DNA from: Clostridia bacterium
GTDB lineage: Bacteria > Bacillota > Clostridia > Oscillospirales > CAG-272
Direction of reading: 5' to 3'
Assembly (NCBI GenBank): GCA_017398595.1
Contig: JAFQFR010000014.1
Span: forward strand, 1-64,000
DNA length: 64,000 nucleotides
In this document: positions 1 to 64,000 of the stretch, piece after piece
How the letters are laid out: each line of letters opens with the position of its first letter
Numbering within the stretch: position 1 is the stretch's first letter
Translations under genes and position numbers: made by a program
The notes under the pieces: generated by a model
What the model saw: the letters and a program-made list of their open reading frames with translations, nothing else
Database searches by the model: none
Told to the model about the DNA's origin: nothing

Positions 1-129
1 GGCACCGATAGAAGTAGCGGAGCGTTCCAACTGATTCACAAGGGAGTAATGCCCCTTAATCGTTTCGCAAAGTTTGATCATCTTTACCGCAAGATCTGTT
101 GAAAGTTCTCTGAGTTTCGATTCAGCCAT
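1..129 (-). CDS. four-helix bundle protein, 3' end cut by window edge
   Basis: The first 43 codons of a gene running off the left edge. The translation starts MAESKLRELSTDLAVKMI and continues through LVNQLERSATSIGA. The pattern (aromatic/aliphatic helix, then NQLxRSAxSIxAN) is characteristic of the small S23-type 'four helix bundle' proteins, about 120 residues, often found as intervening-sequence proteins or free-standing genes. Their biochemical role is not established. An AAGGGCGG stretch about 5 bases upstream of the ATG can serve as ribosome binding site. The missing C-terminus cannot be judged. Confidence 0.75.
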   Translation of the reverse strand, partial: MAESKLRELSTDLAVKMIKLCETIKGHYSLVNQLERSATSIGA

Positions 130-181
130 ATAAGCACCGCCCTTCACAATAAACTGTGTTGTGATGATTTTAATAATTAAA

Positions 182-396
182 GTGAAATATCCTTCGGATG
201 TGAAATAATGACCTACGGTCATTGTGAAATTTGATGCTTTGTATCAAGTGAAATGAAATAAATCCCCTCACGGGAACCCCCAAAACTCGCTTCACTCGTT
301 TCGGGGAACCCCTATCACGCCCGCAGGCATTTCACATTGCGAAGCAATATTTCACACGCGGAGCGTATTTCACAAATCCCGTGAGGGATTTATTTC
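182..396. repeat. modular hairpin repeat with GTGAAAT spacers
   Basis: Non-coding mosaic. The heptamer GTGAAAT occurs at 182, 200, 224 and 248. Between copies lie three different perfect hairpins: ATCC-TTC-GGAT (189-199), AATGACC-TAC-GGTCATT (207-223) and TTGATGC-TTT-GTATCAA (231-247). The right half carries the reverse-complement heptamer ATTTCAC at 329, 349 and 367, separating ATTGC-GAA-GCAAT (336-348) and ACGC-GGA-GCGT (356-366), with GCC-CGCA-GGC (319-328) before the first. A near-perfect inverted repeat of about 20 bp (255-275 and 377-396, one extra C on the left) flanks a core hairpin whose stem is CCCC/GGGG. Stems vary in sequence but keep perfect pairing and mostly three-base loops, so structure rather than sequence seems to be conserved. 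Confidence 0.85.
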
Positions 397-404
397 GTTG
401 AAAA

Positions 405-438
405 GAAAACAGGAACGCGCTTGCGTTCCTGTTTCTTT
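405..438 (-). terminator. intrinsic terminator after tRNA-His
   Basis: Stem AACAGGAACGC / GCGTTCCTGTT with a four-base loop, followed on the minus strand by a TTTTCTTTTC tract. It lies 3 bases beyond the encoded CCA of tRNA-His and ends the two-tRNA transcript. Confidence 0.85.
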
Positions 439-440
439 TC

Positions 441-518
441 TGGGGTGAGCGGTGGGAATCGAACCCATGACCTCCAGGGCCACAACCTGGCGCTCTAACC
501 AACTGAGCTACGCCCACC
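441..518 (-). tRNA. tRNA-His (GTG)
   Basis: A complete cloverleaf on the minus strand. The acceptor arms GTGGGCG and CGCTCAC pair over seven positions with one G-U. The anticodon stem CCAGG/CCTGG holds the loop TTGTGGC, giving anticodon GTG. The T loop GTTCGATTC is present. The extra G at position -1 opposite C73, the identity element of histidine tRNA, is encoded (complement of 518), and the 3' CCA is encoded at 441-443. Confidence 0.97.
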
Positions 519-544
519 ATATCCCCTCCACGGTAGGAAGGGTA

Positions 545-621
<77 letters not shown>

Positions 622-651
622 ATATATGTGTGTACCGTGGCAACATTCGCT

Positions 652-680
652 ATTATAGCAGTTTCAAACGGGTTTGTCAA
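652..680 (-). promoter_or_regulatory. sigma-70-type promoter of the tRNA pair
   Basis: On the minus strand, TTGACA (675-680) and TATAAT (652-657) are separated by exactly 17 bases. Both hexamers match consensus perfectly, and the site lies about 30 bp upstream of tRNA-Arg. Confidence 0.9.
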
Positions 681-690
681 TATTTTTCTG

Positions 691-726
691 AAAAAAATCG
701 GCAAGAAAAATATCTTGCCGATTTTT
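691..726 (-). terminator. terminator of the ybaK operon
   Basis: Stem AAAATCGGCAAG / CTTGCCGATTTT with a short A-rich loop and T-runs on both sides, 4 bp past the ybaK stop codon. Confidence 0.88.
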
Positions 727-729
727 CGA

Positions 730-1218
730 TCAAAAAATGATAGGCAGGCACTTGGCTTTGGTGGCTTTGATATAGTCATCGGGGGTGAGGATCACCTGCG
801 AGCCCAGCCTGCCGCCGGAGACCATGATCCTGTCAAACAATACGCAGGTCTCGTCAATGACCGTGGGGTAATCCTTTTTCATGCCGATGGCGGTGCAGCC
901 GCCGCGGATGTAGCCTGTGACCTTGTTAATATCTTTCACAGGGATCAGCTCGACCGACTTTTCGCCGACGGCGCGCGCCGCCGCCTTGAGATCCAGCTCC
1001 TCCGCGACAGGGATGACAAACGCAAAGTATCCCCCACTCTTTCCCTGCGCGACCAGCGTCTTAAAGGTACACTCCTTCGGCTGTCCGAGTTTTTCGGCGA
1101 GGTGTACCCCGTCGATAAACTCGTCGCACTCGTAGGTGATCACTTCATAGGAGATGCCGAGCGTCTCCAAAATGCGCATCGCGTTGGTCTTAATATCTTT
1201 TTCTTTATCCTTAGCCAT
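730..1218 (-). CDS. ybaK: YbaK/EbsC-family Cys-tRNA(Pro) deacylase
   Basis: A 162-residue protein of the usual length for the YbaK family, which hydrolyses cysteine mischarged onto tRNA-Pro in the cytoplasm. The family-typical FKTL segment with the conserved lysine (Lys53 here) is present, followed by the FAFVIPV strand, the DLKAAAR region, and GYIRGGCTAIG, where the conserved glycine loop sits. It is the last gene of a three-gene operon. Its ATG overlaps the end of the SGNH hydrolase gene by 8 bp, which points to translational coupling. The functional link between tRNA proofreading and its operon partners is not obvious. Assignment to the family is firm; cysteine as the exact substrate is taken from the family. 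Confidence 0.92.
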   Translation of the reverse strand: MAKDKEKDIKTNAMRILETLGISYEVITYECDEFIDGVHLAEKLGQPKECTFKTLVAQGKSGGYFAFVIPVAEELDLKAAARAVGEKSVELIPVKDINKVTGYIRGGCTAIGMKKDYPTVIDETCVLFDRIMVSGGRLGSQVILTPDDYIKATKAKCLPIIF

Positions 1219-2209
1219 TTTTCTTGATTCCCGCCTTTTCCAGTGCTTCGATCACATGCAGTCCGTATACGTGCTGACCGATCGTGTTCGGATGCAGACC
1301 GTCCGAATAGAATGCACGCATCTGCGGCACTGCCTTTTCGCCGTCAATGCATTCCACGCCGTGCGACGCATAGCATTCGCGCAGGATCTCGTATACGCGC
1401 GTAAACGGCATTCGCTCGGGGCGGCGATCCTCATCGGCGCGCCATACCGGCAGGATCCCGAAAATCCGCGCACTCGGATAGATCGTGCAAAGCTTATCGA
1501 AGAAAGCATCTGCCGCCGCACGATACTTATCTTCGTCCATACCGTAGCGTCCCCAGTCATTGGTGCCGTAAGCGACCGTGATCACATCCGGAGTAAAGGG
1601 GAGCTCCGCATCGAGGCTCTCCGCCTTGAAAACATATCCGCCGACGCCGTGATTCAGGCAAACGGCATCATAATGGCGCGCCACCGTCGCCGCATAGGTC
1701 ATCGAGGTGTAGTGCGAATCATAGCCGTGTGTGATCGAATCGCCAAGGAACAGCATTTTCAGTCTGCCATCGGTGGAGGTGGGCGTAAAGGTTGCACCGT
1801 CATCCAAAGTAAAGTTCCAGATCTCTACGCCGCAGGAATACGGCAGGAAGAGACGCACGCGGCGGGTGCGTTTATCCGAAAACTTATAGAAAAACTGCCG
1901 CTGTCCCTCGCTGTCGGCGTAGGTATACAGCGAATGTACCATTACCTCGCCGTCATACAGATCAAACGAAAGAAATTTACGGCTGGTAACGGCTGTAATA
2001 TCAAATTCAAACGCAATGATCTCGCCGTTATAGGTAAAATCGAAGCATGCACAGGGAGCGCAAAGCGGATGCGGGATAAAATTGGAATTTCTGTACAGCT
2101 CTGTCTGCTTATCGGTAAAACGCAGCACCTGTGCGCGTCCGTTCTCACGGGTGCGGACATCCAGACAATTTGCCGCGATGCTTTTGATCTGCTCATTGTT
2201 CAGTACCAT
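1211..2209 (-). CDS. SGNH/GDSL hydrolase with N-terminal beta-sandwich-like domain
   Basis: A 332-residue esterase-type protein. The catalytic half begins near residue 180 with FLGDSITHGYDS (block I, nucleophile Ser), followed by NHGVGGY (block II Gly), AYGTNDWG (block III Asn) and DGLHPNTIGQ (block V Asp-x-x-His). The first ~170 residues are beta-rich with no signal peptide and resemble the N-terminal domain of SGNH esterases that act on carbohydrate acetyl esters. The protein is predicted to be cytoplasmic. It overlaps the upstream radical SAM gene by 17 bp and ybaK by 8 bp. The substrate is unknown; a sugar or acyl ester is the likeliest. Confidence 0.88.
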   Translation of the reverse strand: MVLNNEQIKSIAANCLDVRTRENGRAQVLRFTDKQTELYRNSNFIPHPLCAPCACFDFTYNGEIIAFEFDITAVTSRKFLSFDLYDGEVMVHSLYTYADSEGQRQFFYKFSDKRTRRVRLFLPYSCGVEIWNFTLDDGATFTPTSTDGRLKMLFLGDSITHGYDSHYTSMTYAATVARHYDAVCLNHGVGGYVFKAESLDAELPFTPDVITVAYGTNDWGRYGMDEDKYRAAADAFFDKLCTIYPSARIFGILPVWRADEDRRPERMPFTRVYEILRECYASHGVECIDGEKAVPQMRAFYSDGLHPNTIGQHVYGLHVIEALEKAGIKKNG

Positions 2210-3107
2210 GACTTAACACTCCTTCATAGTTGAAAGCGGGAATAAAGCTTTCCGATACGCTTTCCTTTTCTTGTAAAAAAATCTTCTGTATTCCGCACAA
2301 AAGTGCGTAACTTACTGCCTCGTCATACTCGGCGTCGGTGATCGGACGCAGCAGCTCGGGATACATACATGTTTTCGGCGGCGTGTACTGCCGCATGAGC
2401 GAGAGATATGCATGTTTGCCGCAAACGGATGTAAACGTATCGATCACATCCTTGGAATCAGCGGTCTGTCCCGGAAGGAGCAAGTGCCGCACGATCACGC
2501 CGCGCTCCATGAGCTCGCCTCGATACGCACACCTCGGCTGTTGGAGCATCATTTCACCAAGCGCCGCAGTCGCAACGGCCGGATAGTCGGCGGCGTGCGA
2601 ATACCGCTCTGCAAGGGATGCGGACATATACTTAAAATCGGTCAGATAGATATCGATGAGTCCCGCCAAGGACCGCAGTGTTTCGATGCGCTCGTAGCCG
2701 CTCGTGTTGTACACAAACGGCAGATCAAAGCCTTTTTTCTTTGCCATGCGGATCGCCTCGGCGATGTGATCGGTGTACTGCGTGGGAGACACAAGATTGA
2801 TGTTGTGCGCACCTTTGGCTTTCAGCTCAAAGAAAATATCGCACAGCCGCTCCACGCTGATCGGCAGTCCGTCGCCCCCGCTCGAGATCTCACGGTTCTG
2901 GCAATAGACGCATTTCAAGGGACAGTGCGAAAAGAACACCGTTCCGCTGCCCCGCTCACCCGAGATCGGCGGCTCCTCCCACATATGGAGCGATGCGCGC
3001 GCCACTTTGAGCGTGCCGCCCGCGCCGCAATATCCGATTTTTCCGTTGGAGCGATCCGCACCGCACAGGCGAGGACAAAGCGTACATGTCATAACATTTT
3101 TTACCAT
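2193..3107 (-). CDS. PflX-like radical SAM protein (COG1313)
   Basis: A 304-residue protein. An N-terminal cysteine cluster (CTLCPRLCG, then GYCG) precedes the radical SAM motif HCPLKCVYCQN, a CxxxCxxC that binds the 4Fe-4S cluster used with S-adenosylmethionine. This layout is that of the COG1313/PflX group, annotated as putative pyruvate-formate-lyase activase-like proteins, although no glycyl radical partner lies nearby. First gene of the operon. The ATG at 3107 lacks a strong ribosome site; a second in-frame ATG five codons in has none either, so the start is uncertain by a few codons. The actual substrate is unknown. Confidence 0.88.
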   Translation of the reverse strand: MVKNVMTCTLCPRLCGADRSNGKIGYCGAGGTLKVARASLHMWEEPPISGERGSGTVFFSHCPLKCVYCQNREISSGGDGLPISVERLCDIFFELKAKGAHNINLVSPTQYTDHIAEAIRMAKKKGFDLPFVYNTSGYERIETLRSLAGLIDIYLTDFKYMSASLAERYSHAADYPAVATAALGEMMLQQPRCAYRGELMERGVIVRHLLLPGQTADSKDVIDTFTSVCGKHAYLSLMRQYTPPKTCMYPELLRPITDAEYDEAVSYALLCGIQKIFLQEKESVSESFIPAFNYEGVLSHGTEQ

Positions 3108-3126
3108 TTCAAGTTATATTCGCCTT

Positions 3127-3155
3127 ATTATAACACACAATTTCGGAATTGTGAA
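3127..3155 (-). promoter_or_regulatory. promoter of the radical SAM-SGNH-ybaK operon with overlapping palindrome
   Basis: On the minus strand, TTCACA (3150-3155) and a perfect TATAAT (3127-3132) are 17 bp apart. An inverted repeat CACAATT-N4-AATTGTG (3136-3153) fills the spacer and overlaps the -35 box, so a repressor could act here; no candidate is identified. Confidence 0.7.
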
Positions 3156-3183
3156 CTCTTTTTTGAAAATACTATCGATTTTG

Positions 3184-3242
3184 TTGACAAGTACCCTATA
3201 TATGCTATAATAATTAAGTGGTTAATCATTAACGGATTAACC
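3184..3242 (+). promoter_or_regulatory. promoter and MarR-type operator
   Basis: TTGACA (3184-3189), 16 bp, and TATAAT (3206-3211) with an extended -10 TGC just before it. Immediately downstream, over the expected transcription start, lies the inverted repeat GGTTAATC-N7-GATTAACC (3220-3242). Position and TTAA-rich half-sites fit autorepression by the MarR protein encoded 30 bp on. Confidence 0.85.
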
Positions 3243-3273
3243 ATCGCAAAATCCATGTGAAGGAGGAAACAAC

Positions 3274-3768
3274 TTGGACTTGGAAAAAGCAAACGACATA
3301 TCGGCGCGCAATACCGTACATAAGATGATCACGACCATGCGCAAGCATCACCATGTGTTTGACAAAATGCGTGAGCGAACGGGACTTGGGCGCTCGGCAC
3401 ACCGTATGCTGATGATCCTTTCGGACACGGGCGGCGATCTTTCGCAGACCTATCTTGCCGAAAGGCTGGAGATCAGCCCTGCCGCCGTCGCGGTCACACT
3501 GAAAAAGATGGAGACCGACGGCTATATCCTGCGTAAGACCAACACAGCCGATTCCCGCTTTAACACGATCGCGCTGACCGAAAAAGGCGTAAATATCGTG
3601 GAACTGTCTCAAAACATGTTCAACACGATCGACGAAGCGGTTTTCGAGGGCTTCAACGAGCAGGAAATGGCGCAGTTCAACGGCTATATGGATCGCGTTC
3701 AAGCCAACATCCGAGCGCTGGAAGAAAGCGTAGACACTGTAAACAATAAAGGAGGAATTTCTACTTGA
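3274..3768 (+). CDS. MarR-family transcriptional regulator
   Basis: A 164-residue winged-helix regulator. The helix-turn-helix region YLAERLEISPAAVAVTLKKM and the wing DGYILRKTNTADSRFNTIALTEKG match the MarR fold, where small-molecule ligands usually release the dimer from its operator. The start is the TTG at 3274, seven bases after AGGAGG; the nearest ATG (3254) runs straight into a stop. Its end overlaps the first ABC gene, so it heads a three-gene operon and probably represses that exporter through the palindrome at 3220-3242. The ligand is unknown. Confidence 0.92.
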   Translation: MDLEKANDISARNTVHKMITTMRKHHHVFDKMRERTGLGRSAHRMLMILSDTGGDLSQTYLAERLEISPAAVAVTLKKMETDGYILRKTNTADSRFNTIALTEKGVNIVELSQNMFNTIDEAVFEGFNEQEMAQFNGYMDRVQANIRALEESVDTVNNKGGIST

Positions 3769-5522
3769 AACGATGGATGCAGTACGTAAAACCGTACATG
3801 AAGTATTTTATCCTCGGACCTCTGTGCATGATCGTGGAGGTGCTGGGCGAAGTCCTTATGCCCAAGCTCTACTCCTTGATCGTCAAGCGTGCGGAGGAAA
3901 ATCTCGTTGCCGAAACCGGTGACATCTGGTTTGTGATCGGCATGGCCGCCTCAATGATCCTTGTCGCGGTACTGATGATGCTCGGCGGTGTGGGCGGCGC
4001 CTACTTCGGTGCCAAGGCATCGGTCAACTTCGGCAGCGATCTGCGCCTGGACGTATATAAAAAGGTACAGAAGTTCTCCTTTGCCAATATTGACAAATTC
4101 CGGACCGGCTCGCTGATCACACGTCTCACGAACGACGTAACACAGCTCCAGAACTTCGTCAACATGCTGTTGCGCATGTTCCTCCGTACCCCCGGTATGC
4201 TGATCGGCGCGGTCATCATGACCGTAACCATCAGTCCGAAGCTTGCACTGGTGCTGGCGATCTCCATCCCGCTTCTCAGCGCGCTGCTGTTTGTCGTTAT
4301 GAAGGTGGGCTTCCCCCGCTTTGGCGCCATGCAGGGCAAGATGGACGCGCTCAACAACACGGTCGGTGAAAATTTCACCAACATCCGCGTGGTCAAATCC
4401 TTCGTCCGCGAGGACTATGAAAAGGAAAAGTTCGCGGCGGCAAATGACGATCTGCGAAGCAGCGCTATGCGCGCCATGAACATAATGATCCTTACCCAGC
4501 CCGTCATGATGCTGGTCATGAACCTCACGACCCTTGCAGTCGTATGGTTTGGCGGCAATATGGTGCTCGGCGACACGCTTCCCTACAGCGATTTCAACGC
4601 GCTGCTTACATACATCAACCAGATCCTCATGTCGCTGATGATGGTGACCATGCTCTTTATGAACGCTTCGCGCGCGGCGGCATCCGCAAAGCGCATCGGC
4701 GAAGTACTGGACGAAACCCCGGACATCAATGACGACTCGGCGGCGCATAAGGACATTTCCGTACAACACGGCGCGATCGAATTCAAAAATGTTCATTTCC
4801 GTTATTACAAAAACAGTCCCGACTGTGTACTGAAAAACATCAACCTGAACATCCGCGCCGGAGAAACGCTCGGCGTTATCGGCGGTACGGGCAGCGGAAA
4901 GTCCACGCTGGTCTCGCTGATCCCGCGTCTGTACGATACAGACAGCGGCGAGGTGCTGATCGACGGCGTCAATGTGCGCGATTACTCGCTGCATGCGCTG
5001 CGCGAGGGCATCGGTATGGTGCTGCAAAAAAATCTGCTCTTTTCGGGTACGGTTGCGGAAAATCTCCGTTGGGGTGACGAGGATGCATCGCTCGAAGACA
5101 TGCGTGCTGCCGCCGATTCGGCACAGGCGGACATCTTTATCCAAGGCTTCTCAGACGGATACGAGCATGAGATTGAGCGCGGCGGTGCAAACGTATCGGG
5201 TGGACAAAAGCAGCGTCTCTGTATTGCGCGTGCCCTGCTGAAAAAGCCGAAGATTCTGATCCTCGACGACTCGACAAGCGCAGTGGACACGGCGACCGAA
5301 GCCAAGATCCGCGAGGCATTCGCAACCACCTTAAAGGATTCAACCAAGATCATCATTGCACAGCGTATCACTTCGGTGATGGATGCCGACCGCATCCTCG
5401 TGCTGGATGACGGCAAGATCGCAGGACTCGGCACGCATGCCGATCTGATGCAAAGCTGCGCGGAATATCAGGAGATCTATTCGCTTCAAATGGAAAACAA
5501 GGGGGTGTCGGCAAATGGCTAA
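3765..5522 (+). CDS. heterodimeric ABC exporter subunit with degenerate Walker B
   Basis: A 585-residue fusion of a six-helix membrane domain (about 1-320) and an ATPase domain (about 335-580). Walker A is GGTGSGKST, the signature is VSGGQKQR, and the Walker B end reads ILILDDSTSAVD, so the catalytic glutamate is replaced by aspartate. In heterodimeric multidrug exporters of the TM287/288 and LmrCD type, one subunit carries this degenerate site, and the next gene carries the consensus site. The start is TTG at 3765 after GGAGG, overlapping the marR stop. The 3' end overlaps the partner gene by 8 bp. With a MarR regulator upstream, drug or toxic-metabolite efflux is likely. Confidence 0.93.
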   Translation: MKRWMQYVKPYMKYFILGPLCMIVEVLGEVLMPKLYSLIVKRAEENLVAETGDIWFVIGMAASMILVAVLMMLGGVGGAYFGAKASVNFGSDLRLDVYKKVQKFSFANIDKFRTGSLITRLTNDVTQLQNFVNMLLRMFLRTPGMLIGAVIMTVTISPKLALVLAISIPLLSALLFVVMKVGFPRFGAMQGKMDALNNTVGENFTNIRVVKSFVREDYEKEKFAAANDDLRSSAMRAMNIMILTQPVMMLVMNLTTLAVVWFGGNMVLGDTLPYSDFNALLTYINQILMSLMMVTMLFMNASRAAASAKRIGEVLDETPDINDDSAAHKDISVQHGAIEFKNVHFRYYKNSPDCVLKNINLNIRAGETLGVIGGTGSGKSTLVSLIPRLYDTDSGEVLIDGVNVRDYSLHALREGIGMVLQKNLLFSGTVAENLRWGDEDASLEDMRAAADSAQADIFIQGFSDGYEHEIERGGANVSGGQKQRLCIARALLKKPKILILDDSTSAVDTATEAKIREAFATTLKDSTKIIIAQRITSVMDADRILVLDDGKIAGLGTHADLMQSCAEYQEIYSLQMENKGVSANG

Positions 5523-7419
5523 ACGCACATTGGAAGATCTGCAAAAGCAATACAACTCCTCTGCCGCGCCCGGAAAGGCAGGCGGTATGCCGCCGATGCG
5601 CGGTCCGGGCGGACGCGGTCCCGGCGGACCCGGCGGGCGCGGAATGCCCGTGGTAAAGCCGAAAGGCGACGCTAAAAAGATCATCGGAAGACTGCTCCGT
5701 TATATCGGTGCCTACAAGTATCTGCTGATCATCGCGTTTTTCTTCCTGGTCATCTCCGCCGTCGCAGGGGCAGCATCCTCTTATCCTCTCCGCTTCATCC
5801 TGAACACACTGACAGGCGATCTGCCGACGGCGAGCACAGAGGAAGCGATCCGCAATATTCTGTTCTACATGCTGATCCTCGTCTGCATCTATGCGGCAAG
5901 CATTCTTTCGCAATACTGTCAGGCAAAGCTGATGCTGCACATCTCGCAAAATTCGATGAACAAGCTGCGCAGCGACCTGTTCGCCAAGGTACAAAAGCTC
6001 CCGATCAAGTTTTTTGACAATGAGAGCCATGGCGAGATCATGAGCCGCTTCACAAATGATGTAGACAATATTTCCATGATGCTTGACCACACGCTGACCA
6101 GTCTGGTTTCGGGCGTGGTCACGCTGATCGCCACCTTTATCTTCATGCTCACCACAAACGTCTGGCTGACGATCATCACGGTCGTATTCATCCCGATCTT
6201 TATCTTCGGCGGTGCCGCGATCACCAAGCGCTCGCGCAAATACTATTCCTCTCAGCAGGCGGCTCTCGGTGCTGTCAACGGCTACGTAGAAGAGACCGTT
6301 TCGGGACAAAAGGTCGTCAAGGTGTTCAACCATGAGGACACCTGCGTGGACGAATTTGCACTGCTCAATGATGACCTGCGCAAAAAGCAGATCGGTGCGC
6401 AGTTTTACGGCGGCATCATGGGACCGATCATGGGAAACACCGGTCAAGTCAGCTACGCGGTCACCGCGGGTGTCGGCGGCGTGCTTTGTCTGCTCGGCAA
6501 ATTTGACCTCGGCGGCCTTGCGATCTTCGTAGACTACGCAAGAAAATTCGCGCGCCCCATCAACGAAGTATCCATGCAGATGAATACGGTGTTTTCTGCC
6601 CTTGCGGGCGCGGAGCGCGTATTTGATATCATCGACCGCCCCGAGGAAGAGCCCGACGTTGAAAATGCAAATGCAATGCCCGACATGCAGGGTTACGTTA
6701 AGCTGAACGATGTCACCTTCGGCTATGTTCCCGGCAAGACCGTTCTGAAAAACATCTCGCTGTATGCAAAGCCAGGTCAGAAGATCGCGTTTGTCGGCTC
6801 GACGGGCGCGGGCAAAACGACCATCACAAACCTGCTCAACCGTTTCTACGACATCGACTCGGGCGAGATCACGATCGACGATGTGAATATCCGTGCGATC
6901 AAACGTGACGTACTCCGTAAAAATGTCGCCATGGTTTTGCAGGATACCCACCTGTTCACCGGCACGATCATGGAAAATATCCGCTACGGACGCCCCGATG
7001 CAACCGATGAAGAAGTCATTGCGGCAGCCAAGACCGCAAGCGCGCACAGCTTTATCATGCGCCTTGAGAACGGCTACGACACCGTGATCACGGGCGACGG
7101 CGCAAACCTCTCACAGGGACAGCGTCAGCTCCTCAACATCGCACGCGCCGCGATCTCCAAGGCGCCGATCCTCATCCTCGACGAAGCGACAAGCTCTGTC
7201 GATACCCGTACCGAGCGTCACATTGAGCACGGTATGGATCGCCTGATGAAAAACCGCACCACGTTCGTCATCGCGCACCGTCTTTCCACCGTTCGCAATG
7301 CAAACGCGATCATGGTTCTCGAAAAAGGTGAGATCATCGAGCGCGGCACCCATGATGAGCTCCTCGCCCTCGGCGGCAGATACTATGAGCTCTACACAGG
7401 CAAAAAGGAACTGGATTAA
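5515..7419 (+). CDS. heterodimeric ABC exporter subunit with consensus ATPase site
   Basis: A 634-residue partner of the preceding subunit. A cytosolic N-terminal extension rich in Gly, Pro and Arg (about residues 24-44, MPPMRGPGGRGPGGPGGRG) precedes the six-helix membrane domain (about 55-370). The ATPase domain has Walker A STGAGKTT, signature LSQGQRQLL and Walker B ILILDEATSSVD with the catalytic Glu, so this subunit supplies the active site. The start follows GGGGGT, overlapping the upstream stop. The low-complexity extension is also seen in other Clostridia exporters (from memory); its role is unknown. An intrinsic terminator follows at 7449. Confidence 0.93.
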   Translation: MAKRTLEDLQKQYNSSAAPGKAGGMPPMRGPGGRGPGGPGGRGMPVVKPKGDAKKIIGRLLRYIGAYKYLLIIAFFFLVISAVAGAASSYPLRFILNTLTGDLPTASTEEAIRNILFYMLILVCIYAASILSQYCQAKLMLHISQNSMNKLRSDLFAKVQKLPIKFFDNESHGEIMSRFTNDVDNISMMLDHTLTSLVSGVVTLIATFIFMLTTNVWLTIITVVFIPIFIFGGAAITKRSRKYYSSQQAALGAVNGYVEETVSGQKVVKVFNHEDTCVDEFALLNDDLRKKQIGAQFYGGIMGPIMGNTGQVSYAVTAGVGGVLCLLGKFDLGGLAIFVDYARKFARPINEVSMQMNTVFSALAGAERVFDIIDRPEEEPDVENANAMPDMQGYVKLNDVTFGYVPGKTVLKNISLYAKPGQKIAFVGSTGAGKTTITNLLNRFYDIDSGEITIDDVNIRAIKRDVLRKNVAMVLQDTHLFTGTIMENIRYGRPDATDEEVIAAAKTASAHSFIMRLENGYDTVITGDGANLSQGQRQLLNIARAAISKAPILILDEATSSVDTRTERHIEHGMDRLMKNRTTFVIAHRLSTVRNANAIMVLEKGEIIERGTHDELLALGGRYYELYTGKKELD

Positions 7420-7448
7420 AACACCGAAAACAAGGTTTTCAGACCAAC

Positions 7449-7484
7449 AAAAAACAGGCACCCGGGAGGGTGCCTGTTTTTTGT
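7449..7484. terminator. bidirectional terminator between exporter and SLH genes
   Basis: Stem AAACAGGCACCC / GGGTGCCTGTTT with A-run and T-run on opposite sides, placed between convergent genes. Confidence 0.9.
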
Positions 7485-7494
7485 ATATTACAGT

Positions 7495-9828
7495 TTATTC
7501 ATCCGCATCCACAACGATGATCCGTACCTGTGCACCGGTCGTCAGCGTTCTGTCATAATACACTTCTGTCTTCATCTCCGAAGAAAGCGCCGCAAGCAAG
7601 CCTTCCTCGCCGCTGAGCCATTGTCCCGTAGCTTCGATATAGACCTTCACGGTATCGCTTACCGGGATGTTGCTGTCATTGACTGTGAAATACCATTCGT
7701 CATCATCCGTAAGATAAAAATCAGATGCTTTTGCATTCTTGGCAAGCGTCGGCCTGGAAACAGCGGCGATCTTGGTATAGTTCTGATTGTATCCGCCAAA
7801 GGCAACGCCCATATATCCGCCATAGTTCGTTACCGTACAAATATACCGTTTACTTGCATTCGGGTAGTTATCATTCGTGATCGTGGCACCGTTGAGATAG
7901 ACGGATGCCTGCTGGCTCATGGAAATCCCCTCTTCATCCGTATAAACGGTCACATCACCGTATGCATAGTAGTTACCGGTCACATCGGAAAGAACAAGAA
8001 TGTCGATCAGTCCCGCGCTGTTCAAATGATAAAAAGAAACATACGAATACGCCAAGGTATCCGTCCAATAGATCTCGGAAAGATCCGAAGAGCTTTTACC
8101 GTATTCGCCGCTGAGGCTGTAAACATATCCGCTGCCGCCCCATTCATAGATCAGGCAGCCGGGAGCGAGCGCAACACCGCCCACGGTCATTGCGGTAAGA
8201 TCCACCGTGTCATCCATGGTGACCGATCGGATCAAAGAAGAGCAAGAGATCCTGTCTGTGTCGGAAGTATTCACTTTGACGAGCGAACCGTTCAGTGCAA
8301 GGCTTGCCGAGATATAATCGGGCTTCATGACCAGTCCGCTGCCGCAAAGTGTGACCGTGGTTTTATCGGTAGAAAGGATGCCGTACATCTCCGCAGTTAC
8401 CGTATCCGCAGAATATGCCGCCGCGACCTTGCCGGTGTCCGTCAAAAGCACCGTGACATAGCTGCCGAGTCGAAAATCTCCGAGTGTATCCCATGCACAT
8501 TGCAAAACGCCGATCTCACAGCCGGAGATGGTGATCTTTTCGGCAGCGCTTACCGACGGCGAAGCGGATTCGATATACCCCGTCACCTTGTAGTCGCAAA
8601 CGCGAAGCGTGTTGGTCATCTTGTCATAGTACGCAACATCATACATAGCAAGAGCGGCGGTATCCGTCAGACCGCCGTTTTTTACAATATGATATGCATT
8701 CGCAGAGATCCCGAGTGTCTGCGCGAATTCGGAAGCGGGTGCATCCGAAGATGCAACCGCTACCTCTGTCGAAGAAAGATCCGCGCCCGAAGTCAGAAAT
8801 ATGTAGACGATGCTGCCGTCGTCGCCGTAATAGAAGCGTGCAGACTGATTATGATGGGCATTTACCTTTACATAGCCGGTACTGCTGTATGTACAGATGC
8901 TGCCGGAGCTGATGACGCCTACCGCGCCGTCGATCTTATATGTGTTTCCGTGCATATCGGTAATGCCCGAGATCTTTGCCGAATCGATCACGATATCCGC
9001 ATAGTCGTTTCCGTCGGGAATAAAGCCGACGACTTCCCCCGATCCGTTGAGCATAAGCGTTCCGAAACGTCCTACGAGCGTATCGGGAATCGCGTTCTTC
9101 TGGTCGTAATACGTCATGGTCGCATTCGAATTGTTCATAACGCAGGCAAGCAGATCCCCGGTCGTAGCGCTCGTAACCTTATTGTCAAGCAGAATTGCGG
9201 TAACGGTCGCGGCTGTGTCGTTGACCGTATGATAGTATGCCGTGCCCGATCCCTTTGCCTTTGTCATCAGCGTGTTATACAGGAGAACCGCCGCGTCACC
9301 GCGGGTCACTGTATCGTTTGCCGTAAGGCTGACATTTTCATCGATGCCGAGCTTGTCGGCAAAGATGATATGATCCGCCGGCCAGAGCTTTCCGATGTCG
9401 TTTTCCGTATAGCCCAGAAGTCTGAGCAGCATGGTGACGAACTGACCGTACGTCATCTCATCGTCGGGACCGAAACAGCCGTTTCCGTAGCCGCTGACCA
9501 GTCCTTCACGGTAGGCAAGATTCACATATCCCGCATACCACGAACTGCTCTTTACATCCTGAAACAGGCTCTGATACATATAGCTGTTGACCGACGACTC
9601 CATGCCGAGCGTGCGGACCATCATGGCACAAACCTGCGCTCGGGTGAGCGAAAGCGAGGGGCTGTATGTAGTCGCGCTCGTGCCCGTAACGATCCCCATA
9701 CTTTCCAGAGCCGCCACAGCATCCTCGGTCGTCTCATCGTCAATATCGGCAAACGCAGCCGCGCCCATTCCCAGCATAGCCGAAAAAATCGCGGCGCATA
9801 AAACCCATAACAATATTTTTTTCTTCAT
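7495..9828 (-). CDS. SLH-domain cell-surface protein
   Basis: A 777-residue secreted protein starting MKKKILLWVLC, with AAGGAG seven bases before the ATG; a longer reading upstream has no ribosome site. The signal peptide ends at about AAAFA (residue 28). Three S-layer homology domains follow: about 29-75 (with YSPSLSLTRAQVCAMMV), about 88-140 (FQDVKSSSWYAGYV, CFGPDDEMTYGQFVTMLL) and about 145-195 (VTRGDAAVLLYNTL). SLH domains bind pyruvylated secondary wall polymer. The remaining 580 residues are beta-rich, Ser/Thr/Asp-rich and not recognised. Its start is 31 bp downstream of the MacB-like permease gene with no terminator between, so it is probably the last gene of that operon and may work at the wall with that export system. 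Confidence 0.87.
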   Translation of the reverse strand: MKKKILLWVLCAAIFSAMLGMGAAAFADIDDETTEDAVAALESMGIVTGTSATTYSPSLSLTRAQVCAMMVRTLGMESSVNSYMYQSLFQDVKSSSWYAGYVNLAYREGLVSGYGNGCFGPDDEMTYGQFVTMLLRLLGYTENDIGKLWPADHIIFADKLGIDENVSLTANDTVTRGDAAVLLYNTLMTKAKGSGTAYYHTVNDTAATVTAILLDNKVTSATTGDLLACVMNNSNATMTYYDQKNAIPDTLVGRFGTLMLNGSGEVVGFIPDGNDYADIVIDSAKISGITDMHGNTYKIDGAVGVISSGSICTYSSTGYVKVNAHHNQSARFYYGDDGSIVYIFLTSGADLSSTEVAVASSDAPASEFAQTLGISANAYHIVKNGGLTDTAALAMYDVAYYDKMTNTLRVCDYKVTGYIESASPSVSAAEKITISGCEIGVLQCAWDTLGDFRLGSYVTVLLTDTGKVAAAYSADTVTAEMYGILSTDKTTVTLCGSGLVMKPDYISASLALNGSLVKVNTSDTDRISCSSLIRSVTMDDTVDLTAMTVGGVALAPGCLIYEWGGSGYVYSLSGEYGKSSSDLSEIYWTDTLAYSYVSFYHLNSAGLIDILVLSDVTGNYYAYGDVTVYTDEEGISMSQQASVYLNGATITNDNYPNASKRYICTVTNYGGYMGVAFGGYNQNYTKIAAVSRPTLAKNAKASDFYLTDDDEWYFTVNDSNIPVSDTVKVYIEATGQWLSGEEGLLAALSSEMKTEVYYDRTLTTGAQVRIIVVDADE

Positions 9829-9859
9829 AGGAAACTCCTTGATGTAATTTAAAAATATA

Positions 9860-11056
9860 TCAATCGTGGCGAAGCGCATCGATCGGATTCAGTCTCGCCG
9901 CTTTTCTTGCGGGCAGGAAACCGAATACGATACCGATGAGCGCCGATGCGCCGAAAGCAACAGCGATCGAAACGACCGACGGCGCTACGGTCAGCGTTTC
10001 GCCCATCATATTGCTGATGACATTCGATGCAACCGAGGACAAACCGTATCCGCAGATAATACCGATGATACCGCCGATGGCACTCGTCACGGCAGCTTCG
10101 ATCACAAACTGCGTCAGAATGAACCGCTCCTTTGCGCCGAGCGCCTTTCGGATACCGATCTCTCTTGTACGCTCGGATACCGAAACCAGCATGATATTCA
10201 TAATGCCGATACCGCCGACCACAAGCGAAATGCCTGCGATCACGGTGAGGATCAGCACGACCAGATCGATCATCTCGGTCATCATTTCCAGCATTGCCGC
10301 CATCGTCGTGACCGAATATGCATTTGAGCTTCTGAGGATCGCATACAGCGCATCCTCGATGATCTCCTGTCCCGCGTCTACCAGGTCATCCGAGACCGCG
10401 GTGACGATATAAGAGGAGACAGTGCCCGAATAGGAAAGTCTTGCAGCGGTAGAATACGGAATATAGACTGCGTCATCACTTCCGCCCTCGTCGATCTCGT
10501 CGTCGATCTGCTCGAGAACACCGACGATGGTAAATACCTCGCCGCCGATCCGCAGCGTTTCGCCGAGCGACTGCCCGTCAAACAGTACCTGATCTACATA
10601 GCATCCGACGATACAGGCTCTTGTGCGCTTCTCCATATCCATATAGCGGAAACCGCGTCCCTCGGCGACCGTATAGCCGTATATGTCAAAATATTGTTCG
10701 CCGACACCGGTAGCGGTCGTATAACTGAGCGTATCACTGCCGATCTTCACGGAGCTTCTCATGGAGACCATCGGGGAGATGTATTCAAAGCAGGCGGGGT
10801 TTTCTTCCACGATCGCAAACATTTCCTCTTCTTTGACCGTACCGGAGGATCCCGATCCCGTGATCGACACCGTCATGACGTTCGTGCCGACACTGGCAAA
10901 CGAATCCGTAATGTAGCCTTCCATTCCATTGCCGAGACCGACGATGACCATGACCGCGGCAATACCGATGATAATGCCCAGCATGGTGAGGAAAGAGCGC
11001 ATCTTGCTGCTGAAGATATTGGATATGGCAAGGGAAAAGCTTTCTGTAATTTTCAT
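9860..11056 (-). CDS. MacB-like ABC transporter permease
   Basis: A 398-residue permease. The N-terminal membrane helix (SFLTMLGIIIGIAAVMVIV) is followed by a large extracytoplasmic MacB-type core domain (about 45-260) and a C-terminal FtsX domain with three helices, including the conserved SERTREIGIRKALGA segment. Such proteins are mechanotransmission permeases that drive extracellular transfer of peptides, lipoproteins or drugs rather than classical transport through a pore. The gene overlaps the ATPase gene by 4 bp and belongs to the adaptor-ATPase-permease operon. Confidence 0.93.
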   Translation of the reverse strand: MKITESFSLAISNIFSSKMRSFLTMLGIIIGIAAVMVIVGLGNGMEGYITDSFASVGTNVMTVSITGSGSSGTVKEEEMFAIVEENPACFEYISPMVSMRSSVKIGSDTLSYTTATGVGEQYFDIYGYTVAEGRGFRYMDMEKRTRACIVGCYVDQVLFDGQSLGETLRIGGEVFTIVGVLEQIDDEIDEGGSDDAVYIPYSTAARLSYSGTVSSYIVTAVSDDLVDAGQEIIEDALYAILRSSNAYSVTTMAAMLEMMTEMIDLVVLILTVIAGISLVVGGIGIMNIMLVSVSERTREIGIRKALGAKERFILTQFVIEAAVTSAIGGIIGIICGYGLSSVASNVISNMMGETLTVAPSVVSIAVAFGASALIGIVFGFLPARKAARLNPIDALRHD

Positions 11057-11781
11057 GCGCCTGTTCCCCCCATATGTTCATCCGAAAAGGCACCCTCGGT
11101 GGGACCGTCATAGATCACCTTGCCGTCGGCAAGCCGGATGATGCGCTCTGCGGTTGCCGCGATCGAATTGTCATGCGTGATCAGCACAACGGTATTTCCC
11201 TGCTGGTGCAGATCCTGCAGCATGCCGAGAACCTCCCGGCTCGTGCGGGAATCCAATGCGCCCGTCGGCTCGTCTGCAAGGATCACGGACGGGCTGTTGG
11301 AAAGCGCTCTTGCGATGGAAACACGCTGCTGCTGACCGCCCGAGAGCTGATTCGGTTTGTGGCGGATCTTATCACCGAGTCCTACCTTTTCCAGCATTTC
11401 TTTTGCGATCCTGCGGCGCTCCCCTTTCGGTCTGCCCGCATACATCAGCGGCACTTCCACATTTTCGAGCAGATTCATCTTGGGAAGCAGGTTGTACTGC
11501 TGAAAGATGAATCCCAGCTTTTCATTTCGTATTTCCGCGAGTTCATTTTTATCCATCTGCCCGACGTCGCGACCATCGAGCAGATAGGTTCCCGAAGTCG
11601 GGACATCAAGGCAGCCGATAATGTTCATGCAGGTCGATTTACCCGAACCGGATTTACCGACGATCGCCACAAACTCATTTTCGTATATGGAAAAGGAAAT
11701 ATTATCCGCCGCGCGCACTATATCTTCGCCCATGTAATAGGTTTTGCATACCGAGCGAAATTCAACAAGCGGTGTTTTCAT
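11053..11781 (-). CDS. MacB/LolD-type ABC transporter ATPase
   Basis: A 242-residue stand-alone ATPase with Walker A GKSGSGKS (about 40-47), signature LSGGQQQRVSIARAL, and Walker B VILADEPTGALD, the hallmark of the MacB/LolD/FtsE group. The last ~20 residues extend slightly past the usual end. Its ATG shares one base with the TGA of the adaptor gene (TGATG), and its end overlaps the permease start. It powers the permease encoded next. Confidence 0.95.
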   Translation of the reverse strand: MKTPLVEFRSVCKTYYMGEDIVRAADNISFSIYENEFVAIVGKSGSGKSTCMNIIGCLDVPTSGTYLLDGRDVGQMDKNELAEIRNEKLGFIFQQYNLLPKMNLLENVEVPLMYAGRPKGERRRIAKEMLEKVGLGDKIRHKPNQLSGGQQQRVSIARALSNSPSVILADEPTGALDSRTSREVLGMLQDLHQQGNTVVLITHDNSIAATAERIIRLADGKVIYDGPTEGAFSDEHMGGTGA

Positions 11782-13538
11782 CAGAAACCGCCTCCCGGCA
11801 TGCCGCCTCCGCTGGGCATTCCGCCTCCGCTGTTTTGTCTGCCGCCGCTCTGCATACCGCCGCTGTTACCGCCCGGCATACCGCCGCTCTGCATACCACC
11901 CGGCATCATCATATCAAATCCGCCGGACGTTGTCGTGATGGTTCTGGAAATATAGGAAACGGTATCCCCTTCGGAAAGACCCGACTTGATCTCCACATAA
12001 TCCTCGTCGGACATGCCGATCTCTACGGTGACATATTCGTATCCCTCGGGGGCACCCTCGCCCGTGCTGCCGTCGGCAGTCTTGACCAAAACGCGGTTGT
12101 TGCGCTCTACCGCATCGACAGGGATCGTCAGTACGTCGGTCACGCCCTCGACCGTGATCACAATATCCACATTCATGCCCGGCAGAAGTCCGTCGGTCAC
12201 ATCGATACGAATATCTACGGGATAGGTCGTAACGCCGCCGGAAGTCGTGCCGTTTACGCCGACACGGGTGACCACGCCGTCAAACACGGTACCTTCCACC
12301 GCATCGGCAGTGACCTTCGCACTCTGCCCTACCGCGACCGACTGAATATCCAGCTCATCTACCGCCAGCGTGACCGTAAGATAAGACAGGTCATAGATCA
12401 TGCAGAGCATATCGCCGCCGTCCGCGGTTTCACCCGCTTTCAGAACCTTTCGGACGACCGTTCCGTCGATCGGCGCCGTAATGGTGTAGTTCTCCAGCGT
12501 TTCGTTCAGGTTATCGAGTGAAAGCTGTGCATCCTCGACCGATTCCGCAGCGCTTTCGATCTGATCTTCGAGATTTTCGGAAGACAGCTCCATCAGCACA
12601 TAGCCCGCGCTGACAATATCGCCGTTGGTCACATTGAGTTTATCCACGTCGCCGGAAACGCCCGCATGAACCACCTCAGTAGCACTGGCACACAAGCCAT
12701 CCGTGCTGGTGATCGTCGGATAAATGTTTCCGCTGAGCCATGCAGTGGCACTCGTGCCGATATACAGCGATCCGGAGTTCCGGATCTGCACGGTCACGGC
12801 AAAGCAGGTCACACCTGTTTCCGAGTAACGGGTCAGTGTGGAAACGCTCGAAACAGTTCCCGCAACATTGAGCATCTGACCGGGAACCGAAACGGTCGCA
12901 GGCATGCCGACATAAATGTCATCCATGTATTCCACGCTGTAATACTCTGTGATCGTCAGCGTGGAAATATTTTTGATCGTCAGGATCGCAGCACCCGAAT
13001 TGACGGAACCGCCGACGTCCACGTTGAGTCCGCTGACAACGCCGCTGATCGGCGCCGTGATCGTCAGCTCCTTGCGGTCGGCAACCTTTTCGTCATAGGT
13101 TTCCTGTGCCTTTTTCAAGTTTTTTTGTGCGCGCTCAAGACTCTCGTTCATATCCGAGCTGTCGATCACATACAGCACATCGCCCTCTTTTACGGTGTCG
13201 CCCTCCGCAAACGTATCCGAAAGAATATCACCGCCGACGCGGGTCGATAACGTATACGAATCCGCAGATTCCAGCGTTCCGCTGCCCGAAAGCTCTTCGG
13301 TTATATCGCGGCGTTCTACCTGTGCATATGTATAGGTGATCTCTGCCGGGCCGACATTTCTTCCGCCGAAGAAGTGCGTATACACATAAAAAGCTGCTAT
13401 AGCAAGAACGACCAATAGAACAACGATCTTGCAGATCGTTTTAACGGTCTTTTTACGTTTCCTTTTCTTTACCGCCTTCAACTCCTCAGCGTTTGCAATC
13501 GGTTGCGTGTTTTTTTCTTTGCCAAGCTTCATGGTCAT
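11781..13538 (-). CDS. MacA/HlyD-family adaptor with Gly/Met-rich tail
   Basis: A 585-residue membrane-anchored adaptor: a basic cytoplasmic start, one membrane helix (about 34-55), a biotinyl-lipoyl-like first half (GDTVKEGDVLYVID), a helical hairpin (SLERAQKNLKKAQETYDE), the second half ITAPISGVVSGLNVDVGG, a second helical/lipoyl-like insertion near ESAAESVEDAQLSL, then beta-barrel and membrane-proximal domains. The last ~45 residues are repeats of GGM/PGG with about eight methionines. In organisms without an outer membrane such adaptors link the permease to the wall or to substrate. The start is one of two close ATGs behind GAGGAG. First gene of the operon. Confidence 0.9.
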   Translation of the reverse strand: MTMKLGKEKNTQPIANAEELKAVKKRKRKKTVKTICKIVVLLVVLAIAAFYVYTHFFGGRNVGPAEITYTYAQVERRDITEELSGSGTLESADSYTLSTRVGGDILSDTFAEGDTVKEGDVLYVIDSSDMNESLERAQKNLKKAQETYDEKVADRKELTITAPISGVVSGLNVDVGGSVNSGAAILTIKNISTLTITEYYSVEYMDDIYVGMPATVSVPGQMLNVAGTVSSVSTLTRYSETGVTCFAVTVQIRNSGSLYIGTSATAWLSGNIYPTITSTDGLCASATEVVHAGVSGDVDKLNVTNGDIVSAGYVLMELSSENLEDQIESAAESVEDAQLSLDNLNETLENYTITAPIDGTVVRKVLKAGETADGGDMLCMIYDLSYLTVTLAVDELDIQSVAVGQSAKVTADAVEGTVFDGVVTRVGVNGTTSGGVTTYPVDIRIDVTDGLLPGMNVDIVITVEGVTDVLTIPVDAVERNNRVLVKTADGSTGEGAPEGYEYVTVEIGMSDEDYVEIKSGLSEGDTVSYISRTITTTSGGFDMMMPGGMQSGGMPGGNSGGMQSGGRQNSGGGMPSGGGMPGGGF

Positions 13539-13665
13539 CTAATCTCCTCATAAATTCATTGCAGGACCTGTCAAGTTCGATCCTTTTCGGCTATACTTTT
13601 AGGGTATAAATTCAAACTAAATCCAACCTTAAAAAACAGCTCCGACATGTGAAAAGAGCTGAGAC

Positions 13666-13687
13666 GTTACGTGAAGATTACATGAAG
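13666..13687 (-). promoter_or_regulatory. 11-bp tandem direct repeat, likely response-regulator site
   Basis: Two adjacent 11-mers, GTTACGTGAAG and ATTACATGAAG, agree at nine positions. The helical-turn period is typical of sites bound by OmpR/PhoB-type response regulators. It lies about 130 bp upstream of the adaptor gene. The binding protein is unknown. Confidence 0.55.
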
Positions 13688-13825
13688 TTTTCTTCTCACC
13701 CTCCCGACGATTGTCAATATATGCAGAATAAATTCTTAACAAGGAAGCCAAGAAATCAAGCGAAAAATTATCACAGTTTTGCTTTCGCACAGCGGTCTGT
13801 TTTTCGCCAAAATTCACAAAAAGGC

Positions 13826-13854
13826 TTGGCATTCTTGGAAATGTATGGTATACT
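13826..13854 (+). promoter_or_regulatory. promoter of the amino-acid symporter gene
   Basis: TTGGCA (13826-13831), 17 bp, TATACT (13849-13854), 50 bp upstream of the start codon. Confidence 0.8.
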
Positions 13855-13904
13855 ATAAAAGCGCGTGCTGTCGCGACAAATAAAATTATGGGAGTTTCTG
13901 TACA

Positions 13905-15323
13905 ATGCTCATAAAAATCATCAATTTTATTTACGACCGACTATGGGGAGATCTGATCACCATTCTCCTACCGAACGGCGATACGCTCGGTCTCTCGTTT
14001 TTGGTGATCGTGCTGCTCGCCATGGGCATCTATTGCACCATCCGAACAAAGCTTCTGCCCGTGCGCCTGTTCCCCGAAATGATCCGTGCGGTCAGTGAAA
14101 AAGAGAAAAAAGAAAAACACACCCTCTCCGGTTGGCAGGCGCTGATCGTTTCCACCGCAACGCGCGTGGGCATGGGCAATCTTGCCGGCGTCGTCGCGGC
14201 GATCTCCGCGGGCGGCGCAGGTGCGGTATTTTGGATGTGGATCACGGCGCTGATCGGCACTTCTTCCTCGTTTGTGGAGTCGGTCCTCGCGCAGAAATAT
14301 AAAACCGCAGATCCGATCTACGGCGGCTACAAGGGCGGTCCCGCCTATTACATCCACGCATTTGCGGAAAAAGTACGCAAGAAGAAGCTCAACCGCTCCG
14401 TACTTGCGATCCTGTTTGCCGTCTCGGGTCTGATCTGCTGGTGCGGCATCAGCCAGGTCGTCGGAAACTCGGTGACCGAGGCATTTGAAAACGCTTTTTC
14501 GATCAAGCCGATCTATACCATCATAGCACTTGTACTGATCTCCGCAGTGATCGTTCTGCGCAAGAATGCAACGGTCAAGGTGCTCGACATCATCGTGCCG
14601 ATCATGGCAGGCTGCTATTTCCTCATCACCATCTTCATTCTTGCAAAAAACTTTGCACTGCTCCCCGGTGTTTTCGGCAAGATCTTTTCCGAGGCATTCG
14701 GCATCCGCCAGGTAGTTGCCGGCGGATTCGGTGCCGTAGTCATGAACGGTGTCAAGCGCGGTCTGTTCTCCAATGAGGCAGGTTCCGGCTCCGCTCCCTG
14801 TGCAGCCGCTGCCGCCGAGACCGACGATCCCGCAAAGATCGGACTCACGCAGGCGCTCGGTGTGCTGATCGATACCGTCGTCATTTGCAGCTGCACCGCG
14901 TTTATCATGTTACTGGTTCCCGAGGAGACCGTCGCCACGCTCGAGGGCATGTCGCTTCTGCAAGTAGCAATGACCTATCACCTCGGCACATTCGGCAATG
15001 TTTTCATAGCGATCACGCTGTGGCTGTTTGCTTTCTCCACCTTTATCGGCGTTCTGTTCTATGCACGCTCCAACATTTCCTATATCTTCGGCGACAAGCA
15101 ATGGGCGCAGACAGCCTATAAGCTCGTCACCCTTGCCATGCTGTTCATCGGCGGACTTGCCGCCTATGAGGTCGTTTGGACAGTCGGCGACATCGGCATT
15201 GCGCTGATGACCATCTTCAACGCGATCGCGCTCTTCCCGATGTGCGGCGAGGCAATGCAGATCCTCAAAAACTACGAGCAGAAAAGAAAAGCGGAAAAAC
15301 TGCAAAAGAAAGCCAAAACATAA
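13905..15323 (+). CDS. alanine/glycine:cation symporter (AGCS family)
   Basis: A 472-residue integral membrane protein with about ten helices. AGCS hallmarks are visible: GNLAGVVAAISAGGAGAVFWMW near residue 90, FVESVLAQKYK, the GGYKGGPAYYI loop, and LFSNEAGSGSAPCAAAAA near residue 290, which contributes to substrate and sodium binding. It imports alanine or glycine with Na+ or H+. GGGAG lies 13 bases before the ATG. It has its own promoter and appears monocistronic. No clear terminator follows; the MATE promoter begins 9 bp after the stop. Confidence 0.94.
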   Translation: MLIKIINFIYDRLWGDLITILLPNGDTLGLSFLVIVLLAMGIYCTIRTKLLPVRLFPEMIRAVSEKEKKEKHTLSGWQALIVSTATRVGMGNLAGVVAAISAGGAGAVFWMWITALIGTSSSFVESVLAQKYKTADPIYGGYKGGPAYYIHAFAEKVRKKKLNRSVLAILFAVSGLICWCGISQVVGNSVTEAFENAFSIKPIYTIIALVLISAVIVLRKNATVKVLDIIVPIMAGCYFLITIFILAKNFALLPGVFGKIFSEAFGIRQVVAGGFGAVVMNGVKRGLFSNEAGSGSAPCAAAAAETDDPAKIGLTQALGVLIDTVVICSCTAFIMLLVPEETVATLEGMSLLQVAMTYHLGTFGNVFIAITLWLFAFSTFIGVLFYARSNISYIFGDKQWAQTAYKLVTLAMLFIGGLAAYEVVWTVGDIGIALMTIFNAIALFPMCGEAMQILKNYEQKRKAEKLQKKAKT

Positions 15324-15331
15324 AATTGCTA

Positions 15332-15360
15332 TTGACTCTTCTGCATGAAAATGGTAGAAT
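15332..15360 (+). promoter_or_regulatory. promoter of the MATE leader transcript
   Basis: TTGACT (15332-15337), 17 bp, TAGAAT (15355-15360). The start of transcription is expected near 15366, right at the first base of the structured leader. Confidence 0.85.
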
Positions 15361-15364
15361 AACC

Positions 15365-15500
15365 ACGGTCATCGGAGGACCTTTTCAACGTATTGAAAGG
15401 TTGGATAAGATGTCGTACACACTGTTTCTTCGGAGGGTGTATCGCCGTAGCGATATGCCCGGATAAGGGAAACGGCTGTGTACGGTGTCTTATCCTTTTT
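15365..15500 (+). ncRNA. tandem-module structured leader with terminator, candidate riboswitch
   Basis: Two homologous RNA modules. Module 1: TCGGAGG (15372-15378), stem ACCTTTTCAA, loop CGTA (15389-15392), stem TTGAAAGGT, GGATAAG (15403-15409), closed by ACGGTCAT/ATGTCGT with one bulge. Module 2: TCGGAGG (15430-15436), an 11-bp stem around loop CGTA (15446-15449), GGATAAG (15461-15467), closed by GTTTC/GAAAC. The segment 15403-15420 can also pair over 18 positions (three G-U) with 15478-15495, followed by TTTTTATTT: a terminator enclosing module 2. Because 15403-15416 is used by module 1 or by the terminator but not both, stable module 1 should permit transcription. The downstream gene is a MATE pump; the guanidine-IV (mepA) riboswitch class sits in that context in Clostridia, but I cannot confirm a match to its consensus. 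Confidence 0.8.
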
Positions 15501-15516
15501 ATTTAAGGAGATCTGT

Positions 15517-16845
15517 ATGCATATTCAATTATCTGATCATTTTACCTATAAAAAACTGCTGCGCTTTACCATGCCGTCCATTATCATGATGATCTTCACC
15601 TCGATCTACGGCGTGGTGGACGGCTTTTTCGTCTCCAACTTCGTGGGCAAGACGCCGTTTGCCGCGGTCAATTTCATCATGCCGTTTTTGATGATTCTCG
15701 GCGCGCTCGGCTCCATGTTCGGCACGGGCGGCAGTGCGCTCATTGCCAAAACCTTAGGAGAGGGCGACAACGAGCGCGCGAAGAAGCTCTTTTCACTGTT
15801 CGTCTACATATCGGCGGCATGCGGCATCGTCATCGCGGTGCTCGGCATTCTGTTCATCCGTCCCATCGCGGCTTTTCTCGGTGCCGAGGGAGAGCTGCTC
15901 GACCAATGCGTGCTGTACGGCAGGATCATCCTCGTCGCGCTCCCCGCATTTATGCTGCAATATGAATTTCAGAGTTTTTTCGTCACGGCTGAAAAACCGC
16001 AGCTCGGTCTTGCCGTTACGGTCGCGTCGGGCGTGGCAAACATGGTGCTGGACGCACTGCTCGTAGCGGTATTCCCGCTGGGTCTTGTCGGTGCGGCACT
16101 GGCGACCGCCGTCAGCCAACTGATCGGCGGCATCGTACCGCTGTTCTACTTCAGCCGTCCGAATACAAGTCTCCTGCAACTCACGAAAACCGATCTTGAC
16201 GGCAGAGCCCTGCTCCGCGCCTGCACCAACGGCTCGTCCGAGCTGATGAGCAACATCTCGATGTCGGTCGTCAGCATGCTCTACAATGTACAGCTCATGC
16301 AGTACGCGGGCGAGGACGGCGTTGCGGCATACGGCGTGCTGATGTACGTCAACATGATCTTCCTCGCCGCCTACATCGGCTATTCGGTCGGCACAGCGCC
16401 CGTCATCGGCTATCACTACGGTGCGGCAAACCACAACGAACTGAAAAGCTTGCTGCAAAGAAGTTTTGTCATCATCGGGATCTGCTCGGTCGCCATGCTC
16501 GTACTTGCCGAGATACTCGCACAGCCTCTCGCCGCGATCTTCGTCGGCTACGATGAAGCGCTCATGGCGCTGACACTGCGCGGCTTCCGCATTTTCTCGA
16601 TCTCTTTCCTGTTTTCGGGCATTGCCATCTTCGGTTCGTCCTTCTTCACCGCGCTCAATAACGGTCTCGTCTCGGCGCTTATCTCCTTTTTGCGCACGCT
16701 GGTATTTCAGATCGCAGCCGTACTGCTCCTGCCGCTCATTTGGGAGATCGACGGCATCTGGATCTCCATCGTCGTCGCCGAAGTCATGGCATTCGTCGTC
16801 ACCATGCTCTTCCTCGCCGGTAATAAGAAAAAGTATCGGTACTGA
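15517..16845 (+). CDS. MATE-family multidrug/cation efflux pump (MepA-like)
   Basis: A 442-residue, roughly twelve-helix transporter. It opens MHIQLSDHFTYKKLLRFTMP and continues through the MATE-typical SIYGVVDGFFVSNFVG, with GSMFGTGGSALIAKTLGEGD in the first half and YHYGAANHNELKSLLQRSF at the start of the second-half repeat. It is expected to expel cationic drugs or metabolites in exchange for Na+ or H+. The ATG at 15517 lies six bases after AAGGAG (15505-15510); an upstream in-frame GTG lies inside the terminator stem and is rejected. Expression is likely controlled by the leader RNA. A dispersed hairpin repeat follows. Confidence 0.93.
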   Translation: MHIQLSDHFTYKKLLRFTMPSIIMMIFTSIYGVVDGFFVSNFVGKTPFAAVNFIMPFLMILGALGSMFGTGGSALIAKTLGEGDNERAKKLFSLFVYISAACGIVIAVLGILFIRPIAAFLGAEGELLDQCVLYGRIILVALPAFMLQYEFQSFFVTAEKPQLGLAVTVASGVANMVLDALLVAVFPLGLVGAALATAVSQLIGGIVPLFYFSRPNTSLLQLTKTDLDGRALLRACTNGSSELMSNISMSVVSMLYNVQLMQYAGEDGVAAYGVLMYVNMIFLAAYIGYSVGTAPVIGYHYGAANHNELKSLLQRSFVIIGICSVAMLVLAEILAQPLAAIFVGYDEALMALTLRGFRIFSISFLFSGIAIFGSSFFTALNNGLVSALISFLRTLVFQIAAVLLLPLIWEIDGIWISIVVAEVMAFVVTMLFLAGNKKKYRY

Positions 16846-16850
16846 TCTCG

Positions 16851-17003
16851 CCTTCCCCCCTCGGGGGAAGACGAACCGCCCCGCGGTGGATGAGGGGCAT
16901 GCATGATTTTACACAAGAAAAACGCCGCTGCGGCGGCTACCCCTCATCAGCGGTTTACCGCAATGCGACCGCAGGTCGCTATGCTTCCTCTCAAAGGGGA
17001 AGC
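16851..17003. repeat. dispersed palindromic repeat pair, CTTCCCC/GATGAGGGG family
   Basis: Two inverted copies face each other. Left copy: hairpin CTTCCCCC/GGGGGAAG (16852-16870), variable hairpin ACCGC-CCC-GCGGT, end GGATGAGGGG (16888-16897). Right copy: CCCCTCATC (16939-16947), variable hairpins AGCGG-TTTA-CCGC and GCGACC-GCA-GGTCGC, then CTTCCTC...GGGGAAG (16984-17002). A third copy lies at 52258-52305. The constant ends with changing inner hairpins mark a mobile or structure-selected repeat. It may also end transcription of the MATE gene. Confidence 0.8.
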
Positions 17004-17054
17004 CTATTTTATGTCGTATCATAAACAATCTTTTTTCTTCTCCCCCAGCCTATC

Positions 17055-17100
17055 TTGACATTGTTTTCAACATTCGGTACAATATTCTTATACCGAATGT
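17055..17100 (+). promoter_or_regulatory. promoter with overlapping perfect inverted repeat
   Basis: TTGACA (17055-17060), 17 bp, TACAAT (17078-17083). A perfect 10-bp inverted repeat ACATTCGGTA / TACCGAATGT (17070-17079 and 17091-17100) starts inside the spacer, covers the -10 box and ends just past the transcription start, an ideal repressor position. No regulator gene is adjacent. Confidence 0.8.
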
Positions 17101-17115
17101 ACTTGGAGGGCAACG

Positions 17116-18414
17116 ATGAAACGGACATTTTTATCGATCCTGTGCATATCTCTTTTGACTGCTTTCCTGTGTATTTCCTGCGAAAAACAAGAGTCTCTAC
17201 CGCCGGATTATGTCAGCGGGACAAAAGTTGTGATCGACAATGAAACACCATATGTGTACGATGCATCTACATACCATGATCGTGCCCTGACAACGGTACT
17301 GCAAAATTGTATAGAATACCCCGAAGAATTTTCTTATGAAACACTCGTCGAATATGCAGGAAATAAAATCGTACGACACTATGTTAACGGGGAAAGTGAA
17401 TATTATTATACTGTTTACTCTTACCGCAACAATTATCTTTTATATATTTTCTTAGAAAAGAACGAGGATCGTTATACATGCAAGGAGGATCAACTTTACA
17501 CGATTCTATATAACGATTCATGGCTTACAGACAAAGTATTCGCACAAGATCTTCCTTCTGTAATTCTCGGCGATAACAAGCCCGATTGGGCGTATGCGGA
17601 CTATTACTCGCTGCAAGAGATCAATGCAAAGATCGAGCAGCGCTGGCGCTGGTATACAAACCATTGTAAAAAAGTTTCGCTAAGTGCGCTTGCCGAAGAT
17701 GTATTTGACACTGCCGAAAAACCGCTGGAGTATGTATACCGCACCGTGCAGTATAAAATGTTCGACACTATAACCGACAACCGCTTTGCAAGCGGTGGCA
17801 TATACAACTACGATCTGTGCCTGTACAAAGACGGCACGGCAGAACTGGTATACCGCCACTATGACGAGGGCAGTCCCTATGTGCTCCTGCGGGAAATGCG
17901 CATTGCGCTCGACAGTGAAGAACAAGCGCGCATAGAAGCAACGCTCAGCGAATGGGATCTTAACAGCATCCCGACATGGAATCCCGAAGAACCTTTGGGG
18001 GTAGACGGCGAAACCACATATATCCTCGGCACAAACGGCTATGACACGCATCTTGCGTCCATGTGGTGCGCAGGTGACCGATACGGTATCTACCATATCC
18101 GCACCGCACTGGAAGAAACCGTCCGCGCACACGAGCCGGAAAGCATTTACGATGCATTTCTGGCGGGTGAAGCGCCTGTAACGCACAACGGCACCGACCG
18201 CTATGCAGCCGAGTTCTACCCGGACGGGAAAAATCAAAAAGGAAACGGCTACGCCTACCTGGATGTGACCGGCGATGCAACTCCCGAGCTGCACTTGCGC
18301 ACGCCAACCTCTTATACGGTCATCGCAAGCGATGCAGACGGACTGTATGTATATTACACCGGCAGCGACAATCCATACGATACAAACGAGATGGTATGGC
18401 TGTTATACAAATAA
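17116..18414 (+). CDS. lipoprotein of unknown function
   Basis: A 432-residue protein with a lipoprotein signal: basic start MKRTF, hydrophobic stretch and lipobox LCISC (Cys22). The mature part is rich in Tyr, Asp and Glu and has no motif I recognise. It contains a DVTGDATPELHLRTPTSY segment near the C-terminus that resembles FG-GAP/VCBS-like calcium-binding strands (D-x-x-G-D-x-x-x-E). GGAGGG precedes the ATG by 5 bases. Monocistronic between its own promoter with a palindrome and a terminator at 18417, so it is probably under specific control. Confidence 0.8.
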   Translation: MKRTFLSILCISLLTAFLCISCEKQESLPPDYVSGTKVVIDNETPYVYDASTYHDRALTTVLQNCIEYPEEFSYETLVEYAGNKIVRHYVNGESEYYYTVYSYRNNYLLYIFLEKNEDRYTCKEDQLYTILYNDSWLTDKVFAQDLPSVILGDNKPDWAYADYYSLQEINAKIEQRWRWYTNHCKKVSLSALAEDVFDTAEKPLEYVYRTVQYKMFDTITDNRFASGGIYNYDLCLYKDGTAELVYRHYDEGSPYVLLREMRIALDSEEQARIEATLSEWDLNSIPTWNPEEPLGVDGETTYILGTNGYDTHLASMWCAGDRYGIYHIRTALEETVRAHEPESIYDAFLAGEAPVTHNGTDRYAAEFYPDGKNQKGNGYAYLDVTGDATPELHLRTPTSYTVIASDADGLYVYYTGSDNPYDTNEMVWLLYK

Positions 18415-18416
18415 CA

Positions 18417-18450
18417 AAAAATCGGCACTCTGTTCGAGTGCCGATTTTAT
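18417..18450. terminator. bidirectional terminator between lipoprotein and feo genes
   Basis: Stem AAAATCGGCACTC / GAGTGCCGATTTT with loop TGTTC, between convergent genes. Confidence 0.9.
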
Positions 18451-18451
18451 T

Positions 18452-18622
18452 TTATTTCTTACAATCGCATTTGCTTTTACAATGTTGGCAATCGCCGCAG
18501 CAGCCGTCGCTGCCGCCGCAGCCGGGACATTTTCCGTCCTTAAAGGAACGCAGTGTGGAGCGGATGGCGAGGAACAGTGCCGCGCCGACCACCGCTAAGA
18601 GCACATAGTCCAGCCACGTCAT
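18452..18622 (-). CDS. FeoB-associated Cys-rich membrane protein
   Basis: A 56-residue protein: one N-terminal membrane helix (MTWLDYVLLAVVGAALFLAI), a basic stretch RSTLRSF, then a tail with nine cysteines (CPGCGG, CCGDCQHCKSKCDC). Its ATG overlaps the feoB stop as ATGA. Such short Cys-rich proteins regularly follow feoB in Firmicutes and may take the place of FeoC, but their role in iron uptake has not been established. The ATG at 18622 was chosen because of the coupling; a longer reading would lie inside feoB. Confidence 0.9.
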   Translation of the reverse strand: MTWLDYVLLAVVGAALFLAIRSTLRSFKDGKCPGCGGSDGCCGDCQHCKSKCDCKK

Positions 18623-20622
18623 ACAAGCAGTCCTCCGATCTGATATACCAGCAAGCCGCACAGCCATGCAACTACGCACTGCAGTACGACAACGCCGAGC
18701 GTCTGCCGCCATGTGCCGAGCTCACGGCGCACGGTTGCGATCGCCGCAACACAGGGGGTATACAGCAGCGTGAACACCAAGAAGCTTGCCGCCGTGAGAG
18801 GGGTAAACAGACCGGCAAGCGCGGTGGAAAGTTCTTCCATGCCGACGCCGAGCAGTACGCTCATCGTGCTGACGACCGCCTCTTTCGCGGTAAATCCGGT
18901 GATCAGCGAGGTGGCAACACGCCAGTCGCCAAAGCCAAGGGGCGTGAAGATCGGCGCGATCCACTTGCCGACGATGGCAAGCAGGCTGTCGCCGCTGTTT
19001 TCGACGATATTGAGCTTGGTATCAAAGCTCTGCAGGAACCAAATGAGCACCGTCGCGGCAAAAATGACCGTGAATGCCTTCTGCAAAAAGTCCTTTGCCT
19101 TGTCCCACAGCAGCAGCGCAACGCTCTTTGCCGAGGGGATGCGGTAGTTCGGCAGCTCCATAACAAACGGAACAGGCTTGCCGCGGAACGCGGTGCCTTT
19201 GAGCGCGAGCGCTACGAGAATGCCGACCAAAATACCCGTGGCATACAGCACGATCATCACCAGTGCCGCATGATCCGGGAAGAATGCCGCCGCAAAGACC
19301 GTGTAGATCGGGATCTTTGCCGAACAGCTCATAAAGGGCGTAAGCATGACCGTCATGCGGCGGTCACGGTCGGACGAGAGCGTGCGCGTTGCCATGATGG
19401 CGGGCACACTGCAGCCGAAACCGATCAGCATCGGCACGATACTGCGTCCCGAAAGACCGATCTTGCGCAGGAGTTTATCCATAACGAATGCAATGCGCGC
19501 CATATAGCCCGTATCTTCCAAAATGGAGAGGAAGAAGAACAGAACAACGATCAGCGGCAGGAAGCTGAGCACGCTGCCTACACCCGCCAATACGCCGTCT
19601 ACCACAAGGCTCTGCACCACGGGGTTGATACCGTAGGCGGTGAGCGCACTGTCGATCACGGCGATCAGCCAATCAATGCCCGCGGCAAGCAGATCGGACA
19701 AAAAGCTGCCGATCACGTTGAACGTGAGATAAAAGATGCCCAGCATGACGCACAGGAAGATCGGAATCGCGGCATATTTATTGGTGAGCACCGCGTCGAT
19801 GCGCGTGCTGCGCCGATGCTCCTTACTCTCCTTGCACTTGACCACCGAATCGGCGCACGCCTTCTCGATAAAGTCATAGCGCATTTCGGCAAGTGCCGCG
19901 TTGCGGTCGAGCCCCGTGTCGTGCTCCATCTCGATGATGCTGTGTTCGATCATCTCGATCTCGTTTTGACTGAGCTCCAGCTTCTCCGCAAACGAATCGT
20001 CGCCCTCGATGAGTTTCGTCGCACAGAAACGCGGCGAAATGCCCGCGTTTTCGGCGTGGTCCTCGATGAGATGCGAGACCGCGTGGATGCATCTATGTAC
20101 CGCGCCGCCCTCGCAGAAGTCCATGACGGCGGGATAGATCTTTCCCTTGGCAACGCGCTGTGCCTCGCGCGTCAGCTCGGAAACGCCCTCATTCTTCGCC
20201 GCACTGATCGGCACAACGGGCACGCCGAGCGCCGCCGACAGCTTCTTAACATTGATCGTGCCGCCGTTGCCGCGCACCTCGTCCATCATATTCAGCGCAA
20301 TGACCGTGGGAATATGCAGGGAGAGCAACTGCAGTGTGAGGTAGAGGTTGCGCTCGATGTTGGTCGCGTCCACGATATTGATAATGCCGTCGGGTTTCTC
20401 ATTGAGCACGAAGTCGCGCGTGACGATCTCCTCGCTCGTATACGGGCGAATCGAGTAGATACCCGGCAGGTCTACGACCGATGCGTCGATGCCGCGGATG
20501 GCACCGACCTTGGAATCGACCGTGACGCCCGGAAAGTTGCCGACGTGCTGATTCGAGCCGGTCAGGGCGTTGAACAGCGTGGTCTTGCCGCAGTTCTGAT
20601 TGCCTACAAGTGCAAAGATCAT
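18619..20622 (-). CDS. feoB: ferrous iron transporter FeoB
   Basis: A 667-residue protein. The N-terminal G domain shows G1 GNQNCGKTTLFN, G2 region NFPGVTVD, G3 DLPGIYSI and G4 NMMD. A helical linker follows (to about 270), then the polytopic membrane domain with the two Gate-type motifs near CSVPAIMATRTL and SCSAKIPIY. FeoB imports Fe2+ across the cytoplasmic membrane. It is translationally coupled to feoA upstream and to the Cys-rich gene downstream by ATGA overlaps. Length is near the lower end of the family, and no FeoC-like fusion is seen. Confidence 0.97.
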   Translation of the reverse strand: MIFALVGNQNCGKTTLFNALTGSNQHVGNFPGVTVDSKVGAIRGIDASVVDLPGIYSIRPYTSEEIVTRDFVLNEKPDGIINIVDATNIERNLYLTLQLLSLHIPTVIALNMMDEVRGNGGTINVKKLSAALGVPVVPISAAKNEGVSELTREAQRVAKGKIYPAVMDFCEGGAVHRCIHAVSHLIEDHAENAGISPRFCATKLIEGDDSFAEKLELSQNEIEMIEHSIIEMEHDTGLDRNAALAEMRYDFIEKACADSVVKCKESKEHRRSTRIDAVLTNKYAAIPIFLCVMLGIFYLTFNVIGSFLSDLLAAGIDWLIAVIDSALTAYGINPVVQSLVVDGVLAGVGSVLSFLPLIVVLFFFLSILEDTGYMARIAFVMDKLLRKIGLSGRSIVPMLIGFGCSVPAIMATRTLSSDRDRRMTVMLTPFMSCSAKIPIYTVFAAAFFPDHAALVMIVLYATGILVGILVALALKGTAFRGKPVPFVMELPNYRIPSAKSVALLLWDKAKDFLQKAFTVIFAATVLIWFLQSFDTKLNIVENSGDSLLAIVGKWIAPIFTPLGFGDWRVATSLITGFTAKEAVVSTMSVLLGVGMEELSTALAGLFTPLTAASFLVFTLLYTPCVAAIATVRRELGTWRQTLGVVVLQCVVAWLCGLLVYQIGGLLV

Positions 20623-20855
20623 TTGCTCTCCTCCCCGCTGACAAGTTCTATTTTCTGTGCGTCCTCACGGCGCAGCGTAAGCTCATAGCCGCGGATCTGA
20701 ATCTGGATCGGGTCACCGAGGGGAGCAACCTTTTGCAGCACGACCTCAGTGCGCGGGATGAGCCCCATATCGAGCAGACGCAGCCGCAGTGCGCCCTCGC
20801 CGCCGACAGCGCGGATCACACCGCTCTCGCCGACTTTCAAATCATTCAGTGTCAT
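20619..20855 (-). CDS. feoA: ferrous iron transport protein FeoA
   Basis: A 78-residue SH3-like protein. The LRLRLLDMGLIPRTEV segment and GDPIQIQIRGYELTLRREDA are diagnostic of FeoA, a cytoplasmic partner needed for FeoB activity. AGGAAA lies just before the ATG. First gene of the feo operon, with a promoter and candidate metal-regulator site about 35-60 bp upstream. Confidence 0.95.
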   Translation of the reverse strand: MTLNDLKVGESGVIRAVGGEGALRLRLLDMGLIPRTEVVLQKVAPLGDPIQIQIRGYELTLRREDAQKIELVSGEESK

Positions 20856-20888
20856 ATTTCCTCCGAAAAGGCAGTTATTTTCATGTAT

Positions 20889-20917
20889 ATGTTAGCACAG
20901 ACTAACTTTTTCGTCAA
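20889..20917 (-). promoter_or_regulatory. feo promoter with palindromic metal-regulator-like site
   Basis: Minus strand TTGACG (20912-20917), 17 bp, TAACAT (20889-20894). The spacer and -10 contain GTTAG-N6-CTAAC (20891-20906), a palindrome resembling half of a DtxR/IdeR-type iron box. Repression by an iron-bound DtxR-family protein is likely by position; Fur is less likely by sequence. Confidence 0.7.
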
Positions 20918-21000
20918 CTGTCAAAATATACAAATTCCGACATTTTATTTCCCGGCGGTAAACCGATCAGACAAATTTTTGCAAATGTCCGTTTTTGTGC

Positions 21001-21029
21001 TTGCGGTTTGCATCATCCGATGGTATACT
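21001..21029 (+). promoter_or_regulatory. promoter of lrgAB
   Basis: TTGCGG (21001-21006), 17 bp, TATACT (21024-21029), 28 bp before the TTG start codon. Confidence 0.75.
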
Positions 21030-21057
21030 TTAGGAAGTTAAGAAAGGAGCATGCACC

Positions 21058-21429
21058 TTGAAATACATCAAACAGTTTTCCATCATTACATTTATATCCC
21101 TGATCGGCGAGGCGCTGAACCACCTCATTCCCCTGCCCGTCCCCGCGAGCATTTACGGCGTGGTGATCCTGTTTTGCTGCCTGGAATTTAAGATCATTCC
21201 GCTTGCAGCAGTCAAAGAAACCTGGCTGTTTCTCGTCAGCATCATGCAGATTTTGTTCATCCCCGCCACGGTCGGACTGATCGACACATGGGACGTCTTT
21301 GCCCCGAACTGGCTCGCCTACACCGTGATCATCATCCTTTCCACATTCATGGTCATGCTGATCTCGGGCAAGGTCACACAGGGCATCATTCGCCTCGGTC
21401 AAAAGAAGGAGGCGAAGAAAAATGCGTGA
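21058..21429 (+). CDS. lrgA: CidA/LrgA-family membrane protein
   Basis: A 123-residue protein with four membrane helices. PVPASIYGVVILFCCL and the ETWLFLVSIMQILFIPATVGL segment match the holin-like CidA/LrgA family, linked to control of murein hydrolases and, in some Bacillota, to pyruvate transport together with LrgB. The start is the TTG at 21058, eight bases after AAAGGAG; the ATG at 21051 is out of frame. Overlaps lrgB by 8 bp. Confidence 0.9.
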   Translation: MKYIKQFSIITFISLIGEALNHLIPLPVPASIYGVVILFCCLEFKIIPLAAVKETWLFLVSIMQILFIPATVGLIDTWDVFAPNWLAYTVIIILSTFMVMLISGKVTQGIIRLGQKKEAKKNA

Positions 21430-22117
21430 ATTCCTCGAGAATTCGATGTTCTTCGGCGTGTTTTTGACGCTGCTTGCCTACTGCATCGGACTGTTCGTGC
21501 AGAAGAAGCTGAAGCACATGCTGTTCAATCCGCTGCTGATCGCGATCATCCTCACGATCGTCGCACTGCTCGTCCTCGACATCGACTACGATACATATTA
21601 CGACGGCGCGAAGTATCTGAGTTATCTGCTCACACCCGCCACGGTCTGCCTTGCCATTCCGCTGTACGAGCAATTTGAACTGCTGAAAAAGAACTATAAA
21701 GCGGTGCTCTGCGGCATTGCAAGCGGCATTCTGACCTGCCTTGTCAGCGTCTTTTTGCTCGCACTGCTCTTCCGCCTCGACCATGCCACCTATGTCACTC
21801 TGCTGCCCAAATCCATCACCACGGCGATCGGCATGGGCATCTCGGAGGAGCTCGGCGGCTATGTCTCCATCACCATCGCCGCGATCATTTTGAGCGGTAT
21901 CCTCGGCAACATCTTTGCCGCGTCCTTCTGCAAACTCTTTAAGATCACCGAACCGATCGCCGTCGGCGTTGCCATCGGTACTTCCTCGCACGCCATCGGC
22001 ACGACCAAGGCACTGGAGATCGGCGCGGTGGAAGGCGCCATGAGCAGCCTGTCGATCGTGGTAGCCGGACTGCTGACCGTCATCGGCGCCCCCATTTTTG
22101 CAAATTTCATAGCGTGA
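21422..22117 (+). CDS. lrgB: LrgB-family membrane protein
   Basis: A 231-residue polytopic protein. LLTPATVCLAIPLYEQ, LLPKSITTAIGMGISEELGG and the C-terminal GTSSHAIGTTKALEIGAVEGAMSSLS stretch are the family signature. With LrgA it forms a two-component membrane system. The C-terminus ends at IGAPIFANFIA, a normal family end. A terminator follows directly. Confidence 0.94.
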   Translation: MREFLENSMFFGVFLTLLAYCIGLFVQKKLKHMLFNPLLIAIILTIVALLVLDIDYDTYYDGAKYLSYLLTPATVCLAIPLYEQFELLKKNYKAVLCGIASGILTCLVSVFLLALLFRLDHATYVTLLPKSITTAIGMGISEELGGYVSITIAAIILSGILGNIFAASFCKLFKITEPIAVGVAIGTSSHAIGTTKALEIGAVEGAMSSLSIVVAGLLTVIGAPIFANFIA

Positions 22118-22118
22118 C

Positions 22119-22149
22119 AAAAAAGATCCTGCAATGCAGGATCTTTTTT
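22119..22149 (+). terminator. terminator of lrgAB
   Basis: Stem AAAGATCCTGC / GCAGGATCTTT with loop AAT and flanking A- and T-runs; it can serve both strands. Confidence 0.9.
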
Positions 22150-22170
22150 CAGCTTGTCGGGCGGCTGTTT

Positions 22171-22371
22171 TTAATCGGGGATATATTCGGCAATATCACA
22201 AAGCTCGCATTCCAATGCGGCACAGAGCTTGTTTAAAGTTTTGGTCTCCATATTCTCATTGGCTTTGAGCCGACGAACCGTTTTGCTGTCGATCCCGCAC
22301 TTTTCGCGAAGCCAATATGTCGATGCACCTTTTTTCTCCATCGTTACCCAAAGTTTATCAAATGAAATCAT
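22171..22371 (-). CDS. small Cro/C1-type HTH protein
   Basis: A 66-residue DNA-binding protein. STYWLREKCGIDSKTVRRLKAN is a helix-turn-helix and TLNKLCAALECELCDIAEYIPD is the typical closing helix of the small Xre/YozG-like repressors. AAGGCGG lies nine bases before the ATG. It is 38 bp downstream of the large PBP-like lipoprotein gene on the same strand and may be read with it. The target is unknown; no toxin gene is adjacent. Confidence 0.88.
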   Translation of the reverse strand: MISFDKLWVTMEKKGASTYWLREKCGIDSKTVRRLKANENMETKTLNKLCAALECELCDIAEYIPD

Positions 22372-22409
22372 TCTGTTGTACCGCCTTGACGATTTTATAT
22401 CTTATTCTT

Positions 22410-25277
22410 CTACTTTATGTATTCTCTCGGGATGTTTACGGCTACTTTTTCGCCTTTTGCCGTGACTGCAACGACGAAAACAGGTCTTTCCAAGTCGCGG
22501 AGGTCTCCGTGATACCAGCGCGCAGATGTATATTCCTGAATATCCACTATTCTGCAGCCTGTCAGATCGACCGATGCCGCATCGCCCGTACCTATTTTCT
22601 CATTTTCCTCCTCAAAGCTTTCCTTATAGGAAAAATATTCAGCTTCCTTTTCCCAACCGTCGAGGAAAATATCCTCCATTTTAAGCGGCTCTCCCGTTTG
22701 AGCATTAAAATAATACTTAAAGTAATATGAGTTGTAGTGATCTTCAAGGATCGCATAACTGCGAAACTCTTCATTCACATAGGTATGCGCAAGATTCGCG
22801 CCGTTCAGTATCACATATCTGTTACCAACTACCGTAATGTCAAAATCGGGGAAAGGACCTACCGTTACGGCTTCTGCATCTATGCCCTTTCCTTTCAAGA
22901 ATACAAGCAACTTTTCTTCGGTGAAATACGTTTCATAGATATTGTTTGTAAAAGCGTTTATCGTATCGCATACATTCTCGGGAACTCCCGACTTTTCACT
23001 GTCCAGATACCATATCGTTATGTCGTTTTTTTCTTCGGCAACGCCTGTATCTCCCGAATATTTTTGCGAAATGACCTTGTACACCGGTACATTGGCATCT
23101 ATATAGCCTGCCATATCCCGCGGTACGCTCGTTACCATATATTCCGAAATATCCGCCAAGGAAAGCTCGACGCCGTCGGCAAAGTATGTACCGCGATAAA
23201 AAATTATACTATCCGCGGTATAGGTAAACTCACCGTTATAGAGTCCGGAAAAATCGCTTAACATAGCATGCGTTGCGCCAAAGGATGAATACGGCTTTGT
23301 CGCTTGCTTTGCGAGCGCGCTGTTCAGGATCGGAACAAAGTCTACATCTTCAAAGAACAGATCCGACAGTGCAAGCTGCTTGCCCGTATAAATATCAAAC
23401 ACCGCGGTGCGCACAGCATAATAATAATCCTGTGCATCCTGCGCACCCGAGCAATATGTAATTCCCACCTTTACAGAAAGATAACCGTTTACAAGCTCTG
23501 TACGGGTCGTAACATCCTGTACGTACCCATGTTCCATACGTGAGTTTACGAATGCCTGCACCTCGGCTTTGTCGATAGCCGAAAGTTCCGCCTTGGCATC
23601 GTCAATGAAACTCTGCACCTTTTCGTCGAGTCCCTCTACGGTAAACGCAGGCAACTTTTTGCACTCGTAACTGTAATCTGCCATGGTTTCCGGCTTTGTG
23701 ATCCCCGAAGTCGCTTTTTCGTTATAAAGCGTTTTTGCAGTGGACTCGGGCAGTGTGAGTCCGTCTACCTTGCGGTAGGGGATATATCCTGCGTTCGCAA
23801 CCACCTGCTGCCCCTCGTCCGACTGGATCCAGTTTACAAGCATGCGAACGGGCGAGTCTTCTGCCTCGTCTGCCGAGAAGACCGCGTAGTTATAGCCAAG
23901 CAAAGGATATGTGCCGTCTGCAAGCGTCTCGAGCGACGGCGCAACGCCATTGACCTTTATGTACTTGATTTCGGATATATTTTCATACATTCCGTCCGAA
24001 AAGGCATAGACCGAATAGCCGAGAGCATCTATTCCGTTATCGTAGTTAGCGATAACGTCCAGTATACCGGTCATCGTCGCAGGGATCACATCGGTCACGG
24101 GCTTCATCAGCGGCGTATCGCCCATAAAAGAGATCATATAGTTCTGGCTTCCCGAATCGCTGTTTCGCTGATACGCTATGATCTCCGCATCATTTCCGCC
24201 GACCTCGCTCCAGTTTGTGATCTTGCCGGAGTAGATGCCTTTCAGCTGTTCAACCGTGAGCGTGTCCACGGGATTATCCTTGTTGACAACGAACACAAAG
24301 CCCTCTCCCGCAACAGGCGCGGCTTCATGCCTGAAGCCCTTGTTCTGCATACGCTGCAGCTGTGCTTCGGAAAGCGGCGTCGTAAAGATAAGATCGCACT
24401 TACCGAGCAGCAGGTTTTCAAACGAGGTGTACGTCTTCGTATGTGCCACACTCTGCTTGCCGCCGAGCACCGCGCTTCTGATCGCGTTATCGAGATTCGT
24501 GGTAGAGGTCGAGCCATCGGTCCTCGGGAATACAAAGTCATCGGAAAATACGGACGGAACAGCCGCCGTAAATTCCTGCCACTCTGCACTTTGCTTCTGA
24601 TCGTGCCGGCTCACAAACGCTTCAAAGTTCTCCTTGGATACGGCATCGCTTCCGATATAATAGGATACCGTTTGGCTGTCATATGCAGATTCGCAATAGG
24701 CAACACTCTGCACCGCATATGCATCGTTTGCAAACGAAATTTTACCGATTCCATGATCCGATGCACCCGAGGAAAAGCTGAATGTTCCGTCTTCTTTCAG
24801 TTCATAAAAAGCTCTGTACGTCAGTTCATACGCATAGACCGTGTCTCCGCTTTCATGCAGTATCAGAAATCCGTAATACGCATTTGTGCCTCTCTCTAAC
24901 CACAATACCGTTTCCGAAAGGCGATCGCCGTCAAGGTCGATGACCGAATACTTGGTTACGGACAGTGCATACTTGGCAAGATAGTCGCTGAGATACATCT
25001 CTTGCTTTGCGTCCGTGCAGTACAGCATGCGGCTGTTTTCGATCACGGACGCGCAGTTTGCAGGCACTTCTACGGTGTCCTGCACAGTCGTAAGCGGCGC
25101 AGTTTCGGTTACTGCGGTGTCCTGCGTAGTCGCAAGCGGCGTAGTTTCGGTCACTGCGCCGACTGTCACGATACCGCTTGTTTCTGTGGTATCGGTTGTT
25201 ATAACTTCATCCTGTTTGCCGCAAGAAGCAAACAGTACTGTTACGAGGGCAAGCAGAACATATAGTATCTTTTTCAT
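22410..25277 (-). CDS. large lipoprotein with PstS-like binding domain and DUF3298-like C-terminus
   Basis: A 955-residue protein starting MKKILYVLLALVTVLFASC (lipobox FASC, Cys19). A Thr-rich linker with an imperfect duplication (ETTPLATTQDTAV / ETAPLTTVQDTVE) spans about 26-72. About 75-250 is a beta-rich domain (SVIDLDGDRLSETVLWL). About 250-520 resembles the phosphate-binding PstS fold: PRTDGSTSTTNL, CDLIFTTPLSEAQL, LKGIYSGKITNWSEVGG, QRNSDSGSQNYM, with NWIQSDEGQQVVANAGYIPY at its end. The C-terminal ~400 residues contain two segments like DUF3298/RsiV-type domains (GKQLALSDLFFED; GEPLKMEDIFLDG). No Pst permease is nearby, so sensing or scavenging rather than transport is likely. The ATG was chosen for its ribosome site and signal peptide. 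Confidence 0.83.
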   Translation of the reverse strand: MKKILYVLLALVTVLFASCGKQDEVITTDTTETSGIVTVGAVTETTPLATTQDTAVTETAPLTTVQDTVEVPANCASVIENSRMLYCTDAKQEMYLSDYLAKYALSVTKYSVIDLDGDRLSETVLWLERGTNAYYGFLILHESGDTVYAYELTYRAFYELKEDGTFSFSSGASDHGIGKISFANDAYAVQSVAYCESAYDSQTVSYYIGSDAVSKENFEAFVSRHDQKQSAEWQEFTAAVPSVFSDDFVFPRTDGSTSTTNLDNAIRSAVLGGKQSVAHTKTYTSFENLLLGKCDLIFTTPLSEAQLQRMQNKGFRHEAAPVAGEGFVFVVNKDNPVDTLTVEQLKGIYSGKITNWSEVGGNDAEIIAYQRNSDSGSQNYMISFMGDTPLMKPVTDVIPATMTGILDVIANYDNGIDALGYSVYAFSDGMYENISEIKYIKVNGVAPSLETLADGTYPLLGYNYAVFSADEAEDSPVRMLVNWIQSDEGQQVVANAGYIPYRKVDGLTLPESTAKTLYNEKATSGITKPETMADYSYECKKLPAFTVEGLDEKVQSFIDDAKAELSAIDKAEVQAFVNSRMEHGYVQDVTTRTELVNGYLSVKVGITYCSGAQDAQDYYYAVRTAVFDIYTGKQLALSDLFFEDVDFVPILNSALAKQATKPYSSFGATHAMLSDFSGLYNGEFTYTADSIIFYRGTYFADGVELSLADISEYMVTSVPRDMAGYIDANVPVYKVISQKYSGDTGVAEEKNDITIWYLDSEKSGVPENVCDTINAFTNNIYETYFTEEKLLVFLKGKGIDAEAVTVGPFPDFDITVVGNRYVILNGANLAHTYVNEEFRSYAILEDHYNSYYFKYYFNAQTGEPLKMEDIFLDGWEKEAEYFSYKESFEEENEKIGTGDAASVDLTGCRIVDIQEYTSARWYHGDLRDLERPVFVVAVTAKGEKVAVNIPREYIK

Positions 25278-25353
25278 TACGGTCTCCTTTTGCGTAAGCT
25301 TGGTCATGCAAAAAGCTTGAACTATAACAATTATATCACACAAAATCATCGAA

Positions 25354-25392
25354 CACAATACCCCATGCACTTTTAGTGCATGGGGTATTGTG
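25354..25392. terminator. perfect 17-bp hairpin between ABC exporter and lipoprotein genes
   Basis: CACAATACCCCATGCAC and its exact reverse complement around loop TTTTA. It lies between two minus-strand genes. The T-run is weak on the minus strand, so termination may be partial; it could also act as an mRNA-end stabiliser. Confidence 0.65.
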
Positions 25393-25395
25393 CTT

Positions 25396-27249
25396 TTATT
25401 CCCGAAACTCGTCCGCGTACCATTTTGCCTGGGCGCGGTAAAGCTCGGCGTAGTAACCGTTCTTCTCCAGCAGTTCGCGGTGGCTGCCGTCCTCAACGAT
25501 CTCGCCGTCTCGGAACATGAGAATGCGGTCTACGATCGAGGTCACGCCGAGACGGTGGGAAACCAGCAGCGTGGTTCTGCCGCCGGTCATCTCGGCAAAG
25601 CGGCGGTAGATGTCCGCCTCGGCGATCGGATCGAGCGCGGCGGTCGGCTCATCGAGCACCATGATGCGTGCCTTATTGCGCCAAAGGGCGCGCGTGAGCG
25701 CAAGCTTCTGCCATTGCCCGCCCGAAAGGTCGTTGCCTTTCTTTGCAAAGTCGCCGATCTCCTCGTCAAAGCCGCTTGCCTGCTGCTTGACACACTCTGC
25801 AAAGCCTGTCAGCTCACAGAGTTTCCACAGCTCGGCATCCTCGTCCGCCTCTTTGCGCTCGGGATCCGAAACCGTGATATTATGCCGCAGCGTTGCGTCA
25901 TATTTACCGAAATTTTGGAACACCGCGGACACGGTGCGGCGCGCCGCTGTGGGGTTCTCGTCAATGGCATGCCCGCCGATGGAAACGCTGCCGTGATCGG
26001 GTGTATACATGCCGCACAGGAGATTGACAAAGGTGGTCTTTCCGCTGCCGTTCTCTCCCACGATGGCGACCGTCTCGCCGTCGCGGATATGTACATTGAT
26101 ATTTTTCAGCACGGGATCTTTGCAGCCGGGATAGGTGAACTGTACATTCTCGAATGACACTTCTCCGCTCTCGCGCGGCTTTGCGCCCTTGTCGATCTTC
26201 TCCTGCTCCAACTTATCCAGGTCAAAATAATCGCGCATATACGAAATATCGGAGAGGAATACACCGCCCTGCACAAGCAGGTTGGATGTGACCGACTGAA
26301 AGGACTTTGACAGCGACATCATCAGCGTGAAGGTACCGAGTCCCAGTGCGGGGTTCTCATAGATCTTATACGCCGCGACCAGCAAAACGACGATGTACAC
26401 AAGATTGCGCAAGAGATCTGCCGCGCTGTTATACAGCACATGCTTTTTGGTCATGGCGTTCTTCTTCCCCGTGTAGTCGTCGCAGATCTCCCGCCACTTG
26501 CCTTTGAGGTAATCGAAGATGCGGAAATGGCAGATGTCGTTGAACGGATTATGTCTGGTCAGGATCTGCATGTAGTGGATAACCAGCGCACCCTCCATCA
26601 TATACTTGACGTTATGCACATAGGTGGCGTCCCGCTGTTTATACGAGAGGATCGCCGCGGGAATCGAGGTGACAAGCAGCAGTACCGCCGCCCACACACT
26701 GACCTCGCTCAGCAGCAAAAGCACGCTGACAAAGGTGACAAGCTGCTGCAGCCACGCAAGAATATTTTGCATGCTGTTGGCGACGCGGAAACCCGAATAG
26801 GAGTTGGCAAATTCGATCTTTTGCGCAAACTCCGCCTGATTTTCAATGTACTGATACCGAATATCACAGGTCGTTTCGATAATATGGCGAATGAGATACT
26901 TGTTTGTACGGATGCTGTCGCAGGCAAGCGTATACCGACTGATAAAGTTGAAACCAACCTGCGCGACGTGTAAAAGGATAAGCAGCCCGAACAGCATCAG
27001 CACATGGCGCATTTCGTAGGCACCACCCGTTGCCATCGTCTGAATTTCATCGGTGAAAAGTTTCAGCACAGAGGAAACAAGCGCGGGAAGAAAAGCGAAT
27101 CCAAAGCCGAGCAAACTTATAAGGAATGAAAATGCGGTCTTGGTCTTCAGACTGATCCGCAGTGCCTTTCCGATCACGGCGCAGGTTTCCCCCAAAGAGA
27201 GCTTTTCGTTGGTTTCCTTTTTATATTCCATCCCCGGTTCTTTTCGCAT
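25396..27249 (-). CDS. ABC exporter half-transporter B (paired)
   Basis: About 617 residues: six-helix membrane domain (to about 340) and ATPase domain. Walker A is GENGSGKTT, the signature LSGGQWQKLALTRAL carries a Trp, and Walker B is IMVLDEPTAALDPIAE. The DPxAE D-loop groups it with the next gene and with the pair at 60.4-64 kb. The start is uncertain: ATG 27249 follows AGGGGG, ATG 27231 lies six codons later; both overlap the end of the upstream partner gene. It likely forms a heterodimer with that partner and exports a peptide or drug. The cargo is unknown; no peptidase C39 domain or peptide gene is present. Confidence 0.88.
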   Translation of the reverse strand: MRKEPGMEYKKETNEKLSLGETCAVIGKALRISLKTKTAFSFLISLLGFGFAFLPALVSSVLKLFTDEIQTMATGGAYEMRHVLMLFGLLILLHVAQVGFNFISRYTLACDSIRTNKYLIRHIIETTCDIRYQYIENQAEFAQKIEFANSYSGFRVANSMQNILAWLQQLVTFVSVLLLLSEVSVWAAVLLLVTSIPAAILSYKQRDATYVHNVKYMMEGALVIHYMQILTRHNPFNDICHFRIFDYLKGKWREICDDYTGKKNAMTKKHVLYNSAADLLRNLVYIVVLLVAAYKIYENPALGLGTFTLMMSLSKSFQSVTSNLLVQGGVFLSDISYMRDYFDLDKLEQEKIDKGAKPRESGEVSFENVQFTYPGCKDPVLKNINVHIRDGETVAIVGENGSGKTTFVNLLCGMYTPDHGSVSIGGHAIDENPTAARRTVSAVFQNFGKYDATLRHNITVSDPERKEADEDAELWKLCELTGFAECVKQQASGFDEEIGDFAKKGNDLSGGQWQKLALTRALWRNKARIMVLDEPTAALDPIAEADIYRRFAEMTGGRTTLLVSHRLGVTSIVDRILMFRDGEIVEDGSHRELLEKNGYYAELYRAQAKWYADEFRE

Positions 27250-29059
27250 CTTCTTTCGCCCCCTCTCCGTTGTCATACCATTTTGCCTGTTCACGGAAGA
27301 AAGACGCATACACGCCATCCTTTGCGAGCAACTCCTCATGCGTGCCGTCCTCGACCAGTCTGCCGCCGTCCATGACAAGGATGCGGTCGGCAAGCCGCGC
27401 AAAGCCGACGCGGTGCGAGATCAGCACCGAGGTTCTGCCCGCGATCTTTTTCTTGATCTCCATGAATTGCTCCATCTCGGCGATCGGATCGAGTGCCGCC
27501 GCGGGTTCATCAAAGATCATAATGGGTGCTTCGCTCATGTGCGCGCGCGCCACGCAGACGCGCTGCTGCTCGCCGCCCGAGAGTCCGACACCGTCGGGAC
27601 GAATGTCTCGGCGCAGCCATGTATCTATACCGCGCGGCAGCTTTGCCACCACCTTTTCGGCGCCGCCCGCGCGGATCGCCTCGCGGATGCGCGCTTCGTT
27701 GTCGATCTCCTCCACGCAGCCGTAGCCGACATTGTCGCGCAGGGGCGAATGGAAGATAAAGCACTGCTGGAAGAATACGCCGATCTGCTTTTTGATGTCG
27801 TCGTACTTATACTCGGAGAGCGGATGCCCGTAGAACAGTACCTCACCCGACTGCGGACGGTAGCTGTCCAGCATCAGCGAGGTCAGCGTGGTCTTACCGC
27901 TGCCGTTGTAGCCAACCAGTGCCACATTCTCGCCTTTTTTGATCTTGAAGCTGACGTCTTTCAGCACCGGCTTTTCGGGATCGTAGCCGAAGGTAACATT
28001 TTTAAACTCGTATACCGTATCGCCGCTCGTGTCAACCTCTCGCGGATTTTCGGCATCCTCGCGTTCGGGCGCGGAGAACAAAAGTTTGCGTTGTCTGCCA
28101 AGCTCAAAGAGCGCCCAGGAGATCGTACCGATGCCCTTGGTCATCTCCCCGATCGCGCCCGAGAAGCTTGTCGAAAGCGAATACACCATCAAAAACACAT
28201 CCGCGGTCATATTTCCGTTTGCCACGGAGAAGATCGAGTACAAAAGGATGCCCGCCATGGCGATGTAAAACAGCAGTCCGCTGCAAAACGGCTGCAGCTC
28301 ACGTTTGCGGATCTGTGCTCTGTCCATAGTCTCAATGGTTTTATAAGCTTCGTTCCACTGTTTTAAGATGTCGTCGCGCGACTCATAGATACGAACCTCT
28401 TTTGCCAATCCCTCGCCCCGCGCCATCGTCTGATAATAGCGTGCGCGATGCAACGCGCGGTCGTAGATCTCGTATTTTTCCTGTAATTTGTTGCTTGCAT
28501 GGAAATTGTATACAGACGCAACCAGTATGTAGCCAAGGCAGATCGCAAAGATCACCCACGAAACCGATGCGGCGACCGCCAAAAGCGAAATGACCGAAAC
28601 CGCTTTGCCGATCACGGTGACAAGGCCCGTCATAAAGCTGTTGAGCGTGGAGTACTTCATGGAAGTGGACTGCATCTCATCGCGCACGGCTTTATCGAGC
28701 AGATATTCGCGCGACACCTTCTGCCGCTTGTTCATAAACTGCTCGCCCATACCGTAATAGTAGGTGTCGTACATCATCATGTACACAAGGTCGTGGTTGA
28801 CGCGCCCCGAAAGTCCGTTTACCGCCACAAACAGTCCGAGAAACAGGATGCTACCGACCACATCGGCGAATACGCCCTGCCCTGTAGCCAGAAAGCCCGA
28901 GATCGTCGAGATCACCTCGCGGTTCAGCACGAGCACGATCGCCGGCAAAACTGAAAGTGCAACGCTCGCAAACGCCCAGGCAAGAAACACCTTTTTGTTG
29001 ATCTTCCAAGCGAGCTTTAGCGCAAAGATCGCAGAGGAAAGTTTGCTGTCTTTTCGCAC
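27221..29059 (-). CDS. ABC exporter half-transporter A (paired)
   Basis: A 612-residue fused membrane-ATPase subunit. The ATPase has Walker A GYNGSGKTT, signature LSGGEQQRVCVARAH and Walker B IMIFDEPAAALDPIAE with the catalytic Glu. The start is taken as GTG at 29059, a few bases after AAAGGAAG; the open frame extends 40 codons further but through the promoter at 29093-29121. First gene of the two-gene operon, divergent from a response regulator/kinase pair, which suggests that the kinase senses the exporter's cargo or envelope stress. Confidence 0.9.
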   Translation of the reverse strand: MRKDSKLSSAIFALKLAWKINKKVFLAWAFASVALSVLPAIVLVLNREVISTISGFLATGQGVFADVVGSILFLGLFVAVNGLSGRVNHDLVYMMMYDTYYYGMGEQFMNKRQKVSREYLLDKAVRDEMQSTSMKYSTLNSFMTGLVTVIGKAVSVISLLAVAASVSWVIFAICLGYILVASVYNFHASNKLQEKYEIYDRALHRARYYQTMARGEGLAKEVRIYESRDDILKQWNEAYKTIETMDRAQIRKRELQPFCSGLLFYIAMAGILLYSIFSVANGNMTADVFLMVYSLSTSFSGAIGEMTKGIGTISWALFELGRQRKLLFSAPEREDAENPREVDTSGDTVYEFKNVTFGYDPEKPVLKDVSFKIKKGENVALVGYNGSGKTTLTSLMLDSYRPQSGEVLFYGHPLSEYKYDDIKKQIGVFFQQCFIFHSPLRDNVGYGCVEEIDNEARIREAIRAGGAEKVVAKLPRGIDTWLRRDIRPDGVGLSGGEQQRVCVARAHMSEAPIMIFDEPAAALDPIAEMEQFMEIKKKIAGRTSVLISHRVGFARLADRILVMDGGRLVEDGTHEELLAKDGVYASFFREQAKWYDNGEGAKEDAKRTGDGI

Positions 29060-29092
29060 AGAGCCACTTCCTTTCCCAAGTAGAATAATAAT

Positions 29093-29157
29093 AGTATACC
29101 GTATCGAAATGCATCCGTCAAGCGACGGACGGTTGTAGCGATACAACGCACGGTTGT
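29093..29157 (-). promoter_or_regulatory. exporter promoter with upstream direct repeats
   Basis: Minus strand TTGACG (29116-29121), 17 bp, TATACT (29093-29098). Upstream of the -35, ACGGTTGT occurs at 29129-29136 and 29150-29157, exactly 21 bp (two helical turns) apart, with ACAAC (29143-29147) between them in inverted orientation to the first. This is a plausible activator site for the divergently encoded OmpR-type regulator. Confidence 0.75.
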
Positions 29158-29269
29158 GGGTCGTGCAAGTTTGGCACACTAATTTTTAAACAAATCTTAA
29201 AGCATTTTGCACTTGGTTTTTAAATTGTTTTCTGCTATGCTATAGGTGAGCGATACGGAGGGATACAAC

Positions 29270-29962
29270 ATGTACAACATTTTGATTTGCGACGACGAAA
29301 AAGACATTGTCTCGGCGCTGGAGATCTATCTGCACGCCGAAGGATATAGAACATTTGCAGCCTGCACGGGCAAACAGGCTTTGGAGCTGTTGGAGAGTGA
29401 GGACATTCACCTCGTGCTCCTCGACATTATGATGCCCGAAATGGACGGCATTTCGGCGCTGACCGCCCTGCGCGAGTACAGCAACGTGCCCGTGATCCTG
29501 CTCACAGCCAAGAGTGAGGACACCGACAAGGTGCTCGGGCTGAACATCGGCGCGGACGACTACGTAACGAAGCCATTTAACCCCGTGGAAGTGCTCGCCC
29601 GCGTGCGCTCGCAGCTGCGCAGATATATGCAGCTCGGCGGCGGACAAGCCACAGCCGAAGCATCGGCATGCACCGTCGGCGGCATCACGCTGGACGACCG
29701 TGCAAAAGAAGTCTTTGTAGACGGCGAGAAGATCAGCCTCACACCGACCGAATACGAGATCTTAAAGCTGCTGATGCAAAGTCCCGGCGAGGTGTTTTCC
29801 CCGAAGGAGATCTACCGCCGTGTCTGGAAAAACGCGCCCTACGGCGCGGAAGGCACCGTGGCAGTACACATCCGCCATCTGCGCGAGAAGATCGAGATCG
29901 ATCCCGCGGAGCCGCGCTACCTCAAAGTGGTGTGGGCGCAGGGCTATAAAATTGAGAGATAG
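29270..29962 (+). CDS. OmpR-family response regulator
   Basis: A 230-residue two-domain regulator. Receiver: acidic pair CDDEKD, phospho-acceptor in LLDIMMPEMDG (about residue 51), conserved Thr/Ser in LLTAKSED and Lys in DDYVTKPF. The DNA-binding winged helix holds LTPTEYEILKLLMQSPGEVFS and AVHIRHLREKIE. GGAGGG precedes the chosen ATG (29270). It is followed 9 bp later by its kinase gene and lies divergent from the ABC exporter operon that it probably controls. Confidence 0.95.
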   Translation: MYNILICDDEKDIVSALEIYLHAEGYRTFAACTGKQALELLESEDIHLVLLDIMMPEMDGISALTALREYSNVPVILLTAKSEDTDKVLGLNIGADDYVTKPFNPVEVLARVRSQLRRYMQLGGGQATAEASACTVGGITLDDRAKEVFVDGEKISLTPTEYEILKLLMQSPGEVFSPKEIYRRVWKNAPYGAEGTVAVHIRHLREKIEIDPAEPRYLKVVWAQGYKIER

Positions 29963-29971
29963 GAGTTTATT

Positions 29972-32029
29972 ATGTCGAAAATCAAATGCAGTCTTTTTGC
30001 CAAAGTGACAGCGATCTTCCTGTCGGTACTGATCCTGATCGGCACCGCGCTGAGTGTGATCTGCGTGATCTTCTGCGGCGCGGCAGGCGGCTACACGGGC
30101 GAGTATACATACTTCCGAAACTCCGCTATGGAAAGCGTTCTCCGTGAGTACGCATACGAAGTCGTCGATGTATACGAAAACGGTGTAGACCTCGATGAGC
30201 GGTATGCGGGCAATAATTTCTATTATTCTATTTCGGTAGATGGCGCGGAAAATGAACCTGTCGCTACCAATTACAACGGCGAAAAATACATTCGCTCTAT
30301 CACAGTACAGTACACAGGCGTCCGCCGCCCCACTCTGCCGTCGGATCCCGAAACGGATACTCCCGCAGAAACCACTTGGGATGTACAGTATGAGGTCTAT
30401 GACGGAGCAGAAGCAGAATCCATTCAGTTCGTCACGGTGCAGACAACACAGGCGACTTTCGGGGAAGAAACAGAAACGCCCTACTATAGAACGAACTATT
30501 CCGTCACGCTCTATGAAAAAGCCGAAAAAGACGGCAGTGACATTCTTTCGATTGCCGACACCGTCTTCGACCTTGCCTATGAGCTGCGCTATGCGTCGAT
30601 CCTTCTTGCCCTGCTCGGACTTTCGCTGTTCATCTTTGTACTGGTCTTTCTGTTTTCGGCGGCAGGACACCATCGCGGAGAGGAAAAAGCCAGCCTCAAC
30701 TATGTGGACCGCATCCCGTTTGACCTGTACACAGCCATCTGCGCCGCCATTGCCATCGGCGTAAACGCGCTCGTGCTGGTTTTGCTGGAAAACTTGTATT
30801 ACAGCCGGTATTATAACGACATTTCCAATGAATTTATCAGGATGGTCGGATGCTTTGCAGGCATTGCCGGTTTAGCGATCATTGACTATCTCATCCTGCT
30901 TGGCTACACCCTCAGCTTTGCAACACGCGTCAAGGTCGGCGGACTCATCCGCCGCACGCTGATCTACCGTATACTTGCCTTTTTCGGGCGGATCCTCGCC
31001 GCGATCGGCAAGGCGATCTGGTCACTGCTGCGCTCCATCCCGCTCGTCCCCAAAACCGTGCTGATCCTGCTCGGCATCTCCCTGATTGAATTTATTTTGT
31101 TGCTTGCAAATCTGTGGGAAGGCGACAATCTGCTCCTGCTCTGGCTGATCGAAAAAGTGCTCCTCTGCCCGCTGATCCTTTGGATCGCCGTCATGCTGCG
31201 CAAGCTGAAAAAAGGCGGCGAAGCGATCGCGGCGGGTAGATTGCAGGAGAAGATCGACACCCGCCGTATGCCCGCGGATTTCGGCAAATTCGGACAGACG
31301 CTCAACCACATCGGCGATGGTCTCGGACACGCGGTGGATGAGCGCATGAAGAGCGAGCGCATGAAAACCGAGCTGATCACCAACGTATCCCACGACATTA
31401 AAACGCCGCTGACCTCGATCATCAACTATGTCGATCTCATCGAAAAGGAAGAACCCGAAAGCGAAACGATGCACGAGTACATCTCGGTGCTGAAGCGACA
31501 GGCGGCGCGGCTGAAAAAGCTGATCGAAGATCTCGTCGAGGCGTCCAAAGCCTCCTCGGGTACGCTCTCGGTGGAAATGGCACGCTGCGAGGTCGGCGTT
31601 CTGCTCGAACAGACGCTCGGCGAATACGAGGATAAGCTGACCGAAAAAGGACTCACCCCCGTGGTAAGCGCACCCGAAGAACCGATCTTCATCTTAGCGG
31701 ACGGCAGACGGCTGTGGCGCGTGTTTGACAACCTTCTGAATAACATCTGCAAATACGCACAGCCCGACACCCGCGTGTACATTTCGCTGGAGCGCATCGG
31801 ACACCGCGCGGTCATCACCTTCCGCAATATCTCCAAAGATCCGTTGAACATTTCGAGCGATGAGCTGATGGAGCGCTTTGTACGCGGCGATTCCTCGCGT
31901 AACACCGAGGGCTCGGGACTCGGTCTTTCGATCGCCCGCAGTCTCACCGAGCTGCAAAACGGCCGCCTTGCCCTCTCCATTGACGGCGACCTGTTCAAAG
32001 CGATCGTATCTTTTGAAACCGTGGAATAA
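29972..32029 (+). CDS. membrane sensor histidine kinase
   Basis: A 685-residue kinase. One N-terminal membrane helix, an extracytoplasmic domain of about 160 residues (about 40-205), and four or five further helices (about 208-410) precede the catalytic part. The phospho-acceptor His is in NVSHDIKTPLTSIINY (about residue 475). The ATP-binding domain shows FDNLLNNICKYA (N box) and GSGLGLSIARSL (G box). Multi-helix sensors of this type are common next to ABC exporters in Clostridia, where they report on antimicrobial peptides or transporter flux. AGGAG lies six bases before the ATG. Confidence 0.94.
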   Translation: MSKIKCSLFAKVTAIFLSVLILIGTALSVICVIFCGAAGGYTGEYTYFRNSAMESVLREYAYEVVDVYENGVDLDERYAGNNFYYSISVDGAENEPVATNYNGEKYIRSITVQYTGVRRPTLPSDPETDTPAETTWDVQYEVYDGAEAESIQFVTVQTTQATFGEETETPYYRTNYSVTLYEKAEKDGSDILSIADTVFDLAYELRYASILLALLGLSLFIFVLVFLFSAAGHHRGEEKASLNYVDRIPFDLYTAICAAIAIGVNALVLVLLENLYYSRYYNDISNEFIRMVGCFAGIAGLAIIDYLILLGYTLSFATRVKVGGLIRRTLIYRILAFFGRILAAIGKAIWSLLRSIPLVPKTVLILLGISLIEFILLLANLWEGDNLLLLWLIEKVLLCPLILWIAVMLRKLKKGGEAIAAGRLQEKIDTRRMPADFGKFGQTLNHIGDGLGHAVDERMKSERMKTELITNVSHDIKTPLTSIINYVDLIEKEEPESETMHEYISVLKRQAARLKKLIEDLVEASKASSGTLSVEMARCEVGVLLEQTLGEYEDKLTEKGLTPVVSAPEEPIFILADGRRLWRVFDNLLNNICKYAQPDTRVYISLERIGHRAVITFRNISKDPLNISSDELMERFVRGDSSRNTEGSGLGLSIARSLTELQNGRLALSIDGDLFKAIVSFETVE

Positions 32030-32073
32030 ATCACGTCAAAAGCATCTCTGTCCGAGATCCGTTTGACTGCGTC

Positions 32074-32131
32074 ACCCCCGCGAGATTCTTCGGGAGGAGC
32101 AAGCCCCTCCCCTACCGCTCAGAATGACGGC
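32074..32131. repeat. dispersed repeat, GAGATTCTTCG ... CTCAGAATGAC family
   Basis: CGAGATTCTTCG (32081-32092), a hairpin GGGAGG-N8-CCTCCC (32092-32111), then CTCAGAATGACGG (32118-32130). I recognise the two outer words as a repeat widespread in gut Clostridia genomes. It lies between convergent genes and has no reading frame. Confidence 0.75.
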
Positions 32132-32166
32132 GCGGAGGAGACGCCGAACGGCGGGATACCCTAACA

Positions 32167-32199
32167 CAAAAAAGGAAGCACAAATGTGCTTCCTTTTTG
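32167..32199. terminator. bidirectional terminator between kinase and DHHW genes
   Basis: Stem AAAAAGGAAGCAC / GTGCTTCCTTTTT around loop AAAT, 2 bp from the DHHW gene stop. Confidence 0.9.
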
Positions 32200-32200
32200 A

Positions 32201-33298
32201 TTATTTCAGCGAGAGACTGTCGTTCAGTACCAGCGTGCTGTAGAGGAACAGTGTGTCCTTGCCCGCAAAGTCGATGAAGTTACCGAGCATTGAAGACATC
32301 ACATAGCGAATATCCACGATGTAGATGCTGCTGTAGCCTTCGGCAAGCAGCGGAGTCAGGCTCGAACCGAACGAATCGCGGAACACGACCAGCTCCTTGT
32401 CGGTAGTCGCATTCGGATTGTCGATACGGAGCAGCGCCTTGGTGCCTGACAGGAAGATGTCGTACGGCTCCTTGCTGTCAAACTTAGCAAGATCGTAAAT
32501 GCTGCTCGTTTTGCCCGTCTCGTAGTCAAAGACCGTGCAAGCATTCAGCGTCTCATTTGTGAGATAGCGGATCGTATCCGCGGGCAGATCCAGCGCCGCC
32601 TGACCGTAATACACACCGTAAAAAGGATAAAGCTCGCTCACCGTGTACTCGCCGCTAAGACGGTCGGCACAGCCGAGTGCCTCGGCAATGCGATCTGCCA
32701 CGGCGCCGATCTTGTCCTGGCTCCAATGTGTGTCGGTCTTGTAATAGTCCGAAAGCTTTAGAGTGTCGAACAGCTCGATAAACTCCACTTCGCTAAGTCC
32801 CGCGCGGAGCATTTCCATCATGCGGTCGTAGTCCATCGAAATGTAGCCGTACTCCTCGGAGAAGAAGTAGTTTTTATCGGGCACCACGGCAAAATAGGTC
32901 TTGCCGCCGTTATCTTTGAGATAGTTTTCGTAAATGAATTGGAACTTTCCAATCGCATGCTCTACCGAATGCTCACTCAGTCCCGTCTCGACCTTGGCAA
33001 TATAGCCATCCTCGATGGCAAGATCGTTGGTATCCTTGAGCTGCATGATGTTAAAGCGGTACCATGTGTACAGCTTGCGGAAAGAGTCGCGCATCGGGAA
33101 CTGATCCACGGTGTAGTCCTCAAAATCGCTGATGGTGTCGCCGCTGATCACGCCGTCAAACGTGATCTCGGGCATCTGCGCAAGCGGTCGGCGCTCACTC
33201 TCGGAGACGGCAAGCGGCTCATGCAGGATACAGAGGAAGAAAAATACCGTGATAAAAAGGGAGAACACGACCGTAACAACCAAATTTTTGATTTTCAT
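32201..33298 (-). CDS. DHHW/AlgJ-like polysaccharide O-acetylation protein
   Basis: A 365-residue protein anchored by one N-terminal helix (about 7-27), with the rest outside. The YYKTDTHWSQDKIG segment holds the Asp-Thr-His-Trp form of the DHHW motif, and an SGNH-like nucleophile region follows (FRDSFGSSLTPLL, about residue 310). DHHW/AlgX/AlgJ-type proteins transfer acetyl groups onto exported polysaccharide using acetyl delivered by an MBOAT partner, which is the gene immediately upstream (15 bp apart). The acceptor could be an exopolysaccharide, teichoic acid or peptidoglycan. Confidence 0.88.
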   Translation of the reverse strand: MKIKNLVVTVVFSLFITVFFFLCILHEPLAVSESERRPLAQMPEITFDGVISGDTISDFEDYTVDQFPMRDSFRKLYTWYRFNIMQLKDTNDLAIEDGYIAKVETGLSEHSVEHAIGKFQFIYENYLKDNGGKTYFAVVPDKNYFFSEEYGYISMDYDRMMEMLRAGLSEVEFIELFDTLKLSDYYKTDTHWSQDKIGAVADRIAEALGCADRLSGEYTVSELYPFYGVYYGQAALDLPADTIRYLTNETLNACTVFDYETGKTSSIYDLAKFDSKEPYDIFLSGTKALLRIDNPNATTDKELVVFRDSFGSSLTPLLAEGYSSIYIVDIRYVMSSMLGNFIDFAGKDTLFLYSTLVLNDSLSLK

Positions 33299-33313
33299 AT
33301 GCTTCCCTCCCCC

Positions 33314-34717
33314 TTAAAACCGGAAATACAGGAACGGATTGAACGAACCGTTCACAAGGCATGCCGTGATGACCAACAGCAATGCGACGATCACGATGGG
33401 TTCCAGCACATCCACGACCACGCACGCGCCTTTCTTCTCTTTGAGTTTCAGCACGGCGTTTTTAAGCAGCGGCGTTGCGCCGAAAATGCTGAGAGCAAAG
33501 AGCAGACCGTAGCTCGACAGATAATACGCTGTCTCCTTCGACCAAAGCGGGATCTCCAGCACGCCGAACATGCCGCCGATATCCGAGATCGCCTGCGTCA
33601 TATCCGCCGCATTGAAGATCACAAAGCTGATGACGACAGCAAGCAGCACATAGATATGCGAGAACACGCGCGGGATCTTCTCGAAAAACTTTTTGAGAAA
33701 GAACTTTTCGAGCACGAGGAACACCGCAAAGTACAGTCCCCAAACGATAAAGTTCCATGCCGCACCGTGCCAAAAGCCGGTCAGCAGCCAAACGACCAGC
33801 GTGTTGAACAGCCAGCGCCCTTTGGGAACGCGGTTGCCACCGAGCGGAATATACACATAGTCGCGGAACCATGTGCCGAGCGACATGTGCCATCTGCGCC
33901 AGAACTCGGCGACACTTTTGGAGATATAGGGATAGTCAAAGTTCTCGAGGAAACGGAAACCGAATACCTTGCCGAGTCCGATCGCCATGTCACTGTAACC
34001 CGAAAAGTCGAAATAAATGTGCAGTGAAAACGCGATCGCATACAGCCAGTAGAACACGACGGATTTGTCATCCGAAGCGCGGAAGGTCTCGCAGAACTCA
34101 TAGAGCACATTGGCGATCAGCACCTTTTTGCCGAGTCCCAGTGTGAAGCGCGTTACGCCCTCGCCGAATTTGTCGATCGAGTGCTTTCTCTCAGTGAGAT
34201 CTTCCTCAACCGTGGTATAGCGCACGATCGGTCCCGCAATGAGCTGCGGAAAGAGCGCTACATAGGTCGCAAGGCGGATAAAGCTCTTTTGCACCTTCGC
34301 ATCGCCGCGGTATACGTCGATCGTATAGCTGAGCGTCTGAAAGGTGTAAAAGCTGATGCCGATGGGCAGCGCGATGCCGAGCAGCGCAAGGTCCGAACGG
34401 AAAAGCGCATTGATGTTCGCAATGAAGAAGTCGGAATACTTAAAAAATCCGAGCAGCAGAACGCTTGTTACGACCGAGGACGCCATCCACACCTTTGCCC
34501 ATTTGGTGCCGCGGAATTTGTCGATCAGCAGTCCGTGTACATAGGCGGACAGACAGGACACGAGCATGAGCAGCACATAGATCGGTTCACCGTAAAAGTA
34601 GAAGAAAAGGCTGGAAACGAGCAGGACGAGGTTCTTGAAGCGAAACGGCACCAGAAAATACAGCACCAGCACGATCGGCAGGAAATAATATAAAAACGGA
34701 ATACTGGAAAAAAGCAT
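33314..34717 (-). CDS. MBOAT-family O-acyltransferase (AlgI/PatA-like)
   Basis: A 467-residue polytopic protein with about eleven helices. AlgI hallmarks are FWRRWHMSLGTWFRDYVY and, near residue 310, LLTGFWHGAAWNFIVWG, where the catalytic His lies. It moves acetyl groups from cytoplasmic acetyl-CoA across the membrane to the secreted DHHW partner encoded downstream. AAAGGAAAT precedes the ATG. Only 66 bp, mostly a terminator hairpin, separates it from the upstream lipoprotein gene and there is no room for a clear promoter, so it probably depends on read-through. Confidence 0.93.
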   Translation of the reverse strand: MLFSSIPFLYYFLPIVLVLYFLVPFRFKNLVLLVSSLFFYFYGEPIYVLLMLVSCLSAYVHGLLIDKFRGTKWAKVWMASSVVTSVLLLGFFKYSDFFIANINALFRSDLALLGIALPIGISFYTFQTLSYTIDVYRGDAKVQKSFIRLATYVALFPQLIAGPIVRYTTVEEDLTERKHSIDKFGEGVTRFTLGLGKKVLIANVLYEFCETFRASDDKSVVFYWLYAIAFSLHIYFDFSGYSDMAIGLGKVFGFRFLENFDYPYISKSVAEFWRRWHMSLGTWFRDYVYIPLGGNRVPKGRWLFNTLVVWLLTGFWHGAAWNFIVWGLYFAVFLVLEKFFLKKFFEKIPRVFSHIYVLLAVVISFVIFNAADMTQAISDIGGMFGVLEIPLWSKETAYYLSSYGLLFALSIFGATPLLKNAVLKLKEKKGACVVVDVLEPIVIVALLLVITACLVNGSFNPFLYFRF

Positions 34718-34733
34718 TTACATTTCCTTTCGT

Positions 34734-34771
34734 TAAAAAATGGCATGGTTACTTGCGCCATGCCATTTTTG
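34734..34771 (-). terminator. intercistronic terminator ahead of the acetylation genes
   Basis: Stem AAAATGGCATGG / CCATGCCATTTT with a nine-base loop and T-run on the minus strand. It would lower expression of the downstream MBOAT/DHHW pair relative to the lipoprotein gene. Confidence 0.85.
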
Positions 34772-34783
34772 TGTGTACAGATC

Positions 34784-35398
34784 TTACTCAGCCAGTCCCA
34801 TGCCGCCCATGTCACCCATGCCATCATTCGTAGGATAGGTCTCGGGGCACATCAGGAAGAATACTGTGTGGTCGATCGAACCGATAACGGTCTGATCTGC
34901 ACTTACGCAGATGTTCCAACGGGGATTGCAGTTCTCTTCCAGCGTCTTGATGAATGCGGCAACATCCGCATCCTCGGAAAGCTCAAAGATGTAGCCGACA
35001 TATGCGATCGAACCGATCATGGGCATGAAGTTTACACAAGTCTCAAAGCCGGTAGCCTCGAAGTTATCAAAGCCGGGCAGATAGCTGCCTGCCTCCATGG
35101 GCGTTGCCATGCCGCTGAAGCCGTTGATCTCCAGGCTGACCAGCTTGCTTGCAAGCTCTTCGGCAGTGATGTCGGGGTTTGCAGTCTTTTCCGCAACGAA
35201 AGCTGCCCAGTGCTGACCGCCGACGGAAGTCTCCGCTACATCCGGAGTGATTCCGTTTGCAGGAGCATCGGTGACCTCGGGAGTCGTCGTGACTACAGGC
35301 GCATCCGTAGTGGAAGCCGCGTCGTCCTTCTTGCCGCCGCATGCGACAAGGCTTACGCAGAGCGTAAGGATAAGTAAAGCAGTTGCAATTTTCTTCAT
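34784..35398 (-). CDS. small lipoprotein, unknown function
   Basis: A 204-residue protein with signal MKKIATALLILTLCVSLVAC (Cys20 lipobox VAC), a Thr/Pro/Asp linker (about 24-55), and a compact domain (about 60-185) ending with a Gly/Met-rich GMGDMGGMGLAE tail. The domain (PGFDNFEATGFETCVNFMPMIGSIAYVGYIF) is not one I recognise. AAGGAA lies before the ATG. Being directly upstream of the MBOAT-DHHW pair, it may belong to the same envelope process. Confidence 0.82.
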   Translation of the reverse strand: MKKIATALLILTLCVSLVACGGKKDDAASTTDAPVVTTTPEVTDAPANGITPDVAETSVGGQHWAAFVAEKTANPDITAEELASKLVSLEINGFSGMATPMEAGSYLPGFDNFEATGFETCVNFMPMIGSIAYVGYIFELSEDADVAAFIKTLEENCNPRWNICVSADQTVIGSIDHTVFFLMCPETYPTNDGMGDMGGMGLAE

Positions 35399-35503
35399 TT
35401 TAAAAAATTCCTTTCATGTATTACGATGCTTTGTCGAAGATTTTTTCAAAAATCCTCACAAAAATTTTATTTTTCACAAAAAGTATTTCCCATTCGCGTT
35501 AGT

Positions 35504-37417
35504 TTATTCCAACTCGTGGTAGTCGCGGATCTCGAGCAGAGGAAAATAGAGTGCCAGAATCTGCTCAGCGGTCGCTCCCGCCTCGGCAAGATCGTATGTG
35601 CCGTACTGGCTGATACCGACGCCGTGTCCCCAGCCCTTGCCGGCGATGATGAAGTTGTCCTCATCCTCCGCCTCGATCACTTCCGTGTGGTGCTCCAACG
35701 TAACGCCCGAGCCGCCTGTTGCCCCTACATAATTGAAGTTATCCGCTGTAGCAACCATAAGCTTTTTTTCTTGTACGCGCACGACATCATCGGCAGTTTG
35801 CACATAGTGCCGTGTCGAGCTTTCTCTCAAAAGTCCGTCTGCCGTCAGTACGGTATGACGGGCGCTGCCCAGATCAAAATACTCTTCCACCTGTTCTATA
35901 TAACTGCCGCCTGCAGAGCCGAGCAGGCTGTCCACATCGATGTCCACGACCTCGTCGTACTCAAAGGTGACACTGCCCTTGCCCACCACAAAGTTTGCGC
36001 TGTTGACATACTTGGAGATGGAAATGCGCACTTTATCGCAGCGTGAGATCGTCAGCTCGTTGTCCTTGGAATCGGTATAGGTGATCGAATAGATATAGGG
36101 GCTGTCGCCCGAATACGAATTGATCTGTATATCCACGATGCGCTTGCCCGTGATCTCGTCATAGCCTTTGCTCCGCAGATAGTCGGCGAGCTCCTCGCCG
36201 CTGACCTCCGAATACCAAATGCCTTTGTTATGCTCGGAATAGCGCTCCCATGGCGTATAGACCGGCAAAAGATACGGATCTTCGCCGCCCCAGGTGTCCT
36301 CCGCGCCCGCGGTGTAACCGCCCATAGAAGAGGAGTAATACGTCGTGATGATATTTTCGCCGTCAGTCAACACCAAGCCTTCCGTGCTTTCCACCGCTTC
36401 AAATACGGCGTCGTTGGCACTGGTGATGCCGCGATAGACTTGGCAATGCGTGGAGTTGCAGATGTCAAAGCCGTATGTGCTGTAGTGCCGGTTCAGATTC
36501 TGCACCGTGTAGCTGCGCACGGTGATCGCAAACGCGCGCAGTGCCTCCTCGGGCCAATCGGGGCTGATCTCATACGGAACCACACCCGCAATATAATCCT
36601 CGAGCGGCAGCATATTGGTCAGTGCCACGCCGTCCACGCTGTCTGTCTTGTAGCGCTCATACAGAAACGCACCGTCATACAGGCGGTTCGCCGGTGTTTT
36701 CAAATATTGCTTTTCGCCGTTCTTCGGCAATGCCGAAAGTCCGAGCATACGCTCGCCGCCGTCGTCAAACTCAAAATAGATCGTATTGGTCTCGGGATCG
36801 ACGATCGACACACAGGTGTCCGAGGGCGACGCCGTGACCATCTTGATCTCTGCGGCAAGGTCGGGGATCGTTTCTTTCTTCGCGGCGACACGCTCCTCGG
36901 AAGAATAGTCGCCGATACGGATCTTATATTCCCCATCGATATAGGCGATGAAAGGATGCATATCGCTGTCCTCATCCTCCAGCCCTTCGATCACTGTCTC
37001 GAGCATCTCCTCGGCATCCTCCAGCGTGTCAAAGCCCTTTTTGACCTCGAGGTGATAACCGCCGACAATACACTTGAGCGAACCGGTATAAATAGAATAG
37101 GTGTACGCCGATTGAGAAAGATTGTCGTCGCACACCACGGAAATTTTGGGAAGCTCTATCGTATAGATCTCTTCAAGAGAGCGCTCTGTCCTGCCCGCGG
37201 TCGCTGCATAAACCGTAAATCCGACCGTGCTGACCGTCTCAAAGCCGACAGTCACGTCACTGCCGTACATAAGTCCGACAGTGACGTATTCGGGTTCGAT
37301 TTCTGCGGCAGACACTTTTGCAGCAAAAATGCTGATCAAAGCGGCACTGACGCAGCTGCCGATCATCAGAATCGCAAGGATCCAAACCACGATTTTGACC
37401 CAAAGCTTGTTTTTCAT
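35504..37417 (-). CDS. SpoIID/LytB-domain protein
   Basis: A 637-residue protein with an N-terminal membrane anchor or signal (about 5-35) and an extracytoplasmic region. About 130-200 may contain a SPOR-like segment (GYHLEVKKGFDTLEDAEEML). The SpoIID domain (about 250-600) shows LPLEDYIAGVVPYEISPDWPEEALRAFAITVRSYT, then TYYSSSMGGYTAGAEDTWGGE, and ends with GKGWGHGVGISQYG, where the lytic-transglycosylase catalytic residues lie. SpoIID cuts glycan strands stripped of stem peptides; paralogues outside sporulation act at the wall. The ATG at 37417 follows AGGAGG by eight bases. It is the third gene of an operon with the microprotein and the Thr/Pro-rich protein. Confidence 0.92.
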   Translation of the reverse strand: MKNKLWVKIVVWILAILMIGSCVSAALISIFAAKVSAAEIEPEYVTVGLMYGSDVTVGFETVSTVGFTVYAATAGRTERSLEEIYTIELPKISVVCDDNLSQSAYTYSIYTGSLKCIVGGYHLEVKKGFDTLEDAEEMLETVIEGLEDEDSDMHPFIAYIDGEYKIRIGDYSSEERVAAKKETIPDLAAEIKMVTASPSDTCVSIVDPETNTIYFEFDDGGERMLGLSALPKNGEKQYLKTPANRLYDGAFLYERYKTDSVDGVALTNMLPLEDYIAGVVPYEISPDWPEEALRAFAITVRSYTVQNLNRHYSTYGFDICNSTHCQVYRGITSANDAVFEAVESTEGLVLTDGENIITTYYSSSMGGYTAGAEDTWGGEDPYLLPVYTPWERYSEHNKGIWYSEVSGEELADYLRSKGYDEITGKRIVDIQINSYSGDSPYIYSITYTDSKDNELTISRCDKVRISISKYVNSANFVVGKGSVTFEYDEVVDIDVDSLLGSAGGSYIEQVEEYFDLGSARHTVLTADGLLRESSTRHYVQTADDVVRVQEKKLMVATADNFNYVGATGGSGVTLEHHTEVIEAEDEDNFIIAGKGWGHGVGISQYGTYDLAEAGATAEQILALYFPLLEIRDYHELE

Positions 37418-37455
37418 CACAGAGCCCTCCTTTCAGATTTTTTACCTATTATATA

Positions 37456-37602
37456 TTATTTGTTCTTTTTATAAAGCACAACGGCAAGTATCACTGCCGC
37501 TGCAGCGACAACGCATATACCGACCCACAGCCATGAAAAATGAGAAGCTACCAATACAGCCGTCGGTCCGTCAGCGCCGCCGATAATACCAATATCCGCC
37601 AT
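37456..37602 (-). CDS. 48-residue membrane microprotein with GGADGPT motif
   Basis: Sequence begins MADIGIIGGADGPTAVLVAS, continues HFSWLWVG, and ends with a single membrane helix (about 24-43) and a basic KKNK tail. GGADGPT is otherwise the sodium-binding signature of the beta subunit of sodium-pumping decarboxylases such as OadB, which has nine helices and over 350 residues; here it stands alone. The gene starts 1 bp after the stop of the upstream secreted-protein gene, with GGGAGCGG about 15 bp upstream inside that gene, and ends 38 bp before spoIID-like. Codon structure, signal-free N-terminus and tight spacing support a real gene. I recall similar short proteins in other Clostridia, often labelled as decarboxylase fragments; function unknown. 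Confidence 0.8.
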   Translation of the reverse strand: MADIGIIGGADGPTAVLVASHFSWLWVGICVVAAAAVILAVVLYKKNK

Positions 37603-37603
37603 C

Positions 37604-38374
37604 TTACTCTGCCGCTCCCGTGGTCACAGCAGGTACTGCCGTGGTTTCCATCGGTGCTGCGGTCGTCTCAGCAGGAGCCGCCGTGGTAACTGCGGGGGCT
37701 GCCTTTGTCTCAACAGGTGCCGCAGTCGTCTCTACCGGCGCCGCCGTAGTTTCTGCGGGTTCATTCCCCTTGATAATATAGTCGCCGCGTACCATCAGCC
37801 AGGCACCGCCTTCTCCTGCCGTGATGCCGCGTCCGTCATCACGCGGGATCAGAATGGTATGGTTGGTCGGGACCGTCTCTCCATTATACAGCTCTTTACC
37901 GCCGGTCGTATCGGAAACGCCCTGCTCCTCCCACTTGACGGTGAAAGGGGAAACGACCGTAGTGCCGCCCGCGCGTACAATGACCTCGCAGGAGTTGACC
38001 GACGCGTACAGCGTCTGTCCCGCCTGTAGCTGTACGACCACATAGGTCACGCCGGTATTGACCGTTCCCGCAGGGAACGTCACCTCGGGGATCGGCTCCG
38101 TCGTTTCGGGCGGCTGTTCCGTTGTCTCCGGAATTTCGGTGGTTTCGGGAACCTCAGTCGTCTCGGGTGCTGTGGTAATATCGCCGATGTCCACGCCCGA
38201 AAGCGCATCTTTGATCATGTCCTGCACCTGCGGCAAAAGCACTTCGTTGATGTAGCTGAGCGAGATCAGCGGATCGTCCGCGGAGGAATAGCTTGCAGCA
38301 TAAACACAAATCGCTCCGAAAGCAAACGCGCCTGCGAGCAACAGGCATGCCGCGATTTTCAAAACCTTTTTCAT
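37604..38374 (-). CDS. secreted Thr/Pro-rich protein
   Basis: A 256-residue protein with a Sec signal (MKKVLKIAACLLLAGAFAFG, cleavage near VYAA). A short helical region (ISLSYINEVLLPQVQDMIKDAL) is followed by PETTE repeats (about 67-95), a beta-rich domain (about 100-195: TYVVVQLQAGQTLYASVNSCEVIVRAGG, ending GDYIIKGNE), and a C-terminal tail of APVETTAA-type repeats (about 200-256). AGGAGG lies right before the ATG at 38374. First gene of the operon with the microprotein and SpoIID-like protein. The repeats look like stalks, possibly O-glycosylated. The fold is not recognised. Confidence 0.82.
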   Translation of the reverse strand: MKKVLKIAACLLLAGAFAFGAICVYAASYSSADDPLISLSYINEVLLPQVQDMIKDALSGVDIGDITTAPETTEVPETTEIPETTEQPPETTEPIPEVTFPAGTVNTGVTYVVVQLQAGQTLYASVNSCEVIVRAGGTTVVSPFTVKWEEQGVSDTTGGKELYNGETVPTNHTILIPRDDGRGITAGEGGAWLMVRGDYIIKGNEPAETTAAPVETTAAPVETKAAPAVTTAAPAETTAAPMETTAVPAVTTGAAE

Positions 38375-38539
38375 AAATCTCCTCCTCGTCAAACGCAATA
38401 CAAATTGATTATACAATATTTCTTGTCAAAAAGGAAGTGCTTTTGTCAAAAAAGGAGAGAAATTTTTTGGCAAACCTGCTTCTATATAGAAATTTATAAC
38501 AAAATTTGCAGTGATACTGCAAAAAGATGCAAAAAACGA

Positions 38540-38569
38540 TTGATTTCTGCATATTGAATATGCTATAAT
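38540..38569 (+). promoter_or_regulatory. promoter of the PutP-type symporter gene
   Basis: TTGATT (38540-38545), 18 bp, TATAAT (38564-38569) with an extended TGC. About 90 bases of leader follow without a clear fold. Confidence 0.8.
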
Positions 38570-38660
38570 AGCATAAATATACAGTTCTGTCAAAAATTGG
38601 GCATGTTTTTCCCTTCGGCAAGCTGTACATATGCATGTATTTTCAAGCAGGAGGTTAAAC

Positions 38661-40232
38661 ATGAACGGAAATACGATACAAATTCTGATCGCCATGGTCA
38701 TCTACATGGCGGCAGTCATCGGAATCGGTGCGTTTTATGCAAAGCGTGCTAACAAAAATTCCGAAGAATACTTTCTCGGCGGTCGTTCGCTCGGCCCGTG
38801 GGTAACAGCAATGAGCGCCGAAGCGTCGGATATGAGCGGCTGGCTCTTGATGGGTCTGCCCGGCGTTGCATACTGGTGCGGCCTTGCCGACGCGGCATGG
38901 ACTGCCATCGGCCTCGCAGTCGGCACCTATTTCAACTGGTTGCTCGTCTCCAAACGTCTGCGCCGCTACAGTGTGCGCGCAAACAACTCCATCACCCTGC
39001 CCGAATTCTTCTCCAATCGCTTCCGCGAGAACAAGAAGGTTATCATGACCATTTCGGCTGCCTTCATTCTGATCTTCTTCACAGTGTATGCGTCCAGCTG
39101 CTTCGTTACCTGCGGTAAGCTCTTCTCCACCCTGTTCGGCGCACCGTATGTAGCCATGATGATCGTGGGCGCGATCTTTGTATTGCTTTATACGATCCTC
39201 GGCGGATTCTTGGCGGAAAGTATTTCGGACTTCATGCAGGCGATCGTGATGATCGTCGCACTGACGGTCATCGTTGTCATCAGCACGGTACGCGCAGGCG
39301 GCATCGGCGCTGTCATCGAAAACGCGCAGAATATCCCCGGTTTTCTCGAATTCTTCGGCCTTGCAACGCCGACTCTCGATGCGAACGGTCAGCAGCTCGT
39401 AGAAGCAGGCAAGCCCGTTTTCGGCGCGGCTGCAGAATACGGCATTCTCAGTGTTTGCTCCATGATGGCATGGGGTCTCGGCTACTTCGGTATGCCGCAG
39501 GTCCTGCTGCGCTTTATGGCGATCCGCAAAGAAGATGAGCTCAAGCGCTCCCGCCGCATCGCCATGGTATGGGTCGTTATCTCGCTGGCAGTTGCGGTAT
39601 TCATCGGCATCGTCGGCCGTCAGCTCTACCCCATCGAGCACCTGACCAAGTCTTCGGCTGAAAACATCTTTATCACACTGGCAACCAGCTCGCTGCCTGC
39701 AATTTTGGCAGGATTTGTCATGGCGGGTATTCTGGCGGCAACGATCAGCTCATCCGACTCCTATCTGCTCATCGCGGCATCCGCTTTTGCCAAGAACATT
39801 TTCCAGGGCGTCTGCAAAAAGGACGCGACCGACAAGCAGGTCATGATCGTTTCCCGCATCACACTGCTCGTACTGGCACTGATCGGCATCGTGATCGCTA
39901 TGGATGAGAACAGTGTCATCTTCCAGATCGTATCCTTTGCATGGGCAGGCTTCGGTGCCACGTTCGGACCGCTGATGCTCTTCTCCCTCTTCTGGAAGCG
40001 CATCAACAGACCCGGTGCGATCGCAGGCATGGTCGGCGGCGCAGGTATGGTATTCCTGTGGAAACTGGTCATCAGCAAGCTCGGCGGCGTATTCGCAATT
40101 TACGAGCTTCTGCCCGCATTCCTCTTCTCGAGTCTCTGCATCGTTGTTGTTTCGCTCCTGACGAAAGCACCTTCCAAGGAGATCGAAGAAGACTTCGAGG
40201 CGGTTCGCGCAGGCAAAGTTGAAGAAGCATAA
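38661..40232 (+). CDS. putP: sodium/proline symporter (PutP/SSS family)
   Basis: A 523-residue protein with about thirteen helices. The family pattern is clear: SEEYFLGGRSLGPWVTAMSAEASDMSGWLLMGLPG near residue 40, where Na+ ligands lie, SITLPEFFSNRF, LYTILGGFLAESISDFMQ and GILAATISSSDSYLLIAASAFAKNI near residue 360. It imports proline with Na+ as a nutrient or compatible solute. AGGAGG precedes the ATG at 38661; an upstream in-frame ATG has no such site. Monocistronic. Confidence 0.93.
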   Translation: MNGNTIQILIAMVIYMAAVIGIGAFYAKRANKNSEEYFLGGRSLGPWVTAMSAEASDMSGWLLMGLPGVAYWCGLADAAWTAIGLAVGTYFNWLLVSKRLRRYSVRANNSITLPEFFSNRFRENKKVIMTISAAFILIFFTVYASSCFVTCGKLFSTLFGAPYVAMMIVGAIFVLLYTILGGFLAESISDFMQAIVMIVALTVIVVISTVRAGGIGAVIENAQNIPGFLEFFGLATPTLDANGQQLVEAGKPVFGAAAEYGILSVCSMMAWGLGYFGMPQVLLRFMAIRKEDELKRSRRIAMVWVVISLAVAVFIGIVGRQLYPIEHLTKSSAENIFITLATSSLPAILAGFVMAGILAATISSSDSYLLIAASAFAKNIFQGVCKKDATDKQVMIVSRITLLVLALIGIVIAMDENSVIFQIVSFAWAGFGATFGPLMLFSLFWKRINRPGAIAGMVGGAGMVFLWKLVISKLGGVFAIYELLPAFLFSSLCIVVVSLLTKAPSKEIEEDFEAVRAGKVEEA

Positions 40233-40256
40233 TCTGTACAGATATACAAAAATACA

Positions 40257-40297
40257 CAAAAAGGAAAGATGTTTCGGCATCTTTCCTTTTGTTTTTT
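40257..40297 (+). terminator. terminator of putP
   Basis: Stem AAAAGGAAAGAT / ATCTTTCCTTTT with loop GTTTCGGC, followed by GTTTTTT. Confidence 0.88.
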
Positions 40298-40339
40298 ACA
40301 AAAAAGTTTTGCAGAGGGCAAAAGTATCATAGCAAACAT

Positions 40340-40368
40340 TTACAGTTCTTCTTTCTTATTTTACAATA
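40340..40368 (+). promoter_or_regulatory. promoter of the dehydroquinase-like lipoprotein gene
   Basis: TTTACA (40340-40345), 17 bp, TACAAT (40363-40368), about 34 bp upstream of the start codon. Confidence 0.75.
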
Positions 40369-40401
40369 ATCATAGAATATTGCAAAACAGGAGGAAACAT
40401 A

Positions 40402-42993
40402 ATGAACAACCCCTTTGCACATTTTCGTCGATTTGCAGCGGTTTTGGGAGCGCTGGTGCTCGTAGCGGCAGCTTCGGGATGTAACACGCAGCCTCCCGTA
40501 CAGACAAGCGACGCGCCCGTGATGACTGCCGAGCCTGCGATCACGACAGCACCCGCGGTTACCACCGCACCCGCGATTACCACGGCACCCGCGGTTACGA
40601 CCGCACCAGTGGTTACGACTGCACCCGCGGTTACGACCGAACCCGCGGTTACGACCGAACCCGTAACCACTACAGAACCCGTGATCACTACAGCGCCTGC
40701 GGCTACTACTGCACCTGCAGTTACGACCACACCCGCGGCTACTACCGCCCCCGCGGTCACGACCGCACCCGCGCATGAGCACAGCTTCGGCGACCGGGAG
40801 ATCACCAAGACTGCCATACTGGAAACCGTCGGTGAGCGCGTGCAAAAATGCACGCATTGCAAAGAAACCATCACCGAAAGTTATTCGATCAATTCCCCGG
40901 AGTGCGGCATTGACGAGATCAGTGTCCACGGCACAGAGGACTACCGCATTTCTGCAAGCTACAACGCCGAAAATGTAACCTTTGTCATCCGTTGGAATCA
41001 GACTGCACCGACGTCTGTGGATCTGTATCTGACCGCAAACGGTAATACAGAACTGGTCAATGGTGAGGCTTACTGCGTTTCGCTCTCTCCGTCGGGTACA
41101 ACGTCCGTAAAGAGCTACGGCAGCCGAAAATTTGCAACCAGCAGCAAACTTGCAGGCATGCACCTCAGCGTATCGGATACCGCGATGACCTTGACAGTCC
41201 CCTACGCGGCAATGGGCACTGCCAAGAATACTTGCAAGCTCGCTTTCTATCCCGTCATCCAGGATGCAAGCGGCTCTTACAGTTACACGCAGATCAATCC
41301 GTTCGTCGTCAACAAGTATGCCGAAACATGGCTCTGTGTCAACAGCGACAACCGCATTTACTACAACGATACATACCAAAGCAGACACATTGAAAACTGG
41401 AAAAAGCCTTCGTTCAGCGAACCCGAAACCATGATCGCGGGCGTCATCAAAGAGTCTTCCGTGGAAGAAGCGATCATTGCCATCGCCATTGCCGAAAGCA
41501 AGGGCGCGACCGGCTATGACCTGCACATGAATTACCTGAACGACAAAGGTCTGCTCACCGCTGAAAATATCGAGCGCATTGCCACATCCACAAACCTGCC
41601 TATGCTGGCGCTGTTCTATGACAGTGACCAAACGCAGGAGACCCGCATGAACGGACTTTTGCTTGCCGTGCAATCGGGCGCTGCAGCCGTAGACTTGCAG
41701 GGCTATATGGGTTGGAGCGGCAGTTCCAAGAACACGCAGACAGAGGCCAACGTAAAATATTGGGAAAGCCTCGGCTATGACATGAGCTTTGTAAAGGCGT
41801 CTCCCGCCGAAACCATCCTGGATGCAGATGCCATTGCCAAGCAAAAAGCATTTATCGAAAAGGTACACGCCGCAGGCAGTCAAGTACTGATGTCCGCGCA
41901 TGTAAATACAATATTCAATGCAAAACAGGCACTGGCATTTGCAGAATTCAGTGCGGCAAGAGGCTTTGACTTTATCAAGATCGTAGGCGACGGACAGACC
42001 AAGATCGATGTACTGGAATGCGTAGAAGCCTGCAAGCTGTTCGGGGCAAGCGAAAAGCTGAAGGGTGTAAAGGTCAGCTTCCACTTGTCGGGCGGCGATT
42101 GTGTATACATCACCCGCGTGATCTGCCCCGTATTCTATGGCTCTTACATCGCCTTCTGCTATCCCGAGCTTACCTCGGGGCAGGATGCAAATCAGCTCGA
42201 TCTGGATATGGCGATAGAAGTATGCAGAGCGGCAAAAGATGCGTCTGCCGGCAAAGACCTTTCCGTCGAAGATGCCATTGCGCTGGTCGAAAAGTACAGC
42301 TCGCATGAGCAGCTTGTAAAACTGATCCGCAATTACCGCAGCAGCTCGGATACCGTCGGCTATATTTACGGAACCAACGCGGTGATGGAAGATCGCTGGA
42401 CGTTTGCCGAAAACAAGTATACCGTACAGCTTCGCGGCAATTCCAGCACGAACTCCTATACGACGAGAGCCTATGCATACGACAGCAGCAATACCGCAAG
42501 CGAGCAGTACATCTCTGCAACCGTGACCGCAGACTTTATTCCCTACGTCAGCGATACCCGACAGCCGAGGGCAGGTCTCTTCATCGGTACCGCGGAAAAC
42601 ATGCTGGCGTTCACCTATAACGCCGACACGAAGAAGCTCGCGCTTTGTTCGATCAAAGACGGCTGGGTCTTCGGAGCATCGAAGAACGACCCCTCCAAGG
42701 CGGATGCACTGCAAGATCTCGGTCTGTTTGAATCCCAGACCTATTCGACCGACATCGCTTCGGGCGGCAAGGTAAAAATGGCAATGCGTCTGACAGAAGG
42801 AGCATTGGAACTGTATTTCGCGGAGGGCGACGGTGAACTGCAAAAGGTAGCGACCATCGCCGCATCCGAAGTCAGCAAATATCTCACCGACAGCAACTGC
42901 TATGCCGGTGTAGTCTCGGAGATCTACATGGGCAGTGTTTCCGCAGGACGCGTAAACACCCTGACCTTCTCCGATGTAGCATACGAACAATAA
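40402..42993 (+). CDS. surface lipoprotein with type I dehydroquinase-like barrel
   Basis: An 863-residue protein. Lipobox VAAASGC (Cys27). About 36-124: some fifteen APAVTT-type hexapeptides, a probable stalk. About 125-155: HEHSFGDREITKTAI and KCTHCKET, a Cys-pair module seen in Clostridia surface proteins. About 160-330: beta-sandwich, possibly carbohydrate-binding. About 345-600: an alpha/beta barrel whose AGVIKESSVEEAI, LMSAHVNTI (His about 499) and FDFIKIVGDG (Lys about 525) strands match type I 3-dehydroquinate dehydratase, including the His and Schiff-base Lys; the usual Glu is unclear. About 640-863: second beta-sandwich (RAGLFIGTAENMLAFTYN). AGGAGG precedes the ATG. A shikimate role outside the cell is unlikely; a sugar- or aldehyde-directed reaction is an alternative. 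Confidence 0.8.
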   Translation: MNNPFAHFRRFAAVLGALVLVAAASGCNTQPPVQTSDAPVMTAEPAITTAPAVTTAPAITTAPAVTTAPVVTTAPAVTTEPAVTTEPVTTTEPVITTAPAATTAPAVTTTPAATTAPAVTTAPAHEHSFGDREITKTAILETVGERVQKCTHCKETITESYSINSPECGIDEISVHGTEDYRISASYNAENVTFVIRWNQTAPTSVDLYLTANGNTELVNGEAYCVSLSPSGTTSVKSYGSRKFATSSKLAGMHLSVSDTAMTLTVPYAAMGTAKNTCKLAFYPVIQDASGSYSYTQINPFVVNKYAETWLCVNSDNRIYYNDTYQSRHIENWKKPSFSEPETMIAGVIKESSVEEAIIAIAIAESKGATGYDLHMNYLNDKGLLTAENIERIATSTNLPMLALFYDSDQTQETRMNGLLLAVQSGAAAVDLQGYMGWSGSSKNTQTEANVKYWESLGYDMSFVKASPAETILDADAIAKQKAFIEKVHAAGSQVLMSAHVNTIFNAKQALAFAEFSAARGFDFIKIVGDGQTKIDVLECVEACKLFGASEKLKGVKVSFHLSGGDCVYITRVICPVFYGSYIAFCYPELTSGQDANQLDLDMAIEVCRAAKDASAGKDLSVEDAIALVEKYSSHEQLVKLIRNYRSSSDTVGYIYGTNAVMEDRWTFAENKYTVQLRGNSSTNSYTTRAYAYDSSNTASEQYISATVTADFIPYVSDTRQPRAGLFIGTAENMLAFTYNADTKKLALCSIKDGWVFGASKNDPSKADALQDLGLFESQTYSTDIASGGKVKMAMRLTEGALELYFAEGDGELQKVATIAASEVSKYLTDSNCYAGVVSEIYMGSVSAGRVNTLTFSDVAYEQ

Positions 42994-43001
42994 GCATACG
43001 C

Positions 43002-43036
43002 AAAAATGACCGCTTCAAAGAAGCGGTCATTTTTTT
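43002..43036. terminator. bidirectional terminator between convergent genes
   Basis: Stem AAAATGACCGCTT / AAGCGGTCATTTT with loop CAAAG and T-run. Confidence 0.92.
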
Positions 43037-44222
43037 ACAGCTTATCGTCAAAGTGGATTCTGAACTTATTCTCTCGCAGAATACCCTGCAAAGTGGGCAC
43101 ATCGACGTCGCGGGCGGGGATATTTTGGCGCAGTGCAAGCACGGCTGCGCGCGCTGCGACCTCGGCGGTCTGGCAGGCTACGGGGATCACGCGCACCGCA
43201 TCCCATGCATCACCGTGCGCAGAGATCACTCTGCCTGCGGCGTACAGGTTGGGGTACTCGGGTACATAGAGCGTGCCGTAGGGGATCTCAAACCAATAAC
43301 CCTTATGCCCGAAATAGGGCGACGTGCCGACCGAATCGGCATGCGGCTTGTACAGATCGTCCATCGTCAGCTCATACGCGCCGACAATATGGCGGATCAT
43401 GCGGAACTGCGGCATCATCGGCAGTGCGACGATCTCCTGTGCGCGCGGATCCTTTTGCTTGATCTCGTCGAGCAGCAACGTCTGTCCCTTGATGATGTAA
43501 TTCGTCACCTCATCACCTGTCACACCCGCATAATACGGAAAGCCCTCAGGATGTCCTTTGCCCGTCATGCCCGAGCCGCTGATATGCCAGCCGCGCACTT
43601 TGAGCATGTTATACTCTTTGCCGGGTGCGAAATCGGTGATATGCGAATAGTAGGACATATAGTTTTCGCCATCGCGGCAAGGCGCGCCCGCGCGGTGGAA
43701 CATGATGCAGGTACCCGTCGCGTCGATCAGCGCGCGACAGGCATAATACTCTCTGCCGCCCACCGTTTCGACCTCAACGCCGCGAACGGTCTTACCGTCC
43801 ATATCGGGGTAAGTCGCCAGCGCGTCATAGCGGATATCCGCACCCGCTTCGAGCAGCATCTCATTCAAAACCAGCGACATGACCGTGGGCGAGAAGTGCG
43901 TGACACAGCGATCGGTCGTCTCCTGCTCCCAAACGCCTTCTTCCTGCCAGCATGCCGGCAAGCGATGCATACAATGCTTGATCGTGCGGCGCAGGATCTC
44001 CTCGGAAACGCCCGAAATCAGCTTTTTGCCCTCGGCATTGCAGAGCGGCTCCCACCAGTTGATCAGACCGATGGTGGCAAGTCCGCCGAGTGCCGCCGTT
44101 TTTTCGAGCAGCAGTGTTTTTGCGCCGCTGCGCGCCGCCGTGACCGCCGCTGCTACACCCGCAACGCCGCCGCCGACAACCACAATATCATATTCTTTTT
44201 TCAATACAAAAGTGCGTTCCAT
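43035..44222 (-). CDS. FAD-dependent oxidoreductase
   Basis: A 395-residue flavoprotein. The N-terminal dinucleotide-binding motif is DIVVVGGGVAGVAAAVTAARSG with LLLEKTAALGG after it, and the closing GxxAPxxG-like region appears as PNLYAAGRVISAHGDAWDAVRVIP. It matches the FAD_oxidored family of cytoplasmic enzymes with unassigned substrates, some linked to glycan use. Its ATG is 6 bp after the stop of the secreted C39-like gene, with the GGAG inside that gene's end, so the two are co-transcribed. No signal peptide. The reaction is unknown. Confidence 0.88.
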   Translation of the reverse strand: MERTFVLKKEYDIVVVGGGVAGVAAAVTAARSGAKTLLLEKTAALGGLATIGLINWWEPLCNAEGKKLISGVSEEILRRTIKHCMHRLPACWQEEGVWEQETTDRCVTHFSPTVMSLVLNEMLLEAGADIRYDALATYPDMDGKTVRGVEVETVGGREYYACRALIDATGTCIMFHRAGAPCRDGENYMSYYSHITDFAPGKEYNMLKVRGWHISGSGMTGKGHPEGFPYYAGVTGDEVTNYIIKGQTLLLDEIKQKDPRAQEIVALPMMPQFRMIRHIVGAYELTMDDLYKPHADSVGTSPYFGHKGYWFEIPYGTLYVPEYPNLYAAGRVISAHGDAWDAVRVIPVACQTAEVAARAAVLALRQNIPARDVDVPTLQGILRENKFRIHFDDKL

Positions 44223-44228
44223 GCTGCA

Positions 44229-45659
44229 TTACTCCACAATATCAAAATAAATCATCGAAACGAAATTGGAATACCGATAGCGCATCGTCACATAGGAAAT
44301 GGACTTTTCAAACAGCACGTCCTCGCCATCCTTGCTGCCGTGCAGTCCCGACGGATCGCTGATCTTAAACCGATAGTCGTTCGGATCCGCAGCCGTGGGA
44401 TTGATACACTCGGTCACTACGATATAGTGTGAACCGTTGTAGGAGTTCTTCATGGAAACGATCACACCCTCGGGATGTTGATCCAAGGTTTCCTTGAGTC
44501 GCTTCTTGCTCACGCCGTAGGTCTGCGTATAGGTGATCGGCTGACCGTACAGCGTAAAATTGGCGGTGATGACGCGCAGATTCATCAAAATGGGGTTGTA
44601 ATACAAAGTACCTTTCGATTCCGTCAGTCCGCGGTTTCCCGTGTTGGCAAGTGCCACGGTATAGGGATCTGCCTCGAGATCGCCGTCCGCCTCAAAGCGG
44701 AAGTCATACCCTTTTTCATAGCGCGCGCCGAGATTGCGCAGCACGATTGCGACCGCGGTGATCGCGCAGCCCTCGTCCATCCAGTCCATTCCGCGGTTAA
44801 AACCGTTGATGATAAAACGCTTGTACGAACCCGAATAGAAGTAAACATCCGTCAGATCCGCAGCATGCCAGCCCCCGTCATAGGCAAGATGCTGGCTGTA
44901 CCAGGTTGGCGCATCCTCGTCTACGACCGTAACATCGATGCTTGCACAAAGATCGTTGATCGTGGCAGTCACGGTTGCCGTTCCCGCCGACAGTGCGCAA
45001 AAAGTGCCGTCATCATCGATCATCACGATGCTTTCATCGCTGGACGACCAGGTGACGAAATTGCGCATATACGCGGGCGTAACCACCGCGTACACCGCGC
45101 TGACGCTGTTGACGCGGACCTCGTCCGTAACGGTTTTCAGCGTAAAGTTGGAGAGCGGTACTGCCTCCAGATCCCAAAGCTGTGTTGCCTCACCGCTGTA
45201 GGTCTCCGTCGTCACCAGCCGCATGCGATAGAGCGCCTGTTTTTCGGTGGTGCCGAGCACATTGCCCTCCGCCGTGGAGATCACATAACCGTTTCCGTCA
45301 TTGCTGATGCGGAAATACGAGCCGCTTGTCAGTTCTTCCGACTTGCAAATACGCGTGCCCGCCGCACTGTCCGAAACGTAGAAAGCGTATTTGCCCGATT
45401 CACTCTGCGGATACAGCAAATACGTTCCGTCCTCCTGTTGAATGAGAAGAATGTTCTCCCCTTCCTCACCGCTGTACTTCGCCGTGTAAGCATAGCCGTC
45501 CTTGGCATAGGCAAAGTCGAACGCATTCAGATAGGTACCGTCCGCTTGATTTTTAATTGTATAGATACCGCTGGCGAGCTCCTCCTCCGCGTGCACCGCA
45601 CAAAGCAGTGCCGCCGAAAGGATGCAAACGGCAAAGAAAAACATGTATATTCTTTTCAA
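44229..45659 (-). CDS. secreted protein with trefoil-like, Ig-like and C39-like peptidase domains
   Basis: A 476-residue protein. The start is taken as TTG at 45659 (translation MKRIYMFFFAVCILSA), a few bases after GAGG; longer readings would cross the promoter. The signal peptide ends near VHAEE. About 25-165: beta-trefoil-like repeats (SGIYTIKNQADGTYLNA; LLIQQEDGTYLLYP; SYFRISNDGNGYVIS). About 175-255: Big_2-type domain (FVTWSSSDESIVMIDDDG). About 275-476: cysteine-peptidase C39-like domain with the nucleophile in DEGCAITAVAIVLRNLG, His in GSHYIVVTE and Asp in KISDPSG. It probably acts on peptides at the cell surface. Confidence 0.83.
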   Translation of the reverse strand: MKRIYMFFFAVCILSAALLCAVHAEEELASGIYTIKNQADGTYLNAFDFAYAKDGYAYTAKYSGEEGENILLIQQEDGTYLLYPQSESGKYAFYVSDSAAGTRICKSEELTSGSYFRISNDGNGYVISTAEGNVLGTTEKQALYRMRLVTTETYSGEATQLWDLEAVPLSNFTLKTVTDEVRVNSVSAVYAVVTPAYMRNFVTWSSSDESIVMIDDDGTFCALSAGTATVTATINDLCASIDVTVVDEDAPTWYSQHLAYDGGWHAADLTDVYFYSGSYKRFIINGFNRGMDWMDEGCAITAVAIVLRNLGARYEKGYDFRFEADGDLEADPYTVALANTGNRGLTESKGTLYYNPILMNLRVITANFTLYGQPITYTQTYGVSKKRLKETLDQHPEGVIVSMKNSYNGSHYIVVTECINPTAADPNDYRFKISDPSGLHGSKDGEDVLFEKSISYVTMRYRYSNFVSMIYFDIVE

Positions 45660-45673
45660 AACATACCTCACAA

Positions 45674-45731
45674 AAAATAGCCATGTCATAACAGACATGG
45701 CTATTTTAGCACATTTCGGCAGGCTTGTCAA
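45674..45731 (-). promoter_or_regulatory. promoter with 14-bp palindrome covering -10 and transcript start
   Basis: Minus strand TTGACA (45726-45731), 17 bp, TAAAAT (45703-45708). The palindrome AAAATAGCCATGTC-N6-GACATGGCTATTTT (45674-45707) begins in the -10 box. Transcripts would therefore begin inside a strong hairpin followed by TTTTTTG and the ribosome site. It could be a repressor operator, a 5' mRNA-stabilising stem, or an abortive terminator. Confidence 0.82.
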
Positions 45732-45809
45732 CTTTACCAAAAAGGATTGTAATATGTGCAAGCTTTTGTAATATATGAAAGCTTTTAATTTTAGTCCGCG
45801 AATATAACC

Positions 45810-45837
45810 CCGAGCCTTGTGACAAGGCTCGGTTTTT
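45810..45837. terminator. hairpin after the deacetylase gene
   Basis: Stem CCGAGCCTTG / CAAGGCTCGG with loop TGA, 6 bp past the stop. The T-run is on the plus strand only. The stem core is the same as in the terminator at 47015-47043 on the other side of the gene. Confidence 0.65.
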
Positions 45838-45842
45838 CGCTT

Positions 45843-46937
45843 TTATTTTTTACACAAGTATCCAAGCAATTCTTTGTCGGTCGTCTCATCGTTGACGTTC
45901 ATTCTGCCGAGTAAGAACAGAGATTCGGGATCGCCGACCACGACCAGATTCCGATGCCCGGAGTTTGTCGTGAGCGTGATGCGGTATCCCCGCTCCCGCA
46001 GAACGGCCTCCGCCCAGCGGTGATACGCCCCGCCGGGATAGGAGAACACGGTATATTCCGCAACACCTGCATCCGTTAAAGCGTTTTCCGCCAAAGCACA
46101 ATCTGCGGCAAACATCTGCTTGTAGGCGGATTCGCTCTCCGATTGCAGCGGCAGTACATCGCCCCTTTTCTCGCTGTTGCCGTATCCCCGAATGTGCAAA
46201 TCGTAGGTATGCGGCTGTATCTGCACAAGCGACGATGCTTCCATGCGCGCGATCTCCGCCGCGTTCATGGTGCTGAGCGCATCTTCATTCGGGTCGGGTT
46301 CAATACCATCGGCGCGGATCATACTGCCGATCACAAACACCGTGATGGGGATATTCAGCTCAGTGATGATCGGAAGTACGTTTTTATAATTACTGTAGTA
46401 ACCGTCGTCAAAGGTGATGCACACAGGCTTTTCCGGCAAGGGCGCAGCGCCGTCCACATACTCGACCAATTGCGCAAAGGTCACGGGCGTATACCCGTTC
46501 TCGGACAAGAACTCCATCTTGTCGCGAAAATTTTCTGCCGATATGGACCATGTTCCGCCCGCATAGGTCTTTACATCGTGAAACATCAGGATCGGTACCA
46601 TCACCGATTCGGGTTCCGGCTTTGTCGATTCGGTCAGTACCGCCGTGGTGGATCCGATCGGTTCCGTAAATGTCACTTCGGTCGCCTTCGCTTCGGTCAC
46701 TTCTGCTTCGGTGACTGTAAGCGCCGTTGATGGGACCGCTTCGGTTGCCATCCGAACGGTTGCGATCGGTTCGACCGCCGCAGGCACCGTCTGCTTCGGT
46801 TCATCCGCGGCAAACTTCACGGTGACGATCTCGGTAGTTTCGGGCGGCAGCTCGGTATTTACCGATCCGACCTCGGCGCATCCCGTAAACGCAATACCGA
46901 GCAGGCAAATCAGTAGTAAAAATTTTAAGAATCTCAT
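45843..46937 (-). CDS. polysaccharide deacetylase lipoprotein (NodB domain)
   Basis: A 364-residue protein with lipobox AFTGC (Cys20), a Thr/Val/Glu-rich linker (about 28-108) with TEAKATEVTFTE-type repeats, and a carbohydrate esterase 4 domain (about 112-364). Catalytic motifs are visible: MFHDV at the start, the metal and base Asp pair in ITFDDGYYSNYKNVLP, QIQPHTYDLH, and FSYPGGAYHRWAE. Such enzymes remove N-acetyl groups from peptidoglycan or other surface glycans. AAGGGG precedes the ATG. Monocistronic with its own promoter. Confidence 0.92.
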   Translation of the reverse strand: MRFLKFLLLICLLGIAFTGCAEVGSVNTELPPETTEIVTVKFAADEPKQTVPAAVEPIATVRMATEAVPSTALTVTEAEVTEAKATEVTFTEPIGSTTAVLTESTKPEPESVMVPILMFHDVKTYAGGTWSISAENFRDKMEFLSENGYTPVTFAQLVEYVDGAAPLPEKPVCITFDDGYYSNYKNVLPIITELNIPITVFVIGSMIRADGIEPDPNEDALSTMNAAEIARMEASSLVQIQPHTYDLHIRGYGNSEKRGDVLPLQSESESAYKQMFAADCALAENALTDAGVAEYTVFSYPGGAYHRWAEAVLRERGYRITLTTNSGHRNLVVVGDPESLFLLGRMNVNDETTDKELLGYLCKK

Positions 46938-46978
46938 TTTCTACCCCTTGGCATAAAAAACTCAACGATTACAATTTC

Positions 46979-47007
46979 AGTATATAGTATTCTCCGTTTT
47001 ATGTCAA
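46979..47007 (-). promoter_or_regulatory. promoter of the deacetylase gene
   Basis: Minus strand TTGACA (47002-47007), 17 bp, TATACT (46979-46984), lying 7 bp after the galT terminator. Confidence 0.88.
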
Positions 47008-47014
47008 TCAAAAC

Positions 47015-47043
47015 AAAACCGAGCCTTTCCAAGGCTCGGTTTT
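47015..47043 (-). terminator. terminator of galM-galT
   Basis: Stem AAAACCGAGCCTT / AAGGCTCGGTTTT with loop TCC, followed on the minus strand by GTTTTG. Confidence 0.88.
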
Positions 47044-47050
47044 GCTGAAA

Positions 47051-48550
47051 TTACTGGTTGTTGACGTATGTAACGAAGCGATCGAATGCTTCTCTGCCTT
47101 CTTCGGTGCACTTGTAAACGCCTGCGTGTACAAGCACTTGGGCAAAGACCTTACCGATCTCTCTTTCGACAACCTCGTCGATATTTTCCTCGGTAACTGT
47201 CTGCTCCTTCATAAAGGCATATGCCCAATCGGCATGCTTTGCGAGCGTTTCATCCTTGTAGAGATCTGCACCCGAAAGGATCGCCTTCTTGAGCTGATCC
47301 ATCTCGTTTTTCAGTCTCGAGGGCAGAACGGCAAGTCCCATGACCTCGATCAGACCGATGTTTTCCTTCTTGATGTGGTGCAGTTCGGGATGCGGATGGT
47401 AAACGCCGAGCGGATACTCCTCGGTGGTGATGTTGTTGCGCAGCACCAGATCCAGCTCATACTTGTCGCCGCGGCGGCGCGCGATGGGCGTGATGGTGTT
47501 GTGCGGCTCACCGTTGGTCTCGGCAAAAACGAATGCGTCTGCATCGGTATAGCCGCGCCATGCATCAAGGATCTTGGACGCAAGCTCGATGATGCGCTCG
47601 CGGTCGAGACCGCAGAGACGAATCGTGGAAAGCGGCCACTTCACGATGCCCGCCTCGACATCCTCAAAGCCCTTGAAGGTGAGCGCCTTCTCGATCGGCG
47701 CTTTGGTCATGGCGAACTCGTATTTACCGCCCTGGAAATGGTCGTGGCTGAGAATGGAGCCGCCGACGATGGGCAGATCGGCGTTGGAGCCGAGGAAGTA
47801 GTGCGGGAACAGCGTTACGAAGTCGAGCAGCTTGCCGAATGCGGCGCGGTCGATCTTCATAGGCGTGTGCTCGCCGTTGAATGCGATGCAGTGCTCATTG
47901 TAGTACACATAAGGAGAATACTGCATGTACCACTGCGAATTGTTGATGGTGATCGGGATGGTACGGTGGTTCTGACGCGCTGCGGCGTTCAGATGACCTG
48001 CGTATCCCTCATTTTCATGGCAAAGCGCACACTTCGGATAGGAGCTCTTTGCCGCATTGCGTGCTGCGGCGATCGCCTTGGGATCCTTTTCGGGCTTGGA
48101 CAGGTTGATGGTGATGTCCAGATCGCCGAACTCGCTTGCATATACCCAGCGCAGATCCTTCTTCACGCGGTAGGTGCGGATATAGTCGGTATCGCGGCTG
48201 AGCTTGTAGTAATAGTCGGTCGCCGCCTCGGGAGACTCGCTGTACAGCGCGGTGAACATGTCGATAACTTCATGCGGTGCGGGCGTGAGCAGACCCATCA
48301 GCTTGGTATCGAACAGGTCGCGGTACGCGGTGGTGTTGTCCTCGATCAGACCGTTTGCCGCCGCATAATCAAGCAGCTCGGCAAGCGTTTCTTCGAGATC
48401 CACATCCGAAAAATTCGTGGTCGGCTCGACATACTCGCGGATGTTCAGCGCCTCCAGGATACGGTTGGTCGCCCATACGTGATCCACGGGCGAAATGAGA
48501 AAGTGCTCCTCAGCGTAGGTGATCAGTTTCTTGATGCTGTCGTAAATCAT
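47051..48550 (-). CDS. galT: UDP-glucose--hexose-1-phosphate uridylyltransferase, Firmicutes type
   Basis: A 499-residue enzyme of the long GalT class found in Bacillota, exchanging UMP between UDP-glucose and galactose-1-phosphate in the Leloir pathway. Recognisable segments are FLISPVDHVWATNRIL at the start, CALCHENEGYAGHLNAAARQNHRTIP, YNEHCIAFNGEHTPMKIDR, and GGSILSHDHFQGGKYEFAM, which holds the catalytic His-x-His region. It lies 9 bp after galM. No galK or galE lies in the window, so the rest of the pathway must be elsewhere. Confidence 0.96.
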   Translation of the reverse strand: MIYDSIKKLITYAEEHFLISPVDHVWATNRILEALNIREYVEPTTNFSDVDLEETLAELLDYAAANGLIEDNTTAYRDLFDTKLMGLLTPAPHEVIDMFTALYSESPEAATDYYYKLSRDTDYIRTYRVKKDLRWVYASEFGDLDITINLSKPEKDPKAIAAARNAAKSSYPKCALCHENEGYAGHLNAAARQNHRTIPITINNSQWYMQYSPYVYYNEHCIAFNGEHTPMKIDRAAFGKLLDFVTLFPHYFLGSNADLPIVGGSILSHDHFQGGKYEFAMTKAPIEKALTFKGFEDVEAGIVKWPLSTIRLCGLDRERIIELASKILDAWRGYTDADAFVFAETNGEPHNTITPIARRRGDKYELDLVLRNNITTEEYPLGVYHPHPELHHIKKENIGLIEVMGLAVLPSRLKNEMDQLKKAILSGADLYKDETLAKHADWAYAFMKEQTVTEENIDEVVEREIGKVFAQVLVHAGVYKCTEEGREAFDRFVTYVNNQ

Positions 48551-48559
48551 GGCTACCTC

Positions 48560-49579
48560 TTATTTCAGTTTATATGCGGTGATGTGATGATAGGTCTGAC
48601 CGGGATTGAGTCTTGCCTCGCCGTGCGACGGGCTGTCGGGCTCGTACTGCGTCTCAAACGCAACCGACATATTCTGTCTTCTCTGTACGCCCTTGAAGGC
48701 AGGGCCGTCTGCACCGATCGCAGAATAGATCTGCATGCAGGGCATGGTGGTGAGAATGGTCATTTCGCGCTCTGCGGTACGGCAAACAGCCGCTACGGTC
48801 AGCGCATTGCCCGCGAGCGTCTCCTTGACCTTGCCGTTCAGAACAAAGTTGTTGTCATAGCCGACGATGCCGAGGCCGGTGTTCTCATGGTCTCTGCCGA
48901 GCGCCTTCTCGGTGCGGAAATCAAACGCCGTGCCGGTAACATCCAATCTCTTGCCCGTAGGCAGAAGCGTCTTTGCATCCACATCGGTCACTTCGTCGCA
49001 GTGGATCGTGAGCATGTGGTCACGATTGTCGCCGTTTTCGATGCCGTGGAGATTGAAATATGCGTGGTTCGTAAGGTTCACATATGTAGGCTTATCGGTG
49101 GTCGCCTTGTAGTCGATGAGCAGTGCGCCGTCTACGATCGCGTAGGTCACCTGCACGCGCAGGTTTCCGGGATACCCCTCGTCACCGTCGGGCGAGGTCA
49201 TCGTGCATACGAGCTTGGGTGCGCCGCACTTATCACAAGTGCCCTCTTCGATCTCCCAAAGATATTTATCAAAGCCGACATTGCCGCCGTGCAGATGTGC
49301 TTCTCCATTGTTGCGTGCGATCGGGTAATCCACGCCGTCCAGCGTGATCTTGCCGCCGCCGATACGGTTTGCATATCTGCCGACGATCGCGCCGTGATAG
49401 CCGCCCGTAGTTCTGTAGGTATCGAGGGAATCATAGCCGCAGACGATGTCAGTGCCCTTGTGCAGCAGCTTCTGCAGGGTCGCACCGTAGCTCAGCACAG
49501 TCGCGCTGAGATCGCCGCTCTCAATTGTATACGCATACACTTCTCTGCCGTCTGGCATGGTGCCGAAAAGAGTTTTCAT
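48560..49579 (-). CDS. galM: aldose 1-epimerase (mutarotase)
   Basis: A 339-residue cytoplasmic enzyme interconverting alpha and beta anomers of galactose or glucose. Family segments include GATLQKLLHKGTDIVCGYDS, GRYANRIGGG with GEAHLHGG (substrate His), NLTNHAYFNLHG (catalytic His) and the late FETQYEPDSPSH region with the catalytic Glu. GGAGG precedes the ATG. First gene of the galM-galT operon. Confidence 0.96.
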   Translation of the reverse strand: MKTLFGTMPDGREVYAYTIESGDLSATVLSYGATLQKLLHKGTDIVCGYDSLDTYRTTGGYHGAIVGRYANRIGGGKITLDGVDYPIARNNGEAHLHGGNVGFDKYLWEIEEGTCDKCGAPKLVCTMTSPDGDEGYPGNLRVQVTYAIVDGALLIDYKATTDKPTYVNLTNHAYFNLHGIENGDNRDHMLTIHCDEVTDVDAKTLLPTGKRLDVTGTAFDFRTEKALGRDHENTGLGIVGYDNNFVLNGKVKETLAGNALTVAAVCRTAEREMTILTTMPCMQIYSAIGADGPAFKGVQRRQNMSVAFETQYEPDSPSHGEARLNPGQTYHHITAYKLK

Positions 49580-49612
49580 ACTGTATCCTCCAAAGCATTT
49601 TTATCTAATCTA

Positions 49613-49641
49613 ATGATAGTACAGTCAAAAAGCAAAGTCAA
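49613..49641 (-). promoter_or_regulatory. promoter of galM-galT
   Basis: Minus strand TTGACT (49636-49641), 17 bp, TATCAT (49613-49618). Just upstream, AGAAAACGCTTGAT (49646-49659) resembles a LacI/CcpA-family operator with a central CG, weakly. Confidence 0.78.
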
Positions 49642-49662
49642 TGTAGAAAACGCTTGATTTTT

Positions 49663-50790
49663 TTACACTTTATTTACACCGACGGCAAGCACGGTCGCGA
49701 TACTTTTTGCCGCGCGGCGCAGGTTCTCTTTTGCATGGTCACGCACGTCCGCAAACGTGCAAAAATCGGTCACAGTGGAAAAAACTGCATCCGCGCCGAG
49801 CGCGTCCGTATTGCCCGCACTGCCTGCCAACACGATCACGGGAACATCCTTTGCCTTTGCCAGGCGGATCACGCCGCTGACCGCCTTGCCGGTCGCACTC
49901 TGTTCATCCGCTCTGCCTTCACCTGTGATCACGGCATCGCAACCGTCCAGCGCATTGGCAAAGCCGATGGTGTCGAGAATGGTATCAATGCCGCTTTGGA
50001 TGCTTGCACCGAGGAAAGCAACTGCGCCTGCGCCGAATCCGCCTGCAGCTCCGCCGCCTGCGAGATCGGAAACATCGATGCCGAGGTCACGTTCGATGAC
50101 CTCCTGCATGTGAAACGCGCCTGCTTCGAGCACCTTGACTGCCTCGGGGGACGCACCCTTTTGCGGAGCGAACATTCTTGCCGCGCCGTTTGCACCCGTC
50201 AGGGTGCCCTGCACATCGCAAAGGCAGACAAATTCCAGTGCGCGGATCGCGTCGGGCACCTCAGAAGCATCAATGGACGCGACTTCATCCAGCGTGCCGC
50301 CCAGCGGCAGCATATCCTCGCCGTTTGCATCCAAAAAACGCACGCCGAGTGCCGCAGCCGCACCGCAGCCGAGATCGTTTGTCGCACTGCCGCCGAGACA
50401 AAGCAGAATGCGCTTGACGCCGAGCCCTGCCGCAACCGAGATCATCTGTCCCACGCCGTATGTGGTGGTGAGCATCGGATTTTTGCGTCCCTCGGCAAAA
50501 CCGAGTCCCGCAGCCGCCGCGACCTCGATGACTGCCGTCTCGCCCGCATCGACGATGCCGAGCTTGACCTGCGTGTCCTCGAAATAGCAGTTTTTGACCG
50601 TGGTCACGACATAGCCGCCGCCGAGCGCATCGACAAAGCAGTCGGTGCTGCCCTCGCCGCCGTCGGCGATCGGGAGCTTGATGACCTTGGAGGTCGGCAG
50701 CTTTTCGGCGATCTCGTCGGCAATGATCTCGGTCGCCTCGCTCGCCCCGATCGTGCCCTTGTATGAATCGGTCGCTACAATGATTTTCAT
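49663..50790 (-). CDS. glycerate kinase (GlxK/GarK family)
   Basis: A 375-residue protein starting MKIIVATDSYKGTIGASEAT, the diagnostic beginning of the bacterial type I glycerate 2-kinase family, with PIADGGEGSTDCFVDALGG, LCLGGSATNDLGCGAAAALG and VITGEGRADEQSATGKAVSGV further on. It phosphorylates D-glycerate to 2-phosphoglycerate, feeding glycolysis. AAAGGA precedes the ATG at 50790; an upstream in-frame ATG lacks one. It follows larA by 62 bp without an intervening terminator, so the two form an operon. Confidence 0.95.
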   Translation of the reverse strand: MKIIVATDSYKGTIGASEATEIIADEIAEKLPTSKVIKLPIADGGEGSTDCFVDALGGGYVVTTVKNCYFEDTQVKLGIVDAGETAVIEVAAAAGLGFAEGRKNPMLTTTYGVGQMISVAAGLGVKRILLCLGGSATNDLGCGAAAALGVRFLDANGEDMLPLGGTLDEVASIDASEVPDAIRALEFVCLCDVQGTLTGANGAARMFAPQKGASPEAVKVLEAGAFHMQEVIERDLGIDVSDLAGGGAAGGFGAGAVAFLGASIQSGIDTILDTIGFANALDGCDAVITGEGRADEQSATGKAVSGVIRLAKAKDVPVIVLAGSAGNTDALGADAVFSTVTDFCTFADVRDHAKENLRRAAKSIATVLAVGVNKV

Positions 50791-50852
50791 GTGATCGTCC
50801 TTTTGTGGTTTAAAATTTGATGATTTGCGCGTGCCGCGCATGAATTGACGCT

Positions 50853-52130
50853 TTAGCGTGTAACCATGACCGACACGCCGTCGGGGATGGCGGTGACGCT
50901 TGCATTCTTATCCTTCAAAATGTCCTCGGCAATCTCCATGGCTTCCTCGATCGTCTTTGCGGGGATCATATGATAACCGCGCACCAACTCGGGATCGGCG
51001 GTGGAAACATAGACAACGCTTGCACGCATCAGAATACGCGAGAGGATCTGCGTCATCCACTGGTCGCCGACCGTTTCGTTTCTGCCGCGGGTCATGATGT
51101 CCGCATAGATCTCGGCGGCGTCGTCCTTCGCCTTCATGCAGTGGTAGAACTCGTCGCCGCCCGTGCCGTCGCTCGCATCGGCAAGCATAACGATCACGCC
51201 GCCCTCGCGGACAGCCGCCTCGGCTGCGGTCATACCCTTGACCGACTGATAGATGTTCTGGTCGAGCGGATAGCCGCCGTTGGTAGAGATAACGATGTCG
51301 CTCTCCGTAGCCTTGGCGCCGCAGTACTTCGAGAGGAATGCACAGCCTGCCTCATGCGCGCGCTCCACGTCGCCCGCAACGGCATAAACGACCTTCTTTT
51401 CCTCATTGATGACAACATTGACGATATAGGTGAGCTTTGCCGCGCGCGCCGCCCAGATCATATCCTTGTGAATGGGGTTGTTTTCGAGAATACCCGTGCG
51501 CGCATAGGGGCTGTCGATAAACTCGGCACAGTGGTTGGCAAGTACGGTCTGCTTGGAGCAGATACCGGGCAGAACGCTCTTTCTGCCGCCCGAGTAGCCT
51601 GCGAAGAAGTGCGGCTCGATAAAGCCTTCGGCTACCAGCAGATCTGCCTCGACCGCCAGACGGTTGATGATACACTCACCGCCCGAGGGAAGCGTGCCGA
51701 TGTTGACGAGCATGTCGGTCTCCTCGCAGTCGTGCACATAGATCTTTTCCTCATTGACGATCTTCTCGCCGAATTTTGCGATCAGCTCGTCCTTGGTCGT
51801 GCCGCGATGGCAGCCGGTCGCGATGAGAATGGTAATATCGGCATTCGGATTGCCCTCGCGGATCTCAGAAAGCATAAAGGGAATGATCACCTTGGACGGA
51901 ACGGGACGCGTGTGGTCACTGGCGATGATCACGACCTTGTTTTTTCCCTTTGCCAGCTCACACAAGCTCTGCGAGCCGTAGGGATTTGCCATTGCAGCCT
52001 GGACGAGTGCTTCTTCGCCGTCAGCGGGCGTATAGGCATGCAGGCTGGAAGTGAGCACGCCTTTCAGTCTTGCATCGTCGATCGTATACGAAATTTTTTC
52101 TTTTCCAAACGGAAACAGGATAGTAGCCAT
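50853..52130 (-). CDS. larA: LarA-family nickel-pincer hydroxyacid racemase/epimerase
   Basis: A 425-residue protein of the lactate racemase family. The residues that bind the nickel-pincer nucleotide and substrate in Lactobacillus LarA appear at the same numbers: Asp72 and Arg75 (SDHTRP), His108 (GCHRG), His174 (EPHFFAGYSGG), Lys184 (GRKSVLPG) and His200. GGAGG precedes the ATG. The cofactor-building genes larB, larC and larE are not in the window. Being in an operon with glycerate kinase, the substrate may be glycerate or another short 2-hydroxyacid rather than lactate. Confidence 0.92.
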   Translation of the reverse strand: MATILFPFGKEKISYTIDDARLKGVLTSSLHAYTPADGEEALVQAAMANPYGSQSLCELAKGKNKVVIIASDHTRPVPSKVIIPFMLSEIREGNPNADITILIATGCHRGTTKDELIAKFGEKIVNEEKIYVHDCEETDMLVNIGTLPSGGECIINRLAVEADLLVAEGFIEPHFFAGYSGGRKSVLPGICSKQTVLANHCAEFIDSPYARTGILENNPIHKDMIWAARAAKLTYIVNVVINEEKKVVYAVAGDVERAHEAGCAFLSKYCGAKATESDIVISTNGGYPLDQNIYQSVKGMTAAEAAVREGGVIVMLADASDGTGGDEFYHCMKAKDDAAEIYADIMTRGRNETVGDQWMTQILSRILMRASVVYVSTADPELVRGYHMIPAKTIEEAMEIAEDILKDKNASVTAIPDGVSVMVTR

Positions 52131-52257
52131 GGGGAAATCCTCCGTAATCTATTGTACAATATACTATTAGTATAATTTATTTTGCACCGAAAGTAAAGAG
52201 TAAAAACAAGAAAAAGAACAATTCGGGAAAAGGAAAGCTTTATCCATTACCACGGAG

Positions 52258-52305
52258 GGTCCCTCATCCGTCGGCTGCGCCGACACCTTCCCCCGAGGGA
52301 AGGCG
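52258..52305. repeat. dispersed palindromic repeat, CCCTCATC ... CTTCCCC family
   Basis: CCCTCATC (52261-52268), variable hairpin GTCGGC-TGC-GCCGAC, then CCTTCCC-CCGA-GGGAAGG. It has the same outer words as the pair at 16851-17003, with a different inner hairpin. Confidence 0.8.
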
Positions 52306-52310
52306 AATCA

Positions 52311-52334
52311 AAAAGCCGCCGTGCGGCGGCTTTT
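52311..52334 (-). terminator. terminator of the sulfatase cluster
   Basis: Stem AAAAGCCGCCG / CGGCGGCTTTT with a two-base loop, 6 bp past the hydrolase stop. Confidence 0.8.
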
Positions 52335-52339
52335 ACGCT

Positions 52340-53071
52340 TTATTTTTCAATTTCTTTGCAGACATACTCCGAAAAGAGCGCCTTGGCTTCGTCGGTGAGA
52401 CTGCAGTGCCCGCGGTCGGGAACGACATGGAACGTGACGTCATGCCCCGCCCGGCGCATAGCGGCAACAAACTTCTCGGAATGCATGTGGATATTGACCG
52501 CCGTATCCTTATCGCAGTGGAACACATAATACGGTACACGCGGCAGCTTGTCTACGAGATGCATCGGCGATCGCGTCTGCAAAACATCCTCAATGCTGCC
52601 CTCTTCCTCGTAAAATGCACTGTACATGGAGCGCGGCAGGTCGGGGCGCTCAGTATAGTGATAGGGCATGTCGCACACGGCACAGTTGACCGCACAGGCG
52701 ATCGGCGTGCGCTTGGCATAGAGCGTATACACGATCGCTTGCTGACCACCCATGCTGCCGCCCGTGGAAACGATCGGCGTATCGGCAGACAGTTTAAAAT
52801 GATCGAACAGCACATCCACGATCTCGTCCGTCACGGCAACTGCCTGACGGTTCATCCACGACCAGGGATTGGTGTTCGGCTTGACATAGAGGATACCGCG
52901 CTCGCCGTACAGCTTGGCATCGTCTGCGACCTCGGGGGAATCATCCGTGAATGCCTTCATGCTGCCGAGTCCGCGGAACGAAAGCACGACCCCGCGGATA
53001 GGCATCTTGCAAAGATTATAGTTGCAATAGCAAAATGTAGAAAGATTCTCAAAGGTAATGATCTTGTTCAT
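52340..53071 (-). CDS. alpha/beta hydrolase (esterase or peptidase type)
   Basis: A 243-residue cytoplasmic hydrolase. Nucleophile elbow GGSMGG, the Asp in FHCDKDTAVN and the His in VPDRGHCSL form the expected triad of the prolyl-oligopeptidase-like alpha/beta fold. It begins MNKIITFENLST (ATG 53071); a GTG three codons upstream is possible. It lies 30 bp after the sulfatase-maturase gene on the same strand, so a role in removing an ester group from the same sulfated substrate is an inference. Exact substrate unknown. Confidence 0.85.
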   Translation of the reverse strand: MNKIITFENLSTFCYCNYNLCKMPIRGVVLSFRGLGSMKAFTDDSPEVADDAKLYGERGILYVKPNTNPWSWMNRQAVAVTDEIVDVLFDHFKLSADTPIVSTGGSMGGQQAIVYTLYAKRTPIACAVNCAVCDMPYHYTERPDLPRSMYSAFYEEEGSIEDVLQTRSPMHLVDKLPRVPYYVFHCDKDTAVNIHMHSEKFVAAMRRAGHDVTFHVVPDRGHCSLTDEAKALFSEYVCKEIEK

Positions 53072-53101
53072 ACAGTCCACCGTCCTTTTTTACAATATAG
53101 C

Positions 53102-54214
53102 TTATTTATAGATTTTAGCAACCTTGTCTGCCAATGCAGCCATCCGCGCGCCGCGCGCCGCAAAGAGCATACGATAACTCTCGCAAAAGCGGTTTTCGCC
53201 GAGGGGTTCACCAAGGATCTGTTCCCTGTCCCGCCGACAGCCGCCGCGGCAAAGGTGAAGCCATGCACAGTCGCGGCAGGCAGACGGCTTTTGCAGTGAC
53301 ATCTGCCGAAAGGCGGTCATGCACTCGGTCTTTGCAAGCCGCGCAAACGAGGTCTCGCAGATGTTTCCCGCCCGCCATGCATCCAGCACATAAAAATCGC
53401 AGGGGTAAACACCGCCGTCCGCCTCCACGAGGAAATACAGACCGCACTGCCCCGCCATACCGCAGTGCTCGGGCATTCGTCCGAGCAGCATCGAAAGATA
53501 ATTGTCAAACCGTCGTTCGCTGACAGGGCTGCCGCGCAGGAAAGCCGCTTCATAGAGATCATACACGGCGATCAGAAATTCGCCGTAGCTTTTTGCCGAG
53601 AGTGAAAAAGTACTCTTCTCCCCGTCAAAAGCATCAATACAAGGGATAAACTGTATGTACCCATACGGCGCAAGCGTCTGCCAAACCGCCTTCGGCGCTT
53701 TTGCTACCGCCTCGGTCACGACACAGAGAATATTGCACTCGACCTTGTGCTTTTGCAGCAGCCTGATGCCGCATATCACGCGGTCATAGCTGCCCTCTCC
53801 CATCGCATCGACGCGAGCGGCGTTGTGCGTCTCTCTTGTGCCGTCGAGCGACACGCCGACGAGAAAATCGTGCTTGGCAAAGAACGCACAGAACGCGTCG
53901 GTCAGCCCGCAGCCGTTGGTTTGCAGGGAATATGCGACCCGCAAGCCCCGCGTGTTGTACTCGCGGACAAGCGAAACAAACCTTTCGTAAAAGTCTATCC
54001 CTGCCAGCGTGGGTTCCCCGCCCTGAAAGGCGAAGGTAATACTGTCATCGGCATACATAAACGCACGGCGGATCAGTGCATGTGCGGTCTCCTCGCGCAT
54101 CCTGCCGAAGGACGCCTTCTCGCGGTGTGCCGAAACATCCGCGTAAAAGCAATAGCGGCAGCGCAGATCACACATGCCCGAAACCGGCTTGATCATGATG
54201 CTGAGCGGCGGCAT
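53102..54214 (-). CDS. anaerobic sulfatase-maturating enzyme (radical SAM, SPASM)
   Basis: A 370-residue protein. CDLRCRYC (Cys15, 19, 22) binds the radical SAM cluster, and AFQGGEPTLAG holds the GGEP motif. The SPASM-type region supplies the auxiliary-cluster cysteines (MAGQCGLYFLVEADGGVYPC; SACRDCAWLHLCRGGC). Such enzymes oxidise the active-site Cys or Ser of sulfatases to formylglycine without oxygen. Its target is almost certainly the sulfatase encoded 12 bp upstream, which has a Cys-type site. AGGAG precedes the ATG. Confidence 0.95.
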   Translation of the reverse strand: MPPLSIMIKPVSGMCDLRCRYCFYADVSAHREKASFGRMREETAHALIRRAFMYADDSITFAFQGGEPTLAGIDFYERFVSLVREYNTRGLRVAYSLQTNGCGLTDAFCAFFAKHDFLVGVSLDGTRETHNAARVDAMGEGSYDRVICGIRLLQKHKVECNILCVVTEAVAKAPKAVWQTLAPYGYIQFIPCIDAFDGEKSTFSLSAKSYGEFLIAVYDLYEAAFLRGSPVSERRFDNYLSMLLGRMPEHCGMAGQCGLYFLVEADGGVYPCDFYVLDAWRAGNICETSFARLAKTECMTAFRQMSLQKPSACRDCAWLHLCRGGCRRDREQILGEPLGENRFCESYRMLFAARGARMAALADKVAKIYK

Positions 54215-54226
54215 AATTTCACTCTC

Positions 54227-55777
54227 CTATTTTCGTTTTACAAAATCGGCGATCGAACCGTCGGGCACGCCGGGATCCTCGGCGATATAACCGTCATCGA
54301 ACCAATATCCCCTCGGATGCAGCTTCGTGCGGTAACGGTTGCGCGGCGCGGGAATCGGATCGGATGCACGCAGGATCGCTGCGGTCAGCACCGCGAGCAT
54401 CTCCGCTTTCACCGCGGTATGCGCCGCATCGTCAAAAAGGTTATTCAGCTCGTAAGGGTCCTCTTTCAGATTATAGAGGTATCCGTTTCCGAGCATATCC
54501 ATCTGTATTTTCCAGTCGCCCTTGCGCGCCATGCGCGTTTGCCCCGCTTGCGTCCAGGAACTCATGCAGGCAAAGGTACTGCCGTCGGTCAGGCAGCGAT
54601 CCGCTTCGGTGGTGAGGTGATCCGCCTCGTTCCAATAGAGTCCGCCGTAGCCGTACTCCGAATATCCCACATCGAACTCGCCGTGCGGCACATTCTCCCC
54701 GCGCAGCAGCGGCAAAAGACTGCGCCCCTGTGAGCCAAACGGGATCGCTTCGCCGATAAAATCACAAACAGTGGGCAGAATATCTACAAGGTTTACAAAC
54801 GAGGACGTATCCGTCTTTTGCACGATGCCCGGTCCCTGCCACGCCATCGTGATATGCGTCAGCACCTCGGGCAATCCCACGCCCTTACGCAGCAGGCCGT
54901 ATTCGCCGACGTAATCACCGTGATCCGAGAGGAACACGACCACCGTGTTCTCCCGCAAGCCGCGTTCGGTCAATCCGTCCATAAAGCGGCGGAATTGATC
55001 GTCGATCAGCCGCAGCATGCCATGATAGTTGGAGCGCATACGCTGTATGCGGTTTTCAATATCGTCGCCGAGCACCTTTTCCCATGCACGGCGCTCCCAG
55101 ACGAAATCCTCGCCCTTTTTCGCGCAGGCATCCGCGTTGGTCGCAAGCGGCGGAAGTGTCTCGGGCGGGAACATATCAAAATACGGCTTTGGCACCTGAT
55201 AAGGATTGTGCGGCTCGGCAAAGGAGAGCCACATAAAAAACGGGGTATCCGCCCGCCGCGCGGTATCTAAGAACTTGAACGCCGAGGTCACATTTCGATA
55301 AGGGTGCTGCACCTCTACCCCACCGGGGGACGGCACATGCATCTCCATATGCTTTGTCGCCTGCAGAAAAGCGGCAAACTCGATCTGCTTCGGCGTTTCA
55401 TTCGCTTCTCCTTCGCCGCCGAGGTGCCCTGTGCGTTCACAAAAATCAAAATCCGCGGGTTTTCGGTGCGTATGATTCTTGCCGCAGAGTGCCGTTTGGT
55501 ATCCCGCGCGGCGAAGCACATCGATCAGATCCTCGCCGCAAAGTACATCACGGATATTATGGTTGGTGCGCACGTTGTGGCAGGAGGGATAGCGCCCCGT
55601 AAACATACTGACACGAGCGGGAATACAACAAGGATTCGGTGTATACGCACAACGAAAATCTCTGCCCGCCGCGGCAAAACTGTCGAGGTACGGCATGGTA
55701 TCCAGCGAATATCCGCAGCCGCGCCGCAGATCCGCGCGCTGCTGGTCGGTCATAACGATCACAATGTTCGGTCTCAT
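54227..55777 (-). CDS. Cys-type sulfatase
   Basis: A 516-residue protein. It begins MRPNIVIVMTDQQRADLRRG, with the metal-binding Asp, and carries the sulfatase signature CIPAR at 51-55 (Cys51 to be converted to formylglycine) followed by VSMFTGRYPS. Further motifs are CGKNHTH and VVFLSDHGDYVGEYGL, with metal and sulfate ligands. No signal peptide is seen at the start behind AGGGGG (55777) or in the upstream extension, so it may act on imported sulfated sugars. It is paired with its maturase and an alpha/beta hydrolase downstream. Confidence 0.95.
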   Translation of the reverse strand: MRPNIVIVMTDQQRADLRRGCGYSLDTMPYLDSFAAAGRDFRCAYTPNPCCIPARVSMFTGRYPSCHNVRTNHNIRDVLCGEDLIDVLRRAGYQTALCGKNHTHRKPADFDFCERTGHLGGEGEANETPKQIEFAAFLQATKHMEMHVPSPGGVEVQHPYRNVTSAFKFLDTARRADTPFFMWLSFAEPHNPYQVPKPYFDMFPPETLPPLATNADACAKKGEDFVWERRAWEKVLGDDIENRIQRMRSNYHGMLRLIDDQFRRFMDGLTERGLRENTVVVFLSDHGDYVGEYGLLRKGVGLPEVLTHITMAWQGPGIVQKTDTSSFVNLVDILPTVCDFIGEAIPFGSQGRSLLPLLRGENVPHGEFDVGYSEYGYGGLYWNEADHLTTEADRCLTDGSTFACMSSWTQAGQTRMARKGDWKIQMDMLGNGYLYNLKEDPYELNNLFDDAAHTAVKAEMLAVLTAAILRASDPIPAPRNRYRTKLHPRGYWFDDGYIAEDPGVPDGSIADFVKRK

Positions 55778-55867
55778 AGCCAAGCCCCCTTTTTTATATA
55801 TTTTACCATCCTTATAGGTATATAACAATATAAAAAAATCACCTTTATTAACATTATTTTAATATGG

Positions 55868-55896
55868 TTGACAAAATATATCCCGAGTGTTAGAAT
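55868..55896 (+). promoter_or_regulatory. promoter of the LtaS-like gene
   Basis: TTGACA (55868-55873), 17 bp, TAGAAT (55891-55896), 41 bp before the ATG. Confidence 0.88.
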
Positions 55897-55937
55897 ATTG
55901 TAATATAAATGTAAATGGAATACAGAGGTAAAGAAAA

Positions 55938-57989
55938 ATGAAACGGAGATCCACATCTTTTTCTGTGGTACTTTTTTATTTTTGTTTTTTCTTCGCAGAC
56001 ATTGTTTTTTCCGAGCTGGTCGTTCGCTTCCATTCGCTCGGCACCGATAGCGGCATTCCGATTTTTATGATCCTGTTTGCACTCGGCACGGCACTTCTGC
56101 TCGCCGCCGTGTGCGCAGCCTTCGGCAATACGGGGCGCAGGGTCGTTTCGTTTGTTTTTGCCGCCCTGCTTTTGCTGATCTTTGCTGTACAGCTGGTCTA
56201 CTACACCTTCTGCGACTCGTTTATGTCGGTCGCACAGGTGGCAATGGGCGGCGACGCGCTGACGCATTTCGGCGAAGCGGCAATGCTCGAGGTACGCGAA
56301 AGTGCCGGCGGACTGATCTGGCTCATGCTGCCGATCCTTGTCTTGATCCTTTTAACGGCTTTGGGACTGCCGAGGGGGCAAAAGACCTCTTGGCGCGCTA
56401 TGCTTGTCGAAGTCGTGCTCTTTTTGGTACTGCACTTCGGCACGGTACTCTGCCTGCCCCTTAGCGGCACGCAGATCTACTCCCCCTACGACATCTACCA
56501 CGACACCTTCGTTCTCGGTATGAGCACACGTCACTTCGGTATTCTCACTTCGTTGCGGCTGGAGATCCGCGGACTGCTGTTCGGCAGTAATACAAGCGGT
56601 ATTCTGCAGATCCCCGAGGAGGATGACACGCACGAAGAGGACGACATGCCCGAGAATACCGACTCGCATGAGAATGACGACACACCCGCTCCCGTCGAAT
56701 ACGACTACAACATCACCGACGTCGATTTTACCGCACTGGCTGAACAAGAAGAGGACGCACGCGTAAAAACGCTGCACGAATACTTTGCCACGCAAAGCGG
56801 CACCAAGCAAAACGAATATACCGGCATGTTTGAGGGGTACAACCTCATTATGATCTGTGCCGAATCCTTTTCGCAGCATTTCATCGACGAAGAACGCACC
56901 CCCGCGCTGTACAAATTGGCAACCGAAGGCTTCATCTTCAACGACTACTACAACTCGGTATGCGACAACACCTCCAACGGTGAGTACGCACTGCTGACAG
57001 GTCTGCTCCCCGACACTTCTCTGCTCGGTAAGGGTTGGACGACCTTCTATAGCTACAACAGCTTTACCACTTCCAAGGACAACTATCTACCCTTCTGCCT
57101 CGGTAACCAGTATTCGAGCCTTGGCGCAGGCGCCTACGCCGTGCATAACCACACCGCAAGCTATTACGGCAGAAACAAGACGCACCCGAACATGGGATAC
57201 ACCTTTGTTGCGTTCAACCAGGGACTAAAAGCCGTGGAGACATATCCCACCTCCGACCTCTCGATGATGGAGCAGACACTGCCCCTGCTGCTCACGCAGG
57301 ACGAAAACGGCGAGGTACAGCCTTTCCATGCGTATTTTCTGACGTTCAGCGGTCACATGCCCTATACGTTCGGCTACAACGACATGGCGGATAAAAACAA
57401 ATCGCTGACCGACGGACTCCCCTATACGAACAAGACAAAGGCGTATATCGCCTGCAACATGGAGCTGGAATACGCGGTCGAATATATGCTCGAACAGCTC
57501 GAAGCGGCCGGCGCACTCGACAACACGCTGATCATGCTGACCAACGACCACTATCCCTATCCGCTGGGCCTCGACTTTCTCGCCGAGCTTGCAGGCAGGG
57601 ATATGGACGCGCAGTTTGACAAATACCGCTCGGGTCTGCTGCTGTGGAGCGCCTCGATGGAAGAACCGATCACCGTGGATGCGCCCTGCTGTTCGCTGGA
57701 TGTACTCCCCACGCTCTCCAATCTCCTCGGGCTCGAATATGACTCCCGTCTGCTGATGGGCACCGACGTGTTCTCCACGGGCGAGCACATTGCCGTCCTT
57801 GCCGACCGCAGTTTTGTCACCGACAAGGTATTCTACAACTGCACAAACGGCGAAGTGACCCTCCGCGAAGGTGTCACCGAACTGCCCGAAGGCTACCTCG
57901 AAAAATATATCGCACTGGTCAAAAACAAATTCACCCTCTCCACCGAGATACTCTACACCGACTACTACGGCAAAGTATACGGAGAGTAA
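55938..57989 (+). CDS. LTA synthase-family phosphoglycerol transferase
   Basis: A 683-residue protein. Five membrane helices fill about 10-190, an acidic linker follows (EEDDTHEEDDMPENTD, about 232-255), and an extracellular alkaline-phosphatase-like domain spans about 295-640. LIMICAESFSQHFIDEERTPALYKLA is the family opening with a metal-binding Glu, VCDNTSNGEYALLTG holds the candidate catalytic Thr (about residue 345), FSGHMPY and ITNDH-like MLTNDHYPYP carry metal ligands. It likely builds a glycerol-phosphate polymer on the cell surface. Weak ribosome site (AGAGG). Confidence 0.92.
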   Translation: MKRRSTSFSVVLFYFCFFFADIVFSELVVRFHSLGTDSGIPIFMILFALGTALLLAAVCAAFGNTGRRVVSFVFAALLLLIFAVQLVYYTFCDSFMSVAQVAMGGDALTHFGEAAMLEVRESAGGLIWLMLPILVLILLTALGLPRGQKTSWRAMLVEVVLFLVLHFGTVLCLPLSGTQIYSPYDIYHDTFVLGMSTRHFGILTSLRLEIRGLLFGSNTSGILQIPEEDDTHEEDDMPENTDSHENDDTPAPVEYDYNITDVDFTALAEQEEDARVKTLHEYFATQSGTKQNEYTGMFEGYNLIMICAESFSQHFIDEERTPALYKLATEGFIFNDYYNSVCDNTSNGEYALLTGLLPDTSLLGKGWTTFYSYNSFTTSKDNYLPFCLGNQYSSLGAGAYAVHNHTASYYGRNKTHPNMGYTFVAFNQGLKAVETYPTSDLSMMEQTLPLLLTQDENGEVQPFHAYFLTFSGHMPYTFGYNDMADKNKSLTDGLPYTNKTKAYIACNMELEYAVEYMLEQLEAAGALDNTLIMLTNDHYPYPLGLDFLAELAGRDMDAQFDKYRSGLLLWSASMEEPITVDAPCCSLDVLPTLSNLLGLEYDSRLLMGTDVFSTGEHIAVLADRSFVTDKVFYNCTNGEVTLREGVTELPEGYLEKYIALVKNKFTLSTEILYTDYYGKVYGE

Positions 57990-57997
57990 AGCATGCA

Positions 57998-58030
57998 AAA
58001 AAACCGCACTGCCATGCAGTGCGGTTTTCA
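57998..58030. terminator. bidirectional terminator between LtaS-like and LRR genes
   Basis: Stem AAAACCGCACTGC / GCAGTGCGGTTTT with loop CAT between convergent genes. Confidence 0.92.
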
Positions 58031-58033
58031 TTT

Positions 58034-59797
58034 TTATTGTGCAAGCGCTTGCAGAAGTTTTAGCACTGTACTTTCCTCAACTTTGTTTTGCAGCATAAGA
58101 AGTACATCACGCAAACAATAGTCTGTCGGAATTTCATCCTCAGCAGGCAACGGTATTTCCTCGGTAGAAAAATCAATACCGTGTTCTGCTGCATATGTTT
58201 TTGCATAGCTGACTTCTTGACCGTAAATCGTCAAATTGTCATAATTTGCGCCTAAAACCACCGCCATCTCGGTGATGCTCGCAGGGATGTAGATCGCCGT
58301 TAAATTCTTGGCTCCGATGAAGCGGGACAAATTCAGTAAAATTCTCATTCCATCGCCCAAAACAACAGTCGTTAAATTGTTACAACCGGTCAAAGAGGGA
58401 TTCATCTGCTGCAAACTGCCGGGGATAAAAAGAATTTCCATCTTTGCCTTATAGAATGCACCCCTTGCGATCACTTCTACGCCATCCGGAACTTTGTATA
58501 TACGGTCCGTCTTTTCCGCCGGATAAAGAAGCAGTGTTTTCATTTCTTTGTCAAACAAAACGCCGTCGTGCAAGGAAAAATACGCACTTTCCCCACTGAA
58601 AGTAATGCTTTCCAGTGCGTCCAACGACTGTGTCCCCATCGTCTTCAGCGTTGAAGGAAGAACAATACTTTTCACATTCCATAAAGAGGAAAAAGCATAA
58701 TCCGCAATGCCGACGATACCTTCACACACAACGATCTTATTGATCTCATTCCGTTTGACGATCCACGGTTCAACACTGGGAGTATTAGAAGCAATATAGC
58801 CGTTTCCGCTGAAAACAAGTGCACCGGAATCATCCACTTCCCAAGTAACTGTATTCAGTGGCATCACTTCTGTCGAAAAAGTAATCTTGTTTATCTTCGC
58901 ATAAGTCTGTGCTTTGCTGCCCGATTCTCCATAAATAATCAATTCGGTATTGAATGAAAGCAGATTTTCTGTCGATAAAGAACCGCTGCCGAAAAATTCC
59001 ACACTCGCGGGTATATAAATCCCCTCAAGATTTTGACAGTTTTCAAATGCACCAACTTCAATACTTCTCAACGGCTTCTGCAGTATAATCGTTCGCAAAG
59101 ACTTGCTGTTGGAAAAAGCATACGAGCTGATATGTGTAACATAATCAGGAAGTGTATAGTTTGCATCCTCCCGTCCTGCAGGATAACAAAACAGCACTGT
59201 TTTGTCTGCGCTCAAAAGCAATCCGTCTGCACCACAATATACTGTATTCTCGGGATCCACAGTAATCGAAGAAAGTTTGGTATCGCGAAAAGCACCCGTG
59301 CGAATATTTGTAAGATTTTTCGGAATCGTTATGCTTTTTAACCCGCTATCGGCGAATGCACTTGTACCAATGCAAGCCAGTGCTTCGGGAAGAACGACTT
59401 CTTTCAGTCCGCTGCACCCCTCAAATGCATAACTGTCAATATCGGTCAAACTTTCCGGCAATTGAACACTTTTCACTTTGGAGCAATTATAGAATGCCGC
59501 AGTTCCGATAGACGTTACACCATCTTCAATAATGACAGCATCAATGGATGCTCTGCTTCCATACCACGGAGCGCGTTCTTTTTCAGATATCGGAACCAAC
59601 ACGCCGTCACGAAGCGTATAAACAACTTGCTTTTCATAATCATCCATCTCACCGGTACCGCTAATCGTCAATGTTCTGCCCGCCAGCGTCCAGGTGAGGT
59701 TCTTGCCGCAAGTTCCGCTTTCCGCAGCGGAGATACCGAACATGCAAAAAGATGCCAATGCTGCAAAAACCAACAGTGTCGTCAATATCCTTCTCAT
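58034..59797 (-). CDS. BspA-like leucine-rich-repeat surface protein
   Basis: A 587-residue secreted protein: signal MRRILTTLLVFAALASFCMF with cleavage near ISAAE, then the LTWTLAGRTLTISGTGEM opening shared by such proteins, then LRR_5-type repeats of about 23 residues (VTSIGTAAFYNCSKVKSVQL, LTDIDSYAFEGCSGLKEVVL and so on) to about 290. A second set is preceded by another VTWEVDDSGALVFSGNGY opening at about 315. There is no LPxTG, SLH or other anchor at the C-terminus. A role in adhesion or recognition is likely. GGGAGG precedes the ATG. Confidence 0.93.
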   Translation of the reverse strand: MRRILTTLLVFAALASFCMFGISAAESGTCGKNLTWTLAGRTLTISGTGEMDDYEKQVVYTLRDGVLVPISEKERAPWYGSRASIDAVIIEDGVTSIGTAAFYNCSKVKSVQLPESLTDIDSYAFEGCSGLKEVVLPEALACIGTSAFADSGLKSITIPKNLTNIRTGAFRDTKLSSITVDPENTVYCGADGLLLSADKTVLFCYPAGREDANYTLPDYVTHISSYAFSNSKSLRTIILQKPLRSIEVGAFENCQNLEGIYIPASVEFFGSGSLSTENLLSFNTELIIYGESGSKAQTYAKINKITFSTEVMPLNTVTWEVDDSGALVFSGNGYIASNTPSVEPWIVKRNEINKIVVCEGIVGIADYAFSSLWNVKSIVLPSTLKTMGTQSLDALESITFSGESAYFSLHDGVLFDKEMKTLLLYPAEKTDRIYKVPDGVEVIARGAFYKAKMEILFIPGSLQQMNPSLTGCNNLTTVVLGDGMRILLNLSRFIGAKNLTAIYIPASITEMAVVLGANYDNLTIYGQEVSYAKTYAAEHGIDFSTEEIPLPAEDEIPTDYCLRDVLLMLQNKVEESTVLKLLQALAQ

Positions 59798-59824
59798 AGT
59801 GACCTCCCATCCGTATTTACATGT

Positions 59825-59853
59825 ATTTTACCATTTCACTGACACACTGTCAA
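59825..59853 (-). promoter_or_regulatory. promoter of the LRR protein gene
   Basis: Minus strand TTGACA (59848-59853), 17 bp, TAAAAT (59825-59830). Confidence 0.88.
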
Positions 59854-59876
59854 GCAAAAGGTGTACCATGATACCA

Positions 59877-59917
59877 AACCGCACGGCTAAAGGCATTGCT
59901 CCTTTTGCCGTGCGGTT
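59877..59917 (-). terminator. hairpin after the ABC exporter/kinase operon
   Basis: Stem AACCGCACGGC / GCCGTGCGGTT with a 19-base loop that can itself pair AAAGG with CCTTT. It lies 14 bp past the end of the small kinase gene. Confidence 0.75.
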
Positions 59918-59931
59918 CCATATACAGTTTA

Positions 59932-60438
59932 TCACAATTTCGCCGTAAACGCATCGAGCTGTTTTTGATTTTTCAGCACGATGACTTTCCCTGCATACTG
60001 CGTCTGTACACGCTTGTACCGTTCACGCGCGGCTTTGTTTCGTCCGTCGTGCAGGATCCACCATACAAACGCGCGATCCATCTTTTCGCCGCAGCCCTCC
60101 GCCATGTCGGGGCGGGTCTTCCCCTTGTACCTGCGATAGCGCTGATACGCGCGGCACAGACAGCTGAATCGGTTGAACAGCAGCATCACAATGCAGTCTG
60201 CTTCTTCCATGCGCCGCGCATAACAGAGTTTGGAGTAGTTGCCGTCTATGACCCAGGCAGCATGCTCGTTTAAAAACGTCTCAACGATCCGTGTCTCGCT
60301 TTCCCTGTCACGCTCTTTCCAGCCGGGCAGATGGTGCACCGCATCGAGGTGCAGCACCTCGGCATGATGGTACTCGCCGAGCCGACGCGCCAGCGTAGAC
60401 TTGCCCGAACCGCTGTAGCCGACAATTGCAATTTTCAT
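59932..60438 (-). CDS. small P-loop kinase, FlaR-like
   Basis: A 168-residue NTPase with Walker A GYSGSGKST at residues 7-15, HLDAVHHLPGWKERD as the substrate-side segment and WVIDGNYSKL near residue 62. The pattern (GxSGSGKSTLAxxL, HLDxxxWxPGW, WVIDGNY) is that of proteins annotated as DNA topology modulation protein FlaR or adenylate-kinase-like. The true substrate is unknown. It lies 13 bp after an ABC exporter gene and is probably in its transcript. Confidence 0.87.
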   Translation of the reverse strand: MKIAIVGYSGSGKSTLARRLGEYHHAEVLHLDAVHHLPGWKERDRESETRIVETFLNEHAAWVIDGNYSKLCYARRMEEADCIVMLLFNRFSCLCRAYQRYRRYKGKTRPDMAEGCGEKMDRAFVWWILHDGRNKAARERYKRVQTQYAGKVIVLKNQKQLDAFTAKL

Positions 60439-60451
60439 GGCAGTATTCCTC

Positions 60452-62248
60452 CTATGTGCGATACTTGGACGCCTGCAGGTTGAACATCGCGGCGTACTTG
60501 CCGTTCTGCGCGATCAGCGCATCATGGCTGCCATCCTCGATGATCCTGCCGTGCTCAAACATATAGATGCGCGCGGCGCCGCGCGTGGTAGACAGACGGT
60601 GCGAGATGAAGATGACCGTCTGATCGGTCAGCGCATTTTCGATGTGCCGGTTCAGTTCATATTCCGCAACGGGATCAAGCGCGCTCGACGGCTCATCCAT
60701 GACCGTGACGGGTGCGCGTTTGTAGAGCGCGCGGGCGATCGCGATCTTCTGACTTTCACCGCCCGAGAGATTGGTGCCCTTGTCGCTGAACTCGCGTGTG
60801 AGATGGGTGTCCAGCCCGTCGGGCAGCTTTTGCAACTTGTCGGTGAAGCTCGCCGCATCAAGCGCGGCGGTCACGCCCTCGCGCGCATCGTCACTGCATA
60901 ATCCGCAGGCAACATTCTCGGCGACCGTAGCGGCAAAGATCTTGTAATCCTGAAACACCGCGCCGATGACCTTGCGGTATGCGTCCAAGTCGTACTCCTT
61001 GATATTGATGCCATTGAGCAGAATTTCGCCGCCCGTCACATCGTAAAAACGCATCAGCAGCTTGATCAGCGTAGTCTTGCCCGCGCCGTTGTAACCGACG
61101 ATGGCGATCTTCTCGCCCGCGGTGATCTTCAAAGATACATCGTGCAGTACCTCGACGCCGTTTTCATAGGCGAAGGAAATGTTTTTGCATTCGAGGCTCT
61201 CAAACCGTTCGGGCATTTTGGTGCCGCCCTCGATACTCGTTTTCGTATCGAAAAACGTCCGCAGCTTTTCGATATACAGGCTGTGCTTGGCAAGTTCGGT
61301 CGCGGCGGTGATGATCTCCTGCAGTGCGGAGCTGACGCGCCAGGACGAGGTCACGCCGAGCGCAAAGCCGCCGAGCAGTACCGTCTTTTCGACCATCATT
61401 TTATAGAGCAGAATGAGGATCAGCCCATTATCCTTGACCGCGCCGATCACATTCCAGAATGCGCCGCAGGTCTGCACCTTGCCGAAATACTTGCGGATGA
61501 GTCCGCGCCGCTCCTCAGTGCTCTCGTCATAGAGCTTTTCCAAAACCTTGCCCGCCTCGCTGATGCGCAGCTCCTTTGCGTAGTCGGCAAGATAATGCAC
61601 GCGGCTGACATAGCTTGCCACGCGCTCCGAACGGCGGCTTTCCATATCGTACGCATAGCACTTTTTGTTGATATATGTGCTGCAGACCGCGCCGCTCGCC
61701 GTCAGCACCAATATAAACGCCGCGGTAAAGAGGTCAAGGCTCACCAAAATGCCAAATACAGCCGCGCCGCTCGACACGCGGCGGATCAGATTGCGCACCA
61801 CTTTCAAAATCTCACAGACCTTGACATCGGCGGTCCGCACCGCCCAAATAAAGTCGTTATAAAACTCGGGGATCTCGTATTTGCCAATATCGAGGCTGAG
61901 CGCGTGGTCAAAGAGTTTCAGCTGCAAGCCGCATTTGATGACAAGCTTTTGCTTTTCGTTCTCCGTCCACCAGTATACGGTGTTGGAAAGGAGCAGCAGC
62001 GTGGTCGTCAGGGCGACCGCAAGCAGCATCCACAAGATCTCGGATACGGGTGCGCCCATATCCAGCAGGTCAAAGACGCGCTTGAAATACCACGCATCGA
62101 GGATCGACCATGCCGACAGCACCAGTGCATCGAAAATATACCCGAAAAAGAATCGCGGTGAGATCTTCCATGCCATGCCGAGCAGGTACAGCGTGTTGGC
62201 AAGTACGCGCCCCGGTTTTTGCCGCTTCTTTTTTTCAGTTTCAGCCAT
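60452..62248 (-). CDS. ABC exporter half-transporter B (second pair)
   Basis: A 598-residue fused subunit. Basic N-terminus (MAETEKKKRQKPGRV), six-helix membrane domain (about 25-330), ATPase with Walker A GYNGAGKTT, signature LSGGESQKIAIARAL and Walker B VTVMDEPSSALDPVAE. The ATG at 62248 overlaps the partner's stop by 8 bp (ATGGCTGA). Same subfamily as the pair at 25.4-29.1 kb, including the DPxAE D-loop. The cargo is not indicated by neighbours. Confidence 0.92.
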   Translation of the reverse strand: MAETEKKKRQKPGRVLANTLYLLGMAWKISPRFFFGYIFDALVLSAWSILDAWYFKRVFDLLDMGAPVSEILWMLLAVALTTTLLLLSNTVYWWTENEKQKLVIKCGLQLKLFDHALSLDIGKYEIPEFYNDFIWAVRTADVKVCEILKVVRNLIRRVSSGAAVFGILVSLDLFTAAFILVLTASGAVCSTYINKKCYAYDMESRRSERVASYVSRVHYLADYAKELRISEAGKVLEKLYDESTEERRGLIRKYFGKVQTCGAFWNVIGAVKDNGLILILLYKMMVEKTVLLGGFALGVTSSWRVSSALQEIITAATELAKHSLYIEKLRTFFDTKTSIEGGTKMPERFESLECKNISFAYENGVEVLHDVSLKITAGEKIAIVGYNGAGKTTLIKLLMRFYDVTGGEILLNGINIKEYDLDAYRKVIGAVFQDYKIFAATVAENVACGLCSDDAREGVTAALDAASFTDKLQKLPDGLDTHLTREFSDKGTNLSGGESQKIAIARALYKRAPVTVMDEPSSALDPVAEYELNRHIENALTDQTVIFISHRLSTTRGAARIYMFEHGRIIEDGSHDALIAQNGKYAAMFNLQASKYRT

Positions 62249-64000
62249 CCGCACGCACCTCACCTTCTCTGTATTTTTCTGCTTGCATCGCAAACATCGC
62301 CGCATACTTGCCGCCGCGCTCAATCAGCTCGTGATGCGTGCCGCTCTCGGCAACGCTGCCGTTTTCGAGCAAGATCACGCGATCGGCGAGCACCGCCGAG
62401 GAAAGGCGGTGCGAAATGAACACCACGCTGCGGTCACGGCAGGCATCCATCATGTTTTCGTACATGTGGTACTCGGCGATCGGGTCGAGCGCACTCGTCG
62501 GCTCGTCGAGGATCGCAATGCTCGCCTCTTTCGCATAGATGCGGGCAATCGAGAGTTTTTGGCTTTCGCCGCCCGAAAGATTCTCGCCCTTGTCGTCAAA
62601 CTCGCGTGTCAGGCGGGTGTCGAGCCCGTTTGGCAATGCGTTCAATTTATCGGTAAATCCCGCCTTGTCGAGGGCGGCGCGCACTGCTGACTCCTCGCCG
62701 TCGCGTAAGGGACGCAGGAGCACATTCTCGGCAACACTGGTCGAAAAGTTCTTGAAATCCTGAAAGACGACCGCGAAGGCGTTTCGGTATTCTTCGAGCG
62801 ACAGCTCCTTGATGTTCACGCCGCCGTACAGGATCTCGCCATCGGTCACGTCATACAGCCGCAGCATCAGCTTTGCGATCGTGGTCTTGCCCGCGCCGTT
62901 CTGTCCGACAAGCGCGATCTTTTCGCCGTCGTGCACGATGAAGGACAGGTTTTGAATGGTCGGTTTCTCCGCCCCGCGATATGTAAAGGAAACATGGCGG
63001 AACTCGAGATCACCGCGCCGCACCGCTTTTGCATCGGGTGCGTTTTGAATCTCGATCTTCGCCGCCAAGAAGTCGCGGATATTGCTGATATAGAGCGATT
63101 CTTTCAACAAGGACGTCATCGTTTCGGTCAGCGAAATGATGCTCCAGCTCACGCCCGCGATCGAGTTGATGACCACAAGGCAGTCGCCGTAGAGGATGCG
63201 CCCGGTGCCGAGCGCCTGCCAAACCGTGTAGGCGATCGCACCGAAGTTCAGCACGATCTCCTGCAAAAAGCAGCCGAAGAATTCAAGCGTCGCTACTTTC
63301 GGCGCATATCTGCGGATGATCCGCTTCTGCGCTTCGACCTCTTCTTCAAAGCGCCATTTCATCAGCTCGGGAAAATTTCCCATGCGCATTTCCTTGACGA
63401 AGTCGGTCAGATAAAAGGTGCGCAGTGCGTAATCCCGCGCGCGGCGGCACTTTTTCTTTTCGAGGTCGCCCTCATAGTTCAGATCGTTCGACTTTTTGAA
63501 CAACACCGAGCTGATGACGGGCAGAAGCACAAACAGTGACAGCCACGGGTCGATCGAGAAAATGACCGCCGCAGAGGTCGTCAGGTCGCTTGCGCGGAAG
63601 CTGAGCTGTACAAAGCTCCAGTAGACCGACATGATGTGATCAAGCGAGTCCTCGCGCGCTTTGAAATAGTTGTCAAACTCGGCGGGATCCTCATATGCCG
63701 CGAGGTCGAGTGCTCTCGCCTTCTCCTGCAGCATCTTGTCGAGGTACACGCGTATCTTTTGTCGGTTCTCGCGGGTATAGACGGTGGGGTGATTCCACGG
63801 TGAAAAATAGTTGAGCAGCAGATTGAGTCCGAGATGCACTGCAAAGCAGAGCAGCACAACGCCTGCGATGGTGGCAAAATCCTCGCCCGTCTGCACAGCA
63901 TTGACCACGTAGCGCAGGATCAGCACATTGGTCAGCGCCGAGCGGAAGCCGTTGAGCAGGTTGCAAACGCCGCTCACCAGCAAGAATCCCGGCGCGGCAC
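62241..64000 (-). CDS. ABC exporter half-transporter A (second pair), 5' end beyond window
   Basis: The reading frame is open to the right edge, with residues AAPGFLLVSGVCNLLNG at the visible start, so the beginning of the membrane domain is missing. About 586 residues are present. ATPase: Walker A GQNGAGKTT, signature LSGGESQKLSIARIY, Walker B IAILDEPTSALDPIAE. It overlaps the next subunit by 8 bp, consistent with a heterodimer. The ATP-site residues are consensus in both subunits, unlike the pair at 3.8-7.4 kb. Confidence 0.92.
   Translation of the reverse strand, partial: AAPGFLLVSGVCNLLNGFRSALTNVLILRYVVNAVQTGEDFATIAGVVLLCFAVHLGLNLLLNYFSPWNHPTVYTRENRQKIRVYLDKMLQEKARALDLAAYEDPAEFDNYFKAREDSLDHIMSVYWSFVQLSFRASDLTTSAAVIFSIDPWLSLFVLLPVISSVLFKKSNDLNYEGDLEKKKCRRARDYALRTFYLTDFVKEMRMGNFPELMKWRFEEEVEAQKRIIRRYAPKVATLEFFGCFLQEIVLNFGAIAYTVWQALGTGRILYGDCLVVINSIAGVSWSIISLTETMTSLLKESLYISNIRDFLAAKIEIQNAPDAKAVRRGDLEFRHVSFTYRGAEKPTIQNLSFIVHDGEKIALVGQNGAGKTTIAKLMLRLYDVTDGEILYGGVNIKELSLEEYRNAFAVVFQDFKNFSTSVAENVLLRPLRDGEESAVRAALDKAGFTDKLNALPNGLDTRLTREFDDKGENLSGGESQKLSIARIYAKEASIAILDEPTSALDPIAEYHMYENMMDACRDRSVVFISHRLSSAVLADRVILLENGSVAESGTHHELIERGGKYAAMFAMQAEKYREGEVRADG

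Follow-up and report, generated by a model that had tools for sequence, protein, structure and literature searches.

A candidate tandem riboswitch overlapping the terminator in the leader of a MATE efflux transporter gene of a Clostridia bacterium

The window, that is the whole stretch of 64,000 nucleotides analysed here, contains a MATE family efflux transporter gene at 15517–16845 (+) (Pfam MatE, 1.2e-40; 148.1 bits against TIGR00797, for which the cut-off is 147.4). The leader of this gene has a Na+/alanine symporter gene (13905–15323) as its 5′ neighbor. A consensus scan found a sigma-70 type promoter, TTGACT-17-TAGAAT, at 15332–15360 (+) with 10 of 12 matches. As the first-pass annotation had stated, it places +1 at the start of a first RNA module, at about 15366–15368, although by chance shuffled sequence would be expected to contain 0.7 such sites. 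Module 1, the predicted antiterminator hairpin, covers 15365–15416 (+) and is based on a covariance model, folding and covariation in 39 homologous modules. It consists of P1 (CAUC/GAUG, 15370–15373/15409–15412), an internal loop GGAG/GGAUAA (15374–15377/15403–15408) and P2 (15378–15388/15393–15402), which is closed by a CGUA loop at 15389–15392. Module 2 (15422–15476, +; covariance model and fold) has a P1 at 15422–15430/15467–15475, a P2, an internal loop with GGAUAA at 15461–15466 and a CGUA loop at 15446–15449. The covariance model gave E-values per genome of 4.9e-11 for module 1 and 3.0e-12 for module 2, both copies being themselves among the sequences from which the model was built. A probable ribosome binding site, AAGGAG, was seen in the sequence at 15505–15510 (+). 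Elsewhere in the window, a FeoB ferrous iron transporter gene is located at 18619–20622 (−), and a Gut-1 RNA (RF01706) adjoins two tRNA genes on the minus strand (324–400, 444–517, 548–621).

The initial description of two modules with common loops and differing stems was confirmed. UCGGAGG...CGUA...GGAUAAG is present at 15372–15409 and 15430–15467, and a pattern search found these two copies in the window and none elsewhere in this genome; the reversed pattern, used as a control, gave 0 matches in this genome and 3 scattered among 246 genomes. Module 2 repeats the internal and apical loops of module 1 on unrelated helices. The loops proposed as the conserved core were indeed shared, but the internal loop does not comprise the whole of UCGGAGG/GGAUAAG: it was narrowed to GGAG/GGAUAA because CAUC/GAUG pairs beside GGAUAA. 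The proposed alternative pairing was recovered as well, in that GGAUAAGAUGUCGUACAC (15403–15420, +), which is common to the 3′ side of module 1, pairs either within module 1 or, as the 5′ arm of a terminator, with the 3′ arm at 15478–15495 (+). The 18 contiguous pairs of the terminator helix include 3 G-U pairs, and the U-rich tract UUUUUAUUU follows the helix at 15496–15504 (+); module 2 sits within the terminator loop. The whole leader folds 7 sd more stably than shuffled sequences, and 15403–15495 taken alone 9.3 sd more stably. When folding of the growing transcript was calculated, the minimum-energy structure kept module 1 until the 3′ end reached about 15486, and the terminator was favored beyond this point, by a margin of 11 kcal/mol at full leader length. 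A switching window therefore exists.

Homologous leaders were found widely, and their helices covary. Searching 246 genomes of the same family with the two-module pattern revealed tandem leaders in two congeners (G030 and G134) and in two further genera (G167 and G237); matches in G233 and G086 look like coding sequence. Since MAFFT alignments of the modules misplaced helices, a covariance model was built from five modules of consistent register, and with it we retrieved more leaders of the tandem type, leaders that have a single module, and a divergent GGAUUA group. In 39 modules from tandem leaders the helices were shown to covary around fixed loop residues, CGUA being kept in nearly all rows of the alignment and GGAUAA in most. 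Compensatory changes amounted to 171 compared to 59.8 in shuffles and to at most 56 when the partners were slid out of true register, and 18 of the 19 pairs showed changes on both sides; the alignment used for these pair counts was fitted to the structure and is biased in its favor.

In a genome collection, at least 120 loci matched the pattern TCATCGGAGG-N12-36-GGATAAGATG, for which about a dozen chance matches are expected by a rough estimate from base composition; two matches inside genes (L070 and L144) were set aside as chance. Nearly all of the matches listed were from Bacillota and Bacteroidota, mainly Clostridia and Bacteroidota but also Negativicutes, and single metagenome-assembled genomes labelled Erysipelotrichaceae, Lentisphaeria, and Elusimicrobiales were found among them. 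When 391 evenly sampled Clostridia genomes were searched with a slightly looser pattern, 8 had a match, in some cases probably by chance; the class is thus patchy in its occurrence. Among the matches listed, the downstream protein was MATE-like in 99 of 116 cases (proteins of at least 40 aa, compared with MATE query proteins). The RNA was also located before transporters that do not look like MATE, judged by eye (L103:2486, −; L108:5960, −; L104:6086, +; L168:803, +): the protein of L103 resembles a DUF554 transporter and those of L104 and L168 are ABC-like, while those of L108, L141, L154, and L157 appear MFS-like by eye, without a family scan. Four contigs of a viral collection (L207, L208, L209, and L210) contain the pattern; the copy in L208 is near a MATE-like gene and perhaps represents host sequence beside a prophage.

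A single-module relative, GUCACCGGAGGC...CGUA...GCCGGAUUAGGUGUCC, was found in L016–L032 and L037–L039, where it precedes one family of GNAT acetyltransferases that are 70–88% identical between genomes. It carries GGAUUA where the main class has GGAUAA. These leaders have a second hairpin, CCRAG-UGAG-CUYGG, the 3′ side of which overlaps a terminator arm, and the terminator competes with this hairpin and not with the module, which is a different switching layout. The GNAT-type RNA is a relative of the class; this is not proof of the same ligand.

A common architecture was evident among the matches listed. Of 118 distinct leaders, 106 have a downstream arm that can pair with GGAUAAG (at least 6 of 7 positions) and precedes a T-run. 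The terminator arms were picked for their pairing to GGAUAAG, and the outward extension of the helix was no part of that choice; at the fourth outward position 76% were paired compared to 47% (sd 4) when arms were shuffled among leaders. What lies between the terminator arms is, in most leaders, a plain hairpin; the tandem form, which is less common than the single form with one module and a plain hairpin inside the terminator, has a complete second module there. Both hairpins were more stable than shuffles (z about −2 for the first and about −2.2 for the second).

The dimensions of the first hairpin were found to go with the type of the second, as labelled by simple patterns that left about 20 leaders without a type. 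For tandem leaders the length of the first P2 region is 27.5 (sd 0.6), and its loop is CGNA without exception; a CGGG-UGCG-CCCG-like second hairpin goes with a length of 26.1 (sd 0.35) and mostly a CGCA loop, and a UAAAA-type one with a length of 19.3 (sd 4.0) and no CGNA loop in any leader. Besides, the distance from CGUA to CGUA loop is 56–60 nt in 20 tandem leaders. The fixed spacing and fixed stem length indicate that the two hairpins probably touch, and docking through the loops is probably the best explanation for both. Four-base complementarity of the apical loops CGCA/UGCG was seen in about ten leaders that vary little: the sole double change among the complementary loop pairs is CGGU/ACCG in L148, CGUA/UGCG contains one wobble, and CGGA/UGCG, CGUA/UGAG and some other combinations mismatch. 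Complementarity of the hairpin 1 loop (CGCA, CGUA, or CGGU) to the loop of the terminator hairpin (UGCG or ACCG) can be seen in the single-form leaders L107, L072, L041, and L148. In the tandem form the two CGUA loops are only partly complementary, by CG/CG alone. The first-pass annotation had module 2 tuning the response of module 1; the 56–60 nt spacing suggests instead that both act jointly, as a single unit.

Taken together, the leader probably contains a cis-acting RNA switch in tandem form, most likely an ON riboswitch absent from Rfam 15 that acts by antitermination of the MATE gene. This reading is built on features that are present in the compared sequences: both alternative helices, covariation, conservation, gene association, and fixed hairpin spacing. 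General features of riboswitches are found, namely a conserved aptamer-like domain, covarying helices and a position in 5′ leaders, and the expression platform and the aptamer-like module are mutually exclusive, the terminator sharing a strand of module 1. During transcription module 1 would fold first, and GGAUAAGAUG would be held within its P1 and internal loop. Without stabilization, module 1 would lose this strand to the 3′ arm at 15478–15495, and the resulting terminator would stop transcription before the MATE gene. A ligand bound in the purine-rich GGAG/GGAUAA pocket would let module 1 persist, so that the MATE gene would be read through. The second hairpin would probably dock on the first via the apical loops and complete or stabilize the bound state. 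We infer a small-molecule ligand, the ON direction and docking from the sequences; an aptamer for a small molecule is most likely because an invariant purine-rich internal loop is set in variable helices and linked to exporter genes, and the ligand is probably a toxic compound exported by the pump. With somewhat less assurance, we favor the broader view of a widespread class in gut bacteria that senses an unrecognized toxic metabolite or xenobiotic and activates MATE genes as well as MFS-like, ABC-like, and GNAT genes, its aptamer consisting of two hairpins and its tandem subclass having the second hairpin replaced by a copy of the sensing module.

A strong terminator would by itself account for the low-energy fold of the full leader, and the repeats could then have arisen by chance and have no sensing function. 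This is scarcely credible, since the alternative module shows covariation and does not vary in its unpaired residues, and since genera that are unrelated have the tandem copy with the spacing kept constant. GGAGG looks like a ribosome binding site, and drug-resistance leaders often attenuate through ribosomes; GGAGG could accordingly be the Shine-Dalgarno sequence of a leader peptide on which drug-stalled ribosomes block the terminator. Yet start codons 4–12 nt past GGAGG were present in 49 of 118 leaders among the matches listed, compared to 43.8 in shuffles, and at no common position, and the compensatory changes preserve helices rather than codons. Bacteroidota, in which Shine-Dalgarno pairing is of little importance, conserve the motif just as well. 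A leader peptide is thus unlikely, and ribosome-mediated attenuation as the mechanism very much so.

A protein could take the place of the small molecule, the module being bound by an RNA-binding regulator (ANTAR-like, BglG/LicT-like, or other) and the two modules by a dimer. In the RAT elements of BglG/LicT and in ANTAR antiterminators a hairpin with determinants in its internal or apical loops excludes an overlapping terminator, and the present RNA is likewise a loop-bearing hairpin excluding an overlapping terminator. Protein-bound antiterminators also occur as paired hairpins at fixed spacing, and the 56–60 nt distance would suit a dimeric protein. The cognate proteins were, however, missing from most of the carriers tested: ANTAR domains from six of ten genomes carrying the RNA, one of them 99% complete, and CAT_RBD from eight of the ten, among them every one of the five with a completeness of 90% or more. 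The genome of the window itself encodes a CAT_RBD protein (BglG family). The occurrence of the class in both Bacillota and Bacteroidota and the simple second hairpin of many leaders also speak against a protein-dependent antiterminator, which we regard as rather unlikely.

The scan for known classes with Rfam 15 matched no family: at gathering thresholds no relevant family was found for the window or the homologous leaders, and at lax thresholds the matches were sub-gathering and to unrelated families. Absence from Rfam 15 is by itself weak evidence of novelty, because guanidine-IV-like leaders were unmatched too. Neither a description of such a MATE leader motif nor the core strings in print were found in open-licence papers. 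Judging by comparative analysis, we consider it most likely that the leader represents the tandem subclass of a riboswitch class not described before. Few exporters are as common in gut bacteria as MATE pumps, and for the most part little is known of their natural substrates. If the RNA measures the substrate directly, it would offer a handle to identify it, as guanidine riboswitches did for SugE. A control element appears to be unannotated in many genomes, because the RNA precedes MATE genes in more than 100 species of at least two phyla and has no Rfam model. How two aptamers share one decision could be studied well in the tandem form, where the terminator of one module encloses the other.

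Guanidine-IV riboswitches (mepA motif or GGAM-1) are transcriptional ON switches in exporter leaders, including those of MATE genes (PMC7736828, PMC12186494, PMC11611296), and the first-pass annotation had considered the tandem RNA a possible member. The likeness is one of exporter leader and working: two hairpins, the second of them in the terminator, and a proposed loop–loop pairing (here possibly CGCA/UGCG). For comparison, leaders of SMR genes were collected, most of which were guanidine-I and four of guanidine-IV layout. These four (L176, L200, L201, and L202), which Rfam 15 left unlabelled, have two hairpins with complementary loops, an RCCG first loop, an AGGYCUURG terminator loop, and ACC/GGU and GCC/GGC pairing, and we infer from their sequences that they are guanidine-IV. 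L176 and L201 have GUCUUAG in their terminator loops, in agreement with residues of the L. lactis guanidine-IV RNA 95 Lla, for which positions U63, G66, U67, A71, and G72 were reported (PMC7736828). The present RNA has instead CAUC-GGAG...GGAUAA-GAUG with an invariant internal loop, a module that guanidine-IV lacks, and GGYCUURG was found in 1 of 118 leaders among the matches listed.

The Gd4v motif, an orphan variant of guanidine-IV, shares with the present RNA its MATE and GNAT genes and its occurrence in gut bacteria, but more than half of its examples precede a PRK07324 transaminase gene and it is described as almost identical or extremely similar to guanidine-IV in structure (PMC9788692), which the present RNA is not; the two are set apart by the description of Gd4v. 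A search for Gd4v before the aminotransferase genes of one Megamonas and one Anaerovibrio genome found none. Among the 116 downstream proteins of the matches listed, no aminotransferase was seen and, judged by eye, no SMR protein among those that are not MATE-like, so that sugE, the top gene of guanidine-IV, is absent from the regulated genes. The RNA could still be a diverged member of a guanidine-IV/Gd4v superfamily with two hairpins, a loop–loop pseudoknot, a terminator and MATE and GNAT genes, for which the overlapping gene classes (PMC9788692) and the same logic would speak. Because the residues and the SMR and transaminase genes are lacking, we did not file it there despite the similar working; such a relationship seems improbable, membership of guanidine-IV itself is not upheld, and membership of Gd4v fits poorly by gene association.

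Guanidine-II (mini-ykkC) resembles the tandem leader in having two similar hairpins with CG-containing tetraloops before an exporter gene. It differs by its ACGR loops and is not known to have a conserved internal loop, and the Rfam guanidine-II model was unmatched here. ACG trimers are reported for guanidine-II (PMC7736828). Tandem-aptamer riboswitches, as reviewed elsewhere, have two homologous aptamers before one expression platform (PMC9481103), and to that extent the two homologous aptamer-like modules and single expression platform found here are alike. The present arrangement differs from them in two ways: the terminator competing with module 1 has module 2 enclosed in its loop, and most homologues carry a plain hairpin in the place of module 2.
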